Source: Gluconobacter cerevisiae | Lineage (GTDB): Bacteria; Pseudomonadota; Alphaproteobacteria; Acetobacterales; Acetobacteraceae | Reading direction: 5' to 3' | Assembly: GCF_015244675.1 (NCBI RefSeq) | Contig: NZ_JABCQO010000004.1 | Coordinates: 1 to 64,000, forward strand | DNA length: 64,000 nucleotides | Part shown: positions 1 through 64,000 of the stretch, one piece after another | How positions within the stretch are numbered: position 1 is the stretch's first letter | Layout: every line of letters starts with the position of its first letter | Notes under the pieces: model-generated | Seen by the model: only the letters and a program-made list of their open reading frames with translations | What the model was told of the DNA's origin: nothing | The model's database searches: none | Made by a program: the position numbers and the translations under genes

Positions 1-387
1 GGTTCAATCCCACAAACCCAAATATCAAAAACGTTAGGCTATTCGAAGCATCTAATTAAAGAATACATCAACCAACATCCCGATACTTAGACCCAGGAAC
101 TTAATCCCAGACCACCAGCACCAAAACGCCGCCAACATATCCCTTCCAATTCCATATTCAATTTTCAAAGACCGTCATCCCCGCCACTCCAGAGCCCCTC
201 AGGTGAGCCCCGCTGCGTCGGTGAACGGGCTTATACGGGGGACACCCCATAGTGTCAAACAGAATTCACAAGGCACTTATCAACAGATAAAATCCCGGTT
301 TTCTGCGAAAAAAAAGACTAACCCCCATCATTCATTGCGAATCGAACTCGAAAAAAAAGCGGTTTTTTCTCAAATTTTCTGCTTTTC
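1..387. other. Gene-free stretch at window edge
   Basis: No convincing gene in either strand. The stretch is relatively A/T-rich, with homopolymeric A and T runs between about 308 and 385. The only long forward reading frame here runs antisense into the ymdB-like gene and has no recognisable features. A near-consensus DnaA-box-like word TTATCAACA lies at 278-286, alone and therefore weak evidence. The A/T-rich segment at 352-380 could help end minus-strand transcription from the ymdB-like gene, but I see no strong hairpin. Confidence 0.5.
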
Positions 388-1203
388 TCAAAAATCCGGC
401 CAGTTCGGAGCCAGATGCCCGCCGATCCGCAGCGGAGCCACCTTTCTGGCCAGACCGGTCGCATCATCCGTTTCCACCATAAGTCCGCAGACTGTCGCCT
501 CCCCTTCTGCCGGTTGCGGGCGATCACCAGGAATTTTGCGAACCAACTTATGAAGTGCGGCAGGTTTACCCATTCCTATGACGCTATCGTAATCGCCACA
601 CATCCCCGCATCCGTTTGATAGGCCGTGCCTGCCGGCAGAATGCGATGGTCCGCGGTTGGAACATGCGTATGAGTTCCAACCACAACGGAAGCTCTCCCA
701 TCAAAATAAGCTCCAAAGCCCATTTTCTCGCTGGTGGCCTCGGCATGAACGTCAATCAGGATGGCATGCACCGTCACACCAAGCCGGTGCCGGGAAAGGA
801 TTTCGCTGACAACTCTGAAAGGATCATCCAACGGGTCCATGAAGATACGGCCCATCACATTGATGACCAGAGCCTTACGTCCGCGGCTGATTTCTACGAT
901 ATGGCTCCCCTGCCCCGGCGTTCCGGCAGGATAATTGGCGGGTCTGATGATATAGGGGGCCTGATTGATATAGCCGATCATGTCACGACGGTCCCACGCA
1001 TGGTTGCCCAGCGTGATCACGTCAACACCCGCATTGTGAAGAGTTTTGGCAATATCGGGGGACAGGCCATAGCCGTGTGAAGCATTCTCACCATTGGCAA
1101 CCACCAGGTCCAGCGAGAGTTTCTGGCGCCAGTCGGCCAGATTGCGAATAATGGCCTCACGCCCGCTACGCCCGATGATGTCACCCAGAAACAGCAGTCT
1201 CAA
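388..1203 (-). CDS. YmdB-family metallophosphoesterase
   Basis: A 271-residue protein of the YmdB/TIGR00282 metallophosphoesterase family, whose characterised members hydrolyse 2',3'-cyclic nucleotides. Metal-binding motifs are visible in order: GDIIGRSGR near residue 7, NGENASHG near 37, GNHAWDRR near 66, DVHAEATSEK near 150 and GTHTHVPTAD near 177. The length matches the family. The start used is a TTG codon; no ATG fits near the N-terminal motif. It lies 11 bp downstream of the 5-formyltetrahydrofolate cyclo-ligase gene on the same strand, so the two are probably co-transcribed, an arrangement common in alphaproteobacteria. The family call is secure; the physiological substrate is not shown by sequence. 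Confidence 0.9.
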   Translation of the reverse strand: MRLLFLGDIIGRSGREAIIRNLADWRQKLSLDLVVANGENASHGYGLSPDIAKTLHNAGVDVITLGNHAWDRRDMIGYINQAPYIIRPANYPAGTPGQGSHIVEISRGRKALVINVMGRIFMDPLDDPFRVVSEILSRHRLGVTVHAILIDVHAEATSEKMGFGAYFDGRASVVVGTHTHVPTADHRILPAGTAYQTDAGMCGDYDSVIGMGKPAALHKLVRKIPGDRPQPAEGEATVCGLMVETDDATGLARKVAPLRIGGHLAPNWPDF

Positions 1204-1214
1204 CAGTCAGTCTT

Positions 1215-1793
1215 TCATAATGGTTTTGGGATATCGGTCCGGATAATTCCGCATTCAGTCACGATCGTTCTTAATGGAACGTCGTAAGGCCCTGTGGGTA
1301 CGGAATCGATCTGCTGACCGGAAAAGCCGAAGCCGATCGCCGGAACATTCAGTGCGGCCAGAGTGCGATCATAATAACCGCCGCCATATCCAAGCCGGTA
1401 ACCGAAACGATCAAATGCCAGAAATGGCACGAGAATCAGATCTGGAACGTCAATGTCCCCTTCGGGATGTAACGTTCCAAAACGACCTGAAATCATGGCA
1501 GACGCCGGCGACCAGCGCCTGAATATCAGAGGAAAGCCTTTGGAGGTGGTTTCCGGCAACAGAACCTGACGCCCGACTTCCGACACAGCATGACACAACG
1601 GGCGAAGGTCGACTTCTCCAGCCAAAGGCCAAACAGCAGCAATTTTTCGAGCCGGCTGCGCGAGGATTTCTTTCAGAAGGAAAGCGCGCAGCCTTTCCTC
1701 GTCAGCGGAAGAAAGCGTCTGCCAGCACTCGGCCATTTTGCGGCGCAGGCTTTTTTTGAGAGTATCGATTTCGGAAGTATGTGGAGCCGCCAA
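1215..1793 (-). CDS. 5-formyltetrahydrofolate cyclo-ligase
   Basis: A 192-residue cytosolic enzyme that converts 5-formyl-THF to 5,10-methenyl-THF with ATP, in one-carbon metabolism. The diagnostic C-terminal nucleotide-binding segment FGYRLGYGGGYYDRTL lies near residues 131-146, preceded by the VPFLAFD strand, and the N-terminus has the basic helix SLRRKMAE. It lies directly downstream of the 6S RNA gene and zapA, the classic zapA-ssrS-ygfA order. The annotated start is TTG; the nearest Shine-Dalgarno-like sequence AGGAGGG sits about 18 bases upstream, inside or just after the 6S RNA end, so the exact start is uncertain. Confidence 0.92.
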   Translation of the reverse strand: MAAPHTSEIDTLKKSLRRKMAECWQTLSSADEERLRAFLLKEILAQPARKIAAVWPLAGEVDLRPLCHAVSEVGRQVLLPETTSKGFPLIFRRWSPASAMISGRFGTLHPEGDIDVPDLILVPFLAFDRFGYRLGYGGGYYDRTLAALNVPAIGFGFSGQQIDSVPTGPYDVPLRTIVTECGIIRTDIPKPL

Positions 1794-1814
1794 AGCCGTT
1801 GGTCTTTTCAGCCC

Positions 1815-1938
1815 TCCTAGACCTGCAAGTGCAGGTGGGCACCGGTTAACGTGACCAGGGCCACGACAGAGCCAGTTCCCGTAGGAATGCTTATCGGCCC
1901 GGGGGATGATTTGCCTGACGCACCAGGCAGCTCCAAAA
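1815..1938 (-). ncRNA. ssrS: 6S RNA (ssrS)
   Basis: This intergenic segment lies between zapA and the 5-FCL gene on the minus strand, exactly where 6S RNA sits in many proteobacteria. Read on the minus strand it begins near GGAGCTGCCTGGTG, continues through a long imperfectly paired rod with a central loop flanked by CCCCCGGGCC and GTGGCCCTGG, and ends with the self-complementary ACCTGCACTTGCAGGT. 6S RNA mimics an open promoter and sequesters housekeeping RNA polymerase. The ends are estimated from the promoter position and the terminal hairpin. Confidence rests on synteny and overall fold; no covariance-model score is available. Confidence 0.75.
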
Positions 1939-1941
1939 GCT

Positions 1942-1969
1942 ATATTAGACTGTCCGGCCCGATGTTCAA
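1942..1969 (-). promoter_or_regulatory. Predicted promoter of 6S RNA
   Basis: On the minus strand TTGAAC (-35, 1964-1969) and TAATAT (-10, 1942-1947) are separated by 16 bases. They place a start site near 1935, matching the expected 5' end of the 6S RNA. Confidence 0.55.
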
Positions 1970-1985
1970 TGCAAACCTTGAAAAA

Positions 1986-2330
1986 TCAGGAGGCACGTTC
2001 AAGTTCTGCAGCAAGAAGCTCTGCCTGCCCCGCCAGTCGGGCCAGACGCTCCTGGCGCGCGCCCTCCCGCTGAAGCAGATGTCCGGCCTGCTGGATCTGC
2101 GCTTCCGCCTGAGGCGAAATCTGCCGGTGTTTCAGCTCAAAGATTTCATCAGCCATCAGAAGTGCAGCCATCATGAGCGTCTTGGATTCGCTTGCAGCCC
2201 CACCCAGACTCCGGGCCCGCTGAAGCCAGCCTTCGACATGACGGGCCATGTCATAGAGATGGGCTTCTTCGCCATCCTGACATCCGACACTATAGACGTA
2301 GCCATTAAGACGAATGGATACCTGTCCCAT
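1986..2330 (-). CDS. zapA: Cell division protein ZapA
   Basis: A 114-residue FtsZ-ring-associated protein. The N-terminal ZapA fold (VSIRLNGYVYSVGCQDGEE) is followed by a helix with LMMAALLMADEIFELKHR and a C-terminal coiled coil rich in Glu, Gln and Ala (about residues 65-112), as expected for the dimerising or tetramerising tail. ZapA promotes bundling of FtsZ filaments at midcell. It starts 3 bp after the stop of the preceding small gene on the same strand, and 6S RNA and the 5-FCL gene follow, reproducing a widely conserved order. Confidence 0.88.
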   Translation of the reverse strand: MGQVSIRLNGYVYSVGCQDGEEAHLYDMARHVEGWLQRARSLGGAASESKTLMMAALLMADEIFELKHRQISPQAEAQIQQAGHLLQREGARQERLARLAGQAELLAAELERAS

Positions 2331-2333
2331 CGG

Positions 2334-2567
2334 TCAGCCCTCTTTCCTGTTCAGCACGCCTTGGATGCGGGCACACAATGCATCGATATTGGCCGCAAAC
2401 TCCGAAAGATCCGGCGCGGAATGAAGGGCGCGCTCACAGGCTTCCTTTGCTAGAACATGACGTTCGGAAGCAGCGGCAATCCGCATCATCGCTTCCTCAA
2501 GACGCTCAACCGCCTTATCGTCCTGCGTAATACCTGTCTCGTTTACCGCCACGATCTTCCCGTTCAT
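2334..2567 (-). CDS. Small predicted coiled-coil protein upstream of zapA
   Basis: A 77-residue predicted cytosolic helical protein with heptad-like LEEAMMRIAAASE and FAANIDALCARIQGVL segments and no signal peptide or membrane segment. The ATG at 2567 was chosen because the upstream extension is Pro/Arg-rich and not protein-like; no strong ribosome binding site precedes either choice. It ends 3 bp before zapA, so translation is probably coupled. Alphaproteobacteria often carry a short coiled-coil gene (DUF4164-type) at this position, but I cannot confirm that family here. The function is unknown; a division-related role is inferred from position only. Confidence 0.6.
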   Translation of the reverse strand: MNGKIVAVNETGITQDDKAVERLEEAMMRIAAASERHVLAKEACERALHSAPDLSEFAANIDALCARIQGVLNRKEG

Positions 2568-2704
2568 GTAATCATTGCGCCAGTCAGATGCCCAATACAG
2601 ACCCACTCCGGCCCGTTCCTCAGGAAAGACCCGATCCCGTTGCGGGGTCAAGGACGTCCCTACCCATTCACTATCCTGTTTTCGTCATTTCGTCGCGCCA
2701 TGAG

Positions 2705-3022
2705 ATGGATCGGATTGTTCGGCTTAAAGGGAAGCATTTCCTTGCCCTTTCCGTCGAAAGCGCAGGCAGCAGCTTTGGCGTTCCCTGGTGGCTGAACATC
2801 ATGAACGACCATGCAGGACTGTCTATTCTGGATTGCGGCGACTCCCCGGCGGTGGCACGGCAGGCGCTGGATGCCAGGGTTGGCTGGGCGATATGCCGGG
2901 TCAATGCGGCACAATTTCGCACTTTGGAATCCTATGATCAGTACCGCGGACGGATCCTGACGCTCAGACCGCCTAGCTCCCACCACGACAATCTGCGAGA
3001 ACATCCCCATGACAGCCTGTGA
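2705..3022 (+). CDS. Hypothetical protein overlapping a ThiE-like gene
   Basis: A 105-residue protein I do not recognise. It starts at ATG 2705 and its last 14 bases overlap the start of the following ThiE-like gene, which suggests translational coupling. The N-terminal half is mixed strand-like (RIVRLKGKHFLALSVES), followed by VPWWLNIMNDHAGLSILDCG and a C-terminal segment with RTLESYDQYRGRIL. No signal peptide or transmembrane segment is visible. The antisense frame 2660-3010 is also open but less protein-like and lacks a partner, so the forward frame is preferred. Any link to thiamine metabolism is inference from position. Confidence 0.55.
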   Translation: MDRIVRLKGKHFLALSVESAGSSFGVPWWLNIMNDHAGLSILDCGDSPAVARQALDARVGWAICRVNAAQFRTLESYDQYRGRILTLRPPSSHHDNLREHPHDSL

Positions 3023-3587
3023 TCTTTACCCCGTTTTACCCGCTGGTTTTGATATGGATGCCGCTTTGGAGGTGCTCCGCGATATTCTGCCGCTGCCTGA
3101 AGTCACCGCTCTTCGGTTGCCCTGCGGCTGGACGCCAGAGAAAGCGCAGCTTTCAAAACTGGTGGACCTGCTTCACGCCAATGGTGTCGCCATGATCCCT
3201 GAAGTCGGCGTTCCGCTTTCCAATACGCCGGAATCCCTTCTGGGACTCTGCGATGGGCTTCATGTCGCCTGTGTGGAAGATCTGGTCACCCTTCGCAAAA
3301 CTGTCGGGAGCGATATGCCGATCGGCTGTGCTTGTGACAACCGTGATGATGCCATGAAAGCTGGCGAATCGGGCGCCGATTATGTCGCGTTTCCTGCGGG
3401 TGATCTGGAACTGATGAAATGGTGGAGTTCCGTCATGGAGCTTCCGGGCATCACGGAGAACGTCACGACTACGGCGGAAGCGTCCTCCGCGGTTGCTGCT
3501 GGTGCCGATTTCCTTGCCATCCCCCTTCAGTTTGACGGCAAGGACAAAGAGCGGTTTTCAGCGATGGCCGTGCTTGCGGCCGGTTGA
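3009..3587 (+). CDS. Thiamine phosphate synthase-like TIM-barrel protein
   Basis: A 192-residue protein resembling the ThiE/TenI (TMP synthase) beta/alpha barrel. The best match is IGCACDNRDDAMKAGESG followed by ADYVAFPAGD (about residues 101-128), corresponding to the ThiE segment with a GADY phosphate-binding loop, and a C-terminal AVAAGADFLAIPLQF strand. ThiE joins the pyrimidine and thiazole halves of thiamine. Several residues typical of active ThiE, such as the early TDR motif, are not evident, so it may be a non-canonical or degenerate member. No other thiamine gene is nearby. Its 3' end overlaps the convergent fasciclin lipoprotein gene by 30 bp. Confidence 0.65.
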   Translation: MTACDLYPVLPAGFDMDAALEVLRDILPLPEVTALRLPCGWTPEKAQLSKLVDLLHANGVAMIPEVGVPLSNTPESLLGLCDGLHVACVEDLVTLRKTVGSDMPIGCACDNRDDAMKAGESGADYVAFPAGDLELMKWWSSVMELPGITENVTTTAEASSAVAAGADFLAIPLQFDGKDKERFSAMAVLAAG

Positions 3588-4340
3588 AACCTTTTCAGTC
3601 GGGATCGGCAGAAGCGCGTCCTGAGTGAAGTAAAGAACACCATTGGATTGCGGGAAAGACTTGCCCCACAGACGGTTGGTCTCCCCCGCTGTATTTTCGA
3701 GCAGCAGTTCACCGGTACGCGGAGAAATTTCCACGCCCAGAAGATCGCCGTACAGGGTCTTCAAGCCGATCGCATGTCCATGGTTACGATGGATTGCCCG
3801 GCGCAAAGCGACTTCGTTCCATTTTCCATAAGCAATCGTGTAGCCCAGAATATGGACGAGCTGCCCACGATTGGCCGGAGCCAGAAGCCCACCGGGCCAA
3901 CGCGCACTCAGACGCTCAAAGGCTGCATTGGGAATCGCAAAAAGCGTGTACGGCCCCGGACCGCTGATCCAAGGCTCCAGCTTCGCCACCTGAATCGCTT
4001 TGACGTAGTCGCTGAGTTCCAGAGAACCCGCGATATTTTCATCAAGCGGGCGATCCTCATAAGAAAGCATCGGAGGCGAGTGATAGGCGATCGGGCTGTT
4101 AGGCGTCCCGTCCGCACTTGGCTGATAAGCGCCATCGGTGCTTCCCGGCATGGCGGAAGCGCGGGCGCTGATCTGGGTCTCGAAACTATCCTGATAGTTC
4201 TTCGTCCAGTCTGTGCCCTGCCAGTCAGGATCGCCACAGGCGGACAGCGTGGCCCCGAGAAGGAGCCCCACGCCGAGTTTCAGCCCCTTCCCCCAACCCG
4301 GAAACCGTCCTGAAGGGAAAATATCGAGTCGCACATCCAT
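3558..4340 (-). CDS. Fasciclin-domain lipoprotein
   Basis: A predicted outer-membrane or periplasmic lipoprotein of 260 residues. From the chosen start (ATG 4340; ATG 4355 is equally possible) a basic N-terminus leads to LKLGVGLLLGATLSAC, a signal peptide with lipobox LSAC and Cys35. The C-terminal half is a fasciclin (FAS1) fold: LEPWISGPGPYTLFAIPNAA and FERLSARWPGGLL are the H1-like region, and LVHILGYTIAYGKW and SNGVLYFTQDALLPI complete it. FAS1 domains mediate adhesion or protein-protein contacts. It is the downstream neighbour of the Gly/Trp-rich lipoprotein on the same strand; the two may be co-expressed. The upstream in-frame extension only translates the antisense of the repeat and was rejected. 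Confidence 0.8.
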   Translation of the reverse strand: MDVRLDIFPSGRFPGWGKGLKLGVGLLLGATLSACGDPDWQGTDWTKNYQDSFETQISARASAMPGSTDGAYQPSADGTPNSPIAYHSPPMLSYEDRPLDENIAGSLELSDYVKAIQVAKLEPWISGPGPYTLFAIPNAAFERLSARWPGGLLAPANRGQLVHILGYTIAYGKWNEVALRRAIHRNHGHAIGLKTLYGDLLGVEISPRTGELLLENTAGETNRLWGKSFPQSNGVLYFTQDALLPIPTEKVSTGRKHGHR

Positions 4341-4396
4341 GCCTGATCGCACCATCCTGTGAGCTGGAGAGACGACCATAGAGCAGGTCGGGTGAT

Positions 4397-4819
4397 TCAG
4401 CACCCGTCCCCGCGCATGGTCCATCCGACGACCCGACCGCTGACCAGCTCGAATGTCGTCTGACAGCTCGTGTTGTAATAGGTCGACGGAAAACCGCCAC
4501 CCCATCCCCCCATGCCGCCCCAGCCGCCACCCCAGCCGCCCATACCACCCCACCCACCGCCCCAGCCGCCCATACCGCCGCCCCAGCCATCCCAGCCCCA
4601 GCCACCGCCGGGAGAATACTGCGTCTGGTTATCGATATAGGCGAGGAAGGTATGGCCCTGTGCATCGTAGTTACGTGTCGGCACACCGAACTGGCGCAGA
4701 ACATCCACCTCGGAACGGCCTACCATCGAATCCAGCACCTTGCGCTGCTGAAGGGTCGGGACTTCACAGGCGGAAAGGCCCAGCAGCACCAGGACGGACA
4801 GCACGCCAATTTTTTTCAT
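4397..4819 (-). CDS. Gly/Trp-repeat lipoprotein, OmlA/SmpA-like N-terminus
   Basis: A 140-residue predicted lipoprotein: MKKIGVLSVLVLLGLSAC is a lipoprotein signal with lipobox LSAC. Three ATGs are stacked at 4819-4825 behind GGGGAAG, and any could serve. After the Cys, residues about 19-60 (RKVLDSMVGRSEVDVLRQFG, then VPTRNY) resemble the start of the SmpA/OmlA fold. They are followed by roughly 35 residues of almost pure Gly and Trp with Met and Asp (GGMGGWGGGW-type units repeated about three times), then a C-terminal globular piece with two Cys (NTSCQTTFELVSGRVVGW). The repeat probably forms an extended surface segment. The function is unknown. Confidence 0.8.
   Translation of the reverse strand: MKKIGVLSVLVLLGLSACEVPTLQQRKVLDSMVGRSEVDVLRQFGVPTRNYDAQGHTFLAYIDNQTQYSPGGGWGWDGWGGGMGGWGGGWGGMGGWGGGWGGMGGWGGGFPSTYYNTSCQTTFELVSGRVVGWTMRGDGC
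4497..4612. repeat. In-frame tandem repeat encoding Gly-Trp units
   Basis: Imperfect direct repeats of about 30 bp, built on CCGCCCCAGCCGCC words on the plus strand, encode the Gly/Trp-rich block of the lipoprotein. Unit count is likely prone to slippage between strains because both the units and the subunits are near-identical. Confidence 0.7.
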
Positions 4820-4929
4820 CATCATCTTCCCCGACTGTGCCGCTGCAACGCGGTCATGTTCCTCTTTCGACACGTTCTAGCCCTTCTGACGCAAAAGAAG
4901 GATTAAAACTCCTGCAAGTTCCGAAAAGA

Positions 4930-5937
4930 TCAGGCCAACCACAAAATGTCACTGATCCTCGGCGCACCTGTCGCCAGCATGACCAGCCGGTCAAACCCGA
5001 GCGCAATCCCTGAACAGGCTGGCAGGTCCGGCAACGCCGCCAGAAAAACTTCGTCCACCGGCCAGTCCTGATCCGGTGACAGACCGATACGGCGCTTGCG
5101 ATCCGTTACAAAACGCTCCCGCTGCTCGACCGGGTCCGTCAGTTCTTCAAACGCATTCGCCAGTTCCAGCCCCCCCACATACAGCTCGAACCGTAGCGCC
5201 GCGCGCCCGTCCGTCGGGTCCCGTCGCGCAAGAGCGGCCTGTTCAGCGGGCCAGTGCGTCAGGAATGTGGGACGTTCGCGCCCGATCACAGGTTCGACAC
5301 GCTCCAGCAGAAGCCGGAAAAACAGATCCTCCCACGTCTCCCCATTCCGCAGGCCAACACGCGCCTGTTCGGCAAGGGCTTCGGCGTTTCCAGCCGTTCC
5401 CAGCAGATCCGCTCCCACATAGCGCGCAAACGCAGCCTGCATCGTCAGACGCTCAAAGGGGAGTGACAGATCAATGACATCCATCCCCCGATGCACCACA
5501 GAGGGCAGAAGCGCCCGGAGAAAATCTTCCGTTTCATCCATCAGGGACGACAGATCCGCACCCGGACGATACCATTCCAGCATGGTGAACTCTGGCGCAT
5601 GTGTGTTGCTCGCCTCACCATTGCGCCAGACGCGTGCAAGCTGGAACACGGCCCTTCCCGTCGCCGCCACAATCCGCTTCATCGCAAATTCCGGACTCGT
5701 ATGCAGAAAACGCGGCTCGCAGGAGCCGTCGGGGCGTTCAAGCTCCGTTCTGAAACACCGCAGATGGACCTCTTCTCCCGGAACCGGAACGGCATAGGGC
5801 GTCTCGACTTCCAGATAGCCCCGTCCTTCAAAGAAGCTCCGAACGGATTTCACCATCTGCGAACGCCGCTCGAGCAATGGCAAGCGCTCAGCAATCCGGG
5901 CCGAATCAGCGGCTAATCCAGCGGATAATACGGTCAT
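4930..5937 (-). CDS. epmA: EF-P--(R)-beta-lysine ligase EpmA
   Basis: A 335-residue paralogue of the class II lysyl-tRNA synthetase catalytic domain without the anticodon-binding domain, the hallmark of EpmA (GenX/PoxA/YjeA). It attaches (R)-beta-lysine to the conserved lysine of elongation factor P. Class II motifs are visible: TSPEFAMKR (about residue 80), LARVWRNGEAS with THAPEFTMLEWYR (motif 2, about 98-123) and SGIALGFDRLVML (motif 3, about 310). It is transcribed divergently from epmB with only 53 bp between, and efp lies 1.65 kb further on, so the whole pathway is clustered. Confidence 0.93.
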   Translation of the reverse strand: MTVLSAGLAADSARIAERLPLLERRSQMVKSVRSFFEGRGYLEVETPYAVPVPGEEVHLRCFRTELERPDGSCEPRFLHTSPEFAMKRIVAATGRAVFQLARVWRNGEASNTHAPEFTMLEWYRPGADLSSLMDETEDFLRALLPSVVHRGMDVIDLSLPFERLTMQAAFARYVGADLLGTAGNAEALAEQARVGLRNGETWEDLFFRLLLERVEPVIGRERPTFLTHWPAEQAALARRDPTDGRAALRFELYVGGLELANAFEELTDPVEQRERFVTDRKRRIGLSPDQDWPVDEVFLAALPDLPACSGIALGFDRLVMLATGAPRISDILWLA

Positions 5938-5990
5938 GACGTCTATCGCTCCTGTTGCAAAACGGGGACCCGCACCGCTAGAGGCATCAC

Positions 5991-7049
5991 ATGCACGATA
6001 TGGTCAAGACAGCCCAAAAGCATTCCGCAAAACGCGCCACCCTTCGCACACCGTCGGACCTGATCGACGCGGGGCTGGCGAACGAGGCGGACCGTTCAAC
6101 GCTCGAAGCGGTAGGCGAACGCTTCACGATGGCCATTCCGCCTGCCTTTCAGGACCTGATCACCCATCCGGACGACCCAATCGCCAGACAGGTCATCCCC
6201 GATGCGCGTGAACTCGTCACGTTGCCGCACGAAGATACGGACCCGATCGGTGATGATGCGCTCTCGCCAGTCCTCGGAATTGTGCATCGCTATGCCGACC
6301 GGGCCCTGCTCAAGCCGCTTCTGGTCTGCCCACTTTATTGCCGTTTCTGCTTCCGTCGCGAACATGTCGGGCCCGGCGGCGGCCTTCTGAACGATGCGGA
6401 ACTCGAAACCGCGCTGGACTGGGTTCGGCAGCATCCCGATATCCGCGAGATCATTCTCACGGGTGGCGATCCGCTCATGCTGGCGCCGCGCCGACTGAAG
6501 CACATCGTGCAGTCCCTGTCCGACATTCCCCATATCGAAACCATCCGCATCCATTCCCGCGTGCCGGTCGCCGACCCGGCTCGCATGACGGACGAGCTTC
6601 TGGATGCCATAGAAACCGATCGCGCGATGTGGCTCGTGGTCCATGCCAATCACGCCAGCGAACTAACCCCGCAGGCCACGAAAGCCATCCGCGCCGTTCT
6701 GTCGCGTGCCATTCCGGTTCTGTCGCAGTCCGTTCTGCTGCGCGGGGTCAACGATACGGTGGAAAGTCTGGAAGCCCTTCTACGGGCATTCCTGAAAGCG
6801 CGGGTCAAACCCTATTACCTGCATCATCTGGATGCTGCCGCCGGAACCGGGCATTTCCATGTTCCGGTCGAAGAAGGGCAGGCTTTGCTGAGGCATCTCC
6901 GCGGGCGGGTGACGGGTCTCGCCTGGCCAACCTATGTTCTGGATATTCCGGGCGGCCGGGGCAAAGTCCCGATCGGCCCGGAATATCTCAAGCCCGGCTC
7001 TCCAGGGACGGTTGCAACACCGGACGGAGAGACGTGCGACTTCATCTGA
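5991..7049 (+). CDS. epmB: EF-P-specific lysine 2,3-aminomutase EpmB
   Basis: A 352-residue radical-SAM, PLP-dependent enzyme that makes (R)-beta-lysine for EF-P modification. The radical-SAM cluster motif is CPLYCRFC (Cys113, Cys117, Cys120), followed by FRREH. The glycine-rich SAM-binding region is EIILTGGDPLM, and the C-terminal segment DIPGGRGKVPIGPEYL corresponds to the PLP-lysine region of aminomutases. The length suits EpmB rather than the longer catabolic KamA. The start is ATG 5991, with an alternative Met four codons in. It is divergent from epmA and convergent with the AhpD-like gene. Confidence 0.92.
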   Translation: MHDMVKTAQKHSAKRATLRTPSDLIDAGLANEADRSTLEAVGERFTMAIPPAFQDLITHPDDPIARQVIPDARELVTLPHEDTDPIGDDALSPVLGIVHRYADRALLKPLLVCPLYCRFCFRREHVGPGGGLLNDAELETALDWVRQHPDIREIILTGGDPLMLAPRRLKHIVQSLSDIPHIETIRIHSRVPVADPARMTDELLDAIETDRAMWLVVHANHASELTPQATKAIRAVLSRAIPVLSQSVLLRGVNDTVESLEALLRAFLKARVKPYYLHHLDAAAGTGHFHVPVEEGQALLRHLRGRVTGLAWPTYVLDIPGGRGKVPIGPEYLKPGSPGTVATPDGETCDFI

Positions 7050-7063
7050 GACGAAAGAAACGC

Positions 7064-7372
7064 TTACTTCGCTTCGAACATATGCGTGGCGTGCGTGATC
7101 GCACCGCCTGCGCGGATGGCAGCGGCCACGAGGGCGATTTCGGAAAGCTGGGCGTCCGTTGCGCCCGCTTCGCGCGCCGCTTTCACATGAAGTTCAATAC
7201 AATACGGGCACTGGGTCGTCAGGGCGACCGCCACTGCCGCAAGCTGCTTGGTCAGGGCGCTGACAGCCCCTTCCTCGAAAGCCGCGCGATCAAACTGCCA
7301 GAAAGCGTCCATGCCCTTGGAGGCATTGGCTTCGAGATGGGAAATGCGCGAGAGGTTCTTCATATCGTACAT
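7064..7372 (-). CDS. AhpD-like carboxymuconolactone decarboxylase family protein
   Basis: A 102-residue protein with the alkylhydroperoxidase/AhpD core. The segment FEEGAVSALTKQLAAVAVAL is followed by TTQCPYCIELHVKAAREAGA, where Cys-Pro-Tyr-Cys (CxxC) and the His three residues on form the redox-active site of this family, and then LSEIALVAAAIRAGGAITH. Such proteins are small helical oligomers that reduce peroxides through the CxxC pair, though many act on unknown substrates. It sits between epmB and efp but on the opposite strand, so it probably has no part in EF-P modification. Confidence 0.85.
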   Translation of the reverse strand: MYDMKNLSRISHLEANASKGMDAFWQFDRAAFEEGAVSALTKQLAAVAVALTTQCPYCIELHVKAAREAGATDAQLSEIALVAAAIRAGGAITHATHMFEAK

Positions 7373-7587
7373 GCGTCTTCTCCTTGCGTTTCGCCCTGAC
7401 CCTCAGGACGCACACACAGTCTGACATGACCTGCCCGACGCGCGGCCCCAAGCCCCTTTTCCTTCACACTTTCCTGAAATCCACACAGCCCACACATCCC
7501 TTGCGCCTTGCTTAGAGGCCCCGTGCGGCGCTAGAAGCCCACAGACGTGACAGAAAATCCCTCCTTCAGGGTCATCAGGACACAAGC

Positions 7588-8154
7588 ATGAAACAGCAAG
7601 CCAACCTTATCCGGGCCGGCCAAGTCATCGAGCACGACGGTCGCCGCTGGACGGTTCTCAAGCAGCAGATCATCACCCCGGGCAAGGGTGGCGCCTTCAT
7701 TCAGGTCGAAATGCGCGACCTCAAGACGGGCAACAAGACCAACGAGCGCTGGAGAACAGCAGATTCCGTCGAGCGCCTGATGACGGAAGACAAGGACTAC
7801 ACCTATTCCTACATGGATGGTGACAATGTCGTCCTGATGGACCCGGAGACGTTCGAGCAGCTGATCCTCGCCAAGGACATCTTCGGCGACCAGTTCGCAT
7901 TCCTTCAGGACAACATGGCGCTGAACGTCAAGCTGGTCGAAGGCGACCCGGTGGGCGTGGAACTGCCGCCGCATGTGACGCTGGAAATCACGGAAGCCGA
8001 TCCGGTGGTCAAGGGCCAGACGGCCAGCTCGTCCTACAAGCCCGCCGTCCTGTCCAACGGCGTCAAGACACTGGTTCCGCCGTTCATCGAAGCCGGTGAG
8101 CGTATCGTTGTCCGCACGGAAGACGCGTCCTACGTCGAACGCGCGAAGGACTGA
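7588..8154 (+). CDS. efp: Translation elongation factor P
   Basis: A 188-residue EF-P, which relieves ribosome stalling at polyproline. All three barrel domains are present: the KOW-like N-terminal domain (1-65), the OB domain (about 66-130) and the C-terminal OB domain ending VRTEDASYVERAK. The tip of domain I is TPGKGGAF with Lys33, the residue that EpmA modifies; epmA and epmB are 1.6 kb and 0.5 kb away. The inositol monophosphatase gene begins 6 bp downstream of its stop, so the two are co-transcribed. Confidence 0.96.
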   Translation: MKQQANLIRAGQVIEHDGRRWTVLKQQIITPGKGGAFIQVEMRDLKTGNKTNERWRTADSVERLMTEDKDYTYSYMDGDNVVLMDPETFEQLILAKDIFGDQFAFLQDNMALNVKLVEGDPVGVELPPHVTLEITEADPVVKGQTASSSYKPAVLSNGVKTLVPPFIEAGERIVVRTEDASYVERAKD

Positions 8155-8160
8155 TCCACC

Positions 8161-8988
8161 ATGCGTCTTTCCCCGCACATGGCCGTCATGCAGGGCGCCG
8201 CGCAGAAGGCTTCGCGCCGTCTGCTCCGTGACTTTGCAGAGGTCGAACAGCTTCAGGTCAGCATCAAGGGCCCGGGAGATTTCGTCTCCCAGGCCGACCT
8301 GCGCGCCGAAACCATCCTCCGCGAAGAACTGAGCCGTGCACGGCCGGGCTACGCCTTCCTGATGGAAGAAAGCGGCGCTTCGGGCGGGGACAACTGGACC
8401 TGGCGCTGGATCGTCGATCCGCTGGACGGCACGACGAACTTCCTGCACGGCATTCCGCACTGGGCCATTTCCATCGGTCTTCAGCGCAAACTTCAGGACG
8501 GATCGGTCGAACTGGTTGCTGCGGTTGTTTACAACCCGGCTGCCAACGAGATGTTCTGGGCCGAAAAGGGCGTGGGCGCGTTCCTTAACGAACGCCGCCT
8601 CCGCGTTTCCGGGCGCCGTAACATGCTGGAAGCCGTTTTCGCGACGGGCATTCCTTTTGCGAAGGTTCCGAGCAGCAGCCGCCTGCCGTTCGCCCGCGTT
8701 CTGGGCGCACTGATGCCGCAGGTCGCAGGGATTCGCCGCTTCGGTGCGGCTGCCCTCGATCTCGCATGGGTGGCAGCAGGCCGCTACGAAGGCTACTGGG
8801 AATTCGGCATCAAGCCGTGGGACTGCGCAGCAGGTCTGCTTCTCGTTCGCGAAGCCGGTGGCTATGCGACCGATCCGGACGGAAACGAACTTCACGACCT
8901 TCCCGACGACGTCAACGTCGTTGCCGGCAACACCAACCTTCACGGCACCCTGCGCGCGCTCGTGCATGAAGCCCTGAATCGGGGTTGA
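8161..8988 (+). CDS. suhB: Inositol monophosphatase family protein (SuhB-like)
   Basis: A 275-residue Mg-dependent Li-sensitive phosphatase fold. Metal ligands appear in order: LMEESGAS (Glu-Glu-Ser, about residue 65), VDPLDGTTNFLHGIPHW (motif 1, about 86-102) and KPWDCAAGLLLVREAGG (motif 2, about 218-234). Family members dephosphorylate inositol-1-phosphate, and in Escherichia coli SuhB also aids rRNA transcription antitermination. The position directly after efp with a 6-bp gap is common in this order. Which substrate is used cannot be told from sequence. Confidence 0.9.
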   Translation: MRLSPHMAVMQGAAQKASRRLLRDFAEVEQLQVSIKGPGDFVSQADLRAETILREELSRARPGYAFLMEESGASGGDNWTWRWIVDPLDGTTNFLHGIPHWAISIGLQRKLQDGSVELVAAVVYNPAANEMFWAEKGVGAFLNERRLRVSGRRNMLEAVFATGIPFAKVPSSSRLPFARVLGALMPQVAGIRRFGAAALDLAWVAAGRYEGYWEFGIKPWDCAAGLLLVREAGGYATDPDGNELHDLPDDVNVVAGNTNLHGTLRALVHEALNRG

Positions 8989-9011
8989 TCTACCGGAGCT
9001 GACGAAACTGT

Positions 9012-9040
9012 CCTCACGCCCCATTGCGGGAGTCGTGAGG
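9012..9040 (+). other. Intergenic hairpin after suhB
   Basis: CCTCACG at 9012-9018 pairs with CGTGAGG at 9034-9040, with an inner CCC/GGG pairing. No T-run follows, so it is either a Rho-dependent or processing-type 3' end of suhB or part of the leader of the OmpA-like gene. Confidence 0.45.
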
Positions 9041-9048
9041 CGTCGTCT

Positions 9049-9079
9049 AGGATCGGCCTGACATGAACAGGCCGATCCT
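9049..9079 (+). promoter_or_regulatory. Hairpin enclosing the start codon of the OmpA-like gene
   Basis: AGGATCGGCCTG (9049-9060) and CAGGCCGATCCT (9068-9079) form a perfect 12-bp inverted repeat. The 7-base loop contains the ATG at 9063-9065. The only Shine-Dalgarno-like sequence, AGGA at 9049-9052, lies in the stem. In mRNA this would hide the ribosome binding site, so it may act as a translational switch; as DNA it could instead be a protein-binding operator. Confidence 0.6.
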
Positions 9080-9830
9080 CTCCTCCCTTTCTCTGGCGGC
9101 CTTTCTGGCCTGCCTCCCGCTGCCCGCCGCACAGGCACAGGTCACCAGCAATCTGGATGATCTGCCCCAGGCCAGCCCTGCTCCTGCCGCGAAAAAACCG
9201 GCTGCTGTTCAACGTACGGCCCACACGTCTGCCGCACATGGCAGCAAAAAGTCGGCTTCCCAGAAATCCGCTGCGACACCCGCGCCCGCCCCGACGACTA
9301 CTCCAGTCAAATCGGCTCCGGCGCATGAAACAGTTCCGGGCGTCCCTCCCGCACCGCCACCGCCCGTCGTACTGCCTCCGCCATTTGTCCCGGTCCAGCT
9401 TCATCCGCCGGTTCCTCCGACGGACGTGACGGCCGTTGCCGATGCCGCAAGCCATACGGAATCGCTGCCCGACGGTGGACTGCGCGTTCTGTTCGCGTCC
9501 GGAAGCGACGCGCTGAACGCCGACAGCCTTAAAACGCTTCAGGCTTACGGAACCGAACTCTCCCATCATCCGGAAGAGCGGATCGTGCTGATCGCCCATG
9601 CCACCCTGCCCGGCGATGACGTGTCCATGCCACGCCGCATCGCGCTGGCCCGCGCGCTCGCCGTCCGTTCGATCTTCATTCACGCAGGCGTCGCCACGAC
9701 CCGTCTTTATCCCCGCGCGCTCGGACGTCCTGACGCCGGAGACAGCGCGCCTGCCGACCGGTTGGATATTGTCATTGAGACAAATCCCGTCGACCCACCC
9801 TTACCTTCCGCAAACGGCCTGCCGAAATAA
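9063..9830 (+). CDS. Periplasmic protein with degenerate OmpA-like domain
   Basis: A 255-residue exported protein. Residues 1-25 are a signal peptide ending PAAQAQ. Residues about 35-125 are a low-complexity linker rich in Pro, Ala and Lys, as in proteins that span the periplasm. Residues about 140-245 resemble an OmpA-type peptidoglycan-associated domain: LRVLFASGSDALNADSLKTL, HPEERIVLIAHA, ARALAVRSIFIHAGVATTRL and ADRLDIVIE follow the OmpA order. The canonical Asp and Arg that bind diaminopimelate are replaced or displaced, so peptidoglycan binding is uncertain. It heads a three-gene set with the MotA/ExbB-like and MotB-like genes (18 bp to the next). Confidence 0.75.
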   Translation: MNRPILSSLSLAAFLACLPLPAAQAQVTSNLDDLPQASPAPAAKKPAAVQRTAHTSAAHGSKKSASQKSAATPAPAPTTTPVKSAPAHETVPGVPPAPPPPVVLPPPFVPVQLHPPVPPTDVTAVADAASHTESLPDGGLRVLFASGSDALNADSLKTLQAYGTELSHHPEERIVLIAHATLPGDDVSMPRRIALARALAVRSIFIHAGVATTRLYPRALGRPDAGDSAPADRLDIVIETNPVDPPLPSANGLPK

Positions 9831-9848
9831 CATCAGGAAAGACACGCC

Positions 9849-10985
9849 GTGACACGTCCTACGACCTATCTGCTCCGAATGGCCGTTTTCCTTGTCGCGG
9901 TCGGCCTTCTGGCCGCGACAATGGGTACAACCCTGCTTCAGGCCTTCAGCGCAAACCCGAAGCTCGATGCCATCATCCTTGGCGTGCTCCTGCTGGGCAT
10001 CCTGTGGAACCTGCATGTCGTCCAGCGCCTCATGCCGGAAGTGCACTGGGTTGAACTCCTGCGCCAGCCGCGCGCCGGTCTGGCCGCGCCCAAGGCTCCC
10101 CGTCTGCTCGCGCCCATGGCCAGCATGCTGGCGGCCCGCAACCGCACGGACCGCCTGACGCTTTCCACGCAGACGACACAGGCCATGCTCGACAGCCTGT
10201 CCTCTCGTCTGGACGAAAGCCGGGAAATTTCCCGCTACATGACGCAGCTCCTGATCTTTCTCGGTCTGCTGGGCACGTTCTACGGCCTTCTGTTAACGGT
10301 CAGCTCGATCGCCGGTGTCATCGGTGGCATGTCCGCAGGCAGCGGTGACATGGACGTCATGTTCAACCAGCTCAAGACGGGCCTTGCCGGACCGCTTGCC
10401 GGAATGTCTACGGCGTTTTCGGGCTCTATGTTTGGCCTCGCCGGCGCACTGGTCCTCGGCTTTCTGGACCTGACAGCAGGACAGGCCCAGACCCGCTTCT
10501 TCAACGAACTGGAAGAATGGCTGGCTGGCGTCACACGCGTCACGGGTAGCACGTCCATCGACAGCGACGGCGCCCCTGTTCCGGCCTATGTTCAGGCTCT
10601 GCTCGAACAGACCGCCGAAAATCTGGAAACGCTCCAGAACGCCGTCTCCCGCAGCGAAGAGAACCGCGTCCGCGAACTGCACATGCTCGACAGCCTTCAG
10701 GAACGCCTGCGCGGCATGACAGATCTGCTCGCCGCCAACCAGACACTCATGACCCGTACGGCCGAAACCCAGACCGCCCTTCTGCGCCATATGGGCGATG
10801 ACGGTCCGGGCTCTCAGGGAACAGCGCTTCTGCGGATCGAGACGCATCTCAGCCGTCTGATTCAGGAGCTTCATGAAGGCCGCGCCCAGACAATCGGGGA
10901 GCTTCGCAACGATCTCCGTGTTCTGGCCCGCACGATTGCCGCGGCCTCTGGCAGCACGACGCCCTCCCCCGGCAGGCAGGACTGA
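9849..10985 (+). CDS. MotA/TolQ/ExbB-type stator-like membrane protein
   Basis: A 378-residue inner-membrane protein starting at GTG 9849. Four membrane segments can be seen: about residues 10-31, 36-58, 130-160 (YMTQLLIFLGLLGTFYGLLL) and 180-205 (AGMSTAFSGSMFGLAGALV). The third and fourth carry the Gly/Ala/Thr-rich helices typical of the MotA_ExbB family, which build a proton channel around a MotB/ExbD-like helix. The C-terminal 150 residues are a predicted coiled coil (SRSEENRVRELHMLDSLQ). The next gene starts 3 bp after its stop and encodes the expected MotB-like partner. Confidence 0.85.
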   Translation: MTRPTTYLLRMAVFLVAVGLLAATMGTTLLQAFSANPKLDAIILGVLLLGILWNLHVVQRLMPEVHWVELLRQPRAGLAAPKAPRLLAPMASMLAARNRTDRLTLSTQTTQAMLDSLSSRLDESREISRYMTQLLIFLGLLGTFYGLLLTVSSIAGVIGGMSAGSGDMDVMFNQLKTGLAGPLAGMSTAFSGSMFGLAGALVLGFLDLTAGQAQTRFFNELEEWLAGVTRVTGSTSIDSDGAPVPAYVQALLEQTAENLETLQNAVSRSEENRVRELHMLDSLQERLRGMTDLLAANQTLMTRTAETQTALLRHMGDDGPGSQGTALLRIETHLSRLIQELHEGRAQTIGELRNDLRVLARTIAAASGSTTPSPGRQD

Positions 10986-10988
10986 TCC

Positions 10989-11990
10989 ATGGCCCGGCGC
11001 AGACGCGGATCTCACAACGCCCTTGATGCCTGGCCCGGCTATGTGGACGCCCTGTCCACCCTGCTGATGGTCGTCACTTTCGTTCTGCTCGTCTTCGTCG
11101 TGGGCCAGCAGTTCCTTTCAGTCTCACTCTCAAGGCGCGAACATACGCTTGATGCCCTGCAAAAGCAGTTGGCCGAGCTGTCACACATGCTGTCGATGAC
11201 GGAAGACAAGAACAAAAGTCTGTCCTCCACCGTCGCCACGCTGTCTGACGAAAAACAGCGCAATCAGGCTCAGCTCCAAACCCTTTCGACCCAGATCGCG
11301 ACCCTGACGGGCCAGCTCCAGTCGAAAGATCAGGCTCTGGCCTCGGCAGACGACACGAGCAAACAGCAGAACAGCAAGATCTCTGACCTTCAGGCGCAGG
11401 TTGAAGAACTGACCCGCCAGCTTCAGGCGATCAGCAACGCCCTCGACCTCGAAAAAAAGAACGAGCAGGGCAAAGATGCCCAGATTGCGGATCTTGGTAA
11501 CAAGCTAAATCTGGCGCTGGCAGATAAGGTCAATCAGCTCAAACACTACCGGTCAGAATTCTTCGGGCGCCTGCGCGATCTGCTGAAAAACCAGAAAGGC
11601 GTGAATGTCGTGGGAGACCGCTTCGTCTTCCAGTCGGAAATCCTGTTCCCGCAGGGCAGTGCCGATCTGACGCCGGAAGGCCGCAAGGAAATCACAACCC
11701 TTGCCCACACCTTCAAGCAGGTTGCCTCAACGATCCCAAGAGATCTTCCATGGATTCTGCGCGTGGACGGCCACGCCGACCGTCAGCCGATCCATAGCGC
11801 CTTTCCCAGTAACTGGGAGCTGTCCTCCGAGCGCGCAATCACGGTGGTCAAACTGCTCATCGCCGAAGGCGTGGACCCGCGTCATCTAGCCGCGACAGGC
11901 TTTGCCGACTACCAGCCTCTGGACGCGGCCACCACACCGGCGGCCTATGCCAGAAACCGCAGGATCGAGTTCCGTCTGACGGACCGCTGA
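10989..11990 (+). CDS. MotB-like OmpA-domain protein with coiled-coil stalk
   Basis: A 333-residue protein with a single N-terminal membrane helix (about 18-42, YVDALSTLLMVVTFVLLVFV). Its Asp20 sits where MotB-type proteins keep the proton-carrying aspartate. Residues about 50-185 form a long coiled coil, and the C-terminal 140 residues are an OmpA/MotB peptidoglycan-binding domain (SEILFPQGSADLTPEGRKEI, LRVDGHADRQPI, NWELSSERAITVVKLLIAEG, RNRRIEFRL). With the preceding gene it could make a proton-driven stator anchored to the cell wall. This is not the flagellar pair by context, as no motility gene is nearby. A terminator follows. Confidence 0.88.
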   Translation: MARRRRGSHNALDAWPGYVDALSTLLMVVTFVLLVFVVGQQFLSVSLSRREHTLDALQKQLAELSHMLSMTEDKNKSLSSTVATLSDEKQRNQAQLQTLSTQIATLTGQLQSKDQALASADDTSKQQNSKISDLQAQVEELTRQLQAISNALDLEKKNEQGKDAQIADLGNKLNLALADKVNQLKHYRSEFFGRLRDLLKNQKGVNVVGDRFVFQSEILFPQGSADLTPEGRKEITTLAHTFKQVASTIPRDLPWILRVDGHADRQPIHSAFPSNWELSSERAITVVKLLIAEGVDPRHLAATGFADYQPLDAATTPAAYARNRRIEFRLTDR

Positions 11991-12000
11991 TCCCACTCCA

Positions 12001-12028
12001 GCCTGCCTTTTGACGAAGGCAGGCTTTT
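12001..12028 (+). terminator. Intrinsic terminator after MotB-like gene
   Basis: GCCTGCCTT (12001-12009) pairs with AAGGCAGGC (12016-12024) and is followed directly by TTTT. Confidence 0.8.
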
Positions 12029-12074
12029 ACGCAGATCTACTGACATTTCTGCAATAATCCCGTATGTAGCAGCC

Positions 12075-13877
12075 ATGACCGATACCCCGCTCTCCCTTAT
12101 CCGCAATTTCTCGATCATCGCCCACATTGACCACGGCAAATCGACGCTGGCCGATCGCCTGATTCAGGCCTGTGGCGCGTTGACCGCTCGCGAGATGAAA
12201 AATCAGGTTCTCGATTCGATGGAACTTGAACAGGAGCGCGGGATCACCATCAAGGCGCAGACCGTGCGTCTAAGCTATCCGGCAAAAGACGGTCAGACTT
12301 ACACGTTGAACCTCATGGACACGCCGGGCCATGTCGACTTCGCCTATGAAGTCAGCCGCTCGCTCGCTGCCTGTGAAGGCTCGCTTCTGGTCGTGGATGC
12401 TTCACAGGGCGTGGAAGCCCAGACACTGGCGAACGTCTATCAGGCGCTCGACGCCAATCACGAGATCGTCCCGGTCCTGAACAAGATCGACCTTCCGGCT
12501 GCTGAACCAGAGCGCGTCCGCGCCCAGATCGAAGAAGTTGTCGGAATCCCCGCCGATGACGCCGTCGAAATCAGCGCCAAGACCGGCATCAATATCGAAG
12601 GCGTGCTCGAAGCCCTCGTCCAGCGCCTCCCCGCCCCCACGGGCGATGCTGAAGCGCCGCTTCAGGCCCTGCTGGTCGATAGCTGGTACGATGCCTATCT
12701 GGGCGTCATCATTCTCGTCCGCATCAAGGACGGTCGCCTTAAACGCGGCGACCGTATCCGTATGATGCAGACCGGCGCGACCTATCATGTCGATCAGGTC
12801 GGTGTGTTCCTGCCCAAAATGCAGACGGTCGAGAGCCTCGGTCCGGGCGAGATGGGCTACATCAACGCCGCCATCAAGACCGTCGCGGATTGCAATGTCG
12901 GTGATACCGTTACTCTGGACCGGCGCCCTGCTCCCAAGGCCCTGCCAGGCTTCAAGCCTTCCATTCCGGTGGTCTGGTGTGGCCTGTTCCCGATTGACGC
13001 GGACGATTTCGAAAAGCTGCGTGACAGCCTCGGTAAGCTGCGTCTGAACGATGCGTCGTTCCATTTCGAAGCCGAGACCTCGGCTGCGCTGGGCTTCGGT
13101 TTCCGCTGCGGCTTCCTCGGCCTGCTGCATCTGGAAATCATTCAGGAACGCCTGTCCCGCGAGTTCAATCTGGACCTGATCGCGACGGCTCCGTCCGTGG
13201 TCTACAAAATGCATATGACGGACGGTACGTCCGAAGACCTGCACAACCCGGCCGATATGCCGGAACTGAGCAAGATCGAAACCATTGAGGAGCCATGGAT
13301 CAAGGCGACCATCATGGTTCAGGACGAGTACCTTGGCCCGGTCCTGACGCTGTGTTCCGAACGTCGTGGCGTGCAGGTGGATCTGACCTATGTCGGTAAC
13401 CGTGCCATGGCCGTTTATCGTCTGCCGCTGAATGAAGTGGTATTCGATTTCTACGACCGCCTGAAATCCATCAGCCGCGGCTACGCCTCCTTCGACTATC
13501 AGATGGACGGTTACGAGGAGAGCGACCTAGTCCGCATCTCCATCCTCGTAAACCACGAGCCTGTCGATGCCCTGTCTTTCATCTCGCACCGCACCGTTGC
13601 CGAGCAGCGCGGTCGTTCGATCTGCGGCAAGCTCAAGGATCTGATCCCCAAGCAGTTGTTCAAGATTGCCATTCAGGCGGCCATCGGCTCCAAGGTTATT
13701 GCCCGTGAAACAATTGGCGCACTGTCCAAAGACGTGACAGCCAAATGTTATGGCGGCGATATTTCCCGTAAGCGCAAACTTCTGGACAAGCAGAAGGAAG
13801 GCAAGAAGCGCATGCGGCAGTTCGGCAAGGTCGAAATCCCGCAGAGCGCCTTCCTCGCCGCCCTGAAAATGGACTGA
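12075..13877 (+). CDS. lepA: Elongation factor 4 (LepA)
   Basis: A 600-residue translational GTPase, the standard LepA length. The G1 motif is AHIDHGKST (about residues 16-24), G3 DTPGHVDF (about 85) and G4 NKID (about 136). EF-G-like domains II and III follow, and the LepA-specific C-terminal domain has [21 protein letters not shown] and [20 protein letters not shown]. LepA acts at the ribosome and affects initiation or back-translocation under stress. The start is ATG 12075, and the downstream glycosyltransferase-like gene follows after 10 bp. Confidence 0.97.
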
Positions 13878-13887
13878 TCCCTGCCCC

Positions 13888-15294
13888 ATGTCGAAAAGCG
13901 CCGCCATTCTGTTCGTTCACAACGAGGTTGATACGATCGGATGGTGGCTAGCCCATCACGCGACAATCGGTTTCTCGACCCTGATTGTCTGTGACGACCA
14001 TTCGACAGACGGAACGCGGGCGGCACTTTCAAATGCCGCCACCCTCTACGACATCCGGGTCCAGTCCGCCGATACGACGCTTCCCACGCGACTGGAACGT
14101 CAGACCCGATTCCACAAAAACGCGCTCGCACAGGGCCGCGATGAGTTCGACTGGATGATGATTCTGGCGGCGGATGAATACCTACATTTCGAGACTGCCC
14201 GATCCGTCGCCGAATTTACGGCGGGTGCGACCGAAGCGACAATGGCGATAAACTGGTGCCTGTTCGGCTCTTCCGGCCGCATGACGCCCTCGGCCTTCTC
14301 CCCAGTCGAGACCTTCACCCGGCACGGACTTCTCAGTCTGCCGGATCACCGCGTTGTCCGGCATCTTGTGCAACCGCGCCATCTAGATAATAGCCTGCCT
14401 GACCCCTTTTCAGCATTGGATAGAAATGCTGTTTGGGACGAAGCGCGGATTCTTCACTTTGCCGCCAGTGACCGGGAAAGTTTCTTCAAGCGGGATTCAA
14501 GCGCGACGCCCGAACAGGCCTGGCAGAATTTCGACCGCAATGATGCTGAATATGGCGGCGCAAGCCGCTGGCTACCCGAAAGCCGACGAATCGCCTCTTT
14601 CATGACACAGGCGTCGCTGACCGATCTTTACTGGCGCCTCAAGGCCGTCATGACCCATGCAGACAAGCCCATTCTGCAAAAACTCGGCCTGACACCTGCC
14701 CAGCTTTCCGTGTCTTTATCTTCCCGATTACAACCGCAGTTCCGTTTCTGTACGCTCGGAGAATCGCAGCGCCTGATGCTGGACATGCAGAGCGGTTCTC
14801 TGGTGCCTATCGGAACAACTGACACGAATTTCGGGCGCTACAATCCGCTCGTCATGGCTCTGGAAGTATCGGACACTGATATCTGGAACGCATGCCTGTT
14901 CGTGGAAAACCCACTACCCGGCCGATATCTCCCGCTCGCAGGTTCACCGACGCTCCTGCCTATGGTGCCGCTCCGTATCAGGATTGCGGAAAATACCGTC
15001 CTGTCCCCCGTCAGCGGTGACGAAATCCATATCGCCATCCCCGATCATGCCCTGACGGAAATCGACTCCACAGTTAGCCTCTACAGCCGCATGACACCCT
15101 TCATGGTTCTGACGGCAGAAGGCCATAATCTCGCAGGCCTCCTGCGCGGGATCGACAGACTTCCCGCACCCGATGCCAGTGCTCTGGGCTGCGCGATTGC
15201 AATGTTGCCGTTCGAGGAAGCCGAGCGCCTGTCCGACGCTTTTCCGGGTGTGGTTCCGAGAAACGTGCGGCCGGCCCGCCCCTCTCAGTCCTGA
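13888..15294 (+). CDS. Glycosyltransferase family 2-like protein
   Basis: A 468-residue cytosolic protein with a GT-A-like N-terminal domain. The opening SAAILFVHNEVDTIGWWLAH is followed by CDDHSTDGTRAAL (nucleotide-sugar binding, about residues 36-48) and WMMILAADEYLHF, where the Asp-Glu pair takes the place of a DxD motif. This form resembles the Glyco_tranf_2_4 subfamily, in which the enzyme carries no membrane segment. The C-terminal half (about 250-468) is unrecognised. It follows lepA closely, and its last 10 bases overlap the convergent heme oxygenase gene. The acceptor is unknown. Confidence 0.7.
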   Translation: MSKSAAILFVHNEVDTIGWWLAHHATIGFSTLIVCDDHSTDGTRAALSNAATLYDIRVQSADTTLPTRLERQTRFHKNALAQGRDEFDWMMILAADEYLHFETARSVAEFTAGATEATMAINWCLFGSSGRMTPSAFSPVETFTRHGLLSLPDHRVVRHLVQPRHLDNSLPDPFSALDRNAVWDEARILHFAASDRESFFKRDSSATPEQAWQNFDRNDAEYGGASRWLPESRRIASFMTQASLTDLYWRLKAVMTHADKPILQKLGLTPAQLSVSLSSRLQPQFRFCTLGESQRLMLDMQSGSLVPIGTTDTNFGRYNPLVMALEVSDTDIWNACLFVENPLPGRYLPLAGSPTLLPMVPLRIRIAENTVLSPVSGDEIHIAIPDHALTEIDSTVSLYSRMTPFMVLTAEGHNLAGLLRGIDRLPAPDASALGCAIAMLPFEEAERLSDAFPGVVPRNVRPARPSQS

Positions 15295-15842
15295 GAGCCA
15301 GTGCTGGTCCGGAACAGGTCAAACGTCATGATGGCTCCTGCCGTAACAGCCTGCCGCCGGGCCGCATCACTCTCATTCAAAGAGCGCTCCAGATGCGCCA
15401 GAAACTCCGGCCACTCCCCTTTCTGATGAAAGGCTGACAGATACGCCCGAGGCAAACCTTGCGCCACCCGGGCCGAAAGCACACGACCGCCAAGCCGAGA
15501 ACCTTCCAGAACATACAGCACACCAAGCGCCGTGCCATCACGCTCGGGAAAAACGTCCTGACGCGCAGAAGGAATTTCAAGCTCCATATGCCGCAGATCG
15601 TCTTTCAACAACTCTGAGCGTGAACGCCATGCTGGCACGGCATCAGCGTGCCTCGCCAGATATGCCTCGGCAGTCAGAAGCGCACCTGCATGAGCTGTCA
15701 GGAACGCACCGTAGGATTCCCGATCGGCAAGATCAAAACGTGAAAAAGCCTCATCGACGGTTTCATGCGCTTGCCGGCTGACACGCCGCAGGTCCGCAAG
15801 GCCTGATCCATTCTGGCTGCCGATGCGTTCAACCGTGTCCAT
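15285..15842 (-). CDS. Heme oxygenase-like protein
   Basis: A 185-residue helical protein of the biliverdin-producing heme oxygenase family. The N-terminal helix RRVSRQAHETVDEAFSRFDL carries the candidate proximal heme-ligand His (about residue 26), and the distal helix has ALGVLYVLEGSRLGGRVL (about 105-122), whose glycine-rich segment is diagnostic. Such enzymes open heme to biliverdin, iron and CO, for iron acquisition or, next to phytochromes, for chromophore supply. No phytochrome or hemin-uptake gene is adjacent. The 3' end overlaps the glycosyltransferase gene by 10 bp. Confidence 0.8.
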   Translation of the reverse strand: MDTVERIGSQNGSGLADLRRVSRQAHETVDEAFSRFDLADRESYGAFLTAHAGALLTAEAYLARHADAVPAWRSRSELLKDDLRHMELEIPSARQDVFPERDGTALGVLYVLEGSRLGGRVLSARVAQGLPRAYLSAFHQKGEWPEFLAHLERSLNESDAARRQAVTAGAIMTFDLFRTSTGSQD

Positions 15843-15955
15843 TCGTCCTGATCTTCCCGTCCTTGGTGAAACCGTTTCCGGTTCTGTCCGTAATTAGAGT
15901 GACTTGCAACGACCAGATCTGTTCCGACACACCACAAATTCCGGAGAAACCCCCT

Positions 15956-18094
15956 TTGAGCACCGCACCGCCCCGAGCGCCTTCCCCTTCTGACAAACCT
16001 CTCGCTGGGCGGGAAAAGCAGCACCGTGGTCTGAAAACCGCGGGCGGTGTTTTCGGAGCGCTGGTGACCGCCCTCATCGTCCTGGTCCTGATCTGGCAGT
16101 GGGACTGGTTTGTTCCGTACATCAATCGCAAGGCTACAGCAGCCCTGCAGCGCCCCGTCAGCATTGCACATCTGCATGTTCATCTTGGCTTCAAGCCAAC
16201 AATTACAGTCGATGATCTGAAAATCGGCCAGCCCGAGGGTTTCAGCAAAGAGAAAGACGACTTCGCCTCCGCTCATGCCATAACCGTCAAAGTCGATGCC
16301 TGGCGCTATCTGACGGGCGGTGGCCTCTCCGTGCCACTAATCCGCGTTGATACTCCCAAAGGCGACATTGTCTCGCTAGCCGATGGCACGAACAATTATA
16401 CGTTCCCCTCATCGTCCGACACATCATCCCAGACAGCGTCATCCTCAACCCCCCTGCCGAAGCTCGGCAAGATCGAGATCAATGACGGCAATATCCATGT
16501 GGCGATGGCTAAACTGAAGACGGACATGCACGTCCTCATTCATACCGTCCTCCCGAAAGACGGCGACGACGGGCATATCGTGATCGATCTCGCAGGACGG
16601 TATGCCCGCGCGCCGATCACGGGCCATATCGTCGGTGGCGCTCTTTTGGACCTGACAGACACTACACATCCCTATCCGATCGACGGACGCCTCGCCAACG
16701 GGCCAACTTATGTCACCCTGCGTGGCACAGTGGATGATCCGATCCATTTTCAGGGCACCAATCTGGCGCTGCACTTCGCAGGGCCAGACATGTCCCTGCT
16801 TTACCCTCTCACGGGCGTACCCATTCCCCAGACGCCGCCTTACAGCGTGACCGGTAATCTGGCCTATTCCAACCGGGCGATCCGTTTTCAGAAATTCGAA
16901 GGCCGTATGGGCTCTTCGGATATCGGCGGAGACATCAACGTTGATCCGCACCAGAAGCCGATTTTCGTCGACGCAGCCCTGCATTCCCATTCGGTGGATC
17001 TGGCCGATCTGGGTGGCTTCATCGGTGCACAACCCGGTGATACGAGAAAAACTGAACCAGCCAGCAAGCGCGTATTGCCTGACAAGACAATCAATGTGCC
17101 GAAACTCAACGCTGCGAACGTCCATCTGACATATCACGGCGATCACATCCGCAATAAAAACTGGCCTCTGGACAATATTGATACCGAACTCGACATCCAC
17201 GACGGCGCCATAAACCTCAAACACCTGACCTTCGCCACCGGGACAGGAACCATTTCCGCGAACGCCACACTTGAGCCGACCAAAAACGCGCAGTTCCACA
17301 CCCGCTTCCGTCTGGACGTCTCCCGCCTTCCCCTCTCGCGCATCATGACATCCAAGGACATGTTCCAGGGCGAAGGCACCATTGGCGGTCATGTGACGCT
17401 TAATTCGACTGGCAATTCGGTCGCAACGCTGGTCGAAAACGGCAACGGCGGGACGACACTGGTGCTGGACCGCGGGGGTGATGTAACGGCCCTTCTTCCT
17501 GATCTGCTGGGGCTCAAGCTCGGCTCGGCCATCCTGTCTGCACTTGGAATTCCGGATCGCTCGAAGCTGGAGTGCCTCGTGGCCGATCTGCCGCTCAAGG
17601 ACGGCATTGTGCATACCGATGCGATGCTCCTGCAAACCGGCACCACCCGGACAAGCGGCACCGGAACCGTCAATTTCCACAAGGACACACTGGATTACGC
17701 CGTGACCACCCGTTCGATCGGGCCACAGATCCTGTCCCTGCCCGGCGCGGTCCATATTTTCGGACCGATCAACAGCCCCACAATTCTGCCCGGTGCGGAA
17801 CTGATCGGCCGCGTCGCGGCCTCCGTCGGGCTTGGAATCGTCTTCCCGCCCGCAGCGCTTATCCCGACTATCCAGCTTGGTGTTGGCAAGGGCTCAGCCT
17901 GCGAAAAAGCCATTCTGGAAGCCAATGAACACCCTGCCGCCGGAATTGCACCCGGCGCCACCACAGGCTTAGGTCCCAGCAGCATCCCGCACCCGGCCCA
18001 TCCCGGAGCCGAAAAGCGCACGAAAGCCTCACATCACCGCCTGTCTCCGGCAGAGATCCACAAGGCATGGGAGAAAAAATCGAATCCGAAATGA
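15956..18094 (+). CDS. AsmA-family envelope protein
   Basis: A 712-residue AsmA-like protein. I place the start at TTG 15956, preceded by GGAGAA (15943-15948) at good spacing and giving the N-terminus STAPPRAPSPSD; the ATG at 15863 has no ribosome binding site and adds a Cys-containing stretch that looks non-coding. One membrane helix (about residues 34-52, GVFGALVTALIVLVLIW) anchors a large periplasmic beta-rich region. It contains the AsmA motif VSIAHLHVHLGFKPTITVDD and a C-terminal AsmA_2-like domain (LDYAVTTRSIGPQILSLPGA, HIFGPINSPTI). AsmA-like proteins are implicated in lipid transport and outer-membrane homeostasis. Confidence 0.85.
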   Translation: MSTAPPRAPSPSDKPLAGREKQHRGLKTAGGVFGALVTALIVLVLIWQWDWFVPYINRKATAALQRPVSIAHLHVHLGFKPTITVDDLKIGQPEGFSKEKDDFASAHAITVKVDAWRYLTGGGLSVPLIRVDTPKGDIVSLADGTNNYTFPSSSDTSSQTASSSTPLPKLGKIEINDGNIHVAMAKLKTDMHVLIHTVLPKDGDDGHIVIDLAGRYARAPITGHIVGGALLDLTDTTHPYPIDGRLANGPTYVTLRGTVDDPIHFQGTNLALHFAGPDMSLLYPLTGVPIPQTPPYSVTGNLAYSNRAIRFQKFEGRMGSSDIGGDINVDPHQKPIFVDAALHSHSVDLADLGGFIGAQPGDTRKTEPASKRVLPDKTINVPKLNAANVHLTYHGDHIRNKNWPLDNIDTELDIHDGAINLKHLTFATGTGTISANATLEPTKNAQFHTRFRLDVSRLPLSRIMTSKDMFQGEGTIGGHVTLNSTGNSVATLVENGNGGTTLVLDRGGDVTALLPDLLGLKLGSAILSALGIPDRSKLECLVADLPLKDGIVHTDAMLLQTGTTRTSGTGTVNFHKDTLDYAVTTRSIGPQILSLPGAVHIFGPINSPTILPGAELIGRVAASVGLGIVFPPAALIPTIQLGVGKGSACEKAILEANEHPAAGIAPGATTGLGPSSIPHPAHPGAEKRTKASHHRLSPAEIHKAWEKKSNPK

Positions 18095-18176
18095 AAAGAT
18101 ACGCTCCGGACCGTGGCACGGACAGCTTTTTTGACTATAGCTTGGCCCAGCCATCCCCTGCCCCCGGAGTGTCCGC

Positions 18177-19511
18177 TTGCTGCTATCCAGACTCGACCGC
18201 TGGTTCCACATTACGGCCCGCGGTTCAACGATCCCGCGTGAGGTCATTGCCGGACTGACGGTCTTCGGGGCCATGGCCTATATCGTGGCCGTCAACCCGG
18301 CCATCCTTTCGGCGGCGGGTCTGGACCGTCACGACATGGTCATGACCACGATCGCGGGCGCCGTCGCCGGAACGCTGCTGATGGCGCTCTGGGCCAGACT
18401 GCCCATCGCCCTTGCCCCCGCCATGAGCAGCAATGTCCTGTTCGCGCAGGTCGTGGTGCAGCAGGCCCATGTCAGCCCGCGCACAGCCTTCACGGTCGTC
18501 CTGTTCAGCGGACTGTGCTTCACCGCCCTCTCCCTCAGCCAGATCCGCCAGCGCATCATCCGTGGCTTTCCGCCCTCGATTGTCCTCGGGATCCAGATCG
18601 CACTCGGCGCTTTCATTGCCCGGATCGGCCTGATGACTGGGGGCATCGCCGTTCCTTCGCCCGAAGGTTTGACATTCGGGTCTCTGAGCAACCCGTCCGT
18701 CCTGCTCAGCATGGCTGGCGTCGTCCTGAGCGCCATTCTCGTGGTCCTGCGCGTCCCGGCCGGACTGCTCCTCGCCATTCTCGCTATCACCATCGTCGGA
18801 CTTTTCATCCACACGCCCTCAGGCCCGATCACGCATCTTCCAGCCCAACTTCTGGACTGGCCGCATTATCCGACCAACCTGTTCCTGCCCTTCGATTTCC
18901 ACGAATATTTTTCCCATCTCGGACTTCTCGTCCCCATCACGCTCTATTTTCTGCTGAGTGATTTCTTCGACGCAACTGCGACCATGATGAGCGTCGCGCA
19001 CCGCGCAGGCTTGGATGGAACGGTCGAAAAACCTGCGCTCGATCACCGCGCCTTCGGTTCAGATGGAGCGGCCAGCATCATCGGCGCCTCGCTCGGAACC
19101 TGCACGGTCTCCGCCTATGTCGAGAGTCTGGCAGGCGTGGAAGCCGGTGGCCGCACGGGCCTGAGCGCACTGGTCGTCGCTGTCCTGTTTGCCCTGTCTT
19201 CCGTTTTCTGGCCGCTCATCACCGCCATTCCCGCGATCGCTACAGCGCCCGTCCTCATTCTCGTGGGCCTGAACATGCTCGGTAGCCTCAGCCGCGTCGC
19301 GGAAACACCCGCAGAAGCCATCCCGCCTCTGATGATGCTGCTCATCGCAGGCGTAACCGGCAATTTCATGCTGAGTCTGTCCTGCGGCCTGCTGATTTAC
19401 ACGGCGCTCGCCATCGCCACACGTCAGTTCCAGCGCTTAACGCCAATCGTCCTCGGTCTGGACGCCGCCTTCGTCTTTTACATGGTCCTACAAGCACATA
19501 TGGGAGCATGA
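18177..19511 (+). CDS. AzgA-type purine permease (NCS2 superfamily)
   Basis: A 444-residue polytopic inner-membrane transporter with about 12-14 helices. AzgA/GhxP family features are REVIAGLTVFGAMAYIVAVN near the N-terminus, the substrate-site helix ALAPAMSSNVLFAQVVV (about 80-96), and TLYFLLSDFFDATATMMSVA (about 255-275) followed by GAASIIGASLGTCTVSAYVE. Characterised relatives import guanine, hypoxanthine or adenine with protons. The start is TTG 18177 with GGAG seven bases upstream. The Ala-Met substitution where many AzgA proteins have Gly-Met-Asn could shift substrate choice. Confidence 0.85.
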   Translation: MLLSRLDRWFHITARGSTIPREVIAGLTVFGAMAYIVAVNPAILSAAGLDRHDMVMTTIAGAVAGTLLMALWARLPIALAPAMSSNVLFAQVVVQQAHVSPRTAFTVVLFSGLCFTALSLSQIRQRIIRGFPPSIVLGIQIALGAFIARIGLMTGGIAVPSPEGLTFGSLSNPSVLLSMAGVVLSAILVVLRVPAGLLLAILAITIVGLFIHTPSGPITHLPAQLLDWPHYPTNLFLPFDFHEYFSHLGLLVPITLYFLLSDFFDATATMMSVAHRAGLDGTVEKPALDHRAFGSDGAASIIGASLGTCTVSAYVESLAGVEAGGRTGLSALVVAVLFALSSVFWPLITAIPAIATAPVLILVGLNMLGSLSRVAETPAEAIPPLMMLLIAGVTGNFMLSLSCGLLIYTALAIATRQFQRLTPIVLGLDAAFVFYMVLQAHMGA

Positions 19512-19569
19512 AGACTTTCCGGCGCGGTTTTTGACTCTTTCTTCATAATTTCCGGGCAGGCTGCCTCGC

Positions 19570-20358
19570 ATGACTTCCTGCCCCCCCAGTCCGCGCCACG
19601 TCTTCATCGCCACGCCCTGCTTCGGCGGCACCATCACGCTGGATTACATGCAGTCCCTCATTGGCTGCATGGCCACAGCACCAGCTCATAATCTACAACT
19701 CACCCTGTCCACGATCGGCAGTGACGCCCTCATCACACGGGCCAGAAACACGCTCCTGCATCAGTTCGTGACCATGACCGATGCCACCCATCTTCTTTTC
19801 ATCGACAGCGACATCGGCTTTTCCATTACCGATATCCTCGCTCTGCTTGATGCGGACCGCCCTCTGATCGGAGGGGCCTACCCCCTGAAATCCCACTACT
19901 GGGACCACGATACGGACCGTTTTATGGCCGCTGGCGAAGAGTCCAGAACAGCCAGCCTGCGCTATGTCGGAGACTGCGCCGCCCTGCACGATGACAGCGC
20001 ACCGGGCGAAATTGCGGACGTCTCCTATATCGGCACAGGCTTCATGCTCATGACCCGCCAGATGGTGCTCGACATGATCGCCCACTATCCGGAAACCCGA
20101 TACAGCCGCATCGACGCGAAGTCCGAAGGCCAGACTTCGCAAGCACCGTCGTCAGACGCCTATGCCCTGTTCGACTGTCTGATCGACCCGGAAACCCGGA
20201 CATATCTTTCCGAAGATTTCGCCTTCTGCCGCCGCTGGATCACAATCGGCGGACAAGTCGCCCTCCACCGTGGCCTGTCCCTGACACATACGGGCAGCAC
20301 GACGTTCAAAGGCGACCTTTCCGCGCGAACGCTGCCACTTTCTACTCTTCAGACCTGA
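19570..20358 (+). CDS. Putative glycosyltransferase with DSD motif
   Basis: A 262-residue soluble protein that looks like a GT-A fold glycosyltransferase. The opening VFIATPCFGGTITLDYMQSL is followed by ITRARNTLLHQFVT and HLLFIDSDIGFSITDILALL (about residues 76-95), where Asp-Ser-Asp fits the metal-binding DxD motif, and then PLIGGAYPLKS. The C-terminal part has YLSEDFAFCRRWITIGGQVA, resembling the acidic catalytic region of these enzymes. No sugar-pathway gene is next to it. Similar proteins occur in bacterial surface-polysaccharide and phage loci. Substrates cannot be assigned. Confidence 0.65.
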   Translation: MTSCPPSPRHVFIATPCFGGTITLDYMQSLIGCMATAPAHNLQLTLSTIGSDALITRARNTLLHQFVTMTDATHLLFIDSDIGFSITDILALLDADRPLIGGAYPLKSHYWDHDTDRFMAAGEESRTASLRYVGDCAALHDDSAPGEIADVSYIGTGFMLMTRQMVLDMIAHYPETRYSRIDAKSEGQTSQAPSSDAYALFDCLIDPETRTYLSEDFAFCRRWITIGGQVALHRGLSLTHTGSTTFKGDLSARTLPLSTLQT

Positions 20359-20400
20359 AACGACCTGTTTTCCGGCGTCATCTGCCACTATTCCGTCATA

Positions 20401-20414
20401 TTAAACCGGTTTAA
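20401..20414. repeat. Perfect 14-bp palindrome
   Basis: TTAAACCGGTTTAA is a perfect palindrome 42 bp after the glycosyltransferase-like gene. It could be an operator or recombination site; no neighbouring regulator gene is seen. Confidence 0.5.
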
Positions 20415-20422
20415 ACACTCAT

Positions 20423-20466
20423 GCGGTGTCGGGAGCGTGATGCATACATTCCCCGACACCGCTCCC
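20423..20466. other. Intergenic element with two mutually exclusive stems
   Basis: GCGGTGTCGGG (20423-20433) pairs with CCCGACACCGC (20452-20462) as a perfect 11-bp stem. GGGAGCG (20431-20437) can alternatively pair with CGCTCCC (20460-20466). The two stems share bases and cannot form together. No T-run follows on either strand, so this is not a simple terminator. The rest of the 20359-20688 gap shows nothing else I can assign, apart from a weak minus-strand frame. Confidence 0.5.
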
Positions 20467-20473
20467 TCTCGCT

Positions 20474-20692
20474 TCAGGTCATAATCGCCTGACGGAAAAA
20501 TAAACCGCATATTTCCGTGCAGATCCTGCGAGAGCGTCCTTTCAGAAACCACCCGAACTTTCTGACATCAGGATAACACGGAAAGTTGACCTGACAGTCA
20601 TCGTGTGCCGCGTATCCACCTGCCACAAACCCAAAGCTGGCAGCCAGAGACTTGCGCTGGCCTGCATCAATTCCACTCATGGTATTTCTCAT
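20474..20692 (-). CDS. Possible small coupled ORF, doubtful
   Basis: A 72-residue frame whose ATG overlaps the stop of the 114-residue coiled-coil membrane gene by ATGA, a typical coupling arrangement. Codon use is poorer in third-position GC than in neighbouring genes, and the product has five Cys but no recognisable domain. It may be a real small protein, the remnant of a longer gene, or chance. Confidence 0.25.
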   Translation of the reverse strand: MRNTMSGIDAGQRKSLAASFGFVAGGYAAHDDCQVNFPCYPDVRKFGWFLKGRSRRICTEICGLFFRQAIMT

Positions 20693-21033
20693 TTCGTGGT
20701 CAAGGACAGGGCAACATGCACCATGCCGGTCCCCAGAATGGATGTGACCAGCGTGATGATCCCAGTAATGACCGCCCGCCCCCCGATCAGACGGTCGAGC
20801 TTCCCGTTGACCACACGATTCCCCTCTTCAACCTTCGTCTCGAGAAGCTTCATCTGATCCCGAAGCGACGAGATTTCCTGCCGCATCTCGTTGCGCAGTT
20901 CTTCATATCGATCCGAAAGCCCCCCCGCGATCGTCTCCAGTCGCAGAACCCGATCCTCGAGCATCCGCAACGTATAGGCGCGTCTCTCATTTCCATCAGC
21001 CAGACTGACTAGTTGGCCTTCCCCGTCCGACAT
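20689..21033 (-). CDS. Small coiled-coil protein with C-terminal membrane helix
   Basis: A 114-residue protein I cannot name. Residues about 18-80 are strongly heptad-like (RMLEDRVLRLETIAGGLSDR, NEMRQEISSLRDQMKLLETK), and residues about 86-110 are one hydrophobic segment (AVITGIITLVTSILGTGMVH). A cytoplasmic coiled coil with a tail anchor is reminiscent of phage XhlA/holin-accessory proteins, but no other phage gene is seen. It is preceded by a strong promoter and, between promoter and start codon, an intrinsic terminator. The ribosome binding site GGGGGAAC is close behind the terminator T-run. Confidence 0.7.
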   Translation of the reverse strand: MSDGEGQLVSLADGNERRAYTLRMLEDRVLRLETIAGGLSDRYEELRNEMRQEISSLRDQMKLLETKVEEGNRVVNGKLDRLIGGRAVITGIITLVTSILGTGMVHVALSLTTK

Positions 21034-21045
21034 GCCGTTCCCCCA

Positions 21046-21079
21046 ATAAAAAAAGCGCTCCCCGAAGGGAACGCTTTTG
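21046..21079 (-). terminator. Intrinsic terminator inside a 5' leader
   Basis: On the minus strand AAAAGCGTTCCC, a TTCG tetraloop and GGGAGCGCTTTT form a 12-pair stem (one G-T pair) followed by further T residues. It ends about 13-16 bases before the ATG of the 114-residue gene, so any transcript for that gene starting upstream must read through it. Confidence 0.75.
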
Positions 21080-21094
21080 TGGCATTAAGCCATT

Positions 21095-21123
21095 AATATA
21101 GAAACAAACACCTGATTTATCAA
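21095..21123 (-). promoter_or_regulatory. Strong sigma70-like promoter
   Basis: TTGATA (21118-21123) and TATATT (21095-21100) on the minus strand are separated by exactly 17 bases. The expected start site near 21088 lies only about 10 bases before the terminator stem. Confidence 0.6.
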
Positions 21124-21201
21124 CGAAAACCTGAAACCTTCAGTCAACCGTATCAAAAGCCGACTTGGCCACCTTCGGGGATAGGCGCATAGTCGGGCCC
21201 C

Positions 21202-21456
21202 ATGACTGTTCCTCCGACAGAAACACTTCTCGACCTGCGCGGTCTGGCCTGTCCCATGCCCGTCCTCAAGGCCAATCGCGCCCTGCGTGACATGGCCCCT
21301 GGCGCGAAGCTGCGCATCCTCGCCACAGACCGCGCTTCAGTGGCGGATTTTCAGTCCTATTGCCGCGAAACCGGCCATGCGCTCATTGCGTTCACGGAAA
21401 CCGCAGGCATGCTTTCCTTCGTAATCCGGCGACGTGCAGAAACGTCACCTTCCTGA
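21202..21456 (+). CDS. tusA: TusA/SirA-family sulfurtransferase
   Basis: An 84-residue TusA-like protein. The signature LDLRGLACPMPVLKANRAL (about residues 11-29) contains the conserved Cys-Pro-x-Pro, whose Cys carries sulfane sulfur. The C-terminal strand SFVIRRR is typical. TusA proteins relay sulfur for tRNA 2-thiolation, molybdopterin or other sulfur trafficking. It lies about 100 bp upstream of xseB on the same strand, and the minus-strand promoter described above points away from it. Which relay it serves cannot be told here. Confidence 0.88.
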   Translation: MTVPPTETLLDLRGLACPMPVLKANRALRDMAPGAKLRILATDRASVADFQSYCRETGHALIAFTETAGMLSFVIRRRAETSPS

Positions 21457-21553
21457 GGAAACTCCAGCGTTCCCGCGCGCGGGGCTGGCAAAAACTGTCT
21501 TCTGCCTGTAATCCCCTCGCTACCTTGTTCCAAAGTATGCCTTGAGGCTTCTC

Positions 21554-21817
21554 ATGCCCGAACTCATTGATGCCCCCATGGATGCCCTGTCTTTTGAGGA
21601 TGCCCTGTCCGAACTGGAGAGGATTGTCCGTGGCCTTGAAGGCGGCCAGATGAAACTCGAGGACGCTATTTCCGCCTATGAACGTGGTGCTGCCCTGCGC
21701 AGACATTGCGATGCGAAGCTGGGAGAGGCCGAGATGCGTGTGCGTGCCATCGTGCAGAACGATGACGGCACGACAGGCACGGAGCCTCTTGCCGATACCG
21801 GAGACTCCGGCCGATGA
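21554..21817 (+). CDS. xseB: Exodeoxyribonuclease VII small subunit
   Basis: An 87-residue protein with the XseB helical hairpin: LSFEDALSELERIVRGLEGG, MKLEDAISAYERGAAL and RRHCDAKLGEAEMRV. Several XseB chains wrap the XseA nuclease, which degrades single-stranded DNA. The start is ATG 21554, since the upstream in-frame ATG adds only MRLL. Its stop overlaps the ispA start by ATGA. It heads the xseB-ispA-dxs-tlyA-rlmN series, the usual alphaproteobacterial order. xseA is not in the window. Confidence 0.92.
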   Translation: MPELIDAPMDALSFEDALSELERIVRGLEGGQMKLEDAISAYERGAALRRHCDAKLGEAEMRVRAIVQNDDGTTGTEPLADTGDSGR

Positions 21818-22719
21818 ATGCCCCTACCCCGTCTGTTTCCCTGAAGGACGCGCTCTCACGCGCCTGTTCTGAAATCGAAAGCACGATCGACGCTCTTCTG
21901 CCCATGGTTCCGGGGGACGAGTCCGTTCTTCTGGACGCCATGCGTTATGCCGCCCTTGGCGGCGGCAAGCGTCTGCGCGGTTTTCTGGCCGTCGAAGTCG
22001 CGACACTGTTTGGCGCAGACCGCGAGGCCGCCCTGCGTGTCGCCGCGTCGGTCGAACTGCTGCACGCCTATTCTCTGGTCCATGACGACTTGCCCTCCAT
22101 GGACGACGACGACCTGCGACGCGGTCAGCCCTCCACGCACAAGCAGTTCGACGAAGCGATCGCAATTCTGGCAGGCGACGCTCTTCAGACCCGCGCTTTC
22201 GAAATTCTCGTCGAGCCCGAAACCAGCACCAACCCGACCGTCCGCGCCAATCTGGCCCTTGCCCTTGCGCAGGCCTCGGGATCGGCTGGCATGGTCGGTG
22301 GTCAGGTCATCGATATCCGTGGCGAAGGCCGCGCCCTGCCGCTGGATCAGGTGCGTCGTCTGCATGCCCTGAAAACCGGCGCCCTCATCCGCTATGCCGC
22401 CGAGTCCGGCGCCATTCTGGCTGATGTGGACGATGAACGTCGTGCGGCCATCGTCGCCTATGGCCGCGATCTGGGCACCGCCTTTCAGGTCGCCGATGAC
22501 GTTCTGGATTCTACCGCTACCGCCGAGGAACTCGGTAAAACCGCGGGCAAAGACGAAGCCAGCGGCAAATCAACCTATGTCTCCCTGCTTGGCATCGATG
22601 GTGCCCGCGCCGAGGCTCGTCGCCTGAGCGACCGGGCACGGGAGGCTCTTTCATCTTTCGGTGCACAGGCCGACGCCCTCAGGGCACTGGCAGATTATGT
22701 CGTCGAGCGCAGGAACTGA
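21814..22719 (+). CDS. ispA: Farnesyl diphosphate synthase / polyprenyl synthetase
   Basis: A 301-residue trans-prenyltransferase that condenses IPP with DMAPP and GPP to give farnesyl diphosphate. The first aspartate-rich motif is [14 protein letters not shown] (about residues 90-103) and the second [20 protein letters not shown] (about 228-247). [10 protein letters not shown] gives the IPP-binding Lys and Arg. The length matches bacterial IspA. It overlaps xseB and lies 4 bp upstream of dxs, which supplies the pathway, so the three are clearly co-expressed. FPP feeds ubiquinone, bactoprenol and hopanoid synthesis. Confidence 0.93.
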
Positions 22720-22723
22720 TCCC

Positions 22724-24706
22724 ATGAGCAAGAATTCCTCCACGATTCCTACCTATGGCCGTTATCCCGAACTGGATCGCGTCCGCTTCCCTGCCGACAT
22801 GCGGAACCTGTCCGTCGACCAGCTCAAGCAGCTTGCCGATGAACTGCGCTCGGAAACCGTTGACGCTGTCTCCACCACAGGCGGCCATCTCGGCGCGTCT
22901 CTCGGTGTTGTCGAACTGACCGTCGCTCTGCACGCCGTTTTCAACACGCCTGACGACCGCATCATCTGGGACGTCGGCCATCAGGCTTATCCGCACAAGA
23001 TCCTGACAGGCCGCCGCGACCGTATCCGCACCCTGCGTCAGCCCGAGGGCCTGTCCGGCTTTACCCGTCGCTCGGAAAGCGAATACGACCCGTTCGGCGC
23101 AGCCCATTCTTCGACGTCCATCTCGGCGGGCCTCGGCATGGCCGTTGCGCATCACCTGCGCGCGGAAGAAGACCCGAGCTATCACGAGCGTAACGTCATC
23201 GCCGTCATCGGCGACGGCTCGATTTCGGCTGGCATGGCCTATGAAGCCATGAACAACGCCGCCGTCGCAGGCCCCGGCGCAAACCGCCTGATCGTGGTGC
23301 TGAACGACAACGAAATGTCGATCGCACCCCCGGTTGGTTCGATGTCGGACTATCTGTCGCGTCTGATGTCCTCGCGCCAGTTCTTCAGCCTGCGCGATCT
23401 CGCCGGCAAGGTCGCCAAGCGCCTTCCGGGCAAGATCGAGCGCACCGCCAAGCGCGCCGAAGAATATGCCCGCGGCCTGATCACCGGTGGCACCCTGTTC
23501 GAAGAACTCGGCTTCTATTATGTCGGCCCCGTCAACGGCCATGACATGAGCCAGCTTGTGCCGATCCTGCGCAACCTGCGCGATGCCGATGATCAGGGCC
23601 CGATCCTGCTGCACATCATCACCGAGAAGGGCCGCGGCTACAAACCCGCTGAGGCCGCCGGTGACAAGTATCACGCTGTCAGCAAGTTCAACGTCGTTAC
23701 GGGTGAGCAGAAGAAGGCTCCGGCCGGTCCGCCGAGCTACACGTCCATCTTCAGCCGCGAACTGATGCGCCGCGCCAAAACTGACGACAAGCTCGTGACG
23801 ATCACGGCCGCCATGCCGTCAGGCACGGGACTGAACGCGTTTGCCAAAGCTTATCCGGACCGCTTCTTCGACGTTGGTATTGCCGAACAGCATGCCGTCA
23901 CTTTCGCAGCCGGTATTGCGTCCGAAGGCCTGCGCCCGTTTTGCGCGATCTATTCAACCTTCCTGCAGCGCGCCTACGATCAGGTCGTTCATGACGTTGC
24001 GCTCCAGAACCTCCCGGTCCGCTTCGCCATCGATCGCGCCGGTCTGGTCGGTGCCGATGGCGCCACTCATGCCGGATCGTTCGATCTCAACTACCTGTGC
24101 TGCCTACCGAACATGGTCGTGATGGCGCCGTGCGACGAGATCGAACTGCTGCACGCCACGGCCACGGCCTGTGAATATGACGCTGGCCCGATCGCCTTCC
24201 GCTATCCGCGTGGCAATGGCATCGGCCTTGATCTGCCTGAAAAGGGCGAAGTTCTGGAAATCGGCAAGGGCCGGATCGTCCGCGAAGCCCGTCGTGCGCC
24301 GAATGCCCGTGGTGGCGTCGCCATCCTGTCGCTTGGCCCCCGTATCCACGAGGCCCTGCGCGCGGCCGACCTTCTGGCCGCACAGGGCGTTCCGGTCACG
24401 GTCGCCGATGCCCGTTTCGCCAAACCGATCGACAAGGCGCTTGTCGAAGATCTGGCCAACCAGCACGAAGTCTTCATCACGCTTGAAGAAGGTGCCATTG
24501 GCGGCTTCAGCAGCCTCGTCGTGCAGCACCTTGCCGAGACCGGCCTGCTGGATAAGGTCAAGTTCCGCCCGCTGGCCCTGCCGGATCGTTACATCGACCA
24601 CAACACGCAGGACGCCCAGTACGAAGAAGCAGGTCTGACAGCGCCGAACATCGTGCATGTCGCAGCCGCTGCTCTGGGCGTCGACGTCGCCCAGCAGTCC
24701 GCCTGA
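22724..24706 (+). CDS. dxs: 1-deoxy-D-xylulose-5-phosphate synthase
   Basis: A 660-residue thiamine-diphosphate enzyme making DXP from pyruvate and glyceraldehyde 3-phosphate, the first step of the MEP isoprenoid pathway. The ThDP motif is [20 protein letters not shown] (about residues 163-182). Also seen are [16 protein letters not shown], the catalytic-domain segment [18 protein letters not shown] (Glu of the ThDP contact), [15 protein letters not shown] and a transketolase C-terminal domain. The start is ATG 22724, 4 bp after ispA. It is at full family length. Confidence 0.97.
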
Positions 24707-24713
24707 GCGACTG

Positions 24714-25475
24714 ATGGCCAAACGCCGCGCCGACCAGTTCCTCGTTGACCGGGGACTGGTCGAAAGCCGGACACGGGCTCAGGCCCTGATCATGGCTGGC
24801 CTCGTCTATACCAGTGACCGCCGGATCGCGAAGGCTGGCGACCAGCTTCCCGAGGATGCTCCCCTTGCCCTCAAGGGGCAGGACCATCCCTGGGTGTCGC
24901 GCGGCGGCCTCAAACTGATTCACGCCATCGAGCATTTCGGCCTGGACCCGAAAGACCGTATCGCCATCGATGTTGGCGCTTCGACTGGCGGCTTCACGGA
25001 CGTCCTGCTGACCCATGGCGCCGAAAAGGTCTATGCCGTGGATGTTGGACACGGACAGCTCGCCTGGAAAATCCGCTCTGACGAACGCGTCGTCGTCATG
25101 GAAAAGACGAACGCCCGCGCCCTGACGGTCGAACAGATTCCCGAACCCGCCGGAATTGTCGTCTGCGATGCGAGCTTCATCGGCCTGCGCACCGTCCTGC
25201 CCGCAGCGCTTGAACTCACCACCCCGGATGCCTGGGCCGTCGCGCTCATCAAGCCACAGTTCGAAGCCGGGCGCGGCGAAGTTGGTGCGAAAGGTGTCGT
25301 CCGCGACCCGGCGGTCCATGAACGCGTCTGCGAAGAAATCCGAGAATGGTTCGCAGCCCTCCCCGGTTGGGACGTCCTCGGGATCGAAGCCAGCCCCATC
25401 ACCGGCCCCGAAGGCAATCGCGAGTTCCTGATCGCTGCCAGAAAAACGGCGCAGGCCCAGCCAGAAGCAGAATAG
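24714..25475 (+). CDS. tlyA: TlyA-family rRNA 2'-O-methyltransferase
   Basis: A 253-residue TlyA/HlyA-family protein. The N-terminal S4-like RNA-binding domain ([20 protein letters not shown]) is followed by a FtsJ-type methyltransferase domain with [20 protein letters not shown] (SAM motif I, about residues 84-103), [14 protein letters not shown] and VALIKPQFE. Mycobacterial TlyA methylates 16S and 23S rRNA; relatives were once called hemolysin A. It begins 7 bp after dxs. A haemolytic role is not implied. Confidence 0.9.
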
Positions 25476-25555
25476 TTTTCCAAAACAGTTTTACCGGAAA
25501 GACCGCGCTTTTCCTTTGGAACTGCGGGTCTTCTCCGTGCTATGGCTCCGCCGTC

Positions 25556-26779
25556 ATGACAGCCGTAATCCATCCCGACATCCGCCCCCGAATCAATTCC
25601 GTCGCTTCCGACGACCTGAACGCTGCCGAGCGCGAGCGCATTCACGCGAAATCCGCCCTGTTCGCGCCGCCCGAGGCGCGTCTCGCAGACGGGCGGCGCG
25701 ATCTGGTGGGCCTATCACGCGAGGAACTGGCAGCACTCATGACGGATATCGGCGAGAAGCCGTTCCGCGCCAAGCAGCTCTGGCATTGGATCTATCACCA
25801 GGGCGCCACCGATTTCTCGGCGATGACCACCATCGCCAAGCCGATGCAGGCCAAACTTGCCGAACATTTCGTCGTAAGCCGCCCCGAGACCGCAACCGAA
25901 CAGACCTCCGTAGACGAGACACGCAAGTTCCTCTTCCGCTTCCGCGACGGTCAGGAAGCCGAAACCGTCTACATTCCGGATCGTCGGGAAGACCGAGGTG
26001 CTGTCTGCATTTCCTCGCAGGTCGGTTGCACCCTGTCCTGCACCTTCTGCCACACGGGCACCCAGAAGCTGGTCCGTAACCTCGGCCCTGCCGAGATCGT
26101 CGGTCAGTTCATGGCCGCCCGTGACAGCTACGGCGAATGGCCCAGCCCCAGCGCGGACATGCCACGCTACCTGTCCACGATCGTGCTGATGGGCATGGGT
26201 GAGCCGCTCTATAATTACGAAAATGTCGCAAAAGCCATGCGGATCATCATGGATGGTGAAGGCATCGCCCTCTCCCGCCGCCGCATCACGCTCTCAACAT
26301 CCGGCGTCGTCCCGATGATGGATCGCTGCGGCGAGGAACTTGGCATCAATCTAGCCATCTCCCTACACGCCGTGACGAACGAACTGCGCGACCAGATCGT
26401 CCCGCTGAACCGCAAATACCCGATCGAAGAGCTGATCGCCGCATGCCGCCGCTATCCGGCTGCGTCCAACGCGCGGCGCATCACCTTCGAATACATCATG
26501 CTCCGCGGCGTGAACGACAGCGAAGCCGATGCCCGCGAACTGGTCCGTCTGATCCGCGATCTGCCGGCCAAGGTGAACCTGATCCCGTTCAATCCCTGGC
26601 CCGGCTCGGATTTCCAGCCGTCCAGCCGCGCCCAGATCGCCAAATTCGCCAATATCGTGATGGACGCAGGGTTCGCCTCTCCCATCCGCGCAGCACGCGG
26701 ACAGGACATCCTCGCAGCCTGCGGTCAGTTGAAAACCGAAAGCGAACGCCAGCGCCGTACAGCCGCATCGGATACCTGA
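25556..26779 (+). CDS. rlmN: 23S rRNA/tRNA adenine-C2 methyltransferase RlmN
   Basis: A 407-residue radical-SAM methyltransferase making 2-methyladenosine in 23S rRNA and some tRNAs. It has the RlmN N-terminal segment [16 protein letters not shown], the cluster motif CTFCHTGTQ with the preceding Cys in [10 protein letters not shown], the [16 protein letters not shown] helix, and [12 protein letters not shown]. The second catalytic Cys lies in the C-terminal [14 protein letters not shown]. The start is ATG 25556; the longer in-frame extension only translates antisense-like sequence across tlyA. It follows tlyA by 80 bp. Confidence 0.96.
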
Positions 26780-26856
26780 CACGCGCCCGGTTTCCCTCTG
26801 TCGGCTGAACTGCTAGAAACGCTTCTCAAACGAAACACACCAAGGACCACACCGTT

Positions 26857-28089
<1,233 letters not shown>

Positions 28090-28115
28090 CTTCTCAACTG
28101 ACTCCCCGGGGGACC

Positions 28116-28622
28116 ATGACCAGTCTGATCCGTCTTACATCCGCTTTCGCCCTGTGCGGCGCCTTTGCCCTCGCGGGCTGCTCGGGCGCTCCCAAGCCGG
28201 TGGATGATTCCGACCTGACACCGGCGCAGTTCATGGCGAAAATCCATGCCCAGCCCGGCGTCAAGACCCTGCCGGACGGCCTGGCCTACAAGGTTCTCCA
28301 GTCAGGCCCTAAGGATGGTGATAGCCCGCATCATGGCTCCACCATCATGGTCATCTACGAGGGTCGCCTTCCCGATGGTGGCATTTTCGACAGCTCCGAC
28401 CAGCACGGCAATGGCGCCTACATGGAAATGCCGCTCGACGGCCTTGTGCAGGGTTGGCTTGAAGCCCTTCCCATGATGCATGTGGGCGATGAATGGATGC
28501 TCTACCTGCCTCCAAATCTCGGCTACGGCAAGCGCTCCATGGGCATCATCCCGCCCAACAGCCCGCTGATTTTCAAGATCCGCCTTCTGGGCGTTAATAA
28601 TGGCGGCGGCGGCCAGCAATAA
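28116..28622 (+). CDS. FKBP-type peptidyl-prolyl isomerase lipoprotein
   Basis: A 168-residue exported lipoprotein. The signal LIRLTSAFALCGAFALAGC ends in lipobox LAGC (Cys about 22). The FKBP domain follows: GLAYKVLQSGPKDGD, IMVIYEGRLPDGGIFDSS, the substrate-pocket segment LDGLVQGWLEALPMMHVGDE, and WMLYLPPNLGYGKRSMG with PLIFKIRLLGV. It catalyses proline isomerisation to help fold envelope proteins. It sits after argG but has no metabolic link to it. No chaperone-extension domain is present. Confidence 0.9.
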   Translation: MTSLIRLTSAFALCGAFALAGCSGAPKPVDDSDLTPAQFMAKIHAQPGVKTLPDGLAYKVLQSGPKDGDSPHHGSTIMVIYEGRLPDGGIFDSSDQHGNGAYMEMPLDGLVQGWLEALPMMHVGDEWMLYLPPNLGYGKRSMGIIPPNSPLIFKIRLLGVNNGGGGQQ

Positions 28623-28649
28623 GAGCCGTCACCCCTGCCGGAGCCACCC

Positions 28650-29192
28650 TCAGGGTCGTTCCGGTAGAGTCCAGTGCGCTTGGCAGCGCGCTTCATAAAG
28701 CTCCTGATCGCCCGTCTCCAGAAGATGACCGGTATCATGGGTTTTCGCGGTCCATGCGGCGGGCGCACCACAGACATGACAGCGCGCCGTCAGGACAATA
28801 ACCTCGTCTGCCTCTTCCCTCAGCCGCTCCATGACGTCGAACGGAACGCGCCGGTAATCGGTATCCAGCCCTCCGACAGTCACATCCACACCCTGTGCCC
28901 GAACGTCCCGGATATCTTCAACGATATCGCCCTGGTAATGTGGTGCGACCCAGAACTGCCCTTCATCCAGAACGATATGGCCGTACCGGTCCGCATGTTC
29001 GGGCCATGTGTTCACCGATATCGCAGCAAGATGAGATCCATCCCGACTGACAAGCTCTGCGCCATCGCGCGTATCAAAGCCGGGCTTGAGAGCCAGAACA
29101 TCCATCTGCTTTTTCGCGGCAGCAATCAGATGCGCGGATTTTCCGGCAAACATCGGCCCCACATACACTACAAGACGGCCTCTGACGGTCAT
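28650..29192 (-). CDS. tdk: Thymidine kinase
   Basis: A 180-residue type II thymidine kinase for nucleoside salvage. The P-loop is GPMFAGKS, the DEGQF segment matches the Walker-B-like Asp-Glu-x-Gln-Phe of this family, and two Cys pairs (ARCHVCG and the C-terminal ARCQ region) form the zinc-binding lasso site. The start is ATG 29192, eight codons inside the longest frame, because AAAGGAGAAGCC immediately precedes it. It is transcribed toward, and convergent with, the FKBP gene. The family is often found in bacteria that lack a full de novo thymidylate balance, but that is inference. Confidence 0.93.
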   Translation of the reverse strand: MTVRGRLVVYVGPMFAGKSAHLIAAAKKQMDVLALKPGFDTRDGAELVSRDGSHLAAISVNTWPEHADRYGHIVLDEGQFWVAPHYQGDIVEDIRDVRAQGVDVTVGGLDTDYRRVPFDVMERLREEADEVIVLTARCHVCGAPAAWTAKTHDTGHLLETGDQELYEARCQAHWTLPERP

Positions 29193-29287
29193 GGCTTCTC
29201 CTTTCGATAGCGCCATGAGCCCTATTACAGCCGATTTGCCAAGCCCCGGACTTGCTGAAACGGCTCTGAAAATGCGACAACGACACT

Positions 29288-29773
29288 GTGATCAGAATTG
29301 ACCCAGCCGTCCGACTGCCTCTGTTTCTCGCCATTTTCATGGTGGCGGTCTTCGTTGTCGGTCACGCTTGGGAAAATCGTGCTCAGGCCCCGCGCGAATA
29401 CGCCAATGAATGCAGCACCTGCCACCATGGCGGTCATGGTCAGGTTTCTGAAGTCGCCCCCATTTTCGGTCGCGTCGGCCCGATCGCACAGACTCCTGCA
29501 GGTCATCACTATCTGGTGGATGTCCTGCTTTACGGACTAAACGGCCCCATCATGGCGGGAGACGGCCATTACAACAGCTCCATGCCGTCTTTTCATCGCC
29601 TCTCTAACGACGAGATCGCCCGCATCCTGACATTCGTCGCAAGTCAGGAAATGCCCACAGACTCACCCAGATTCACCGCCGCCGAAATCGCAGCCGCACG
29701 GGCCCATCCGATGTCGGCGGCGGATGTCCTGCAGGAACGCCAGAGGCTGGACCTGCAAACACCCGTTCATTGA
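29288..29773 (+). CDS. Membrane-anchored c-type cytochrome
   Basis: A 161-residue single-heme cytochrome c starting at GTG 29288. An N-terminal helix (about residues 10-27, LPLFLAIFMVAVFVVGHAW) likely stays as an anchor, and the heme motif is CSTCH (Cys42, Cys45, His46) followed by HGGHG. The distal Met is probably in SSMPSFHRLSNDEIARIL. The pattern fits small electron carriers such as those serving periplasmic dehydrogenases, which abound in acetic acid bacteria. No dehydrogenase is adjacent, so the partner is unknown. tdk lies divergently upstream and trpS follows on the same strand. Confidence 0.88.
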   Translation: MIRIDPAVRLPLFLAIFMVAVFVVGHAWENRAQAPREYANECSTCHHGGHGQVSEVAPIFGRVGPIAQTPAGHHYLVDVLLYGLNGPIMAGDGHYNSSMPSFHRLSNDEIARILTFVASQEMPTDSPRFTAAEIAAARAHPMSAADVLQERQRLDLQTPVH

Positions 29774-29800
29774 AGCCGTTCGCTTCCCCTTTCTCAGCAA

Positions 29801-30805
29801 ATGAAGACAGAACCCATGCAGCGCGTATTTTCCGGCATTCAGCCAACCGGCATTCCCCATCTGGGCAATTATCTCGGTGCGATCCGCAACTGGGTTACGC
29901 TGCAGAAAGACCATGACTGCGTCTTTTGCCTGGTGGACCTGCATTCCATCACGATGCCCTGGGACCCGCAGACCTTACGTGAACAGACGCTCGGCTCGAC
30001 AGCGTGTCTTCTTGCAGCCGGGATCGAACCCACACGCCTGTACAACCAGTCAGCCGTTAGCGCGCATGCCCGTCTTGGCTGGATCTTCAACTGCGTCTCA
30101 CGCCTCGGCTGGCTCAACCGCATGACCCAGTTCAAAGACAAGGCCGGCAAAAACCGCGAGAACCATTCGGCGGGACTTTACGTCTATCCGAACCTGATGG
30201 CAGCCGACATTCTGGCTTTCCATGCCACGCGCGTTCCCGTCGGCGAAGACCAGCGCCAGCATATCGAACTCACCAACGATATCGGCCAGAAATTCAATCA
30301 CGACATGGGCGTGGAGTTCTTCCCGCAGGTGGAAGCCTTTATCCCCCCCGCCGCAGCCCGCGTCATGAGCCTGCGCGACGGCAGCAAGAAAATGTCCAAG
30401 TCCGACCCGTCAGAGCAGAGCCGCATCGTCCTGACCGATACCGCAGACGATATCGCTCTGAAGATCCGCCGCGCCAAGACCGATTCTGAACCCCTTCCCA
30501 GCGAAATGGACGGTCTGAGCGAACGTCCTGAAGCCCGGAACCTCGTCTCCATCTATGCCGCCATGTCGGACGAAACACCGGCAGACATTCTCAGCCGTTT
30601 CAGCGGTCAGGGATTTGGCCCGTTCAAGAACGCGCTCGCAGACCTTCTGGTGGAACGTCTCGCTCCGGTCGCCAGCGAAACGCAGCGCCTGCTTCAGGAC
30701 GAAGCGCATCTGCTCTCGGTCCTGCATGCAGGTGCCGAACGCGCCAACAGTGTTTCGGAACCGATCGTTCAGGAAACCGAACGGCTCGTTGGCTTCCTGC
30801 GCTAA
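29801..30805 (+). CDS. trpS: Tryptophan--tRNA ligase
   Basis: A 334-residue class I aminoacyl-tRNA synthetase. The HIGH-like motif is PHLGNYLG (residues 20-27 after FSGIQPTGI), and the KMSKS loop is present as KKMSKSDP. Also seen are LVDLHSITM, PVGEDQRQHIELTNDI and the C-terminal helical anticodon region. Either Met1 or Met6 could be the start (MQRVFSGIQPTG is the usual N-terminus). Its stop is only 4 bp from the stop of the convergent lpxB. Confidence 0.96.
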   Translation: MKTEPMQRVFSGIQPTGIPHLGNYLGAIRNWVTLQKDHDCVFCLVDLHSITMPWDPQTLREQTLGSTACLLAAGIEPTRLYNQSAVSAHARLGWIFNCVSRLGWLNRMTQFKDKAGKNRENHSAGLYVYPNLMAADILAFHATRVPVGEDQRQHIELTNDIGQKFNHDMGVEFFPQVEAFIPPAAARVMSLRDGSKKMSKSDPSEQSRIVLTDTADDIALKIRRAKTDSEPLPSEMDGLSERPEARNLVSIYAAMSDETPADILSRFSGQGFGPFKNALADLLVERLAPVASETQRLLQDEAHLLSVLHAGAERANSVSEPIVQETERLVGFLR

Positions 30806-30809
30806 AATT

Positions 30810-32057
30810 TCAGTGGCTGGACGACCGGGAAACCGGCTCGTTCAGCAGATCCATGATCTCGGCCGCTGCCGCATCGGCAGGCGTCCCCACAGGTGGGGCG
30901 AGCATCTCAAGCACTTCGGCAAACGCCATACGCTGTTTTTCCGCCATTTGCGGATCACTCAACAGCCTTGAGACCATCTCGGCCAGCTTCTGTGGCGTGC
31001 AGTCTTCCTGAAGCAGTTCGGGCACAACCTCGCGCCCTGCCAGCAGATTGACCATCGCCACATGAGGCACCTTGATCAGACGCCGCGCAATCGTCGCCGT
31101 CACCGGATTGACCCGATACGTCACCGCCATAGGCACATTGCCCATCGCAAGTTCCAGCGTGGATGTCCCTGACTTGGTCAGGGCGCACTGCGCTGCCGCA
31201 AAGGCGTCGTGCTTGTCATGGATATCCGTGACGATATGGGGCTGGATCGGCCATTTACGGATCAACTGACGGATCGTCGGCGCAATGACGGGTGCAACCG
31301 GAATGACAGGACAGATATCCGGATACTGTACTCGCAGAATATCCAGCATTTTACGAAAAACTGGCAACAGCCGAGGGGCTTCCGAACGTCGACTGCCGGG
31401 CATTAGGATCACGACCGGCGCATCGGCTGGAATGTTATGTCTCAGCCGGAACCGCTGGGCATTACCTTGCCGTACGCCGGACTGAAGCACCGGATGCCCG
31501 ACAAACCGACCTTCCAGACCCCGTTTTGCAAACCATTCCGGTTCGAACGGCAGCAGGCACAGGAGCCTGTCCCACAGACCGGGGAATTCCTTGACCCGGC
31601 TTTCCCGCCAGGCCCAGACCTGCGGTGCCACGTAATGAACGCGCTTGATCCCGGAACGCTCGATTTTCTGCAATAGGCGCAGCGCAAAACCCGGACTGTC
31701 GATCGTCACGACAAGATCGGGTTTGCGTAGTTCGATATCCTGCACGGCTTCTAGAAGCCGCTGCGACAGATGCCGCAGACGAGGCAGCACTTCGACAAGC
31801 CCCATCACCGCCAGATCACTCATCGGAAACAGGCTGTGAAGCCCCAGCGCTTCCATGCGCCCTCCGCCGACGCCTGCGAAAACCAACGACGGGTCCTGCG
31901 CATGGAGCGCCTGCATTAGGCGCGCTCCAATCACGTCTCCACTGGCCTCACCGGCCAGAATCCAGATCACCCGCCCATACCGGGGCAAAGGCGTGGTCTT
32001 TTGGGAAGGGTCCGCTGTGGACTGTCCGTCAGATCCGGATTCTGGAAGAGAGTTCAT
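30810..32057 (-). CDS. lpxB: Lipid-A-disaccharide synthase
   Basis: A 415-residue GT19 glycosyltransferase that joins UDP-diacyl-glucosamine and lipid X in lipid A synthesis at the inner membrane. Signature segments are WILAGEASGDVIGARLMQAL, GVGGGRMEALG, APQVWAWRESRVKEF and ALTKSGTSTLELAMGNVPMA, with VNLLAGREVVPELLQEDCT near the end. The ATG overlaps the pheT stop by ATGA, so translation is coupled to phenylalanyl-tRNA synthetase. The N-terminal 25 residues are a low-complexity Ser/Thr/Asp tail beyond the family core. Confidence 0.95.
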   Translation of the reverse strand: MNSLPESGSDGQSTADPSQKTTPLPRYGRVIWILAGEASGDVIGARLMQALHAQDPSLVFAGVGGGRMEALGLHSLFPMSDLAVMGLVEVLPRLRHLSQRLLEAVQDIELRKPDLVVTIDSPGFALRLLQKIERSGIKRVHYVAPQVWAWRESRVKEFPGLWDRLLCLLPFEPEWFAKRGLEGRFVGHPVLQSGVRQGNAQRFRLRHNIPADAPVVILMPGSRRSEAPRLLPVFRKMLDILRVQYPDICPVIPVAPVIAPTIRQLIRKWPIQPHIVTDIHDKHDAFAAAQCALTKSGTSTLELAMGNVPMAVTYRVNPVTATIARRLIKVPHVAMVNLLAGREVVPELLQEDCTPQKLAEMVSRLLSDPQMAEKQRMAFAEVLEMLAPPVGTPADAAAAEIMDLLNEPVSRSSSH

Positions 32058-34522
32058 CGACGCAATACTGCCCCTGTTGCCTTGAGAACCGCAGCTTCCA
32101 CCGATTTGGAAACCGCTTCAAGCTGCGTATCCGTAAGACTCTCGCTCTGTGGCTGCAAGACCACTTCCACACCGAGCGAGCGATGTCCCTCCGGCAGACT
32201 GCCTCCTTCGAACACATCGAACAGGCGCACATCCTGCACCAGATTGCGATCCGCCATCCGCACTGCTTTCAGAACGGCCTGGATTTCGACATCCGGTCCC
32301 GCGACGAAAGCAAAGTCACGCCGGACAGGCTGCAACGCCGACAGGACAGGGACGGATTTCCGTTTGGCCTTCGGCTGCGGCACCTGATCCAGATAGACTT
32401 CAAAGGCCACCACAGTTCCGCTCAGGCCCAATGCCCGCGCAACACGCGGATGCAGTTCACCAAAACTGCCCAGAACCGTCTTCGGCCCCTGCCGCACCTG
32501 CCCCGACCGACCCGGATGATAGAAGCCCGGTGCATCCGCCGTCACGGAGAGTGCGACTTCTGGCACGCCAAGCGCCACCAGAGCCGCCGACAGATCCGCC
32601 TTCGCATCCCACAATGTCGCGTCACGCGCAGCCACACCCGGCTCACGAGCCGTCTGCCCGGCCCGAAGCCCGGCAAGACGCAGATGCTGCCCCGCGGCAT
32701 CAAAGCACGGCCCGACTTCGAACAGCGCGCCTTCTCCCGAAACGCCGAGGCCACGCGCCAGATTACGGGACAGCGCCCGCGCCAGATTGACCAATGGGGT
32801 CGGGCGAAGCTGATCCAGATCCGTGGCGATCGGGTTCAGAAGATGCTGGGTCTCTGGCAGATCTCCGAACAGTGCGGCATCGTCCTGCGCCACGAAGGAA
32901 AAGCCGACTGTCTCGGTCAGTCCTCGCGCCGCACAGATCCGCCGCAACAGAGCCGCACGGGCCTGAAGAGCCGTCACGGCCGGAGCCGGAACCACCGTCG
33001 CCTGCGGCAACGCGACCGCCTGGACATTGTCCAGCCCGTAAAGACGCAGCACTTCTTCAAGAAGATCGCACTCCGCCTCCATGGCCCGAACATGATCGGC
33101 AGCTTTCGCCGCCACAGCCTCATCCAACGTCGGTGCCTGCGCCAGAACCTGCCCCGAAGCGACATCATTCCGCCAGGACGGCACCAGGAAGGTCGCAGCG
33201 TCTGCCGTCTGCTCCGTCACCTCAAAGCCGAGATGTTCCAGAGCGCGTACGGCATCTGCAGACGCGATATCTACGCCACCCAACGTCTTCAGACGCTCGA
33301 AACGCAGCGTCGCGGTCCGCTTCCAGTCCGGCAGAGTGCCCCCTTCGGTAATCTCGCTGACCTCACCGCCACACAGATCGCGGATCATGACCGTGGCGGC
33401 TTCAAGCCCGTTAAGAACCTGTGCCGGATCAATCCCACGCTCGAAACGCTGGCGCGCATCGGTGTGAATAGCCAGACGGCGCCCGGTCAGGGCAATCCGC
33501 ACCGGATCGAACAAGGCGGATTCCACGAACACATCCGTCGTGTTCTCATCAACGCCGCTGCTCTCGCCGCCAATCAGACCGGCAAGCGACTGCACCCCGG
33601 CCTCATCGACAATGACCATGTCCTCTGTTCCGAGCACATATTCGCGCCCGTCAAGGCCGGTAAAGGTCTCACGGGCGGCATGCGTCACCGTCAGCGTGTC
33701 GCCTTTAAGTTTCGCAAGATCAAAGACATGCAGCGGTCGACCAAGATCGTATGTGAGGTAATTCGTCACATCGACGAGGGCCGAAATCGGCTTGACCCCA
33801 ACAGCTTCCAGACGGCGCCGCAGCCAGTCCGGGCTCGGGCCGTTCTTCACACCCCGGATGACCCGACCGACAATATACGGACAGGCCGGATGCTCGGTCT
33901 TCCACGACAACGGAGACGGAAAATCTCCTTCCACGGCTTCCGTGAGCCAGGGCTTGAGACGTCCGATGCCCCCCGCCGCCAGATCGCGCGCAATGCCACG
34001 AATGCTCAGCGCATCGCCGCGGTTGGGCGTAATCGCGATCTCGATAACCGGATCATCCAGTTCCGCATAGGCCGCGTAAGACTCTCCGATCGGAGCCGCT
34101 TCGGAAAGTTCGGCAATCCCGTTGCTTTCCTCGCCCAGCCCCAGTTCCTTCAGGGAGCACAGCATTCCGTTGCTGTCCTGCCCCCGGATCTTGCCCTTCT
34201 TGATGGTGATGTCGAGCCCCGGAACATATGTCCCCGGCGTCGCGAAAATCACATGCAGACCCGCGCGCGCATTCGGCGCACCACACACGACCTGCACGTC
34301 TTCAAAACCACCGCCAGCCGCCACACGACAGACCTGAAGGCGATCTGCATCAGGATGACGGTGCGCTTCGACAATCTTAGCGGTCCGGAAACCCACCAGA
34401 CGGTCGGCAGGATTCTCAACACCCTCGACCTCAAGCCCGATGACATTCAGCCGGGCGCAGATGTCTTCAACAGAAGCCGTAAAATCAAGATGTTCACACA
34501 GCCATGAGAGAGAGAACTTCAT
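32054..34522 (-). CDS. pheT: Phenylalanine--tRNA ligase beta subunit
   Basis: An 822-residue subunit with the expected order: N-terminal domain KFSLSWLCEHLDF, a tRNA-binding domain (AHRHPDADRLQVCRVAAGGG, about residues 53-72), the B3/B4 editing domain, B5 and the C-terminal ferredoxin-fold anticodon domain (LQPVRRDFAFVAGPD). With PheS it charges tRNA-Phe. It starts one base after the pheS stop and overlaps lpxB. The length is typical for proteobacteria. Confidence 0.96.
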   Translation of the reverse strand: MKFSLSWLCEHLDFTASVEDICARLNVIGLEVEGVENPADRLVGFRTAKIVEAHRHPDADRLQVCRVAAGGGFEDVQVVCGAPNARAGLHVIFATPGTYVPGLDITIKKGKIRGQDSNGMLCSLKELGLGEESNGIAELSEAAPIGESYAAYAELDDPVIEIAITPNRGDALSIRGIARDLAAGGIGRLKPWLTEAVEGDFPSPLSWKTEHPACPYIVGRVIRGVKNGPSPDWLRRRLEAVGVKPISALVDVTNYLTYDLGRPLHVFDLAKLKGDTLTVTHAARETFTGLDGREYVLGTEDMVIVDEAGVQSLAGLIGGESSGVDENTTDVFVESALFDPVRIALTGRRLAIHTDARQRFERGIDPAQVLNGLEAATVMIRDLCGGEVSEITEGGTLPDWKRTATLRFERLKTLGGVDIASADAVRALEHLGFEVTEQTADAATFLVPSWRNDVASGQVLAQAPTLDEAVAAKAADHVRAMEAECDLLEEVLRLYGLDNVQAVALPQATVVPAPAVTALQARAALLRRICAARGLTETVGFSFVAQDDAALFGDLPETQHLLNPIATDLDQLRPTPLVNLARALSRNLARGLGVSGEGALFEVGPCFDAAGQHLRLAGLRAGQTAREPGVAARDATLWDAKADLSAALVALGVPEVALSVTADAPGFYHPGRSGQVRQGPKTVLGSFGELHPRVARALGLSGTVVAFEVYLDQVPQPKAKRKSVPVLSALQPVRRDFAFVAGPDVEIQAVLKAVRMADRNLVQDVRLFDVFEGGSLPEGHRSLGVEVVLQPQSESLTDTQLEAVSKSVEAAVLKATGAVLRR

Positions 34523-34523
34523 G

Positions 34524-35594
34524 TCACACGCCCTCCGTCAGCGTGGCAGGCGAAAACGCCGAAAATCCATAATGACGCAGCCAGCGCAGGTCGCTTTCAT
34601 AGAAAGAGCGCAGATCGGGGATGCCATTCTTCAGCATCGCCAGACGCTCGATTCCCATTCCGAACGCAAAGCCCTGCCATTCAGCCGGGTCCAGTCCACA
34701 ATTCGCCAGAACCCGCGGATGGATCATCCCCGAACCCAGAACCTCAAGCCAGTCAGACCCGCCACCGATCTCGCCCGTCGCCTTCGACCATCCGATATCA
34801 ACTTCCATAGAAGGCTCGGTAAACGGAAAGTAAGAGGCACGAAAACGGACCGGCAGGTTTGGCTTGTCGAAATAGACGCGCAGGAATTCGATCAGGCAGC
34901 CCTTGAGATGGCCCAGCGTAATATTGCGATCCACCACCAGACCTTCGCACTGATGGAACATCGGCGAATGCGTTGCATCATGATCGGCACGATACGTCCG
35001 GCCGGGTGCAATAATACGGATAGGCGGCTGTGAGCCGAGCATCGTGCGGATCTGCACGCCGGATGTCTGCGTCCGCAGCACCCGCGGCTCCCCGCCTTCC
35101 GTTTCCGGCGGAAGATAGAACGTGTCGTGCTCAGTCCGCGCGGGATGATGGTCCGGCGTGTTAAGTGCGGAGAAATTGTGCCACTGGCTTTCGATATCCG
35201 GCCCTTCGGCAACGGAAAAACCCATCGCGCCGAAAATGGCCGTCATTTCTTCAATGGTACGGCTGATAGGATGGATGGTGCCGGTCACAACCGCAGGCGC
35301 GGGCATCGTCACATCGACGCGTTCGGAACGCAGACGGGCCTGAAGTGCCTCTTCCTCAAGGTCGCGACCACGTGCCTCGACAGCCGCCGTCAGTTCGTCC
35401 CGAAGACGGTTCAGCGCCTGACCACGCTCCTTGCGTTCCTCAGGCTCCAGCTTGCCGAGTTGCTTGAGCAGACCGGTCAGCGCACCGGATTTGCCCAGTG
35501 TTCCGACGCGGATCGCGTCCCACTGCGCACGATCCTGCGCTCCGGCCAGCGCCGCCAGCGTGTCATTCCTGAGTATATCGAGATCGTCAGCCAT
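34524..35594 (-). CDS. pheS: Phenylalanine--tRNA ligase alpha subunit
   Basis: A 356-residue catalytic subunit. The N-terminal coiled-coil region is followed by class II motifs: HPISRTIEEMTAIFGAMGFS, the motif-2 segment GRTYRADHDATHSPMFHQCE and motif 3 FAFGMGIERLAMLKNGIPD. The start is ATG 35594 because AGGAG lies eight bases upstream; an in-frame extension to 35660 runs through the terminator hairpin. The arrangement leaves no room for a promoter between terminator and gene, implying read-through or attenuation from rplT. Confidence 0.96.
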   Translation of the reverse strand: MADDLDILRNDTLAALAGAQDRAQWDAIRVGTLGKSGALTGLLKQLGKLEPEERKERGQALNRLRDELTAAVEARGRDLEEEALQARLRSERVDVTMPAPAVVTGTIHPISRTIEEMTAIFGAMGFSVAEGPDIESQWHNFSALNTPDHHPARTEHDTFYLPPETEGGEPRVLRTQTSGVQIRTMLGSQPPIRIIAPGRTYRADHDATHSPMFHQCEGLVVDRNITLGHLKGCLIEFLRVYFDKPNLPVRFRASYFPFTEPSMEVDIGWSKATGEIGGGSDWLEVLGSGMIHPRVLANCGLDPAEWQGFAFGMGIERLAMLKNGIPDLRSFYESDLRWLRHYGFSAFSPATLTEGV

Positions 35595-35611
35595 ACCGCC
35601 CATCTCCTGCA

Positions 35612-35652
35612 GCACAAAACAAAACGGGCCGTCCTGATAACAGGACGGCCCG
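35612..35652 (-). terminator. Intrinsic terminator or attenuator before pheS
   Basis: On the minus strand CGGGCCGTCCTG, a TTAT loop and CAGGACGGCCCG form a perfect 12-bp stem followed by TTTTGTTTT. The pheS ribosome binding site lies directly after the T-run. A second hairpin, GACCCC/GGGGTC at 35663-35680, precedes it. Confidence 0.8.
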
Positions 35653-35693
35653 CCAGTCACCAGACCCCAAGAAAGGGGTCAAGCCGGAAAAGC

Positions 35694-36050
35694 TCAGCCG
35701 AGAGCGGCCTGGGCCTTCTTCACGATTTCACCGAAAGCGGCGCTATCGTCAAAAGCAATGGCGGCGAGAACCTTACGGTCGATCTCGATACCAGCCTTGT
35801 CCAGACCGTTGATGAAGCGGCTATACGTCAGACCATGCTCGCGGACAGCAGCGTTGATACGCTGGATCCACAGGGCACGGAAATCACGCTTCTTGTTGCG
35901 ACGGTCACGATACGCATAACGCAGCGCCTTCTCGACGCGCTCGAGAGCAATGCGATAGTTCGTGGACGAACGGCCGCGATAGCCCTTGGCGAGCCCGAGA
36001 ACCTTCTTGTGACGGGCGTGCGACGTTACGCCCCGCTTGACACGTGCCAT
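35694..36050 (-). CDS. rplT: Ribosomal protein L20
   Basis: A 118-residue large-subunit protein with the L20 core: the basic N-terminus [57 protein letters not shown] and [21 protein letters not shown]20 is an early assembly protein binding 23S rRNA, and in other bacteria it represses its own operon by binding the rpmI leader. It follows rpmI by 14 bp. infC, the usual first gene, is absent here. Confidence 0.97.
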
Positions 36051-36064
36051 AGTACCTTATCTCC

Positions 36065-36265
36065 TCAGAGCCCGTAGGGCGCCCACTGCTTGATTGTCTT
36101 CGCATCCATGTCCGTCATGGTCTGGGGACCACGGTTGGTGCGCTTCATCTTCTGCGGACGGTTGATAAGGCCATGGCGCTTGTTGCCCGGGCCGCACATC
36201 ACTTTGCCGGTCGCGGTGATCTTGAACCGCTTCTTGACCGACGATTTGGTCTTCATCTTGGGCAT
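36065..36265 (-). CDS. rpmI: Ribosomal protein L35
   Basis: A 66-residue basic protein: [20 protein letters not shown], then [13 protein letters not shown] and KMKRTNRG. The start is ATG 36265 with GGGAGA just upstream; the longer frame adds non-conserved sequence. It is first in the rpmI-rplT pair, without infC. Its leader contains two hairpins, which may be the target of L20 autoregulation as in other bacteria; this link is inference. Confidence 0.95.
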
Positions 36266-36292
36266 TTCGGTCTCCCTCGCCGTAAACGATTG

Positions 36293-36345
36293 GTCCCTCA
36301 CACAGTAGGGACTCTGCACGGCCGGGCATGCCACTCGTGGCCCGG
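36293..36345 (-). promoter_or_regulatory. Two leader hairpins upstream of rpmI
   Basis: GTCCCT (36293-36298) with AGGGAC (36307-36312), and CCGGGC (36322-36327) with GCCCGG (36340-36345), form two short perfect stems in the 5' leader of rpmI. The placement recalls L20-responsive leaders, but no known motif is recognised. Confidence 0.4.
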
Positions 36346-36443
36346 ACGCGTGCGCGGAAGCGGTGTCCTTATCGGAGGCCAAAGTATTCTGCAAGCGCAT
36401 TATTTTCTTGAACGCTCAATCATAAGTGTCTCCTTTCCTCAAG

Positions 36444-36478
36444 TCACGACGACGTGAATGCCCTCACAGTGACGTGAG
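36444..36478. promoter_or_regulatory. Tandem TCAC/GTGA inverted repeats upstream of gcd
   Basis: TCACG-ACGA-CGTGA (36444-36457) and CTCAC-AGTGAC-GTGAG (36463-36478) are adjacent inverted repeats about 100 bp upstream of gcd, with half-sites of the same TCAC/GTGA type. This is a candidate operator pair for gcd or the divergent rpmI operon. Confidence 0.4.
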
Positions 36479-36575
36479 CAAAGTGAACCTTCTGACATCT
36501 TGACCCTTGATATCCTTCCATGTGCTTTGTCCGGAAGTCACCGTGCTGCACCAGAACAACATCTTCAGGAACATC

Positions 36576-39002
36576 ATGAGCACATCATCCCGGCCAGGGC
36601 TTTGGGCCCTGATAACGGCCGCGGTCTTCGCGCTTTGCGGCGCGATCCTTACCGTAGGCGGCGCATGGGTCGCCGCTATCGGCGGCCCACTGTATTACGT
36701 CATCCTTGGCCTGGCGCTCCTTGCCACGGCTTTCCTCTCATTCCGGCGCAATCCCGCTGCACTTTATCTCTTTGCAGTCGTCGTTTTCGCAACGGTCATC
36801 TGGGAACTTACGGTTGTCGGTCTCGACATCTGGGCCCTGATCCCGCGTTCGGACATCGTCATCATCCTCGGCATCTGGCTGCTGCTACCGTTCGTCTCCC
36901 GCCAGATCGGCGGAACACGCACGACCATTCTGCCGCTCGCAGGGGCCGTTGGCGTTGCGGTTCTGGCCCTGTTCGCCAGCCTCTTCACGGACCCGCACGA
37001 CATCAGCGGCGAACTGCCGACGCAGATCGCAAACGCCTCCCCCGCCGACCCGGACAACGTCCCGGCCAGCGAATGGCACGCTTACGGTCGCACGCAGGCC
37101 GGTGACCGCTGGTCCCCGCTGAATCAGGTCAACGCATCGAACGTCAGCAACCTCAAGGTCGCATGGCATATCCACACCGGGGATATGATGACGCCGAACG
37201 ATCCGGGTGAAGCGACGAACGAAGCCACCCCGATCGAATTCAACAACACGCTTTACATGTGCTCCCTGCACCAGAAGCTGTTTGCGATCGACGGCGCGAC
37301 CGGCAACGTCAAATGGGTCTATGATCCGAAACTCCAGATCAACCCGGGCTTCCAACATCTGACCTGCCGTGGCGTCAGCTTCCACGAAACGCCGGTCAAT
37401 GCGACCGATTCCGATGGCAACCTCGCTCCGACGGACTGCGCCAAGCGCATCATCCTGCCGGTCAACGATGGCCGTCTGGTTGAAGTCGATGCAGACACGG
37501 GCAAGACCTGCTCGGGCTTCGGCACCAATGGCGAAATCGATCTGCGCGTTCCGAACCAGCCCTACACGACGCCCGGCCAGTACGAGCCGACGTCCCCGCC
37601 GGTCATCACGGACAAGCTGATCATCGCTAACAGCGCGATCACCGATAACGGTTCGGTCAAGCAGGCTTCAGGCGCCACGCAGGCATTCGACGTCTATACC
37701 GGCAAGCGCGTCTGGGTCTTCGATGCCTCGAACTCCGACCCGAACCAGCTTCCGGATGAAAACCATCCTGTCTTCCATCCGAACTCCCCAAACTCCTGGA
37801 TCGTGTCGTCCTACGACAAGGCCCTGAACCTCGTTTACATTCCGATGGGCGTGGGCACTCCCGATCAGTGGGGCGGATATCGCACGAAGGATTCCGAGCG
37901 TTTTGCTCCGGGCATCGTCGCACTGAACGCAGACACGGGTAAGCTCGCCTGGTTCTACCAGACGGTTCATCACGATCTGTGGGACATGGACGTTCCGTCC
38001 CAGCCGAGCCTCGTGGATATTACGCAAAAGGACGGCACACTTGTTCCGGCCATGTATATCCCGACCAAGACCGGCGATATCTTTGTCCTCGACCGTCGCA
38101 CCGGCAAGGAAATTGTCGCAGCTCCGGAAACACCGGTCCCCGGCGGCGCTGCTCCTGGCGATTACACCAACCCGACACAGCGGATGTCCAAGCTGACGCT
38201 GCGTCCGAAGAACCCGCTGAACGACTCCGATATCTGGGGCGGCACGATCTTCGATCAGATGTTCTGCAGCATCTATTTCCACAGCCTGCGCTACGAAGGT
38301 CCCTTCACGCCGCCGTCGCTTCAGGGCTCGCTCATCTTCCCGGGCGATCTGGGTATGTTCGAATGGGGCGGCCTGGCCGTCGATCCGCAGCGTCAGGTCG
38401 CTTTCGCCAATCCGATCTCCCTGCCGTTCGTCTCCCAGCTGGTTCCTCGCGGACCGGGCAACCCGCTCTGGCCTGACGAAAACGCCAAGGGCACGGGCGG
38501 CGAAACCGGCCTGCAGCACAATTATGGCATTCCGTACGCCGTCAACCTGCATCCGTTCCTGGATCCGGTGCTGCTGCCGCTCGGCATCAAGATGCCCTGC
38601 CGCACACCGCCCTGGGGCTATGTCGCGGGTATTGACCTGAAGACCAACAAGGTCGTCTGGCAGCACCGTAACGGCACTCTGCGGGATTCCATGTACGGAA
38701 GCTCCCTGCCGATCCCGCTGCCGCCGATCAAGATCGGTGTTCCGAGCCTTGGCGGCCCGCTCTCCACAGCTGGCAACATCGGCATCCTGACGTCGTCCAT
38801 GGATTACTACATCCGGGCTTACAACCTGACCACGGGCAAGGTCCTCTGGCAGGATCGTCTGCCGGCTGGTGCCCAAAACACTCCGATGACGTATGCCATC
38901 AACGGCAAGCAGTACATCGTAACCTATGCTGGCGGACACAACTCGTTCCCGACCCGCATGGGCGACGACATCATCGCCTACGCTCTGCCCGATCAGAAAT
39001 GA
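36576..39002 (+). CDS. gcd: Membrane-bound PQQ-dependent glucose dehydrogenase
   Basis: An 808-residue quinoprotein that oxidises glucose to glucono-lactone in the periplasm and passes electrons to ubiquinone. Residues about 10-140 make five membrane helices; residues 160-808 form the PQQ beta-propeller with repeated tryptophan-docking segments such as YTGKRVWVFDASN and LNADTGKLAWFYQTVHHDLWD, then VPSQPSLVDI and MFEWGGLAVDPQRQVAFANP. The start is ATG 36576 with AGGA upstream. The length matches known mGDH of Gluconobacter. It stands alone, with a strong terminator behind and candidate operators ahead. Confidence 0.97.
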   Translation: MSTSSRPGLWALITAAVFALCGAILTVGGAWVAAIGGPLYYVILGLALLATAFLSFRRNPAALYLFAVVVFATVIWELTVVGLDIWALIPRSDIVIILGIWLLLPFVSRQIGGTRTTILPLAGAVGVAVLALFASLFTDPHDISGELPTQIANASPADPDNVPASEWHAYGRTQAGDRWSPLNQVNASNVSNLKVAWHIHTGDMMTPNDPGEATNEATPIEFNNTLYMCSLHQKLFAIDGATGNVKWVYDPKLQINPGFQHLTCRGVSFHETPVNATDSDGNLAPTDCAKRIILPVNDGRLVEVDADTGKTCSGFGTNGEIDLRVPNQPYTTPGQYEPTSPPVITDKLIIANSAITDNGSVKQASGATQAFDVYTGKRVWVFDASNSDPNQLPDENHPVFHPNSPNSWIVSSYDKALNLVYIPMGVGTPDQWGGYRTKDSERFAPGIVALNADTGKLAWFYQTVHHDLWDMDVPSQPSLVDITQKDGTLVPAMYIPTKTGDIFVLDRRTGKEIVAAPETPVPGGAAPGDYTNPTQRMSKLTLRPKNPLNDSDIWGGTIFDQMFCSIYFHSLRYEGPFTPPSLQGSLIFPGDLGMFEWGGLAVDPQRQVAFANPISLPFVSQLVPRGPGNPLWPDENAKGTGGETGLQHNYGIPYAVNLHPFLDPVLLPLGIKMPCRTPPWGYVAGIDLKTNKVVWQHRNGTLRDSMYGSSLPIPLPPIKIGVPSLGGPLSTAGNIGILTSSMDYYIRAYNLTTGKVLWQDRLPAGAQNTPMTYAINGKQYIVTYAGGHNSFPTRMGDDIIAYALPDQK

Positions 39003-39025
39003 TCTGACAGGACTACACGGGTTAT

Positions 39026-39063
39026 AAAAAAGGGGAGGTGCCATCCGGCATCTCCCCTTTTTT
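39026..39063 (+). terminator. Intrinsic terminator after gcd
   Basis: AAAAAAGGGGAGGTGCC (39026-39042) pairs with GGCATCTCCCCTTTTTT (39047-39063), one G-T pair, loop ATCC. Confidence 0.85.
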
Positions 39064-39136
39064 GGTGGCAGCTGACTGGCCAGAGAAGCGTTCGTTACAT
39101 ATGGTAATACTTCGGTCGCAGACGTAGAGACATGCC

Positions 39137-39790
39137 ATGACATTGCCCGCCATTCGTCCCGCACTCGCCATAACGGCTGCAGTTCTCAGTATGATGACGG
39201 CAGCCCGTGCCGAAGACCATCCCCTCGGCGCCATGCTGGACCCGCACCATTATAGCCAGCTTATCTACCCCCCGGCGGAACTCGAACAACGCAAAAACGG
39301 AACGGCGCATATCCGCTGCACCATCAGTCCCACGGGTTTTCCTACAGAGTGTGAGACAACCGCATCACAGCCGGACTTCGCAATCGCCGCCGAAAATCTG
39401 GCCTATAGCTCAAAATTCCTTCCAGCTTACGAGAATGGCAAAGCCGTCCAAAGCACGTGGGAGTACACGTACACTTTCCACACCTCCGCCGACTTGATGC
39501 ATCCGCTACTCGATAAAATGCACTCTGCCCCCCCTCATTATCCAGAAGCAGCGGATGCTGATTCTATCGGCGCGCGTATCACTGTCATCTGCCAGATCGA
39601 TCAGATCGGGACCGCCCATGACTGCACTGCCAGCGACGGCCCCACCATCCTGCAACGCGCCTCGCTCGCCTATTTTAGTCTCGCAAGATACTATCCCGCT
39701 CTAAAGGACGGACAGCCTGTGTCTGCGCAGTATCATGGCAATATCGACTGGGATGCGTCTCATCCTGTGGACCAAAAGGGATTCCGCTAA
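39137..39790 (+). CDS. Periplasmic protein with two TonB C-terminal-like domains
   Basis: A 217-residue exported protein with a signal peptide (residues 1-25, ending ARA-ED). Two similar repeats follow. The first, about 40-117, has LIYPPAELEQRKNGTAHIRC, ISPTGFPTECE and YENGKAVQSTWEYTYTF. The second, about 130-205, has APPHYPEAADADSIGARITV, QIDQIGTAHDC and KDGQPVSAQYHGNI. Each matches the TonB_C pattern (YP..., G...V.C.I...G, FxPAxxxGxxV), but there is no membrane helix or proline linker, so this is not a classical TonB. Four conserved Cys may form disulfides. The role is unknown. Confidence 0.65.
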   Translation: MTLPAIRPALAITAAVLSMMTAARAEDHPLGAMLDPHHYSQLIYPPAELEQRKNGTAHIRCTISPTGFPTECETTASQPDFAIAAENLAYSSKFLPAYENGKAVQSTWEYTYTFHTSADLMHPLLDKMHSAPPHYPEAADADSIGARITVICQIDQIGTAHDCTASDGPTILQRASLAYFSLARYYPALKDGQPVSAQYHGNIDWDASHPVDQKGFR

Positions 39791-39898
39791 TTTTGTGGGA
39801 AATGACGCAACTTGCGTCCCGCATGCAACATATTGCATGATTTCCGCCAATCCGGGGCGCGGCATCCACGACCCGGCCCCGCTCTGGAGACCAGCATC

Positions 39899-40108
39899 AT
39901 GTCATTCCGCCGCCTGTCCGTTGCCGCCTTTGCCATTATGGCCCTGGGTGCCCAGATGGCCCATGCCAAGCCCTGCCGTGATGACAAGGGCAAGTTCGTC
40001 AAATGCGAAGCACCGCAGAAGCCGAAGCCTTGCCGGGACGCAAAAGGCAAGTTCACCAAGTGCCCCACACCTGCCAGCAGCCCAGCTCCTGCAACAGCAC
40101 CGAAGTAA
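39899..40108 (+). CDS. Small secreted protein with duplicated CRDxKGKF-KC motif
   Basis: A 69-residue exported protein. The signal peptide SFRRLSVAAFAIMALGAQMA ends at about residue 24 (AHA-KP). The mature part has two near-identical units, KPCRDDKGKFVKC and KPCRDAKGKFTKC, joined by EAPQKP and followed by a Pro/Ala/Ser tail. Paired Cys in each unit suggest two small disulfide loops. The start is ATG 39899; the longer frame has no signal-like start. Similar repeats are seen in small proteins of this order, without known function. Confidence 0.75.
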   Translation: MSFRRLSVAAFAIMALGAQMAHAKPCRDDKGKFVKCEAPQKPKPCRDAKGKFTKCPTPASSPAPATAPK

Positions 40109-40116
40109 CACGTCAT

Positions 40117-40148
40117 ACCCCCGAAGGCCTCAGCCAACGGGGGTTTTT
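40117..40148 (+). terminator. Intrinsic terminator
   Basis: ACCCCCG (40117-40123) pairs with CGGGGGT (40138-40144) and is followed by TTTTT. It ends the small secreted-protein gene just before the sufE stop codon. Confidence 0.7.
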
Positions 40149-40588
40149 CACGCCTGAAGGGCGGCCCGCTTCTGAATGGCCTGCGCCATGGCCTCGACCC
40201 CGTTGCCACGATTGGTCGAAAGCGCCTTGACCAGCCCCATGTCGTGCAAAAACACCGGACTTGTCCCCAAGATTTCCGCACTGGGTCGGCCAGAGTAAAC
40301 CCTCAGCAACAGCGCCACGAGCCCTTGGACGATCGCAGCATCGGACGCGCCGGCAAAAAACAGCTTCCCGTCGCGCTCAGCCGCCTCAAGCCAGACCTGA
40401 CTCTGACAGCCCGGCACACGATGAGCATCATCCTGCCAAGCCTCCGGAAAGGGCGGCAGCTTGCGTCCCATCTCGATGATGTACTGATACCGCTCCATCC
40501 AGTCATCAAACAGACCCAACTCAGCCTCGATCTCCTCAATGGCAGCAGCAGCCGTGTCTTCCGGGGGAACAAGATAGGCATCACTCAC
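40148..40588 (-). CDS. sufE: SufE-family cysteine desulfurase activator
   Basis: A 146-residue SufE-like protein. The key loop is HRVPGCQSQVWLEA, whose Cys (about residue 61) accepts sulfur from the desulfurase SufS. Further family segments are DWMERYQYIIEMGRKLPPFP, GASDAAIVQGLVALLLRVYS and LSTNRGNGVEAMAQAIQKRA. It feeds Fe-S cluster assembly. No other suf gene is in the window. It lies 24 bp downstream of the sensor-kinase pair on the same strand, so it may be co-transcribed with them. Confidence 0.92.
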   Translation of the reverse strand: MSDAYLVPPEDTAAAAIEEIEAELGLFDDWMERYQYIIEMGRKLPPFPEAWQDDAHRVPGCQSQVWLEAAERDGKLFFAGASDAAIVQGLVALLLRVYSGRPSAEILGTSPVFLHDMGLVKALSTNRGNGVEAMAQAIQKRAALQA

Positions 40589-40612
40589 GCGTCATAATCT
40601 CCGTTACAGGCT

Positions 40613-42550
40613 TCAGTCCGTGCTCCCCCTGCCATGACGCATGGTTTCGGCAACGGCTCTGCGCAAGGCGTCCTGCGTAAAAGGCTTTGGCAGAAGCAGA
40701 CCGTTTTCAGGCGTCGGCATATCATCTGTATGGCCGCTGATAAACAGGACCTTCATTCCCGACACCACTTTCAGTAATGCTGTCGCACAGGTCAGACCAT
40801 CATATTCAGGCATTCGCATATCGACGATCGCCAGATCAAACGGAGATGCCGGATCGACAGAGTTCAGCGCTTCCTCTAGCGAAGAAACAGCCGTCACCTT
40901 ATGTCCCTCCTGCGTGAGGAAACCTGCCGTCACCATCCGTACTGGCGCTTCATCGTCCAGCACCAGAACTTTCAGCGACCGTTCAACTTTCCTATCAGGT
41001 CTTTCCGGCTGACTAACCCGCTGCTGTCCGCTCTGCGCTACCGGCAGAATCAGCGTCATGCGCGTTCCCTTACCCACGACACTCTCGACAACGATCTCCC
41101 CGTAACTACGACTGAGAAATCCATAAACGCTCGACAGCCCCAGTCCCGTTCCGCGGCCGACATCCTTGGTCGTGAAGAACGGATCAAAAATTCTCGCCGC
41201 AATTTCGGGTGTCATACCAGCGCCTTCATCCACGACGTCCAGCGCCACCGCCCGGTCAGGACAACACTCCGCAGGCAGATCCGTCCGCTTTTGTGTCACA
41301 ACCCGCGCGCTGATCCGCACCGTTCCACCATCCGCCATGGCATCGCGTGCATTCACACACAAATTCAGAAGCGCCATTTCAAGCTGGTCGGCATCCGACC
41401 AGACCAGCGGCAGATCCTGTGAAAAGTCCTCGACACACAGCGCACAGGGTGAGGCCACCGCCGGCGCACCACGCTTCTTGAGACTTTGGCGGAGAAGATC
41501 CGTCAAACCGGGCAGGAGCTGCTCCAGCGACACCGCCGACAGACGCGCCTCGCGCGGACGTCCGAACTGAAGCAGCCGTCGCGTCAGAACTGCCCCACGC
41601 TGCGCTGAATCAGCCGCATTGCGCAGCAGCGTTACAGACGCCTCATCAAGATCGGCAATATCTTCCAGCAACTCGAGAGATCCTGAAATCGCCGCGAGCA
41701 GATTATTGAAATCATGGGCGATTCCTCCTGCCAACGTCCCAAGGGACTGAAGCTTTTCCGCCTGTCGCAGCCGCGATTCCATAGCAACGCGCGATGTCAC
41801 ATCCCGGTCCATGCTGACCTGCCAGGCGTCTTCCGAAGACGCACCTTCCGGCCACGCCAGCGCCAGTCGCGTCAGTTCATGCCAGCGCATGGACGTCTTG
41901 CCGCCCTCTTCCGCAAGAACTTCCCCAACCAGACGTTCTTCCTGCCCGGACCTGCGAACGCTCTCTCGCATGGCCACGACATCCGGCCACAGACTTTCCG
42001 GGAAATGAGCCTGCTCGATCTCGGCACCGCTCTCGGATTCATCCCGCACATTGCTCCGGATGCACCGCCCGTCCCGATCAGAAAAGACCAGTCCGATCGG
42101 AAGCGCTTCCATCAAACCACGCAACAGCGCCTGTTCAGTTCTTAACGCCCGCTGTGCCAGACAATGCTGTGTGACTTCCCCAACCAGAGACCGCAGCGCA
42201 TCCGAATCCCAGGGTTTATGCACATAAGCCTGCACCTGCCCCTGATTAAGCGCCGACACAACAGCTTCCAGATCTGCGTATCCCGTCAACAGGATGCTTC
42301 GTGCGTCTGAAAACGCACGCGCCTGCATCAACAACTGATCTCCGGTCAGGCCCGGCATCCGCTGGTCGGAAATAATGGTCGCAACATCCCGATGTTCCCG
42401 CAACAGATCCAGCGCTCGTAGCGGGTCCGTCGTGGACAGGATTTCGTACTGGTCTTCCAGCAGATCCGTCAAGGCAACGAGGATTTCCTCCTCATCATCA
42501 ACCAGCAGTATCAGAGGGCGCGAGGGCCCTTTTGCGCTCCAGAAAGTCAT
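40613..42550 (-). CDS. Hybrid histidine kinase (REC-PAS-HisKA-HATPase-REC)
   Basis: A 645-residue soluble hybrid kinase. An N-terminal receiver (about 13-125; phosphoacceptor in IISDQRMPG) has the RpfG-like ILLTGYADLEAVVSALNQG helix. A PAS-like region follows (about 140-260), then the H-box GGIAHDFNNLLAAIS (His about 281), N-box LLNLCVNARDAM, G1 DVVDEGAGM, G2 GRGTGLGLSSVYGFL, and a second receiver (about 515-635, AIVDMRMPE). No membrane segment is present. Its start overlaps the stop of the upstream kinase by ATGA, so the two are made together. The signal is unknown. Confidence 0.9.
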   Translation of the reverse strand: MTFWSAKGPSRPLILLVDDEEEILVALTDLLEDQYEILSTTDPLRALDLLREHRDVATIISDQRMPGLTGDQLLMQARAFSDARSILLTGYADLEAVVSALNQGQVQAYVHKPWDSDALRSLVGEVTQHCLAQRALRTEQALLRGLMEALPIGLVFSDRDGRCIRSNVRDESESGAEIEQAHFPESLWPDVVAMRESVRRSGQEERLVGEVLAEEGGKTSMRWHELTRLALAWPEGASSEDAWQVSMDRDVTSRVAMESRLRQAEKLQSLGTLAGGIAHDFNNLLAAISGSLELLEDIADLDEASVTLLRNAADSAQRGAVLTRRLLQFGRPREARLSAVSLEQLLPGLTDLLRQSLKKRGAPAVASPCALCVEDFSQDLPLVWSDADQLEMALLNLCVNARDAMADGGTVRISARVVTQKRTDLPAECCPDRAVALDVVDEGAGMTPEIAARIFDPFFTTKDVGRGTGLGLSSVYGFLSRSYGEIVVESVVGKGTRMTLILPVAQSGQQRVSQPERPDRKVERSLKVLVLDDEAPVRMVTAGFLTQEGHKVTAVSSLEEALNSVDPASPFDLAIVDMRMPEYDGLTCATALLKVVSGMKVLFISGHTDDMPTPENGLLLPKPFTQDALRRAVAETMRHGRGSTD

Positions 42551-44340
42551 GCTGCGCGGCCGGTCGCCACCGGCCCCTCCTCGGTCATGCGAATGGGCAG
42601 ACTCAGCCGGAAACAGGCCCCGATGCCATGCCCACCCGGCAGATTGGCGTCCATTACTTCAATCGTCCCGTCATGCGCTTCCATGACACTATAGGCAATG
42701 GCCAGCCCCAGCCCCGTGCCGGTTCCCACGGGTTTAGTCGTAAAAAACGGGTCAAAGATCCGTGTTCGCAAATCATGTGGCAGACCCGGTCCGTCATCGC
42801 TCACACTCATTTCATAGCGACCATTCTCCAGCCGGGAAGCAATGACGATCGTACCGCGCACCACATCACTATCCACCGACAGATCCGCGAGCGCATCCGC
42901 CGCATTGGAAATGATGTTCATGACAACCTGATTAAGAAAAGCCGGCTGACAGACCAGCTCGGCCGGAGCCTGAAGATCCTTCCGTACAACGATCCCCGGC
43001 CCCAGCTTATGCGCCAGCAGGGCAAGCGCCGTTTCCAGAGCGGCCGGAACATCGACTTTCTGGAACGAGCTTTCGTCTAAGCGTGAAAACCGCCTCAGGC
43101 TCAGCACCAGATTTTGAATACGCTGCAATCCGAGCTTCATGGATTCCAGCCGCGACAGGCCTTTTTTAGTAAGCGACGTTGCTTCGTCGGTCGCATTAAC
43201 GCCTTGCAGGCGCTTGAGCGTCCGCGCCACCGTATCGGCATGCGCGATCGTGAAGGCCAGCGGATTGTTGATCTCATGTGCGATCCCCGCCACCAGTTCG
43301 CCCAGCGAGGCCATTTTTGCCGTCTGCACGAGCTTGGACTGCGCCTGAAGAAGCCTTTCGTTCGTGCGCGCCAGCTCCATATTGGCCTGTGCAAGCGCTT
43401 CCGCCATTTCCGCCTTGGCCCGCGCTGCCTCCAGAGTCAGAGCGTTCTGCTGACGTTCGATCTCCTGCTGGCGAAACTCATCCTGCGCCATCCTGCGCTG
43501 GGCCAGTGTCCGGATTCGCATCGCAAGAGCCTCAAGCGCGATATCGCTCGGCACCAAATCATCAATTCCGGCCTCGAAAAACTCCCCGGAAGACTGCCGC
43601 CTGAACCGTGACGCCTCCACGATCCCCAGTGTCCGAAACGGAATTCCGCCAGCCTCCAGCACAGCCTGCCGCCGCGCATCCAGAAGACGGCAGAATTTCA
43701 GATCCTCGTCTCCGCTCCCAAGTTCCAGCACCAGACAATCTGGACTGTCGGCCCCGCGCAGCCACCCACCCTCGATCAGATCGTCCGAACGTTCAATGGA
43801 TGTCACGGTATGCCCGTCACGCCAGAGCAACTCCCCCAACGTCGTTTCGGGCGCCTCCTCGACCGTATCGTCTTCGTCTTCCTCCTCACGTGGAGAATTG
43901 ACGATCACGATCCGTGCCCGACGCAAGCGAGACGCCTCATCGACCTGAAGAAGCTCCGGCCCCTCCCGCAACAACGCCCGCATCCGCAGAACCATCAGGT
44001 CAGGATGAGCCGATTTGGAAATATAGGCGTCAGCCCCGCTCTCCAGCCCTTCACGCTCCACGCCCGGCGACGCATCTTCCGTCAGCATCAGGATCGGAAT
44101 ATTGCGGGTCAGCGCATCCAGCCGCAGCCGCCGCGCAAGCTGGCCACCGCTCATTCCCGGCAGTTCGGTACAAGCCACCACCAGATCGGGCATCGTATCC
44201 TCGATCGTGCCCAAACCTTCCTCACCACTCGTCGCGCAGGTGAGCGCAAACCCTTCATTGACCAGAATCCGGGCAATCTGCCGGGCATGGTCGCAATCAG
44301 GCTCCACCAGAACGACCCGGGGCATATTCGACGTCACCAT
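42547..44340 (-). CDS. Receiver-containing histidine kinase
   Basis: A 597-residue soluble kinase. An N-terminal receiver-like domain begins PRVVLVEPDCDHA; the usual Asp-x-x-MPG loop is replaced by ACTELPGMSG, so the phosphoacceptor is doubtful. A second receiver-like region (about 145-290, CLVLELGSGDEDL) also looks degenerate. A coiled coil (about 300-345) leads to the H-box LVAGIAHEINNPLAFTIAHA, N-box NIISNAADAL, G1 VSDDGPGLP and G2 GTGTGLGLAIAYSVME. The start is ambiguous between 44325 and 44367. It is coupled to the hybrid kinase downstream. Confidence 0.85.
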   Translation of the reverse strand: MVTSNMPRVVLVEPDCDHARQIARILVNEGFALTCATSGEEGLGTIEDTMPDLVVACTELPGMSGGQLARRLRLDALTRNIPILMLTEDASPGVEREGLESGADAYISKSAHPDLMVLRMRALLREGPELLQVDEASRLRRARIVIVNSPREEEDEDDTVEEAPETTLGELLWRDGHTVTSIERSDDLIEGGWLRGADSPDCLVLELGSGDEDLKFCRLLDARRQAVLEAGGIPFRTLGIVEASRFRRQSSGEFFEAGIDDLVPSDIALEALAMRIRTLAQRRMAQDEFRQQEIERQQNALTLEAARAKAEMAEALAQANMELARTNERLLQAQSKLVQTAKMASLGELVAGIAHEINNPLAFTIAHADTVARTLKRLQGVNATDEATSLTKKGLSRLESMKLGLQRIQNLVLSLRRFSRLDESSFQKVDVPAALETALALLAHKLGPGIVVRKDLQAPAELVCQPAFLNQVVMNIISNAADALADLSVDSDVVRGTIVIASRLENGRYEMSVSDDGPGLPHDLRTRIFDPFFTTKPVGTGTGLGLAIAYSVMEAHDGTIEVMDANLPGGHGIGACFRLSLPIRMTEEGPVATGRAA

Positions 44341-44484
44341 CGGCATCTCAAATTCAGGAAAAGGCATGACGGCACGGGAAAGTTTGCATTGGCGATCTCT
44401 TGCAGCTAGTCCGAAGTGAACCATTCGTCCGCTTTCGGGGACGAACACTAACTCCCGTTGCCGGACCACTGGAAGCCATATCTC

Positions 44485-44895
44485 ATGGACATGCAGCCCC
44501 CGCCCCATATCACGGACCGCCTCCTCGGTAACAGAAACCGAAGCGAGTCATCGCTCACAACATCGTCGATGATCCGGATGGGCGTGTGGTCCGTCTGCTA
44601 TTTTGCCTTCTATCTGGCCCAGCAGATTGCCGAACTCATGGCACCTCTCCTGCTGATTCTGGGCCTAGGCTGGTATATTCTTCCGCATATCGTCAATGCG
44701 ATCACAACCAGCGCAGCCAGTGCCGACCCACAGGCACGCGACATCATGAATCATGTCGCCGGAACCCTTCCGAACCATCTTCAGATCGGCAGCCACCTCA
44801 TCACACCGGGCTCCCTCATCTTCGACGGCATCGTGCTTATGGCCATAGCCGCCATCGGTGCCACATTCTCGGCACTCGCCGCCCGCAACATGTAA
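44485..44895 (+). CDS. Small inner-membrane protein, two helices
   Basis: A 136-residue protein of unknown function. The start is ATG 44485 with GGAAG nine bases upstream. Two to three hydrophobic stretches are visible: about 35-50 (GVWSVCYFAFYLAQQI), 52-68 (LMAPLLLILGLGWYILP) and a C-terminal helix about 110-130 (IFDGIVLMAIAAIGATFSAL). The N-terminal 25 residues are polar. It is divergent from the kinase pair and convergent with the zinc-ribbon gene. No family recognised. Confidence 0.65.
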   Translation: MDMQPPPHITDRLLGNRNRSESSLTTSSMIRMGVWSVCYFAFYLAQQIAELMAPLLLILGLGWYILPHIVNAITTSAASADPQARDIMNHVAGTLPNHLQIGSHLITPGSLIFDGIVLMAIAAIGATFSALAARNM

Positions 44896-44923
44896 GACCC
44901 GCGGGGGCCGACCGAAACGGGGT

Positions 44924-45406
44924 TCAGGAAAAATGTCCGATCCCCGGAAGAAAACCGAACACGCCCGCTCCCTTCCAGTACCACAACGCAGCCACTCCGG
45001 AGCCTGCCAAGACAAGACTGGCCCCCCAAGCCGCAACCCAGAGACCGGCAGACCCGATCATCGACGGCCCTTCCAGTTCAGCCCGCGCCTGCACGTCACC
45101 GGCTGAGCGGGAATGCAGGACAGCCGAACGGCGCTCAGCGTTTCGCCCCGCCATCGCCCCGGTCGCCAGGAAAGCTCCCTCGGAACCAGTCGAAGAAACC
45201 TCCACCACAGCAGGTTTGCTGTCGTTCTCCTCCTCCGAAACTTCAAAGACAGTCGGCGCGACCTCGGGGACAGACTCCTGAGCCGCCGCAGAGCCAGTCA
45301 TTTCCCAACTGTCTCCACAATTGGCGCAGCGCAGACGCTTAACCCCTTTTGCCATCGCCTCCGGTACTTCAAAGACCGCATGACAGTGGGGGCATTCAAT
45401 GCGCAT
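44924..45406 (-). CDS. MJ0042-type zinc-ribbon membrane protein
   Basis: A 160-residue protein with an N-terminal zinc ribbon: IECPHCHAVFEVP and RLRCANCGDSWEM give the two CxxC pairs, as in the MJ0042/zinc_ribbon_4 family. A polar acidic linker follows, and one membrane helix lies near the end (about 125-145, LWVAAWGASLVLAGSGVAAL). In alphaproteobacteria such proteins commonly lie divergently from ftsEX, as here. A role in division or envelope is inferred only from synteny. Confidence 0.8.
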   Translation of the reverse strand: MRIECPHCHAVFEVPEAMAKGVKRLRCANCGDSWEMTGSAAAQESVPEVAPTVFEVSEEENDSKPAVVEVSSTGSEGAFLATGAMAGRNAERRSAVLHSRSAGDVQARAELEGPSMIGSAGLWVAAWGASLVLAGSGVAALWYWKGAGVFGFLPGIGHFS

Positions 45407-45484
45407 TCAATCAATCCCTTCGACAGCCAGCTCCGATCCGGCCTAGCCTGATCGATGTACTTGCCTGTTATGACGAAATGATCG

Positions 45485-45502
45485 TTATTAAATGGTTAAT
45501 AA
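45485..45502. promoter_or_regulatory. A/T palindrome upstream of ftsE
   Basis: TTATTAA (45485-45491) and TTAATAA (45496-45502) form a perfect inverted repeat with a 4-base spacer in the intergenic region between the zinc-ribbon gene and ftsE. It may be an operator or overlap a -10 region. Confidence 0.35.
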
Positions 45503-45529
45503 ATTGCTCCAGTTTTCAATGAAAGCGTC

Positions 45530-46231
45530 ATGATTCGCCTCCTGAATGTCTCGATGATGCCCCCCGGCGTAGGACAGCCGGTCTTGCGGAACCTGACTCT
45601 TTCCGTGCCGCAGGGAGAGTTTCGCTGGCTGCTCGGACCATCAGGAGCTGGCAAGTCGAGTCTTCTGCGCCTCCTGACGCTGGAAACACGCCCATCTGCC
45701 GGCCAGATGGACATGCTCGGTGTGTCCGTCAGCCACGCCAGCCGCGCAACGCTGCGAAACCTGCGTCGAAGAATCGGGTTTGTTCCTCAGGACTATCGGC
45801 TGATCGGGGAATGGACGGTGTTCGACAATGTGGCTCTCCCACTCAGACTGCGGGGGGCCTCCGAACGCGACACCAGACGCGAGGCTTTCGCCGTACTGGA
45901 GTGGCTGGATGTCGCACATCTCGCTGATAAGCGCCCCGGCACCCTGTCCGGCGGTGAGCAGCAGCGCACGGCCATTGCCCGCGCCCTGATCGGTCGTCCC
46001 GAACTCCTGCTCGCCGATGAACCGACCAATGCGCTCGAAGACGCACAAGCCCGACGGCTTCTGATGACATTTCAGGAACTGATCGAAATGGGCACGACCG
46101 TCATCGTCGCCACCCATAACGAGGCCTTGGTCCGCGAAGCTCCGGCAGCCTCGATCGTCCTTCAGGACGGCACGATCGCAAATACTGACGCTCAGAACGG
46201 AACTTCCACCCGACGGACAGAACACTCATGA
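45530..46231 (+). CDS. ftsE: Cell division ATP-binding protein FtsE
   Basis: A 233-residue ABC ATPase: Walker A GPSGAGKSS (about residues 36-44), Q-loop IGFVPQDYRLIGEWTVFDNV, signature LSGGEQQRTAIARALI, Walker B LLLADEPTNALED and switch His in IVATHNEA. With FtsX it forms a complex that activates periplasmic peptidoglycan hydrolysis at the septum. Its stop overlaps the ftsX start by ATGA. Confidence 0.93.
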   Translation: MIRLLNVSMMPPGVGQPVLRNLTLSVPQGEFRWLLGPSGAGKSSLLRLLTLETRPSAGQMDMLGVSVSHASRATLRNLRRRIGFVPQDYRLIGEWTVFDNVALPLRLRGASERDTRREAFAVLEWLDVAHLADKRPGTLSGGEQQRTAIARALIGRPELLLADEPTNALEDAQARRLLMTFQELIEMGTTVIVATHNEALVREAPAASIVLQDGTIANTDAQNGTSTRRTEHS

Positions 46232-47136
46232 GTGCCCCGGTCTCCCCCGGACTGCGTTCAGGCAGCCTACCGCTTCTCGTGGCGCTCATGACCCTGCTCG
46301 CAGGCCTCGCCCTTGCCGGACTTTCCGGCGTGCAGACCCTGGCCGAAAGCTGGTCCGGCGCCGCCCGCAACGCAACCACAATCGAGATCCCGGCCGACAC
46401 GCCCCAGCTTGAAGACCGCACCCACTCCTTAGTCCAGACCCTGAACAAAACGCCCGATGTCACGACAGTCCGCGAACTCTCCGCTAAGGAGGTCCAGACT
46501 CTTCTCGCACCGTGGTTGGGACAGGTCTCTGACAGCGCAGGTCTTCCCGGCCTCTCACTGCCTGTTGTTCTGATCGTTGCCCATACCGGTACCCCTGATC
46601 TGGGTGCGATCGTACACAGCGTGCTGCCTGAAGCCGTTGTGGAAGAAGACCGCCGCTGGGGGGAACGCCTCAACGGCCTGGGAAACAGCCTGATCGCCTG
46701 TGCATGGCTGGCCGTAAGCCTCATCGCGGCCATTGCGGTTCTTTCAGTCGGCATGACCGTGCGCCGTTCCGTTATGGCCCAGCGCAAGGCTGTCGAAATC
46801 GTCCATTTCCTTGGAGCAGGAGACCTGACCATCTCCAGCAGGATCGCAGGACGGGCAGCGCTGCTCAGTCTCGCCGGAGGGCTCGTCGGCCTGCTGCTCC
46901 TGAGCCCGGTCATCACCATGCTGGCCCAGAGGCTCACACCTTTTTCACATGGCACACCTCCAGCCGCCTCTCCCACCAACACATGGGACGCCCTGTTCGC
47001 AACATGGTGTGGCACCCTGCACGTCCTGCCTCGCATGCTCCTTGAAGAACTCGGCGCCCTGCCCCTGATCGCCGCCTGTCTGGGCTGGCTCACCGCACAG
47101 ACCGTCGTGCTCGTCTGGCTCCGGCGTCTGCCATGA
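46228..47136 (+). CDS. ftsX: Cell division protein FtsX
   Basis: A 302-residue membrane partner of FtsE. The first helix (about 12-32, LPLLVALMTLLAGLALAGLS) is followed by a periplasmic loop of about 120 residues (VREL, LAPWLGQ, LPVVLIVA), then three further helices at about 152-172, 205-235 and 280-300, the typical four-helix FtsX layout. The loop binds hydrolase activators in other bacteria. The gene overlaps ftsE (ATGA) and the following YdcF-like gene (ATGA). Confidence 0.88.
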   Translation: MSAPVSPGLRSGSLPLLVALMTLLAGLALAGLSGVQTLAESWSGAARNATTIEIPADTPQLEDRTHSLVQTLNKTPDVTTVRELSAKEVQTLLAPWLGQVSDSAGLPGLSLPVVLIVAHTGTPDLGAIVHSVLPEAVVEEDRRWGERLNGLGNSLIACAWLAVSLIAAIAVLSVGMTVRRSVMAQRKAVEIVHFLGAGDLTISSRIAGRAALLSLAGGLVGLLLLSPVITMLAQRLTPFSHGTPPAASPTNTWDALFATWCGTLHVLPRMLLEELGALPLIAACLGWLTAQTVVLVWLRRLP

Positions 47137-47726
47137 CACGCCTCTTGCAGGCATGTGTGGCGCTGGGAGGTCTCTGGCTGGCAGGATTCGCATGGTTTGT
47201 TCAGGACGCCATCAGCCCTCCCGTCACCGCCACTGTCTGCGATGGCATCGTCGCGCTGACCGGTGGAGAACAGCGCGTCGATACGGCTATTACGCTTCTG
47301 CGGGGCGGATACGGACCTCTGCTACTGATTTCGGGGGTCGGCCCCCATGTCACGCTGCAACACATCCTGCACCTTCAGCAGGAAACCCTATCCTCACCTC
47401 TGGCAGCACGCATCACGCTGGGCCGCCGCGCTACCAGCACAATTGGTAACGCCCACGAGACGGCCGAGTGGGCCAGAGACAACCGGCTCCACCGCCTTCT
47501 CGTCGTCACCTCCGGTTATCATATCCGCCGGGCTATTCTCGAAATCCACCGCACCGCCCCCGATCTGGACCTCATCGCCTATCCGGTAGTGCCTCTCGCC
47601 CTGCAAGGCCCCCTTTCGCGCAGAACGCTCTTCCTGATGTTTCGGGAATACAACAAGCTCCTCGGAGCCGAGATCGGCGTCCTGACAGGTCTTCCAGATG
47701 GCCGTGAAGGACTGGATGGCGCCTGA
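47133..47726 (+). CDS. YdcF-like DUF218 protein
   Basis: A 197-residue protein with an N-terminal helix (about 4-24) and the DUF218/YdcF fold: ICDGIVALTGGEQRVDTAIT-type nucleotide-fold start (VCDGIVALTGGEQRVDTAI), PLLLISGVG, GRRATSTIGNAHETAEWARD and LLVVTSGYHIRRAILE. ElyC/SanA relatives affect envelope integrity, while YdcF binds S-adenosylmethionine. It overlaps ftsX by 4 bp and lies 42 bp before plsC, which supports an envelope role. The reaction is unknown. Confidence 0.82.
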   Translation: MTRLLQACVALGGLWLAGFAWFVQDAISPPVTATVCDGIVALTGGEQRVDTAITLLRGGYGPLLLISGVGPHVTLQHILHLQQETLSSPLAARITLGRRATSTIGNAHETAEWARDNRLHRLLVVTSGYHIRRAILEIHRTAPDLDLIAYPVVPLALQGPLSRRTLFLMFREYNKLLGAEIGVLTGLPDGREGLDGA

Positions 47727-47768
47727 CAGCCCTTGTGCCGGACAGGATTTTCTGGTGTGCAGAACACC

Positions 47769-48521
47769 ATGATGAGCATTCTGCGCGGCGTCCTGTTCAA
47801 CCTCTATCTCTTCTGGATCACCCTGTTCATGGGCCTCGGGACCATCCCGATCCGCCTGATGAAAAATCAGGACCTGGCCCTGTTCTACGCAAAACTCTGG
47901 GCACGCGCCGTTCTGTTCGGCTTCACCCGGATCTCTTCGGTCCACATCGAGATCACCGGCCAGGAGAACCTGCCGCCCGGAGCGTTGCTGATCGCATCGC
48001 AGCATCAGTCCTTCTTCGATGGCTTCATCTGGATGACCCTCGTTGACCGCCCCGACTACATCATCAAAACGGAACTGACGCGCATTCCCGTCGTAGGCCC
48101 GATGCTGCTCCTGACCGGCATGATCTCCGTTGACCGGAAAGCCGGTTCAAAAGCCCTGCGCACCATGATGCAGGATGCAAAATCAGCTCATGACGCGGGT
48201 CGCCAGATCATCATCTTCCCCGAAGGCACCCGCACGCTGCCCGGTGAACGCCAGCCGATCCAGCCCGGTATCATCGCTCTGGCCCGGCAGACCAACGTCC
48301 CCGTCGTGCCTGTCGCAACCGACTCAGGGCTCTTCTGGGACCGAAACCCCTGGTTCAAACGCCCTGGAACTCTTAACGTCGTGATCGGTCAGCCCCTCCC
48401 GCCCCAACAGGAACGCAGAGCCTTTACCGAGGCACTGGAAAGCGCGTGGGACGAAATGTGCACAACCCACGCCTTACCCAGAGATCCTGTGGATAACTCT
48501 GTGGACCCGGAAAACGTATAA
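47769..48521 (+). CDS. plsC: 1-acyl-sn-glycerol-3-phosphate acyltransferase
   Basis: A 250-residue membrane-associated acyltransferase making phosphatidic acid. The catalytic motif is ASQHQSFFDGFIW (HX4D-like; His about 78, where Gln-His-Gln-Ser-Phe-Phe-Asp keeps the His-x4-Asp spacing), and the acceptor motif is FPEGTRTLPGER. ISVDRKAGSKAL and VPVVPVATDSG match further blocks. An N-terminal helix (about 5-25) anchors it. The start is ATG 47769 (or 47772). It is the last gene of the ftsEX unit. Confidence 0.92.
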   Translation: MMSILRGVLFNLYLFWITLFMGLGTIPIRLMKNQDLALFYAKLWARAVLFGFTRISSVHIEITGQENLPPGALLIASQHQSFFDGFIWMTLVDRPDYIIKTELTRIPVVGPMLLLTGMISVDRKAGSKALRTMMQDAKSAHDAGRQIIIFPEGTRTLPGERQPIQPGIIALARQTNVPVVPVATDSGLFWDRNPWFKRPGTLNVVIGQPLPPQQERRAFTEALESAWDEMCTTHALPRDPVDNSVDPENV

Positions 48522-48770
48522 TCTGGCTGCAAAAAACTGAAATCTTTCAATAGCCTTCCAAAAACTGCGCGCTTCCAGCATTCGACCATTAACAAGATCT
48601 CCAGATTCTTTGATTTTCTGCGGTTTTCATTACCTCATAACCTCCGTAGCTTTTCTCACAAACCGGCCCGTGGACGCATTTTCCGGCATTCCCGAAGCAC
48701 TCTCTACGGCTGGGGATAAAACAGACAGGGGTTGACCAATCCCGCAGCCACTCCCGAAAAGAGATGCTCA

Positions 48771-49829
48771 ATGGATCGTCCGTTCTTTACTGTCCGTTAC
48801 AGCAGATATGCTGTGGTATTGATTGCCATTCTCGCAATATCGGCCTTACTCGATACACTCTGCTGGCATCACACGATCCACAGGCTGGAAGCCACCGCTC
48901 AAACTGCCATCACCACCGCACGCGAAAACGGCTGGTCCGTTCATGCGACTCCGTTCCACAGAGGAGGCTGGCCGTTCGGCGCATGGGTAGAGCTGGACCA
49001 TCTGGACGCCACGCACCCGACGTTCTCCGACGCGCCCTATGATGCCGGCTGGGCCGGAGAGCATCTTCGCCTTGGGGGATCCTGGGCCTCCCTGCTTCAC
49101 GCGGGACTTCTCGTTTCCCTGAAGGGACATCAGGCTGCACGGCTTGTCCTGAATGATAGAATCCTGACTGTTCTGACGTCGGGTGTTCAGATCCGCTTCA
49201 GAAGTCCCGAAGATCTGCGATTTTCAGCGTCACAGCTTCAACTTGCTTTTTCCGGGCGTTGGCCAGACAGGCATATTTTCGCGAAAAACCTCTCCGGACG
49301 CCTCATCCGCTCTCCTGAAGCTCCCGCCGGTGCGACACGGCTTGGCGTAGAGGCAAAGGCCGCAAAACTGTCCGGGTTTCCACTACCCTACGGGACCTCC
49401 ACCGACCTGCATCAGACGCATCTTGCGCTCGCTCTGACAGCATCCGGATCTTCCACAGACCGCTCATTTCTCGACCCGGCCTCATACGAACGGCTCCTGC
49501 TTCAGGACGCCTCAGCCTCACCAGCGTCCACAGACAGTCACATCACGCTGTCAGGGAGCATCACCCTCCCCAATCAAACCGGAACGCTCACCCTCACTCT
49601 GATCCACTGGCAGGAACTCGCAACCCGCCTTCTGGACCATCCGGAAATAGAGTCGCACCTCGCACCAGACTTTCAGGCCGCTCTTCGTAAGGCGCTGGAA
49701 AAAGTTTCCACCTCACAGCATGGAAGCGGGCACCCTCTTTCGGTGGCACTCCCCGTCACCAACGGGCAGATCCTCCCGGATACACAGGCGATTTCTGCGC
49801 TTTTCAGCGGAAAATTCTCTCCCCCCTAA
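48771..49829 (+). CDS. DUF2125 family protein
   Basis: A 352-residue protein with one N-terminal helix (about 12-30, AVVLIAILAISALLDTLCW) and a large periplasmic part. DUF2125 features are WSVHATPFHRGGWPFGAWVE (about 57-76), LRLGGSWASLLHAGL and LVLNDRILTVLTSGVQIRF, consistent with a beta-rich domain distantly resembling AsmA-type proteins. The family is almost confined to alphaproteobacteria and uncharacterised. The start is ATG 48771 with AAGAGA upstream. The 249-bp gap before it shows no gene, only A/T-rich sequence. Confidence 0.82.
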   Translation: MDRPFFTVRYSRYAVVLIAILAISALLDTLCWHHTIHRLEATAQTAITTARENGWSVHATPFHRGGWPFGAWVELDHLDATHPTFSDAPYDAGWAGEHLRLGGSWASLLHAGLLVSLKGHQAARLVLNDRILTVLTSGVQIRFRSPEDLRFSASQLQLAFSGRWPDRHIFAKNLSGRLIRSPEAPAGATRLGVEAKAAKLSGFPLPYGTSTDLHQTHLALALTASGSSTDRSFLDPASYERLLLQDASASPASTDSHITLSGSITLPNQTGTLTLTLIHWQELATRLLDHPEIESHLAPDFQAALRKALEKVSTSQHGSGHPLSVALPVTNGQILPDTQAISALFSGKFSPP

Positions 49830-49855
49830 AAGCTGTCAAAGCCAGAAAATCCCAG

Positions 49856-49869
49856 TTGATTTCTGTCAA
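49856..49869. promoter_or_regulatory. FNR/CRP-like palindrome upstream of cydA
   Basis: TTGATTTCTGTCAA differs from the FNR consensus TTGAT-N4-ATCAA at one position. It lies about 180 bp before the chosen cydA start and just after the DUF2125 stop. Regulation of the bd oxidase by an FNR-type oxygen sensor would fit. Confidence 0.5.
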
Positions 49870-50048
49870 AAACCCCGCCCGGACACAGAACTTTCTCTAG
49901 CCAAACACGTTCTAGGGGTTCAAAAGACGGCGACACACGAAACGATCACAACTTCGTTATTCTCGTTCTGCGTGCGTCAGATTCCTCAGGGAGCGGACTT
50001 GCTTCTGACGGTATCTGCCACTCGCCATCTATGCAGAAGGCAACCGAA

Positions 50049-51488
50049 ATGTTTGGCCTCTCGGCTTTATTCCTGGCGCGGTTCCAGTTCGCGTTTACGG
50101 TCGGGTTTCACATCGTGTTCCCGGCGTTTTCAATCGGTCTTGCAGCGTATCTGGCTGTTCTGGAAGGGCTATGGCTCAAGACAGGCCGCAGCGCCTATCT
50201 GGACCTCTTCAAATACTGGCTGAAGGTCTTTTCCGTCGTCTTCGGCATGGGTGTGGTCTCCGGCCTCGTCATGTCCTACGAATTCGGAACGAACTGGTCG
50301 GCCTTCTCGCAGAAAGCCGGACCGATCCTCGGCCCGATGCTGGCCTATGAGGTCATGACGGCGTTCTTCCTTGAAGCCGGGTTCCTCGGCGTCATGATGT
50401 TCGGCCTCAATCGCGTCGGCAAGGGCCTGCATTTCGCAGCCACCTGCATGGTCTCGATCGGTACGCTGATTTCCATGAGCTGGATCCTGTCCTCCAATTC
50501 CTGGATGCAGACGCCCCGAGGCTATCGCATTGACGAAGCCACCGGACGTTTCCTGCCTGTCGACTGGTGGCAGATCGTTTTCAACCCGTCTTTCCCGTAT
50601 CGCATCGTCCATATGGGCCTCGCAGCTTTCCTGTGCGTGGCCTTCATCGTGGCAGGCGTGGCCGGATGGCATCTGCTCAAGGCGCGTCGTGAAGGCCGTC
50701 AGGCGTCTGAACAGGTCCGCCTGATGTTCTCCATGGCCATGTGGATGGCCGCCATCGTCTCCCCGATTCAGGTTCTGGCCGGTGATACGCAGGGCCTGAA
50801 CACGCTGGAATATCAGCCCGCCAAGATCGCCGCCCTCGAAGGCGACTGGGAATCCGAAAGCCGCGCCCCGGAAATTCTGTTCGGCATTCCCGACATGGAA
50901 AACGAGACGACCCACTATAAGATTGCCATCCCCTATCTGGGCTCGCTGATCCTGACGCACAGCCTCGACGGCAAGGTCCCGGGTCTGAAGGACTTCCCGA
51001 AGGAAGACCGCGCCTATTCTCCGCTGCTGTTCTTCTCCTTCCGCATCATGGTTGCTCTTGGCATGCTGATGGTGCTGGTCGGTCTGTGGTCGCTGTATCT
51101 GCGCTGGAAAGGCAAACTGTACGACACGCCGCTCCTGCATCGTGTTGCGCTGTTCATGTCGCCGGCAGGATTTCTGGCCCTGCTTTGTGGCTGGGTCACG
51201 ACTGAGGTGGGCCGTCAGCCCTTCACAGTCTATGGCCTGATGCGGACCGCCGACAGCGTGTCTCCGATCGCCCTGCCGAGCATCGCAACGTCGATGATTG
51301 CCTTCATCATCGTTTATTTCATCGTGTTCATGGGCGGCATCACTATCCTGCTGCGGACCTTCGCCGAAGAACCCCATTCGGGCGAACACGGCCCGGCCGA
51401 GGATCAGCCCCAGCGTGCCGCAGGTACAACACAGGTCTCCCATCAGTCCCCGTCCAGCTCCACAGCTGGCGCTGGCATGGCGGAGTAA
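50049..51488 (+). CDS. cydA: Cyanide-insensitive bd oxidase subunit I
   Basis: A 479-residue CydA/CioA. The start is ATG 50049, because AGAAGG precedes it at eight bases and MFGLSALFLARFQFAFTVGF is the usual CioA beginning; the ATG at 50031 is less likely. The His heme ligand is in GFHIVFPAFSIGL (about residue 21), and the short Q-loop segment and WVTTEVGRQPFTVYG are conserved. The short Q-loop points to the cyanide-insensitive type. It reduces oxygen with ubiquinol, without proton pumping, and is the main alternative oxidase in Gluconobacter. Confidence 0.95.
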   Translation: MFGLSALFLARFQFAFTVGFHIVFPAFSIGLAAYLAVLEGLWLKTGRSAYLDLFKYWLKVFSVVFGMGVVSGLVMSYEFGTNWSAFSQKAGPILGPMLAYEVMTAFFLEAGFLGVMMFGLNRVGKGLHFAATCMVSIGTLISMSWILSSNSWMQTPRGYRIDEATGRFLPVDWWQIVFNPSFPYRIVHMGLAAFLCVAFIVAGVAGWHLLKARREGRQASEQVRLMFSMAMWMAAIVSPIQVLAGDTQGLNTLEYQPAKIAALEGDWESESRAPEILFGIPDMENETTHYKIAIPYLGSLILTHSLDGKVPGLKDFPKEDRAYSPLLFFSFRIMVALGMLMVLVGLWSLYLRWKGKLYDTPLLHRVALFMSPAGFLALLCGWVTTEVGRQPFTVYGLMRTADSVSPIALPSIATSMIAFIIVYFIVFMGGITILLRTFAEEPHSGEHGPAEDQPQRAAGTTQVSHQSPSSSTAGAGMAE

Positions 51489-51493
51489 GAACC

Positions 51494-52519
51494 ATGACAG
51501 AAACAGCCGGCTTCTGGCTCCCGGTGGTCTGGGCGCTGCTCGCAGCAACCGCCATCTTCCTCTATGTCTGTCTTGATGGTTTCGACCTCGGGATCGGCAT
51601 CCTTTTCCTCAAGGAAAAGGACCACGATCACCGCAACCTCATGGTCAACACCGTCGCCCCCGTCTGGGACGGTAACGAAACCTGGATGATCTTCGGTGGA
51701 GCCGCGCTCTACGGCGTCTTCCCCGTTGCCTATGGCACGATCCTTCCGGCTCTTTACCTGCCGATCCTGTTCATGCTGCTGGCCCTGATTCTGCGCGGCG
51801 TTTCCTTCGAGTTCCGCTTCAAGTCGGAATCGCCCATGAGCCAGTTCTTCTGGGATACGTCGTTCTGCGGCGGCTCCCTCGTGGCGGCTTTCATGCAGGG
51901 TGTTATTCTCGGAACGCTCGTTCAGGGCATCAAAGTCGAAAATAATGTGTTCGTCGGGTCCAGCTTTGACTGGTTCACCCCCTTCGCCCTGTTCTGCGGC
52001 CTTGCGGTCGTCATCGGCTATGCGCTGCTCGGCGCGACCTGGCTTCTGTGGCGCTGCGAAGGTGAACTGCACGATGCGATGCGCCGGATTTCCTTCGTCC
52101 TCGGCGGCCTTATGCTGGTGACGATCGCGCTCGTCTCGATCTGGACGCCCATGCTCCACACCACCTACATGCAGCACTGGCTGGACATGCCGCAGCTCGC
52201 TCTGGTGGCGCCGGTCCCGGTTGCAGTGGTCGTTCTTGCCGGAGCGCTCTTCTTCGGACTGCGCAACCCGCGCTCGCATCTGCTGCCGTTCATCGCGACA
52301 CTGGGCCTGTTCTTCCTGTGCTTCAGCGGTCTGGGTATCAATGTGTGGCCCTATATCGTGCCGCCGACCATCACCATCTGGCAGGCCTCCTCTCCACCGG
52401 AGAGCCAGACCTTCCTGCTGGTCGGTACGATGTTCCTCTTGCCGCTGATCCTCTCCTACACCGCCTATTCGTACTATGTGTTCCGCGGAAAAATGTCCGC
52501 CGGACATCACTACCACTAA
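51494..52519 (+). CDS. cydB: Cyanide-insensitive bd oxidase subunit II
   Basis: A 341-residue CydB/CioB with about eight helices. It begins FWLPVVWALLAATAIFLYVC and then the family segment LDGFDLGIGILF (about residues 29-40). TVAPVWDGNETWMIFGGAAL (about 52-72), LRGVSFEFRFK and SFCGGSLVAAFMQGVILGTL follow. It starts 5 bp after cydA and forms the core heterodimer. The small DUF2474-type subunit gene follows after 19 bp. Confidence 0.95.
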   Translation: MTETAGFWLPVVWALLAATAIFLYVCLDGFDLGIGILFLKEKDHDHRNLMVNTVAPVWDGNETWMIFGGAALYGVFPVAYGTILPALYLPILFMLLALILRGVSFEFRFKSESPMSQFFWDTSFCGGSLVAAFMQGVILGTLVQGIKVENNVFVGSSFDWFTPFALFCGLAVVIGYALLGATWLLWRCEGELHDAMRRISFVLGGLMLVTIALVSIWTPMLHTTYMQHWLDMPQLALVAPVPVAVVVLAGALFFGLRNPRSHLLPFIATLGLFFLCFSGLGINVWPYIVPPTITIWQASSPPESQTFLLVGTMFLLPLILSYTAYSYYVFRGKMSAGHHYH

Positions 52520-52538
52520 CGGCGAAGGACCAGACCCC

Positions 52539-52688
52539 ATGCGCATCGAATACGGTCAGCCGGACGAGAAACCGGGCTTCCTGAATTGGATGAAGCGTGT
52601 GGGCTGGTTCGTGGCGATCTGGGCTGGCGGCGTTATCGTCGTGGGCCTCGGCGCCGAACTGCTCAAGAAGGTTATCTTCGGCTGGTAA
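52539..52688 (+). CDS. DUF2474/CydX-type bd oxidase small subunit
   Basis: A 49-residue protein: a polar N-terminus MRIEYGQPDEKPGF, then one helix (about residues 18-42, VGWFVAIWAGGVIVVGLGAE) and KKVIFGW. Short single-helix proteins downstream of cioB (DUF2474) accompany cyanide-insensitive oxidases, like CydX in Escherichia coli. The start is ATG 52539 with GAAGGA upstream; the longer frame extends into cydB. A perfect 16-bp-stem terminator follows. Confidence 0.8.
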   Translation: MRIEYGQPDEKPGFLNWMKRVGWFVAIWAGGVIVVGLGAELLKKVIFGW

Positions 52689-52706
52689 TGGCCTGACGAT
52701 TGCTCA

Positions 52707-52747
52707 CACAAAAAAGCCCCGCCTCTTTCGAGCGGGGCTTTTTTGTG
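52707..52747. terminator. Bidirectional terminator between cydABX and gloB
   Basis: CACAAAAAAGCCCCGC (52707-52722) and GCGGGGCTTTTTTGTG (52732-52747) form a perfect 16-bp stem with a 9-base loop and T-runs on both strands, serving two convergent units. Confidence 0.9.
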
Positions 52748-52750
52748 CCT

Positions 52751-53467
52751 TCAGAACGTGTCCTTTTCCCTGCGCAGCCGCGCAAAAGTCGCGACATCCG
52801 GTGCGAGCAGAAACGGATTGGTCCTGCGCTCCACGCCCAGCGTGACCGGAAGCGTCGGCCGCCCGGCTTCCAGCAAACGCTCGACTTCCCCGGCCCGAGC
52901 CTTCAGGGCGGCGTTCTCCGGATCAACATGCAATGCGAAAGCAAGGTTAGAGCGCGTATATTCATGCCCCGCACAGACAAGCGTGCTGTCCGGCAGACTG
53001 TCATACCGGTGCAGGCTGTCGAACAGCTCCTGCGCCGTACCTTCCAGCAACCGCCCACACCCCAGACTGAACAGCACATCCCCGCAGAACAGCGCCGGAA
53101 CCTCGGCCACGACATATGACACATGCCCAACCGCATGACCCGGAGTGGACAGGACCTGAATCTGTGTACTCCCCAGAGAAACGACGTCCCCATCCTCAAC
53201 AGCATGATCCAGCCGGGGCAGCCAGTCCTGCTTCTGACGCGGCCCATAAACCTGCGCGCCATAGCGTTCCCGCAATGCTTCCGTCCCAGCCGTATGATCG
53301 GCGTGATGATGGGTCAGCAGGATCATATCGAGCCGCCCGTCCCCGATTTCATCACATATTGGCCTGGCCTCACCGGGGTCCACGATGGCGCGCATTCCCT
53401 TCGGCGTGGTCAGCATCCAAGCATAATTGTCCGACAGAACCGGAATCGGCTTGATATCAAGTGGCAT
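52751..53467 (-). CDS. gloB: Hydroxyacylglutathione hydrolase (glyoxalase II)
   Basis: A 238-residue metallo-beta-lactamase-fold enzyme hydrolysing S-D-lactoylglutathione. The metal motif is LTHHHADHTAG (THxHxDH, about residues 52-62), then STPGHAVGHVSYVV, ALFCGDVLFSLGCGRLLEGT and VCAGHEYTRSNLAFAL, the order seen in GloB. The start is ATG 53467 (MPLDIKPIPVLSDNYAW); the upstream extension is Arg-rich antisense sequence. It is divergent from the methyltransferase gene, a pairing common in alphaproteobacteria. Confidence 0.94.
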   Translation of the reverse strand: MPLDIKPIPVLSDNYAWMLTTPKGMRAIVDPGEARPICDEIGDGRLDMILLTHHHADHTAGTEALRERYGAQVYGPRQKQDWLPRLDHAVEDGDVVSLGSTQIQVLSTPGHAVGHVSYVVAEVPALFCGDVLFSLGCGRLLEGTAQELFDSLHRYDSLPDSTLVCAGHEYTRSNLAFALHVDPENAALKARAGEVERLLEAGRPTLPVTLGVERRTNPFLLAPDVATFARLRREKDTF

Positions 53468-53507
53468 GACTGTTCCCCTTGGACTGTCCCGCTGATGAGG
53501 TAGCTGC

Positions 53508-54224
53508 ATGCTGACGTCTCTGGCCCGCCTCCGTTCCGATGATGCCGCCACTTTCTATGAAAGCCGACAGGGACAGCGCACAGCCCTGCTCCTCAACGAG
53601 CGTCTGAGACGTCTCATGCCCCCCATGCGGGGGCGACGCATTCTCGGCGTAGGCTACACAGCCCCCTATCTTCCCGAAAGTGCCGAATTCGCAGTCTCCG
53701 CGCGCCTGCTTCACGCCCAAACGCAAAAAACACTTCGCCCCTCTCCAAGAGACTGCATCGTCGACAGCGCCCGCCTCCCTTTCGACGACCTTTCAATGGA
53801 TGCGGTGCTTGTGGTTCACGGCCTCGAATTCACGCGCATCGCGCCGGATTTCCTACGGGCTATCTGGCGTACTCTCACCGATGACGGCGTTCTGATCCTG
53901 ATCGTTCCCAATCGTTCAGGCTACTGGGCGCATACCGATGCCACCCCCTTCGGCCACGGCATCCCCTACAGCAGCCGCCAGTTGACCCGCCTGCTCGACC
54001 AGACACTGTTCCGGATCGAGCATCACTCAGGGGCGCTGATGGCGCCACCCGCTGCTCTTTCCGCCACACATGGACGCTTCGTGGAGCGGATCGGACGCGG
54101 ACTACGCCTGCCCTGTGGAGGTGTTCACCTCGTCACGGCTCGCAAAAACGCCTATGCTGGAATACCCATGATCGGCGACAAACTGGCTCCTCCGATCCCC
54201 CAACAGGTGCCCAGACCCGCCTGA
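53508..54224 (+). CDS. SAM-dependent methyltransferase (class I)
   Basis: A 238-residue protein with a class I methyltransferase core: the SAM loop [19 protein letters not shown] (about residues 45-62), the acidic [20 protein letters not shown] (about 87-106) and [20 protein letters not shown] with [16 protein letters not shown]. Similar methyltransferases lie divergently from gloB in many alphaproteobacteria, which suggests a detoxification or small-molecule role, but no substrate is known. The gloB start is 40 bp away. Confidence 0.8.
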
Positions 54225-54303
54225 AGCAGAAAACCTGCCCGAAAAACGCCTTCTTTGTGGCGAATTCTTGACCCTCCCGCCGTGTGCCGTAAGAGTGCGT
54301 TCC

Positions 54304-54981
54304 ATGTCGCTGATCCAGTCCTTCAAGCTTGTCCTGTCGCCGCCGCACCGCGCCGCGACTCCCTTCCTCCTCGCAGGTTCGCTCGTCGGACTGATCGGAC
54401 GGGCCACGCCTTGGCGCGCCACGCGCCTGCTGGGCAATGCGGGCATCGCCTTCACGGCGTTCTGCCTGTACTTCTTCCGCGATCCCAAGCGCACCCCGCC
54501 GCCACGCGCCGATCTGGTGCTGGCCTCCGCCGATGGCCGCGTCACATCCGTCGCCCTCGTCACGCCGCCGCCCGCGCTGGAAATGGGACACACGCCGGTC
54601 TGGCGCGTCTCGACGTTCCTCTCTGTGCTGAACGTCCATATCAACCGGATGCCCGCAGCCGGTGAAGTGACGAAGATCGCCTATCACGCAGGCAAATTCC
54701 TCAATGCCAGCCTCGACAAGGCTTCCGAACACAACGAACGCAACGAACTGTGCCTGACGTTGCCGGATGGCCGCAATATCGGCGTCGTCCAGATCGCCGG
54801 TCTGATCGCACGCCGCATCCTGTGCTTCGTTGAAGAAGGCGACCGCATGGAAGCAGGCGAGCGCTTCGGCCTGATCCGCTTCGGCTCCCGCACCGACGTC
54901 TATCTGCCGCCAGGTGTCGAACCTCTGGTTGTGGAGGGGCAGACCATGGTTGGTGGCGAAACTGTCCTGGCGACGCTCTGA
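54304..54981 (+). CDS. psd: Phosphatidylserine decarboxylase, type A
   Basis: A 225-residue pro-enzyme giving phosphatidylethanolamine. The processing site is RFGSRTD near residue 190, where the Gly-Ser pair is cleaved to form the pyruvoyl group. The remaining segments [28 protein letters not shown] and [14 protein letters not shown] match the short (about 220-residue) PSD-A class. The start is ATG 54304. A -35/-10-like pair TTGACC (54268-54273) and TAAGAG (54290-54295) would give a nearly leaderless mRNA. pssA follows after 14 bp. Confidence 0.92.
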
Positions 54982-54995
54982 GCCAGACGCCATAC

Positions 54996-55913
54996 ATGAC
55001 CACGCCTCCGACGGTTGAACCCACCCGCGAACCCGCCCAATCTGTTGGCGCCTCTGTGAACGCCTCTGGACGAAAGCGCCGCATCCGACGCAGACTCCGC
55101 CGCATGGGCCGCAACCCCCGCACCCGTGTGCGCGGGCCGTCGTTCAACCGCCTCATCCCCAACATCATGACAATGCTCGGCCTCTGCGCTGGGCTCAGCG
55201 GCATGCGGTTTGCGCTCGAACACCAGTTTGAACCCGCTGCCGTAGCGCTCCTGATCGCAGCCTGCATTGACGGACTGGACGGACGCATCGCGCGCCTCCT
55301 CAAGGGCGCCACCCGCTTCGGCGCGGAATTCGACAGTCTGTCAGACTTCGTCTGCTTCGGCGTCGCACCGTCCTTCGTGCTGCTGATGTGGTCGCTCGAA
55401 CATGCCGGACGCTATTCTTTCGTCCCGTGCATCCTGTTCACGGTCTGCATGGCGCTGCGTCTGGCCCGCTTCAACGCCAGCCTCGATGACGACGACAAGC
55501 CGGACTATTCCTACAGCTTCTTCACAGGCGTTCCGGCTCCTGCCGGAGCCGGACTGGTCCTGTTCCCGGTCTTCCTCGGCCTTGAAGCCGACCGCCTGCA
55601 TGCTGAAGGTCTGGCCGCATTCGCCCGCCTGCCCCTCGTCTCGGCCGTCTGTCTGATCGTCACAGGGCTGTTGCTGGTCTCGACGCTTCCGGTCTGGTCC
55701 TTCAAGAACTTCAAGGTTCCGGCCCGCTACGTCCTGCCCCTGATGCTCGGAACCGGCCTGTATGCGGCCCTTCTGGTCGCAGACCCCTGGGGCGCCCTCG
55801 CCGGTGCGGGACTGCTCTATATCGCGATCCTGCCCTTCTCCCGCCGCTCCTACCATCGCCTGAAACTGGCGGCGGAAGAGATGTCGGAAACGGTAGAAGA
55901 AGAACCTGCCTGA
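54996..55913 (+). CDS. pssA: CDP-diacylglycerol--serine O-phosphatidyltransferase
   Basis: A 305-residue integral membrane enzyme providing phosphatidylserine to Psd. The CDP-alcohol phosphotransferase motif DGLDGRIARLLKGATRFG with AEFDSLSDF (about residues 91-117) matches D-G-x2-D-G-x2-A-R-x8-G-x3-D-x3-D. About eight helices follow. The N-terminal 45 residues are Arg-rich (KRRIRRRLRRMGRNPRTRVR), a longer basic lead than in most PssA and possibly membrane-surface binding. It forms a two-gene unit with psd; a terminator follows. Confidence 0.93.
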   Translation: MTTPPTVEPTREPAQSVGASVNASGRKRRIRRRLRRMGRNPRTRVRGPSFNRLIPNIMTMLGLCAGLSGMRFALEHQFEPAAVALLIAACIDGLDGRIARLLKGATRFGAEFDSLSDFVCFGVAPSFVLLMWSLEHAGRYSFVPCILFTVCMALRLARFNASLDDDDKPDYSYSFFTGVPAPAGAGLVLFPVFLGLEADRLHAEGLAAFARLPLVSAVCLIVTGLLLVSTLPVWSFKNFKVPARYVLPLMLGTGLYAALLVADPWGALAGAGLLYIAILPFSRRSYHRLKLAAEEMSETVEEEPA

Positions 55914-55931
55914 ATACAGAAAACGCCAACA

Positions 55932-55965
55932 AAAAAGGCCGCCCGGTTCTCCGGGCGGCCTTTTT
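55932..55965. terminator. Bidirectional terminator after pssA
   Basis: AAAAAGGCCGCCCGG (55932-55946) and CCGGGCGGCCTTTTT (55951-55965) form a perfect 15-bp stem, loop TTCT, between convergent pssA and the ROK kinase gene. Confidence 0.9.
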
Positions 55966-55987
55966 CATATCCAGCAAACGGCTGGTT

Positions 55988-56923
55988 TTATTCCGTCACG
56001 TCCCACAGCCATGCCGCACCACGCACGCCAGAGCTGTCACCATGCTTATTCTTCACGATCGGCGTCGTGCAGACCGGCGTGATGACATGCTTGGCCAGAA
56101 GCGGCGGCACGCGCTCATAGAGCGTGTGAAGGTTGGAGACGCCGCCACCGAGAACGATCACATCCGGATCGAGGAAGTTGATGACCATGGCGCAGGCCCG
56201 CGCGAAACGCTCGGTGTAACGGCCGAGTGCTGCAATCGCAGCCTGATCGCCATTGGCCGCAGCCTCTTCGATTCCGGCCGTATTGCGATGCCCCGGTCCT
56301 TTCCAGTCCGCGGCAAGTGCCGGGCCCGAAAGATAGCGCTCCATGCAGCCCTTATTTCCACAGAAGCACTCGCGCGGCGGCGCATCTTCTTCCGTCGGCC
56401 AGGGCAGAGGCAGATGCCCCCATTCACCAGCAATATGATGACGCCCCTCAAGAACGCGGCCATTATTGACGATGCCCGCGCCCATGCCCGTCCCGATAAT
56501 GACACCGAAAACGGTCAGCATGCCCTTGGCCGCACCATCGGCAGCTTCAGACAGCGCAAAGCAGTTGGCGTCGTTCTCCGTCCGGACCGGACGGGCCAGC
56601 GCGGCTTCCAGATCGTGCCCGAAAGGCTGGTTGTTCAGCCAGGTTGCATTGGCATTCTTGATCAGCCCGCTCTCTGGCGAGATTGATCCCGGAATCCCGA
56701 TACCCAGCGTGGAGGTATGCTGCCCTGCCGAAACGCGATGGCTCGGCACCGCACCCAGACGATGATCCACATCCGCCACCAGATCCCGGATCGCCAGAAC
56801 GGCCTCGTTATAAATACCGGGATTGGCAATTCGTTCACGCAGGACGAGATCGCCCGAACGATTCAGAACTGCGATTTCGATCTTCGTGCCACCAAGATCA
56901 ATTCCAAGGCGATAATCAGCCAT
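55988..56923 (-). CDS. ROK-family sugar kinase, probably fructokinase
   Basis: A 311-residue ROK kinase: ATP-binding GIDLGGTKIEIAVL (about residues 7-20), catalytic ENDANCFALSEA (about 116-127), VFGVIIGTGMGAGIV, and the zinc motif HHIAGEWGHLPL with CFCGNKGCMERYLSG (about 172-206). The CxCGxxGCxE pattern is typical of ROK sugar kinases such as Mak fructokinase or NagK. Acetic acid bacteria need fructose phosphorylation for the pentose phosphate and Entner-Doudoroff routes, which favours fructokinase; the substrate is not proved by sequence. Confidence 0.85.
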   Translation of the reverse strand: MADYRLGIDLGGTKIEIAVLNRSGDLVLRERIANPGIYNEAVLAIRDLVADVDHRLGAVPSHRVSAGQHTSTLGIGIPGSISPESGLIKNANATWLNNQPFGHDLEAALARPVRTENDANCFALSEAADGAAKGMLTVFGVIIGTGMGAGIVNNGRVLEGRHHIAGEWGHLPLPWPTEEDAPPRECFCGNKGCMERYLSGPALAADWKGPGHRNTAGIEEAAANGDQAAIAALGRYTERFARACAMVINFLDPDVIVLGGGVSNLHTLYERVPPLLAKHVITPVCTTPIVKNKHGDSSGVRGAAWLWDVTE

Positions 56924-57089
56924 CTCAAGCCCTGTGCTCTGTGCGGCGACCTGAACGACAGGTGGCCGGACCTCATGGGAAAACGCATCCAGTGCGTCCG
57001 TCTGCTTTAACGCGAAACCGTGTCACGACAAGCCGTCCGAAGACAAAACTTCGTTGTTTCAGGCAATTTCCAGTTTCAGAATATCGCGA

Positions 57090-57575
57090 TCAGACCCGCG
57101 CCAGCTCCTGAAGGGCCTGGAGGATCTCCTGCGGCGCGGGTGGACAGCCCGGAATCGCACGCCGCACCGGCGTCAGGGCCTGCAACCCACCCAGCGTCGC
57201 ATAACTGGCCGGAAACGGCCCTCCGTCGACCGCACAGACCCCGACCGCAATCAGACTCCGGCCCGGCGGCATCGCCCGCCAGACCCGGTCTACCATCTCG
57301 GCACAGACCCGCGTCACCGCACCGGTCAGCAGCAGCCAGTCCGCATCCGCCGGATCGTTCACACAGACAAACCCCGCCTGCTCCAGAGCGAAAGCACTGC
57401 CTTTCAGGGACTCGATCTCCATGAAGCAGCCCTCGCATCCGCCCGTCTCCAGCACATAAAGCCCGATGGGACGCTCACGACGCGGACGCAATTCCTCCGA
57501 GGACGGACACCAGCGCCGCGCATCCATGAACGCATAAAGCAGGCTCAGAGGCCCTGTCCGTTGCAACCCCTTCAC
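57090..57575 (-). CDS. HyfI/NuoB-like small subunit of a hydrogenase-related complex
   Basis: A 161-residue protein of the NuoB / group 4 hydrogenase small-subunit family. The four Cys for a [4Fe-4S] cluster are visible: ETGGCEGCFMEIE (about residues 45-57; two Cys), AVGVCAVDGG (about 113) and PGCPPAPQEIL (about 143). A cluster next to a quinone or active site therefore can form. The start is GTG 57575, overlapping the large-subunit stop by GTGA. It is the last gene of the six-gene minus-strand cluster. The C-terminus is short, without extra ferredoxin domains. Confidence 0.85.
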   Translation of the reverse strand: MKGLQRTGPLSLLYAFMDARRWCPSSEELRPRRERPIGLYVLETGGCEGCFMEIESLKGSAFALEQAGFVCVNDPADADWLLLTGAVTRVCAEMVDRVWRAMPPGRSLIAVGVCAVDGGPFPASYATLGGLQALTPVRRAIPGCPPAPQEILQALQELARV

Positions 57576-59011
57576 AACGCAATCCCCGCCGGAGACAGGC
57601 CGATCGACCCCAGAGCCGCAGGCACACGCTCCACGGGACAGTCCCGCAGCATCGCCCCCAGAACCGGCAGAACCGACACACCCGAATCACGGACATGCAT
57701 GCTTTCGATCCGTCCGTTTTTCAGCCGCACCCAGTACCACACGTCTCCGCGCGCCCCCTCGGCCACGCCAATGCCCTCATCCGTGCGGTCCGGCGCGGGT
57801 TCGTCATCATCCAGACCGATGCTCCCCAAAATCCGTTCCATCAGCTTCAGCGAATCCCTGATTTCCGCAAGCCGCAGCCCGTCACGCGCCCGGGCATCGC
57901 CACGGCTCGATCCCGTCGCCCGCAGCGCCTCCAGCCGCATTCCGGATTCCCGCCGCCGCATGTCCATGCTGCGACCGCTCGCCCGCCCCGCCACGCCCCC
58001 AACAGCGAAACGCTCCGCCAGTCGTACATCCAGAACCGCAAAACCGTTCAGACGGGACGCAAAGACCCGATGAAGCTCCTCCAGCGCCGCAAGACGTGGC
58101 TGCATCGTCGCATGAACCGCCTGCGCCAGCGGGACGATTTCCAGCCCCTCGCGAAAGCCGCCACAGTTCACCGTGTCCATCAGACGGCGCGACACACCCT
58201 GCTCCGCACAGGCCTGCGCAATCGCTTCGCGTGCATGATCGCAGTGCGTCGCCAGAAGCTCCGCATCCACACCTCGGGCCGTCCGCGCCATATCAAACAG
58301 ATGGAGCGATATCCGCTCGATCTCCAGAAGGATCATCCACACATCCCGAATTCCCGGCCCCGGAACCTGCCCGCGCGCCTGCGCCACAGCACGCGCAAAT
58401 GCCAGAGGATGCGCCACGAAACCGCCCGCCGTCATCCGTGCTACGAGGAACATGGCCTCCTCCGGCGTCTTCCCCAAAAGACGCGACACCACACCCCGAT
58501 GCGCCCCGCCCGCACAGACATCCACAGTGCGGACTTTCCCTTTCAGAACCTCGAAAGACAGGTCCAGAGGACCACTCAGCCCCGTCTGCTCCGGACGCAG
58601 AAAGCGGCTCCCCCCGAGCGGACGCAGCCCCCCCGAAGCCGGTCCCGGACGGGACGACAATGGCCATGTGGACGTCCAGCCGCCTTCATCCAGCGCAGGC
58701 GTGCCATTCTCGCGCGCTTCCATCGCCTCCACGCCATACAGATCATACGACACGCGCTCGCCCCATTCCGCCCCGGCAAACCGCGACGACGGCGCCAGAT
58801 ACCGACGCTCTTCCACAACCGTACTCGCCAGAAGCGGGCGATCCCCCTCCAGCAACAGGACATAGGCGCGCGCATCATCAGCCCAACACGAGATCAGCGG
58901 CAGCGTCGCGCCCGGAACACAGAGCATATCGCTCCACTGCATAGGATCGAGATGATAATGCGACAGCGCCACACGCTCGCCACTGCGGATGATCCGCCCC
59001 ATACTTCTCAT
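57572..59011 (-). CDS. HyfG/HycE-like large subunit lacking Ni-binding cysteines
   Basis: A 479-residue fusion of a NuoC-like part (about residues 1-130; SRFAGAEWGERVSYDLYGVE) and a NuoD/HycE-like part. The matching segment AGGAHRGVVSRLLGKTPEEA keeps the His-Arg-Gly of the family. Where NiFe hydrogenases have RxCGxC, this protein reads ARMTAGGFVAH, and the C-terminal DPCxxC is replaced by GSIGLSPAGIAL. All four Ni ligands are thus missing, so H2 chemistry is excluded. The start at 59011 overlaps the upstream gene by ATGA. It resembles Ehr-type complexes. Confidence 0.82.
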   Translation of the reverse strand: MRSMGRIIRSGERVALSHYHLDPMQWSDMLCVPGATLPLISCWADDARAYVLLLEGDRPLLASTVVEERRYLAPSSRFAGAEWGERVSYDLYGVEAMEARENGTPALDEGGWTSTWPLSSRPGPASGGLRPLGGSRFLRPEQTGLSGPLDLSFEVLKGKVRTVDVCAGGAHRGVVSRLLGKTPEEAMFLVARMTAGGFVAHPLAFARAVAQARGQVPGPGIRDVWMILLEIERISLHLFDMARTARGVDAELLATHCDHAREAIAQACAEQGVSRRLMDTVNCGGFREGLEIVPLAQAVHATMQPRLAALEELHRVFASRLNGFAVLDVRLAERFAVGGVAGRASGRSMDMRRRESGMRLEALRATGSSRGDARARDGLRLAEIRDSLKLMERILGSIGLDDDEPAPDRTDEGIGVAEGARGDVWYWVRLKNGRIESMHVRDSGVSVLPVLGAMLRDCPVERVPAALGSIGLSPAGIAL

Positions 59012-60096
59012 GGTCGCCACCCCGTCGCCGGATGCCATGCAAGAAACAGCGGGCCACACAAACCGCCCAGCAGAAGAACGGCCTGCGTCACAGCGACGAT
59101 ACCCCGCTCTCCCCTTCCGAAGGCTGGCAGCAGCGTCATAGGGCGTACGGACCACAAAGCAGGCAGCAGACACAGCACCAGCAGAACGAGTTGTGCGGCA
59201 TCAAGCGACCGCCCAATCCCGACCAGCGCGCAGAACACCGGCCATGGTGCGGCTCCTGCCCCGATGACCTCCGCTCCCTCAGCCTCGTGCAGATCCAGAA
59301 CGGCCAGTCCCAACGCCCCCAGAAGCAACAGAACGATCGCCGGACCTTCACCGGTCGCGGCCGCAACAGCACCCAGCGCCGACAGCATCGGCAAGGAGAT
59401 TGTCCGTCCCGTCGAACGTGACAACACCAGCATGAGGAGTGTTCCAAAACCCGCAATCAGCATCAGCAGATGGACCAGCGGATACGCACTCAGGCGGAAC
59501 ATCAGCATCAGCGCTGCAAACCGCAGGCCCGTATCCAGAAGCGCCGCCTCCGGCGCAGGTGCTGGTGATGGTCCCAGACCCGCCACCATGCACAGCCCGA
59601 CCGTAAGCAGAACTGCCCCCAGCGATGACTGCTGCATCGGCAGAAGCGATGCGCCCAGAAGCCCCAGAACAACACCTCCAAGCCGACTGCGTGCGATGTC
59701 CCACACAATCGCAGCCTGACGGGGGCCACGCCCCTCGCGCCACGCCAGAAGCACCGTTCCCGCGCCACACAGGATCGTCACTGCAAAGGCCGAATGGACG
59801 TTCAGCGCCAGCAGCGCACACCCCGTCACCAGAAACGGCAAAATCCGCCCCGTCCGGTCCCGGGCCTGCGGCAGCAGCAACGGAATGGCCGTCACGATGC
59901 AGGAACACGCCGCAGCCAGCGCATCCGTCCCCGGCATCAGCCACACAGCCAGCGGAGTGATGACAAGCCCGGCCACGGCAAACGTCCGGCTACTGGCGGA
60001 CTGCCGGTTTTCAGGCGTCAGGAACAGCAGAAATGCTGCCAGAAGCGGCCAGACAGTAACGGCAAACAGCGTACCGACGGGTGCGAGCGGATGCAT
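59008..60096 (-). CDS. Short HyfF/NuoN-like membrane subunit
   Basis: A 362-residue polytopic protein with about ten predicted helices, positioned as the HyfF subunit. The usual antiporter-like motif with a lysine-bearing helix after LPDAH is not present; the corresponding area reads LGPSPAPAPEAALLDTGLRF, with Arg rather than Lys. It is much shorter than Escherichia coli HyfF (over 500 residues). The start is ATG 60096, sharing a base with the upstream stop (TGATG). Family assignment rests on position and hydrophobic pattern as much as on motifs. Confidence 0.65.
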   Translation of the reverse strand: MHPLAPVGTLFAVTVWPLLAAFLLFLTPENRQSASSRTFAVAGLVITPLAVWLMPGTDALAAACSCIVTAIPLLLPQARDRTGRILPFLVTGCALLALNVHSAFAVTILCGAGTVLLAWREGRGPRQAAIVWDIARSRLGGVVLGLLGASLLPMQQSSLGAVLLTVGLCMVAGLGPSPAPAPEAALLDTGLRFAALMLMFRLSAYPLVHLLMLIAGFGTLLMLVLSRSTGRTISLPMLSALGAVAAATGEGPAIVLLLLGALGLAVLDLHEAEGAEVIGAGAAPWPVFCALVGIGRSLDAAQLVLLVLCLLPALWSVRPMTLLPAFGRGERGIVAVTQAVLLLGGLCGPLFLAWHPATGWRP

Positions 60097-60617
60097 CAGA
60101 CGTCCTCCACCCGTCGCCACGCCAGACGGGGCAGCAGCGTGACGCCAAGTGCCGCCAGAACGCCCCACAGGCTCAGAGCCGCGACAAAAAGCGGCCATGA
60201 ATTCAGAACACACGCCACAACAACCAGCCCGTCCGCCGCCCGGATCAGCCCAGTAAACTGAACCAGCGGCGTTCCCCACGCCGCACCACATAACCCGGCC
60301 AAAACCGCCCCCGCGCCCAGAACCGGCGCAAGTCCCAGACCAGCCCCCGACAAACCAAGTGCCAGAAGCAGAACAAGCGTACCCACAACCGGCAGAACAG
60401 CCGCCTTGTCCGGCGCTTCCGGCGCAAACCGTCGCAGCCAGATCCATGCCAGAACGTTCAGCCCGATCAGCGCCACGGACGTCAGCAGCGCCATCAACCC
60501 CGAACAAACCGTCGCCCCGGCAAAAGCGCAAACGGCCCCATAAAGCGGCAACCCCCGCCCATCTTTCCCCAACCCTGCAAGGGCCAGCAGCAGAAGCAGT
60601 CCGAACCCTACAATCAT
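60096..60617 (-). CDS. HyfE-like membrane subunit
   Basis: A 173-residue protein with about five to six helices, starting at ATG 60617, where it overlaps the upstream stop by ATGA. It begins IVGFGLLLLLALAGLGKDGR and has conserved-looking polar spots FAPEAPD and GLIRAADGLVVVACVLNSWP, the latter like the NuoK-type helix of HyfE. In Escherichia coli HyfE (about 216 residues) the N-terminal half resembles NuoK. Assignment is by position and topology. Confidence 0.68.
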   Translation of the reverse strand: MIVGFGLLLLLALAGLGKDGRGLPLYGAVCAFAGATVCSGLMALLTSVALIGLNVLAWIWLRRFAPEAPDKAAVLPVVGTLVLLLALGLSGAGLGLAPVLGAGAVLAGLCGAAWGTPLVQFTGLIRAADGLVVVACVLNSWPLFVAALSLWGVLAALGVTLLPRLAWRRVEDV

Positions 60618-61483
60618 GTGCCAAACCTCCCCGCCAGAGCCAGAAGAAGCGCCACACCCGCAAACAGCGCCGTCAGCCGCGCGCTCCGTTCCTGCGCCAT
60701 CAGTCTCAGCCCGACCGCCACGCCCACAGCCAGCGCCAGCCGTGCGACAAGCGCAACCAACCCGAGCCACCAGCCCTGAACGCCTCCCTGCGCGAGCCCC
60801 ACACTCACCGGCCATGCCAGATCAGCCAGCAGCAGCAGCCAGCCACAATTCAGCACATCCGCAATACTGCGCGCCGCCTCACGCTCCTGCCGGTCCCGCA
60901 CCCCGGACAACATACCCGTCACATCCTCGGAACGAAGCGGCGGACATGCAATTCCCAGAGCCAGCGCACAGGCCGCAAGCGCACCTTCCAGACCCGGCTC
61001 AGGCTCGATATGCAACATCGCACACAAGCCCCCAAGGCCATCCGTCCCCGGAGCGGCCAGCGCAATCAGTGCTTCCGTCAAACACAACAGCAGAATCGCC
61101 GGCACCAGACGCAAAGCCTCTCCTGACAGAGCGCACAGCCCCAGAAATCCACGTCCCATCAACAGCATCAGGCCCATGACGAGCGGGTCCGCCTGCGAGG
61201 ACAACACCGACCCCGTCGTCACCGCAGGCAGACACACAAGCGTCAGCACACCCACCGTCAACGCAAGCGCAGGACGCCCTGGAAGCGGTTTTTGAAACAG
61301 GTTTTTCCAGAAACGACCCGCACCAAAAAGACGAAACCGCACTGCCCCCCCCGCGCGGCCCGCCAGCCAGAACGGCAGACTGTCCAAACACCATCCCAGC
61401 ACAGGTGCCAGAACCAACAGCAGCCCCAGTTGGAACAGCGCTTCCAGCACAGACAACGCAATCAGCCCCGCGTCATGCGCCAT
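60614..61483 (-). CDS. HyfC/NuoH-like membrane subunit
   Basis: A 289-residue polytopic protein. The segment LGWCLDSLPFWLAGRAGGAV with RFRLFGAGRFWKNLFQKPLP (about residues 29-70) parallels the NuoH/HyfC stretch in which an Arg-rich loop follows helix 1 and leads to a K-x2-KE-like motif. Glu in LSGEALRLVPAILLLCLTEA and LHIEPEPGLEGALAACALAL may correspond to charged residues of the quinone/proton channel. The start ATG 61483 overlaps the hyfB-like stop (TAATG). It is near HyfC length (about 315). Confidence 0.75.
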   Translation of the reverse strand: MAHDAGLIALSVLEALFQLGLLLVLAPVLGWCLDSLPFWLAGRAGGAVRFRLFGAGRFWKNLFQKPLPGRPALALTVGVLTLVCLPAVTTGSVLSSQADPLVMGLMLLMGRGFLGLCALSGEALRLVPAILLLCLTEALIALAAPGTDGLGGLCAMLHIEPEPGLEGALAACALALGIACPPLRSEDVTGMLSGVRDRQEREAARSIADVLNCGWLLLLADLAWPVSVGLAQGGVQGWWLGLVALVARLALAVGVAVGLRLMAQERSARLTALFAGVALLLALAGRFGT

Positions 61484-62724
61484 TACGTCATCACTCCCAG
61501 CACCGCGAGAACGAGGCCGAGAAGAACAAGCCAGAGCCCCACGGCCCCATGACGCAGGTCGGGCAGAACTGGTGCTTTCATCCCCTTCAGCCCCCTCAAG
61601 CGAACTCGCCCCGACACGACAAAACGGCGCAGGCTCCAGCCCAGAGACGGCGCCTCTTCAAACAGGGCATCGCCTGATGCCAGCAGTGTCATCAATGCCG
61701 GAGCCAGCGTGGAGGCTGCGTGAACGATCCCCCCCATAATGCGCCAGGGACGCACGAGAACAATCCAGATCAGGGCTCCAACCATCACAAAGGCCATCAG
61801 CCGGAAATGGGAGCCATCGCCTGCACCTATACTCCAGACGGGCCAGACCCATTCCCCTCCCACACCATGCAGCGCAGGGCTTGTCAGCCCGAACACCAGC
61901 ACGGGCAGCAGCAGACTCCCAGCACCCACCAGCAATACGGAAACGCCGGATATGGCAGCCTGTCCTCCAGACATCTGCCGCCCAACAACAAGCAGATCGG
62001 ACAGCGCCAGAACGCCCAGAAGCAACGCCACAATCACGCCGAGCACGCTCCAGCCCTCGACACCCGCCGCCATACCCAAGGCCGCATGAATCCCAAGCCA
62101 CAACACAACCAGTCCGGGCAAAGGCGGAAACGGCAGCCGCAATACGGTCAGTGCCGGAAACCGAGGCTCCAGTGATGCCATCAAAACCAGCGTTGCGAGA
62201 TCAAGAAGCGCGGCTTCCAGCGCAATCCGGGCACAGACCGCAAGCCCCTCATTCTGCGCGGCCACCACGAGAACCATCAACAGAACGGGACGCAAAAGCC
62301 CCAGATTTCCCGGCCGATGCGCTCCCAGAACGGACCATCCGATCAACCCGAGCACACACACGCCCAGACCCGCAACCAGCTCCACCGATACCGCCCCCGG
62401 AGCATGCCACACCAGCGACACGCCCAGAATGCTCATAACGGCGGACCAGCCCCCGTCTCTGCGACGCACGAGCGCAGGCCAGAACAGAACAGGCAGCAGC
62501 CCCAGCAGAACAGGCGTCTGGGCGGGAAACAGAACGCTCAGCAGCAGAACCGGAACGCTCCACACCGCCGGACAGCCATCCCGCTCCTGCGCCGCAATCA
62601 CACCCAGCGCCACAGCCAGCACGGCAGGCGAAAGCGCCAGTACCGCAGCCAGAGCCGCCAGACACACGACTACGGCCTTCCCGAGCCGCCCCGGCTGGAT
62701 CGCCAGCACACAGGCGGGCACCAC
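61483..62724 (-). CDS. Truncated HyfB/NuoL-like antiporter subunit
   Basis: A 413-residue hydrophobic protein with about 11-12 helices at the head of the cluster. The family average is over 600 residues. The GTG at 62724 is only a formal start: the frame is open and protein-like upstream to 62799 (TDPVSLCLAVLVV preceding), with no ATG, GTG or TTG, and no ribosome binding site. The LPDAH-Lys antiporter signature is not visible. It may use a CTG start, or its N-terminus may have been lost. The aldo/keto reductase gene ends about 108 bp upstream. Confidence 0.65.
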   Translation of the reverse strand: MVPACVLAIQPGRLGKAVVVCLAALAAVLALSPAVLAVALGVIAAQERDGCPAVWSVPVLLLSVLFPAQTPVLLGLLPVLFWPALVRRRDGGWSAVMSILGVSLVWHAPGAVSVELVAGLGVCVLGLIGWSVLGAHRPGNLGLLRPVLLMVLVVAAQNEGLAVCARIALEAALLDLATLVLMASLEPRFPALTVLRLPFPPLPGLVVLWLGIHAALGMAAGVEGWSVLGVIVALLLGVLALSDLLVVGRQMSGGQAAISGVSVLLVGAGSLLLPVLVFGLTSPALHGVGGEWVWPVWSIGAGDGSHFRLMAFVMVGALIWIVLVRPWRIMGGIVHAASTLAPALMTLLASGDALFEEAPSLGWSLRRFVVSGRVRLRGLKGMKAPVLPDLRHGAVGLWLVLLGLVLAVLGVMT

Positions 62725-62831
62725 CAGAACCGCAAGGCAGAGGGAAACCGGATCAGTATGGAACAGGGACGTGAAAATATGCAGGGCGCGGTCCGCAGGT
62801 TAGGAAAAACGGACCGCAACCATCACGACCG

Positions 62832-63677
62832 TCAGATCATGGCGAGAGATAGCTTGCGTTTCGGAGAAGGGAAAGCGCCGTCAAGCGTTTTGAGATCCGC
62901 ATCCGTCAGGCTGATCTCCAGACTGGCCAGATTTCCCGCCACATGCTTCTCAGACGCGGCCTTCGGAATGGCCAGAACATTTGGCCGACGCAACACCCAG
63001 GCCAGAGCAATCTGGGCCGGATCGGCAGGCCCAAGCGACGTTTCATGCCGTGATGCCACCTCTTTTAGTGCCGGATGCTCCAGAAGCTCCCCACCCTGCC
63101 CAAGCGGCGAATAAGCCATCGTCACCGTCCCGGATTTCAGATCATGGTCCAGAAGATCGAACTCCGTCCCCCGGTGCTCCAGATTGTACAGAACCTGATT
63201 AACCAGACAGTTTTCGGACAGGCTTTCGATCTCTTCCATGTCATCGACATCGAAGTTCGACACCCCCCAGCCCCGGATCAGACCGTCGTCCTTCAGATCT
63301 TCAAAGGCGCGGATCGTTTCCTCAAGTTGCGTCCCCCCGTGCCAGTGCAGCAGATACAGATCCAGCCACTCCGTTCCCAGATGCTTCAGAGAACGCCGGC
63401 ACGCCTTGTGAACCCCGTCATAAGACGCATTGGACGGCACGATCTTGCTGACGAGATAAACATCCTCTCGCACATCCGTGATCGCCTCACCCACCAGATC
63501 TTCCGAACGCCCGTTTCCATACATCTCAGCGGTATCAATAACCCGCAGACCGGCCTCCAGCCCCTTGCGCAGGCTCTCGATTTCGCTGCTGCGCCGTGAG
63601 GCACTATCGCCAATACTCCAAGTTCCCATTCCCAGTGCAGGAACCGTAACACCATTCCTGAGCGTGACTGTTTTCAT
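62832..63677 (-). CDS. Aldo/keto reductase
   Basis: A 281-residue NADPH-dependent oxidoreductase with the AKR barrel. The catalytic tetrad can be seen: Asp and Tyr in RVIDTAEMYGNG (about residues 46-57), Lys in VYLVSKIVPSN and His in LDLYLLHWHGG. The C-terminal cofactor region is VLAIPKAASEKHVAGNLASL. It reduces carbonyl compounds or aldoses; acetic acid bacteria carry several such enzymes. It lies upstream of the hydrogenase-like cluster on the same strand, with a 108-bp gap, so read-through is possible but a functional link is inference. Confidence 0.92.
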   Translation of the reverse strand: MKTVTLRNGVTVPALGMGTWSIGDSASRRSSEIESLRKGLEAGLRVIDTAEMYGNGRSEDLVGEAITDVREDVYLVSKIVPSNASYDGVHKACRRSLKHLGTEWLDLYLLHWHGGTQLEETIRAFEDLKDDGLIRGWGVSNFDVDDMEEIESLSENCLVNQVLYNLEHRGTEFDLLDHDLKSGTVTMAYSPLGQGGELLEHPALKEVASRHETSLGPADPAQIALAWVLRRPNVLAIPKAASEKHVAGNLASLEISLTDADLKTLDGAFPSPKRKLSLAMI

Positions 63678-63720
63678 GACCGTCTCCTGTCCTCAGACCC
63701 GTTTTTTCAGACCCATGTCC

Positions 63721-64000
63721 TCAAACAACGACAGGATCGGCAGTCTGTTCCTTCACAATGCCATTGACCTTCAGAAGGTCTCGCAACTTCCGCACGATGG
63801 GGAAAACTTCGATGTTATGATCGCCACCCAGTTCGCGCCACGCAGCCTGTTCCAATTCCATGATCTCGCGATCCTCCTCAAAGATCCGGTTCGTGAAAAT
63901 GCCCAGCGCAGGCCAGATCACATCAATCAGGAATGGCGTTTTCGGACGCAGCACTGAAAGCAGACCGAATGTCTGCGTACTCGCGCCATCAGCACTGTTG
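63721..64000 (-). CDS. Partial gene, oxygenase-like C-terminus
   Basis: The C-terminal 92 residues of a gene that runs off the window's right edge. The frame is open from 64000: NSADGASTQTFGLLSVLRPK, followed by IDVIWPALGIFTNRIFEEDR, MELEQAAWRELGGDHNIEVF and PIVRKLRDLLKVNG. The pattern of an Asp-Arg-x-Ile-Met-Glu-Leu-Glu helix and a final basic helix resembles the C-terminus of Rieske-type aromatic-ring-hydroxylating oxygenase alpha subunits. No Rieske cluster or iron site lies in the visible part, so the call is tentative. Confidence 0.5.
   Translation of the reverse strand, partial: NSADGASTQTFGLLSVLRPKTPFLIDVIWPALGIFTNRIFEEDREIMELEQAAWRELGGDHNIEVFPIVRKLRDLLKVNGIVKEQTADPVVV

What the first reader, a model, noticed from the sequence alone, without database searches (positions are those of the whole stretch)
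57090..62724. Hydrogenase-4-like six-gene complex without Ni site: an Ehr-type membrane complex
The sequence shows six minus-strand genes in the order HyfB-, HyfC-, HyfE-, HyfF-, HyfG-, HyfI-like, each overlapping the next by 1-4 bases. The large subunit has ARMTAGGFVAH where NiFe enzymes have RxCGxC, and lacks the C-terminal CxxC. The small subunit retains CEGC, GVC and GCPP for one [4Fe-4S] cluster. No HyfA/HyfH ferredoxin-like protein, formate dehydrogenase or hydrogenase maturation gene is present. Energy-converting-hydrogenase-related (Ehr) complexes of this kind are known by sequence only, linking complex I and group 4 hydrogenases. Inference: a quinone- or ion-linked complex with an unknown electron partner in an obligate aerobe.
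Basis: partly seen in the sequence, partly recalled or inferred. Interest (0 to 1): 0.78.

Follow-up and report, generated by a model that had tools for sequence, protein, structure and literature searches.

The report
Complex I relative lacking pump residues
A six-gene relative of respiratory complex I in a bacterial genome lacks both the hydrogenase metal site and the usual proton-pump residues, yet keeps its iron-sulfur cluster site and is under selection, so it may be a natural non-pumping version of a pump.

Summary
The six genes are real and as described: hyfB-C-E-F-G-I-like, minus strand, overlapping by 1-4 bases, no Ni ligands, four cluster cysteines kept. In the genome I found no [NiFe] large subunit, HypD, second complex-I 49-kDa subunit or recognisable NuoL/M/N protein. 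Closest named system: the six-gene Hyq complex of Azorhizobium, Ehr-like, reported in 2012 to lack both CxxC motifs (PMC3357923, passages).
Best reading: an uncoupled, non-pumping electron-transfer relative of Hyq/Ehr. Donor and acceptor are unknown; scaffold/sensor and rewired-pump rivals stay open. The organism's name is not confirmed.

The parts
61483..62724 (-). hyfB-like gene, 413 aa, GTG start; short antiporter-like (NuoL-type) subunit lacking the canonical Glu/Lys residues
60614..61483 (-). hyfC-like gene, 289 aa; NuoH-like membrane anchor that has lost most residues conserved in canonical relatives
   Evidence: profile built from its relatives hits E. coli HyfC at 1.2e-40; hhalign to canonical HyfC probability 97.1
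60096..60617 (-). hyfE-like gene, 173 aa; lowest dN/dS of the six
   Evidence: profile chain reaching canonical loci; hhalign to canonical HyfE not significant; dN/dS 0.01-0.08
59008..60096 (-). hyfF-like gene, 362 aa, no lysine; antiporter fold without antiporter lysines
57572..59011 (-). hyfG-like gene, 479 aa; NuoC+NuoD-like large subunit, no Ni ligands
   Evidence: PF00346 2.6e-12
57090..57575 (-). hyfI-like gene, 161 aa, GTG start; small subunit with Cys47, Cys50, Cys114, Cys144 for one [4Fe-4S] cluster
   Evidence: PF01058 8.8e-24; alignment A2
62832..63677 (-). aldo/keto reductase gene 107 bases upstream of hyfB on the same strand; adjacent in many relatives; association only

Best explanation
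The genes encode a membrane complex descended from the six-subunit Hyq/Ehr core of complex I (HyfB, C, E, F in the membrane; HyfG+HyfI on the cytoplasmic side) that has become uncoupled. Shown by sequence or model: no Ni site; one NuoB-type [4Fe-4S] site kept; canonical proton-channel residues lost in HyfB and HyfF and most of those of HyfC; antiporter fold kept; purifying selection. Inferred: HyfI's cluster exchanges electrons with an unknown soluble partner and passes them at the HyfG/HyfI/HyfC interface to a membrane acceptor without moving protons, with HyfBCEF as an inert anchor.
Against: No donor or acceptor is identified. The NuoD His38/Tyr87 counterparts are gone. One relative (L066) has lost the pump residues and three of the four cluster cysteines yet keeps the ORFs; unlinked hyfI of G001 (L216) has lost one; in G126 the middle part of hyfG matches in another frame. 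Charged residues are conserved in the short membrane subunits (HyfF R138 28 of 30, R136 27 of 30, D188 25 of 30; HyfB H213 33 of 35, D303 32 of 35), so ion movement by another route is not excluded. Some short-form relatives have more lysines than the window (HyfF 0-6, HyfB 0-17 in L031-L046). Residue matching in HyfF and the N-terminal half of HyfB rests on weak alignments. All of this is sequence and model evidence.
Confidence: 0.57

Rival explanations
1. A non-catalytic scaffold or redox sensor: the complex stabilises another respiratory complex or reports redox/oxygen state through the HyfI cluster.
For: Quinone-site and pump signatures lost; L066 lost three cluster cysteines too; retained 'deranged' bc1 and COX1-like proteins in Acetobacteraceae have been given a structural role (PMC10715153, passages).
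Against: Four cluster cysteines are kept in all 16 rows of A2, in 107 of 110 HyfI rows and in the unlinked copies examined apart from L216; many HyfG core residues stay invariant.
Confidence: 0.22
2. A rewired energy-converting pump that moves ions with a different residue set.
For: Fold kept; charged residues inside helices conserved in the short forms.
Against: No lysine in the window HyfF; TM7/TM8 Lys and TM5/TM12 Glu lost; NuoH Glu157 counterpart of HyfC in 0 of 17 short-form rows; arginine is a poor proton carrier (general chemistry).
Confidence: 0.14
3. A decaying relic.
For: Fast divergence against a neighbour (HyfB 34-35% to L031/L032 while PssA is 81%); hyfG match shifts frame in G126.
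Against: dN/dS 0.01-0.27; hyfG found in 26 of 26 genus genomes; in 22 other genus loci read, the six ORFs are open over 88-100% of the window proteins except HyfB at two contig ends (L227 absent, L228 63%); hyfI retained when unlinked.
Confidence: 0.05
4. A working [NiFe] hydrogenase or formate hydrogenlyase.
For: Gene names and order resemble E. coli hyf.
Against: All four Ni ligands missing; no HypD or PF00374 in the genome.
Confidence: 0.01

Closest known systems
Hyq complex of Azorhizobium caulinodans (hyqRBCEFGI; PMC2650096, PMC3357923)
   Same: Same six genes in the same order, NuoB-type cluster cysteines, no CxxC in the large subunit (passages). The authors list Rhizobium leguminosarum; the operon of strain 3841 (now R. 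johnstonii; old name recalled) reads SGDSTVAY and SFNCSYSGHDL.
   Different: Window lacks the antiporter residues, is shortened (HyfB 413 vs about 670 aa, HyfF 362 vs about 482 in named relatives), lacks the Hyq-conserved cysteines (A. caulinodans Cys258, 491, 497) and has no hyqR-like gene beside hyfB.
Ehr, energy-converting-hydrogenase-related complexes (PMC6349859, PMC10284858, passages)
   Same: Group-4-hydrogenase-like subunits without Ni/Fe ligands plus antiporter-like membrane subunits.
   Different: Ehr complexes are suspected to move charge; the residues for that are gone here.
E. coli hydrogenase-4 (Hyf) / hydrogenase-3 (Hyc, FHL-1)
   Same: Subunits B, C, E, F, G, I; HyfB best fold match is HycC.
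   Different: No HyfA, HyfD or HyfH gene in the cluster, no Ni site, no HypD.
Respiratory complex I
   Same: NuoB, NuoC/D, NuoH, NuoL/M/N-type parts.
   Different: No NADH module or NuoI in the cluster; His38/Tyr87 counterparts and pump residues lost.

Membership tests
Ehr (group-4-like complex without Ni site) | Large and small subunits homologous to group 4 hydrogenases/complex I | tested here: met
   hits to Complex I 49/20 kDa families, HycE, HycG, NuoB
Ehr (group-4-like complex without Ni site) | Both CxxC Ni-binding motifs absent | tested here: met
   window and 40 of 40 family loci (L052 has one lone Cys); of 80 named loci one has one of the four Cys
Ehr (group-4-like complex without Ni site) | Antiporter-like membrane subunits present | tested here: met
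   by predicted fold; not by Pfam
Ehr (group-4-like complex without Ni site) | Charge translocation (suspected, not shown, in the passages read) | not testable with these tools
   residues for it absent; activity not measurable here
Hyq endo-hydrogenase family | Gene set and order BCEFGI | tested here: met
Hyq endo-hydrogenase family | Four HyqI cluster cysteines | tested here: met
Hyq endo-hydrogenase family | Three HyqG cysteines (A. caulinodans 258, 491, 497) | tested here: not met
   Cys only at 31, 42, 166, 257, 268, 283, 458, none in the last 19 residues; the column with Cys in 23 of 28 canonical rows is Ala245. Positions from PMC3357923 passage; the match of Cys258 to that column is inferred
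Hyq endo-hydrogenase family | hyqR-like regulator next to hyqB | tested here: not met
   upstream gene is an aldo/keto reductase
Hydrogenase-4 | NiFe ligands and maturation | tested here: not met
Respiratory complex I | NuoD quinone ligands His38 and Tyr87 (T. thermophilus; role recalled) | tested here: not met
   alignment to 2fug_4: Ser and Ala; the loop with His38 aligns differently
Respiratory complex I | Antiporter Glu/Lys residues | tested here: not met

The most novel reading that the evidence does not exclude
A clade-wide natural uncoupling of a complex-I-type machine: its electron-transfer half is kept under selection while the fold of the pump is kept and its proton path erased, turning an energy converter into a non-pumping membrane electron carrier. 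If so, these lineages are natural test cases for which parts of the complex I fold serve coupling and which serve only assembly.
Probability: 0.42. Interest if true: 0.82.

Novelty: new variant of a known kind. Interest (0 to 1): 0.62.

Why it matters
How electron transfer is coupled to proton pumping in complex I is a long-standing question. Here a relative seems to have lost pump residues at least twice while keeping the antiporter fold, the cluster site and selection on all six genes, in a genus where, by the 49-kDa search, 25 of 26 genomes have no other complex-I-like large subunit. That makes the coupling question testable, and warns that 'hydrogenase 4' and 'NADH-quinone oxidoreductase' annotations here imply neither hydrogenase nor pump.

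Tried and rejected
Hydrogenase: rejected. Decay: rejected for the genus. HyfI loss: in L039, L041, L043, L044, L046 and L050 hyfI was not in the fetched stretch, which looked like loss of the cluster subunit; one search found it elsewhere in each genome. Functional link to NAD synthesis (hyfI next to an NrtR-type regulator and nadABC in 6 loci): kept only as an aside, since these are related genomes and one rearrangement could explain it. Plain Foldseek on HyfB gave no match at E<=0.001 (best HycC, E 1.1). hhalign of short-form HyfE and HyfF against the canonical families was not significant. Two G. oxydans knockout-collection papers (passages) showed no such gene for my search words in the main text; supplements could not be read. 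Naming the organism by plasmid matches failed.

Print: searches listed no paper that I recognised, from titles and abstract starts, as describing this operon's loss of pump residues. Lists were capped (20 of 253, 15 of 67, 15 of 1,468), and most subscription papers are not held, so this is weak evidence of novelty. PMC10715153 on Acetobacteraceae respiration has no 'Ehr' or 'Hyf'.

Selection: the 40 same-family loci (L031-L070) were picked by me from the 126 genomes with a hit: the first 20 are the best scoring, the rest a mix, so '30 of 40 lost' is not a rate. 'Lost' means none kept, or one in L055, of seven sites; L053 keeps five and 9 loci keep all. The 28 canonical rows are 18 of the 80 named loci plus 10 family loci. 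In one search, HyfB and HyfF counts use only full-length copies (63 and 72 of 80). Of 110 HyfI rows there, L066, L124 and L133 lack three or four Cys. Of 31 further HyfI rows, 30 keep all four and L267 shows gaps and Ala. The 121 of 123 and 3 of 27 counts were read by eye; four genomes not listed were identified by elimination. In one search, 7 of 26 HyfG hits carry a stop inside; the query there included 54 residues upstream of the HyfG ATG, and the HyfG frame is open in all 22 genus loci read.

Full report
OBSERVATION. The six ORFs are present at the stated place, minus strand, in the order hyfB, C, E, F, G, I, overlapping by 1, 4, 1, 4 and 4 bases. HyfI matches PF01058 (8.8e-24) and HyfG PF00346 (2.6e-12); the four membrane proteins match no complex-I family in Pfam or NCBIfam. 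HyfG has no CxxC anywhere and none of the four Ni cysteines; neither motif is present in 40 of 40 same-family loci, with one lone Cys in L052. The genome holds no PF00374 protein, no HypD, and no PF00361 (NuoL/M/N/Mrp) protein at E<=1; the same searches rang in 5, 4 and 13 of 14 control genomes. PF00346 finds only this HyfG in 25 of 26 genus genomes; G169 also has a strong match (6.1e-113) like a complex I subunit.

NAMES. I call the window and L031-L046 'short forms', and the relatives with all antiporter residues 'canonical'.

DISTRIBUTION. HyfG relatives (E<=1e-5) occur in 26 of 26 genus genomes and 126 of 150 same-family genomes, three of these only at NuoD-like scores. In a class sample of 289, 236 have a hit at E<=1e-30, but most look like NuoD; 27 genomes score below 1e-60, three of them same-family (read by eye). 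A named-genome scan kept the best 80 of at least 550 loci, mostly Alphaproteobacteria (Bradyrhizobium, Rhizobium, Azospirillum and others); where the contig allows, they show the BCEFGI order with sizes near 670, 318, 221, 482, 505 and 175 aa.

CLOSEST SYSTEM. This is the gene set of the Azorhizobium Hyq operon (PMC2650096, passages). The same group later wrote that HyqG proteins lack both CxxC motifs and that a Ni,Fe site is uncertain, if not unlikely (PMC3357923, passages), so absence of Ni ligands is not new. The Rhizobium johnstonii 3841 copy confirms it. The passages read on Ehr complexes (PMC6349859, PMC10284858) define them by the same absence.

WHAT IS NEW HERE. Canonical relatives carry the antiporter residues (NuoM Glu144, Lys234, Lys265, Glu407 counterparts): HyfB 63 of 63, HyfF (three sites) 72 of 72; 27 of 28 rows in the detailed table, L053 being partial. 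The window keeps none of seven sites, and 30 of 40 family loci keep none or, in L055, one. The NuoH Glu157 counterpart in HyfC is kept in 0 of 17 short-form rows. Pfam shows the same contrast: canonical HyfB and HyfF hit PF00361 at 4.9e-55 and 6.7e-53, an intermediate HyfB (L047) at 7.8e-4, the window copies not at all. On a HyfG tree, which does not use these columns, 30 'lost' rows (window included) group together (SH-aLRT 82), and L070 is a separate loss (quick method; some long branches).

SELECTION AND CO-RETENTION. dN/dS (NG86; 13-14 pairs a gene, sharing genomes): HyfB 0.07-0.27, HyfC 0.07-0.19, HyfE 0.01-0.08, HyfF 0.04-0.11, HyfG 0.02-0.10, HyfI 0.05-0.19; neighbours AKR 0.02-0.11, ROK kinase 0-0.05, PssA 0-0.04. 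So most of the genes evolve faster than two neighbours but under clear constraint. In six genomes with no hyfI near hyfG, hyfI was found elsewhere with its four cysteines; in a seventh, G001, the unlinked copy (L216) has lost one. By eye, 121 of 123 genomes with HyfG (E<=1e-9) have HyfI (E<=1e-32), against 3 of 27 without.

LARGE SUBUNIT. Short-form HyfG (18 rows with L050) keeps many core residues (Arg192, Glu230, Glu232, Arg233, His237, Arg343, Asp350, Arg352, Arg376, Glu418 in 18 of 18), but loses the loop histidines and the C-terminal NKSFNCSYSG. Thermus NuoD His38 and Tyr87 align to Ser and Ala. A quinone site of the complex I type is therefore doubtful.

MECHANISM. Shown: cluster site, fold (by model), loss of pump and Ni residues, constraint. 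Inferred: electrons pass through the HyfI cluster between an unknown partner and a membrane acceptor without proton movement. Rivals are a scaffold or sensor, and a rewired pump. L066 (pump residues and three cluster cysteines lost) and L124/L133 (pump residues kept, four and three cluster cysteines lost) show that either half can be lost in this family, which keeps the scaffold rival alive.

VERDICT. Ehr/Hyq-derived complex: near certain. Canonical proton path lost: likely. Redox function retained: more likely than not. New variant of a known kind.

Noticed in passing
L208, L209, L210, L211, L213, L214 (also L040, L045): hyfI unlinked from hyfBCEFG sits next to an NrtR-type regulator followed by nadA, nadB, nadC in six loci; in L040 and L045 hyfI is followed by the same regulator, with no nadA found in the fetched stretch. 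A link to NAD synthesis or one shared rearrangement.
   Followed up: partly
L124 10479-11012, L133 about 10491-11021, L066 9084-9704: HyfI proteins that lost cluster cysteines (L124 all four: Ser/Ser/Glu/Asn; L133 and L066 three) in otherwise open ORFs; L124 has the canonical pump residues. 30 of 31 further HyfI rows keep all four.
   Followed up: partly
L070, L053: Apparently separate full (L070) and partial (L053) loss of antiporter residues among canonical relatives.
   Followed up: partly
G126:C1:1813626-1814945: hyfG matches come in three pieces, the middle one in a different frame from the outer two; its congener G046 (L050) has the longest end branch on the tree.
   Followed up: no
G000 whole genome: No PF00361 protein at E<=1, so no recognisable complex I or Mrp antiporter subunit.
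   Followed up: yes
window 62832-63677 and many family loci: Order PepA, HolC, aldo/keto reductase, hyfBCEFG(I) recurs in many same-family loci; the reductase was not found in L033-L038.
   Followed up: partly
HyfG Cys268 (479-aa numbering): A cysteine at a position that is mostly Ala in canonical relatives is kept in at least 17 of 18 short-form rows.
   Followed up: no
L207 14083-15123: A DUF4365 gene directly follows hyfI on Rhizobium johnstonii plasmid pRL11.
   Followed up: no
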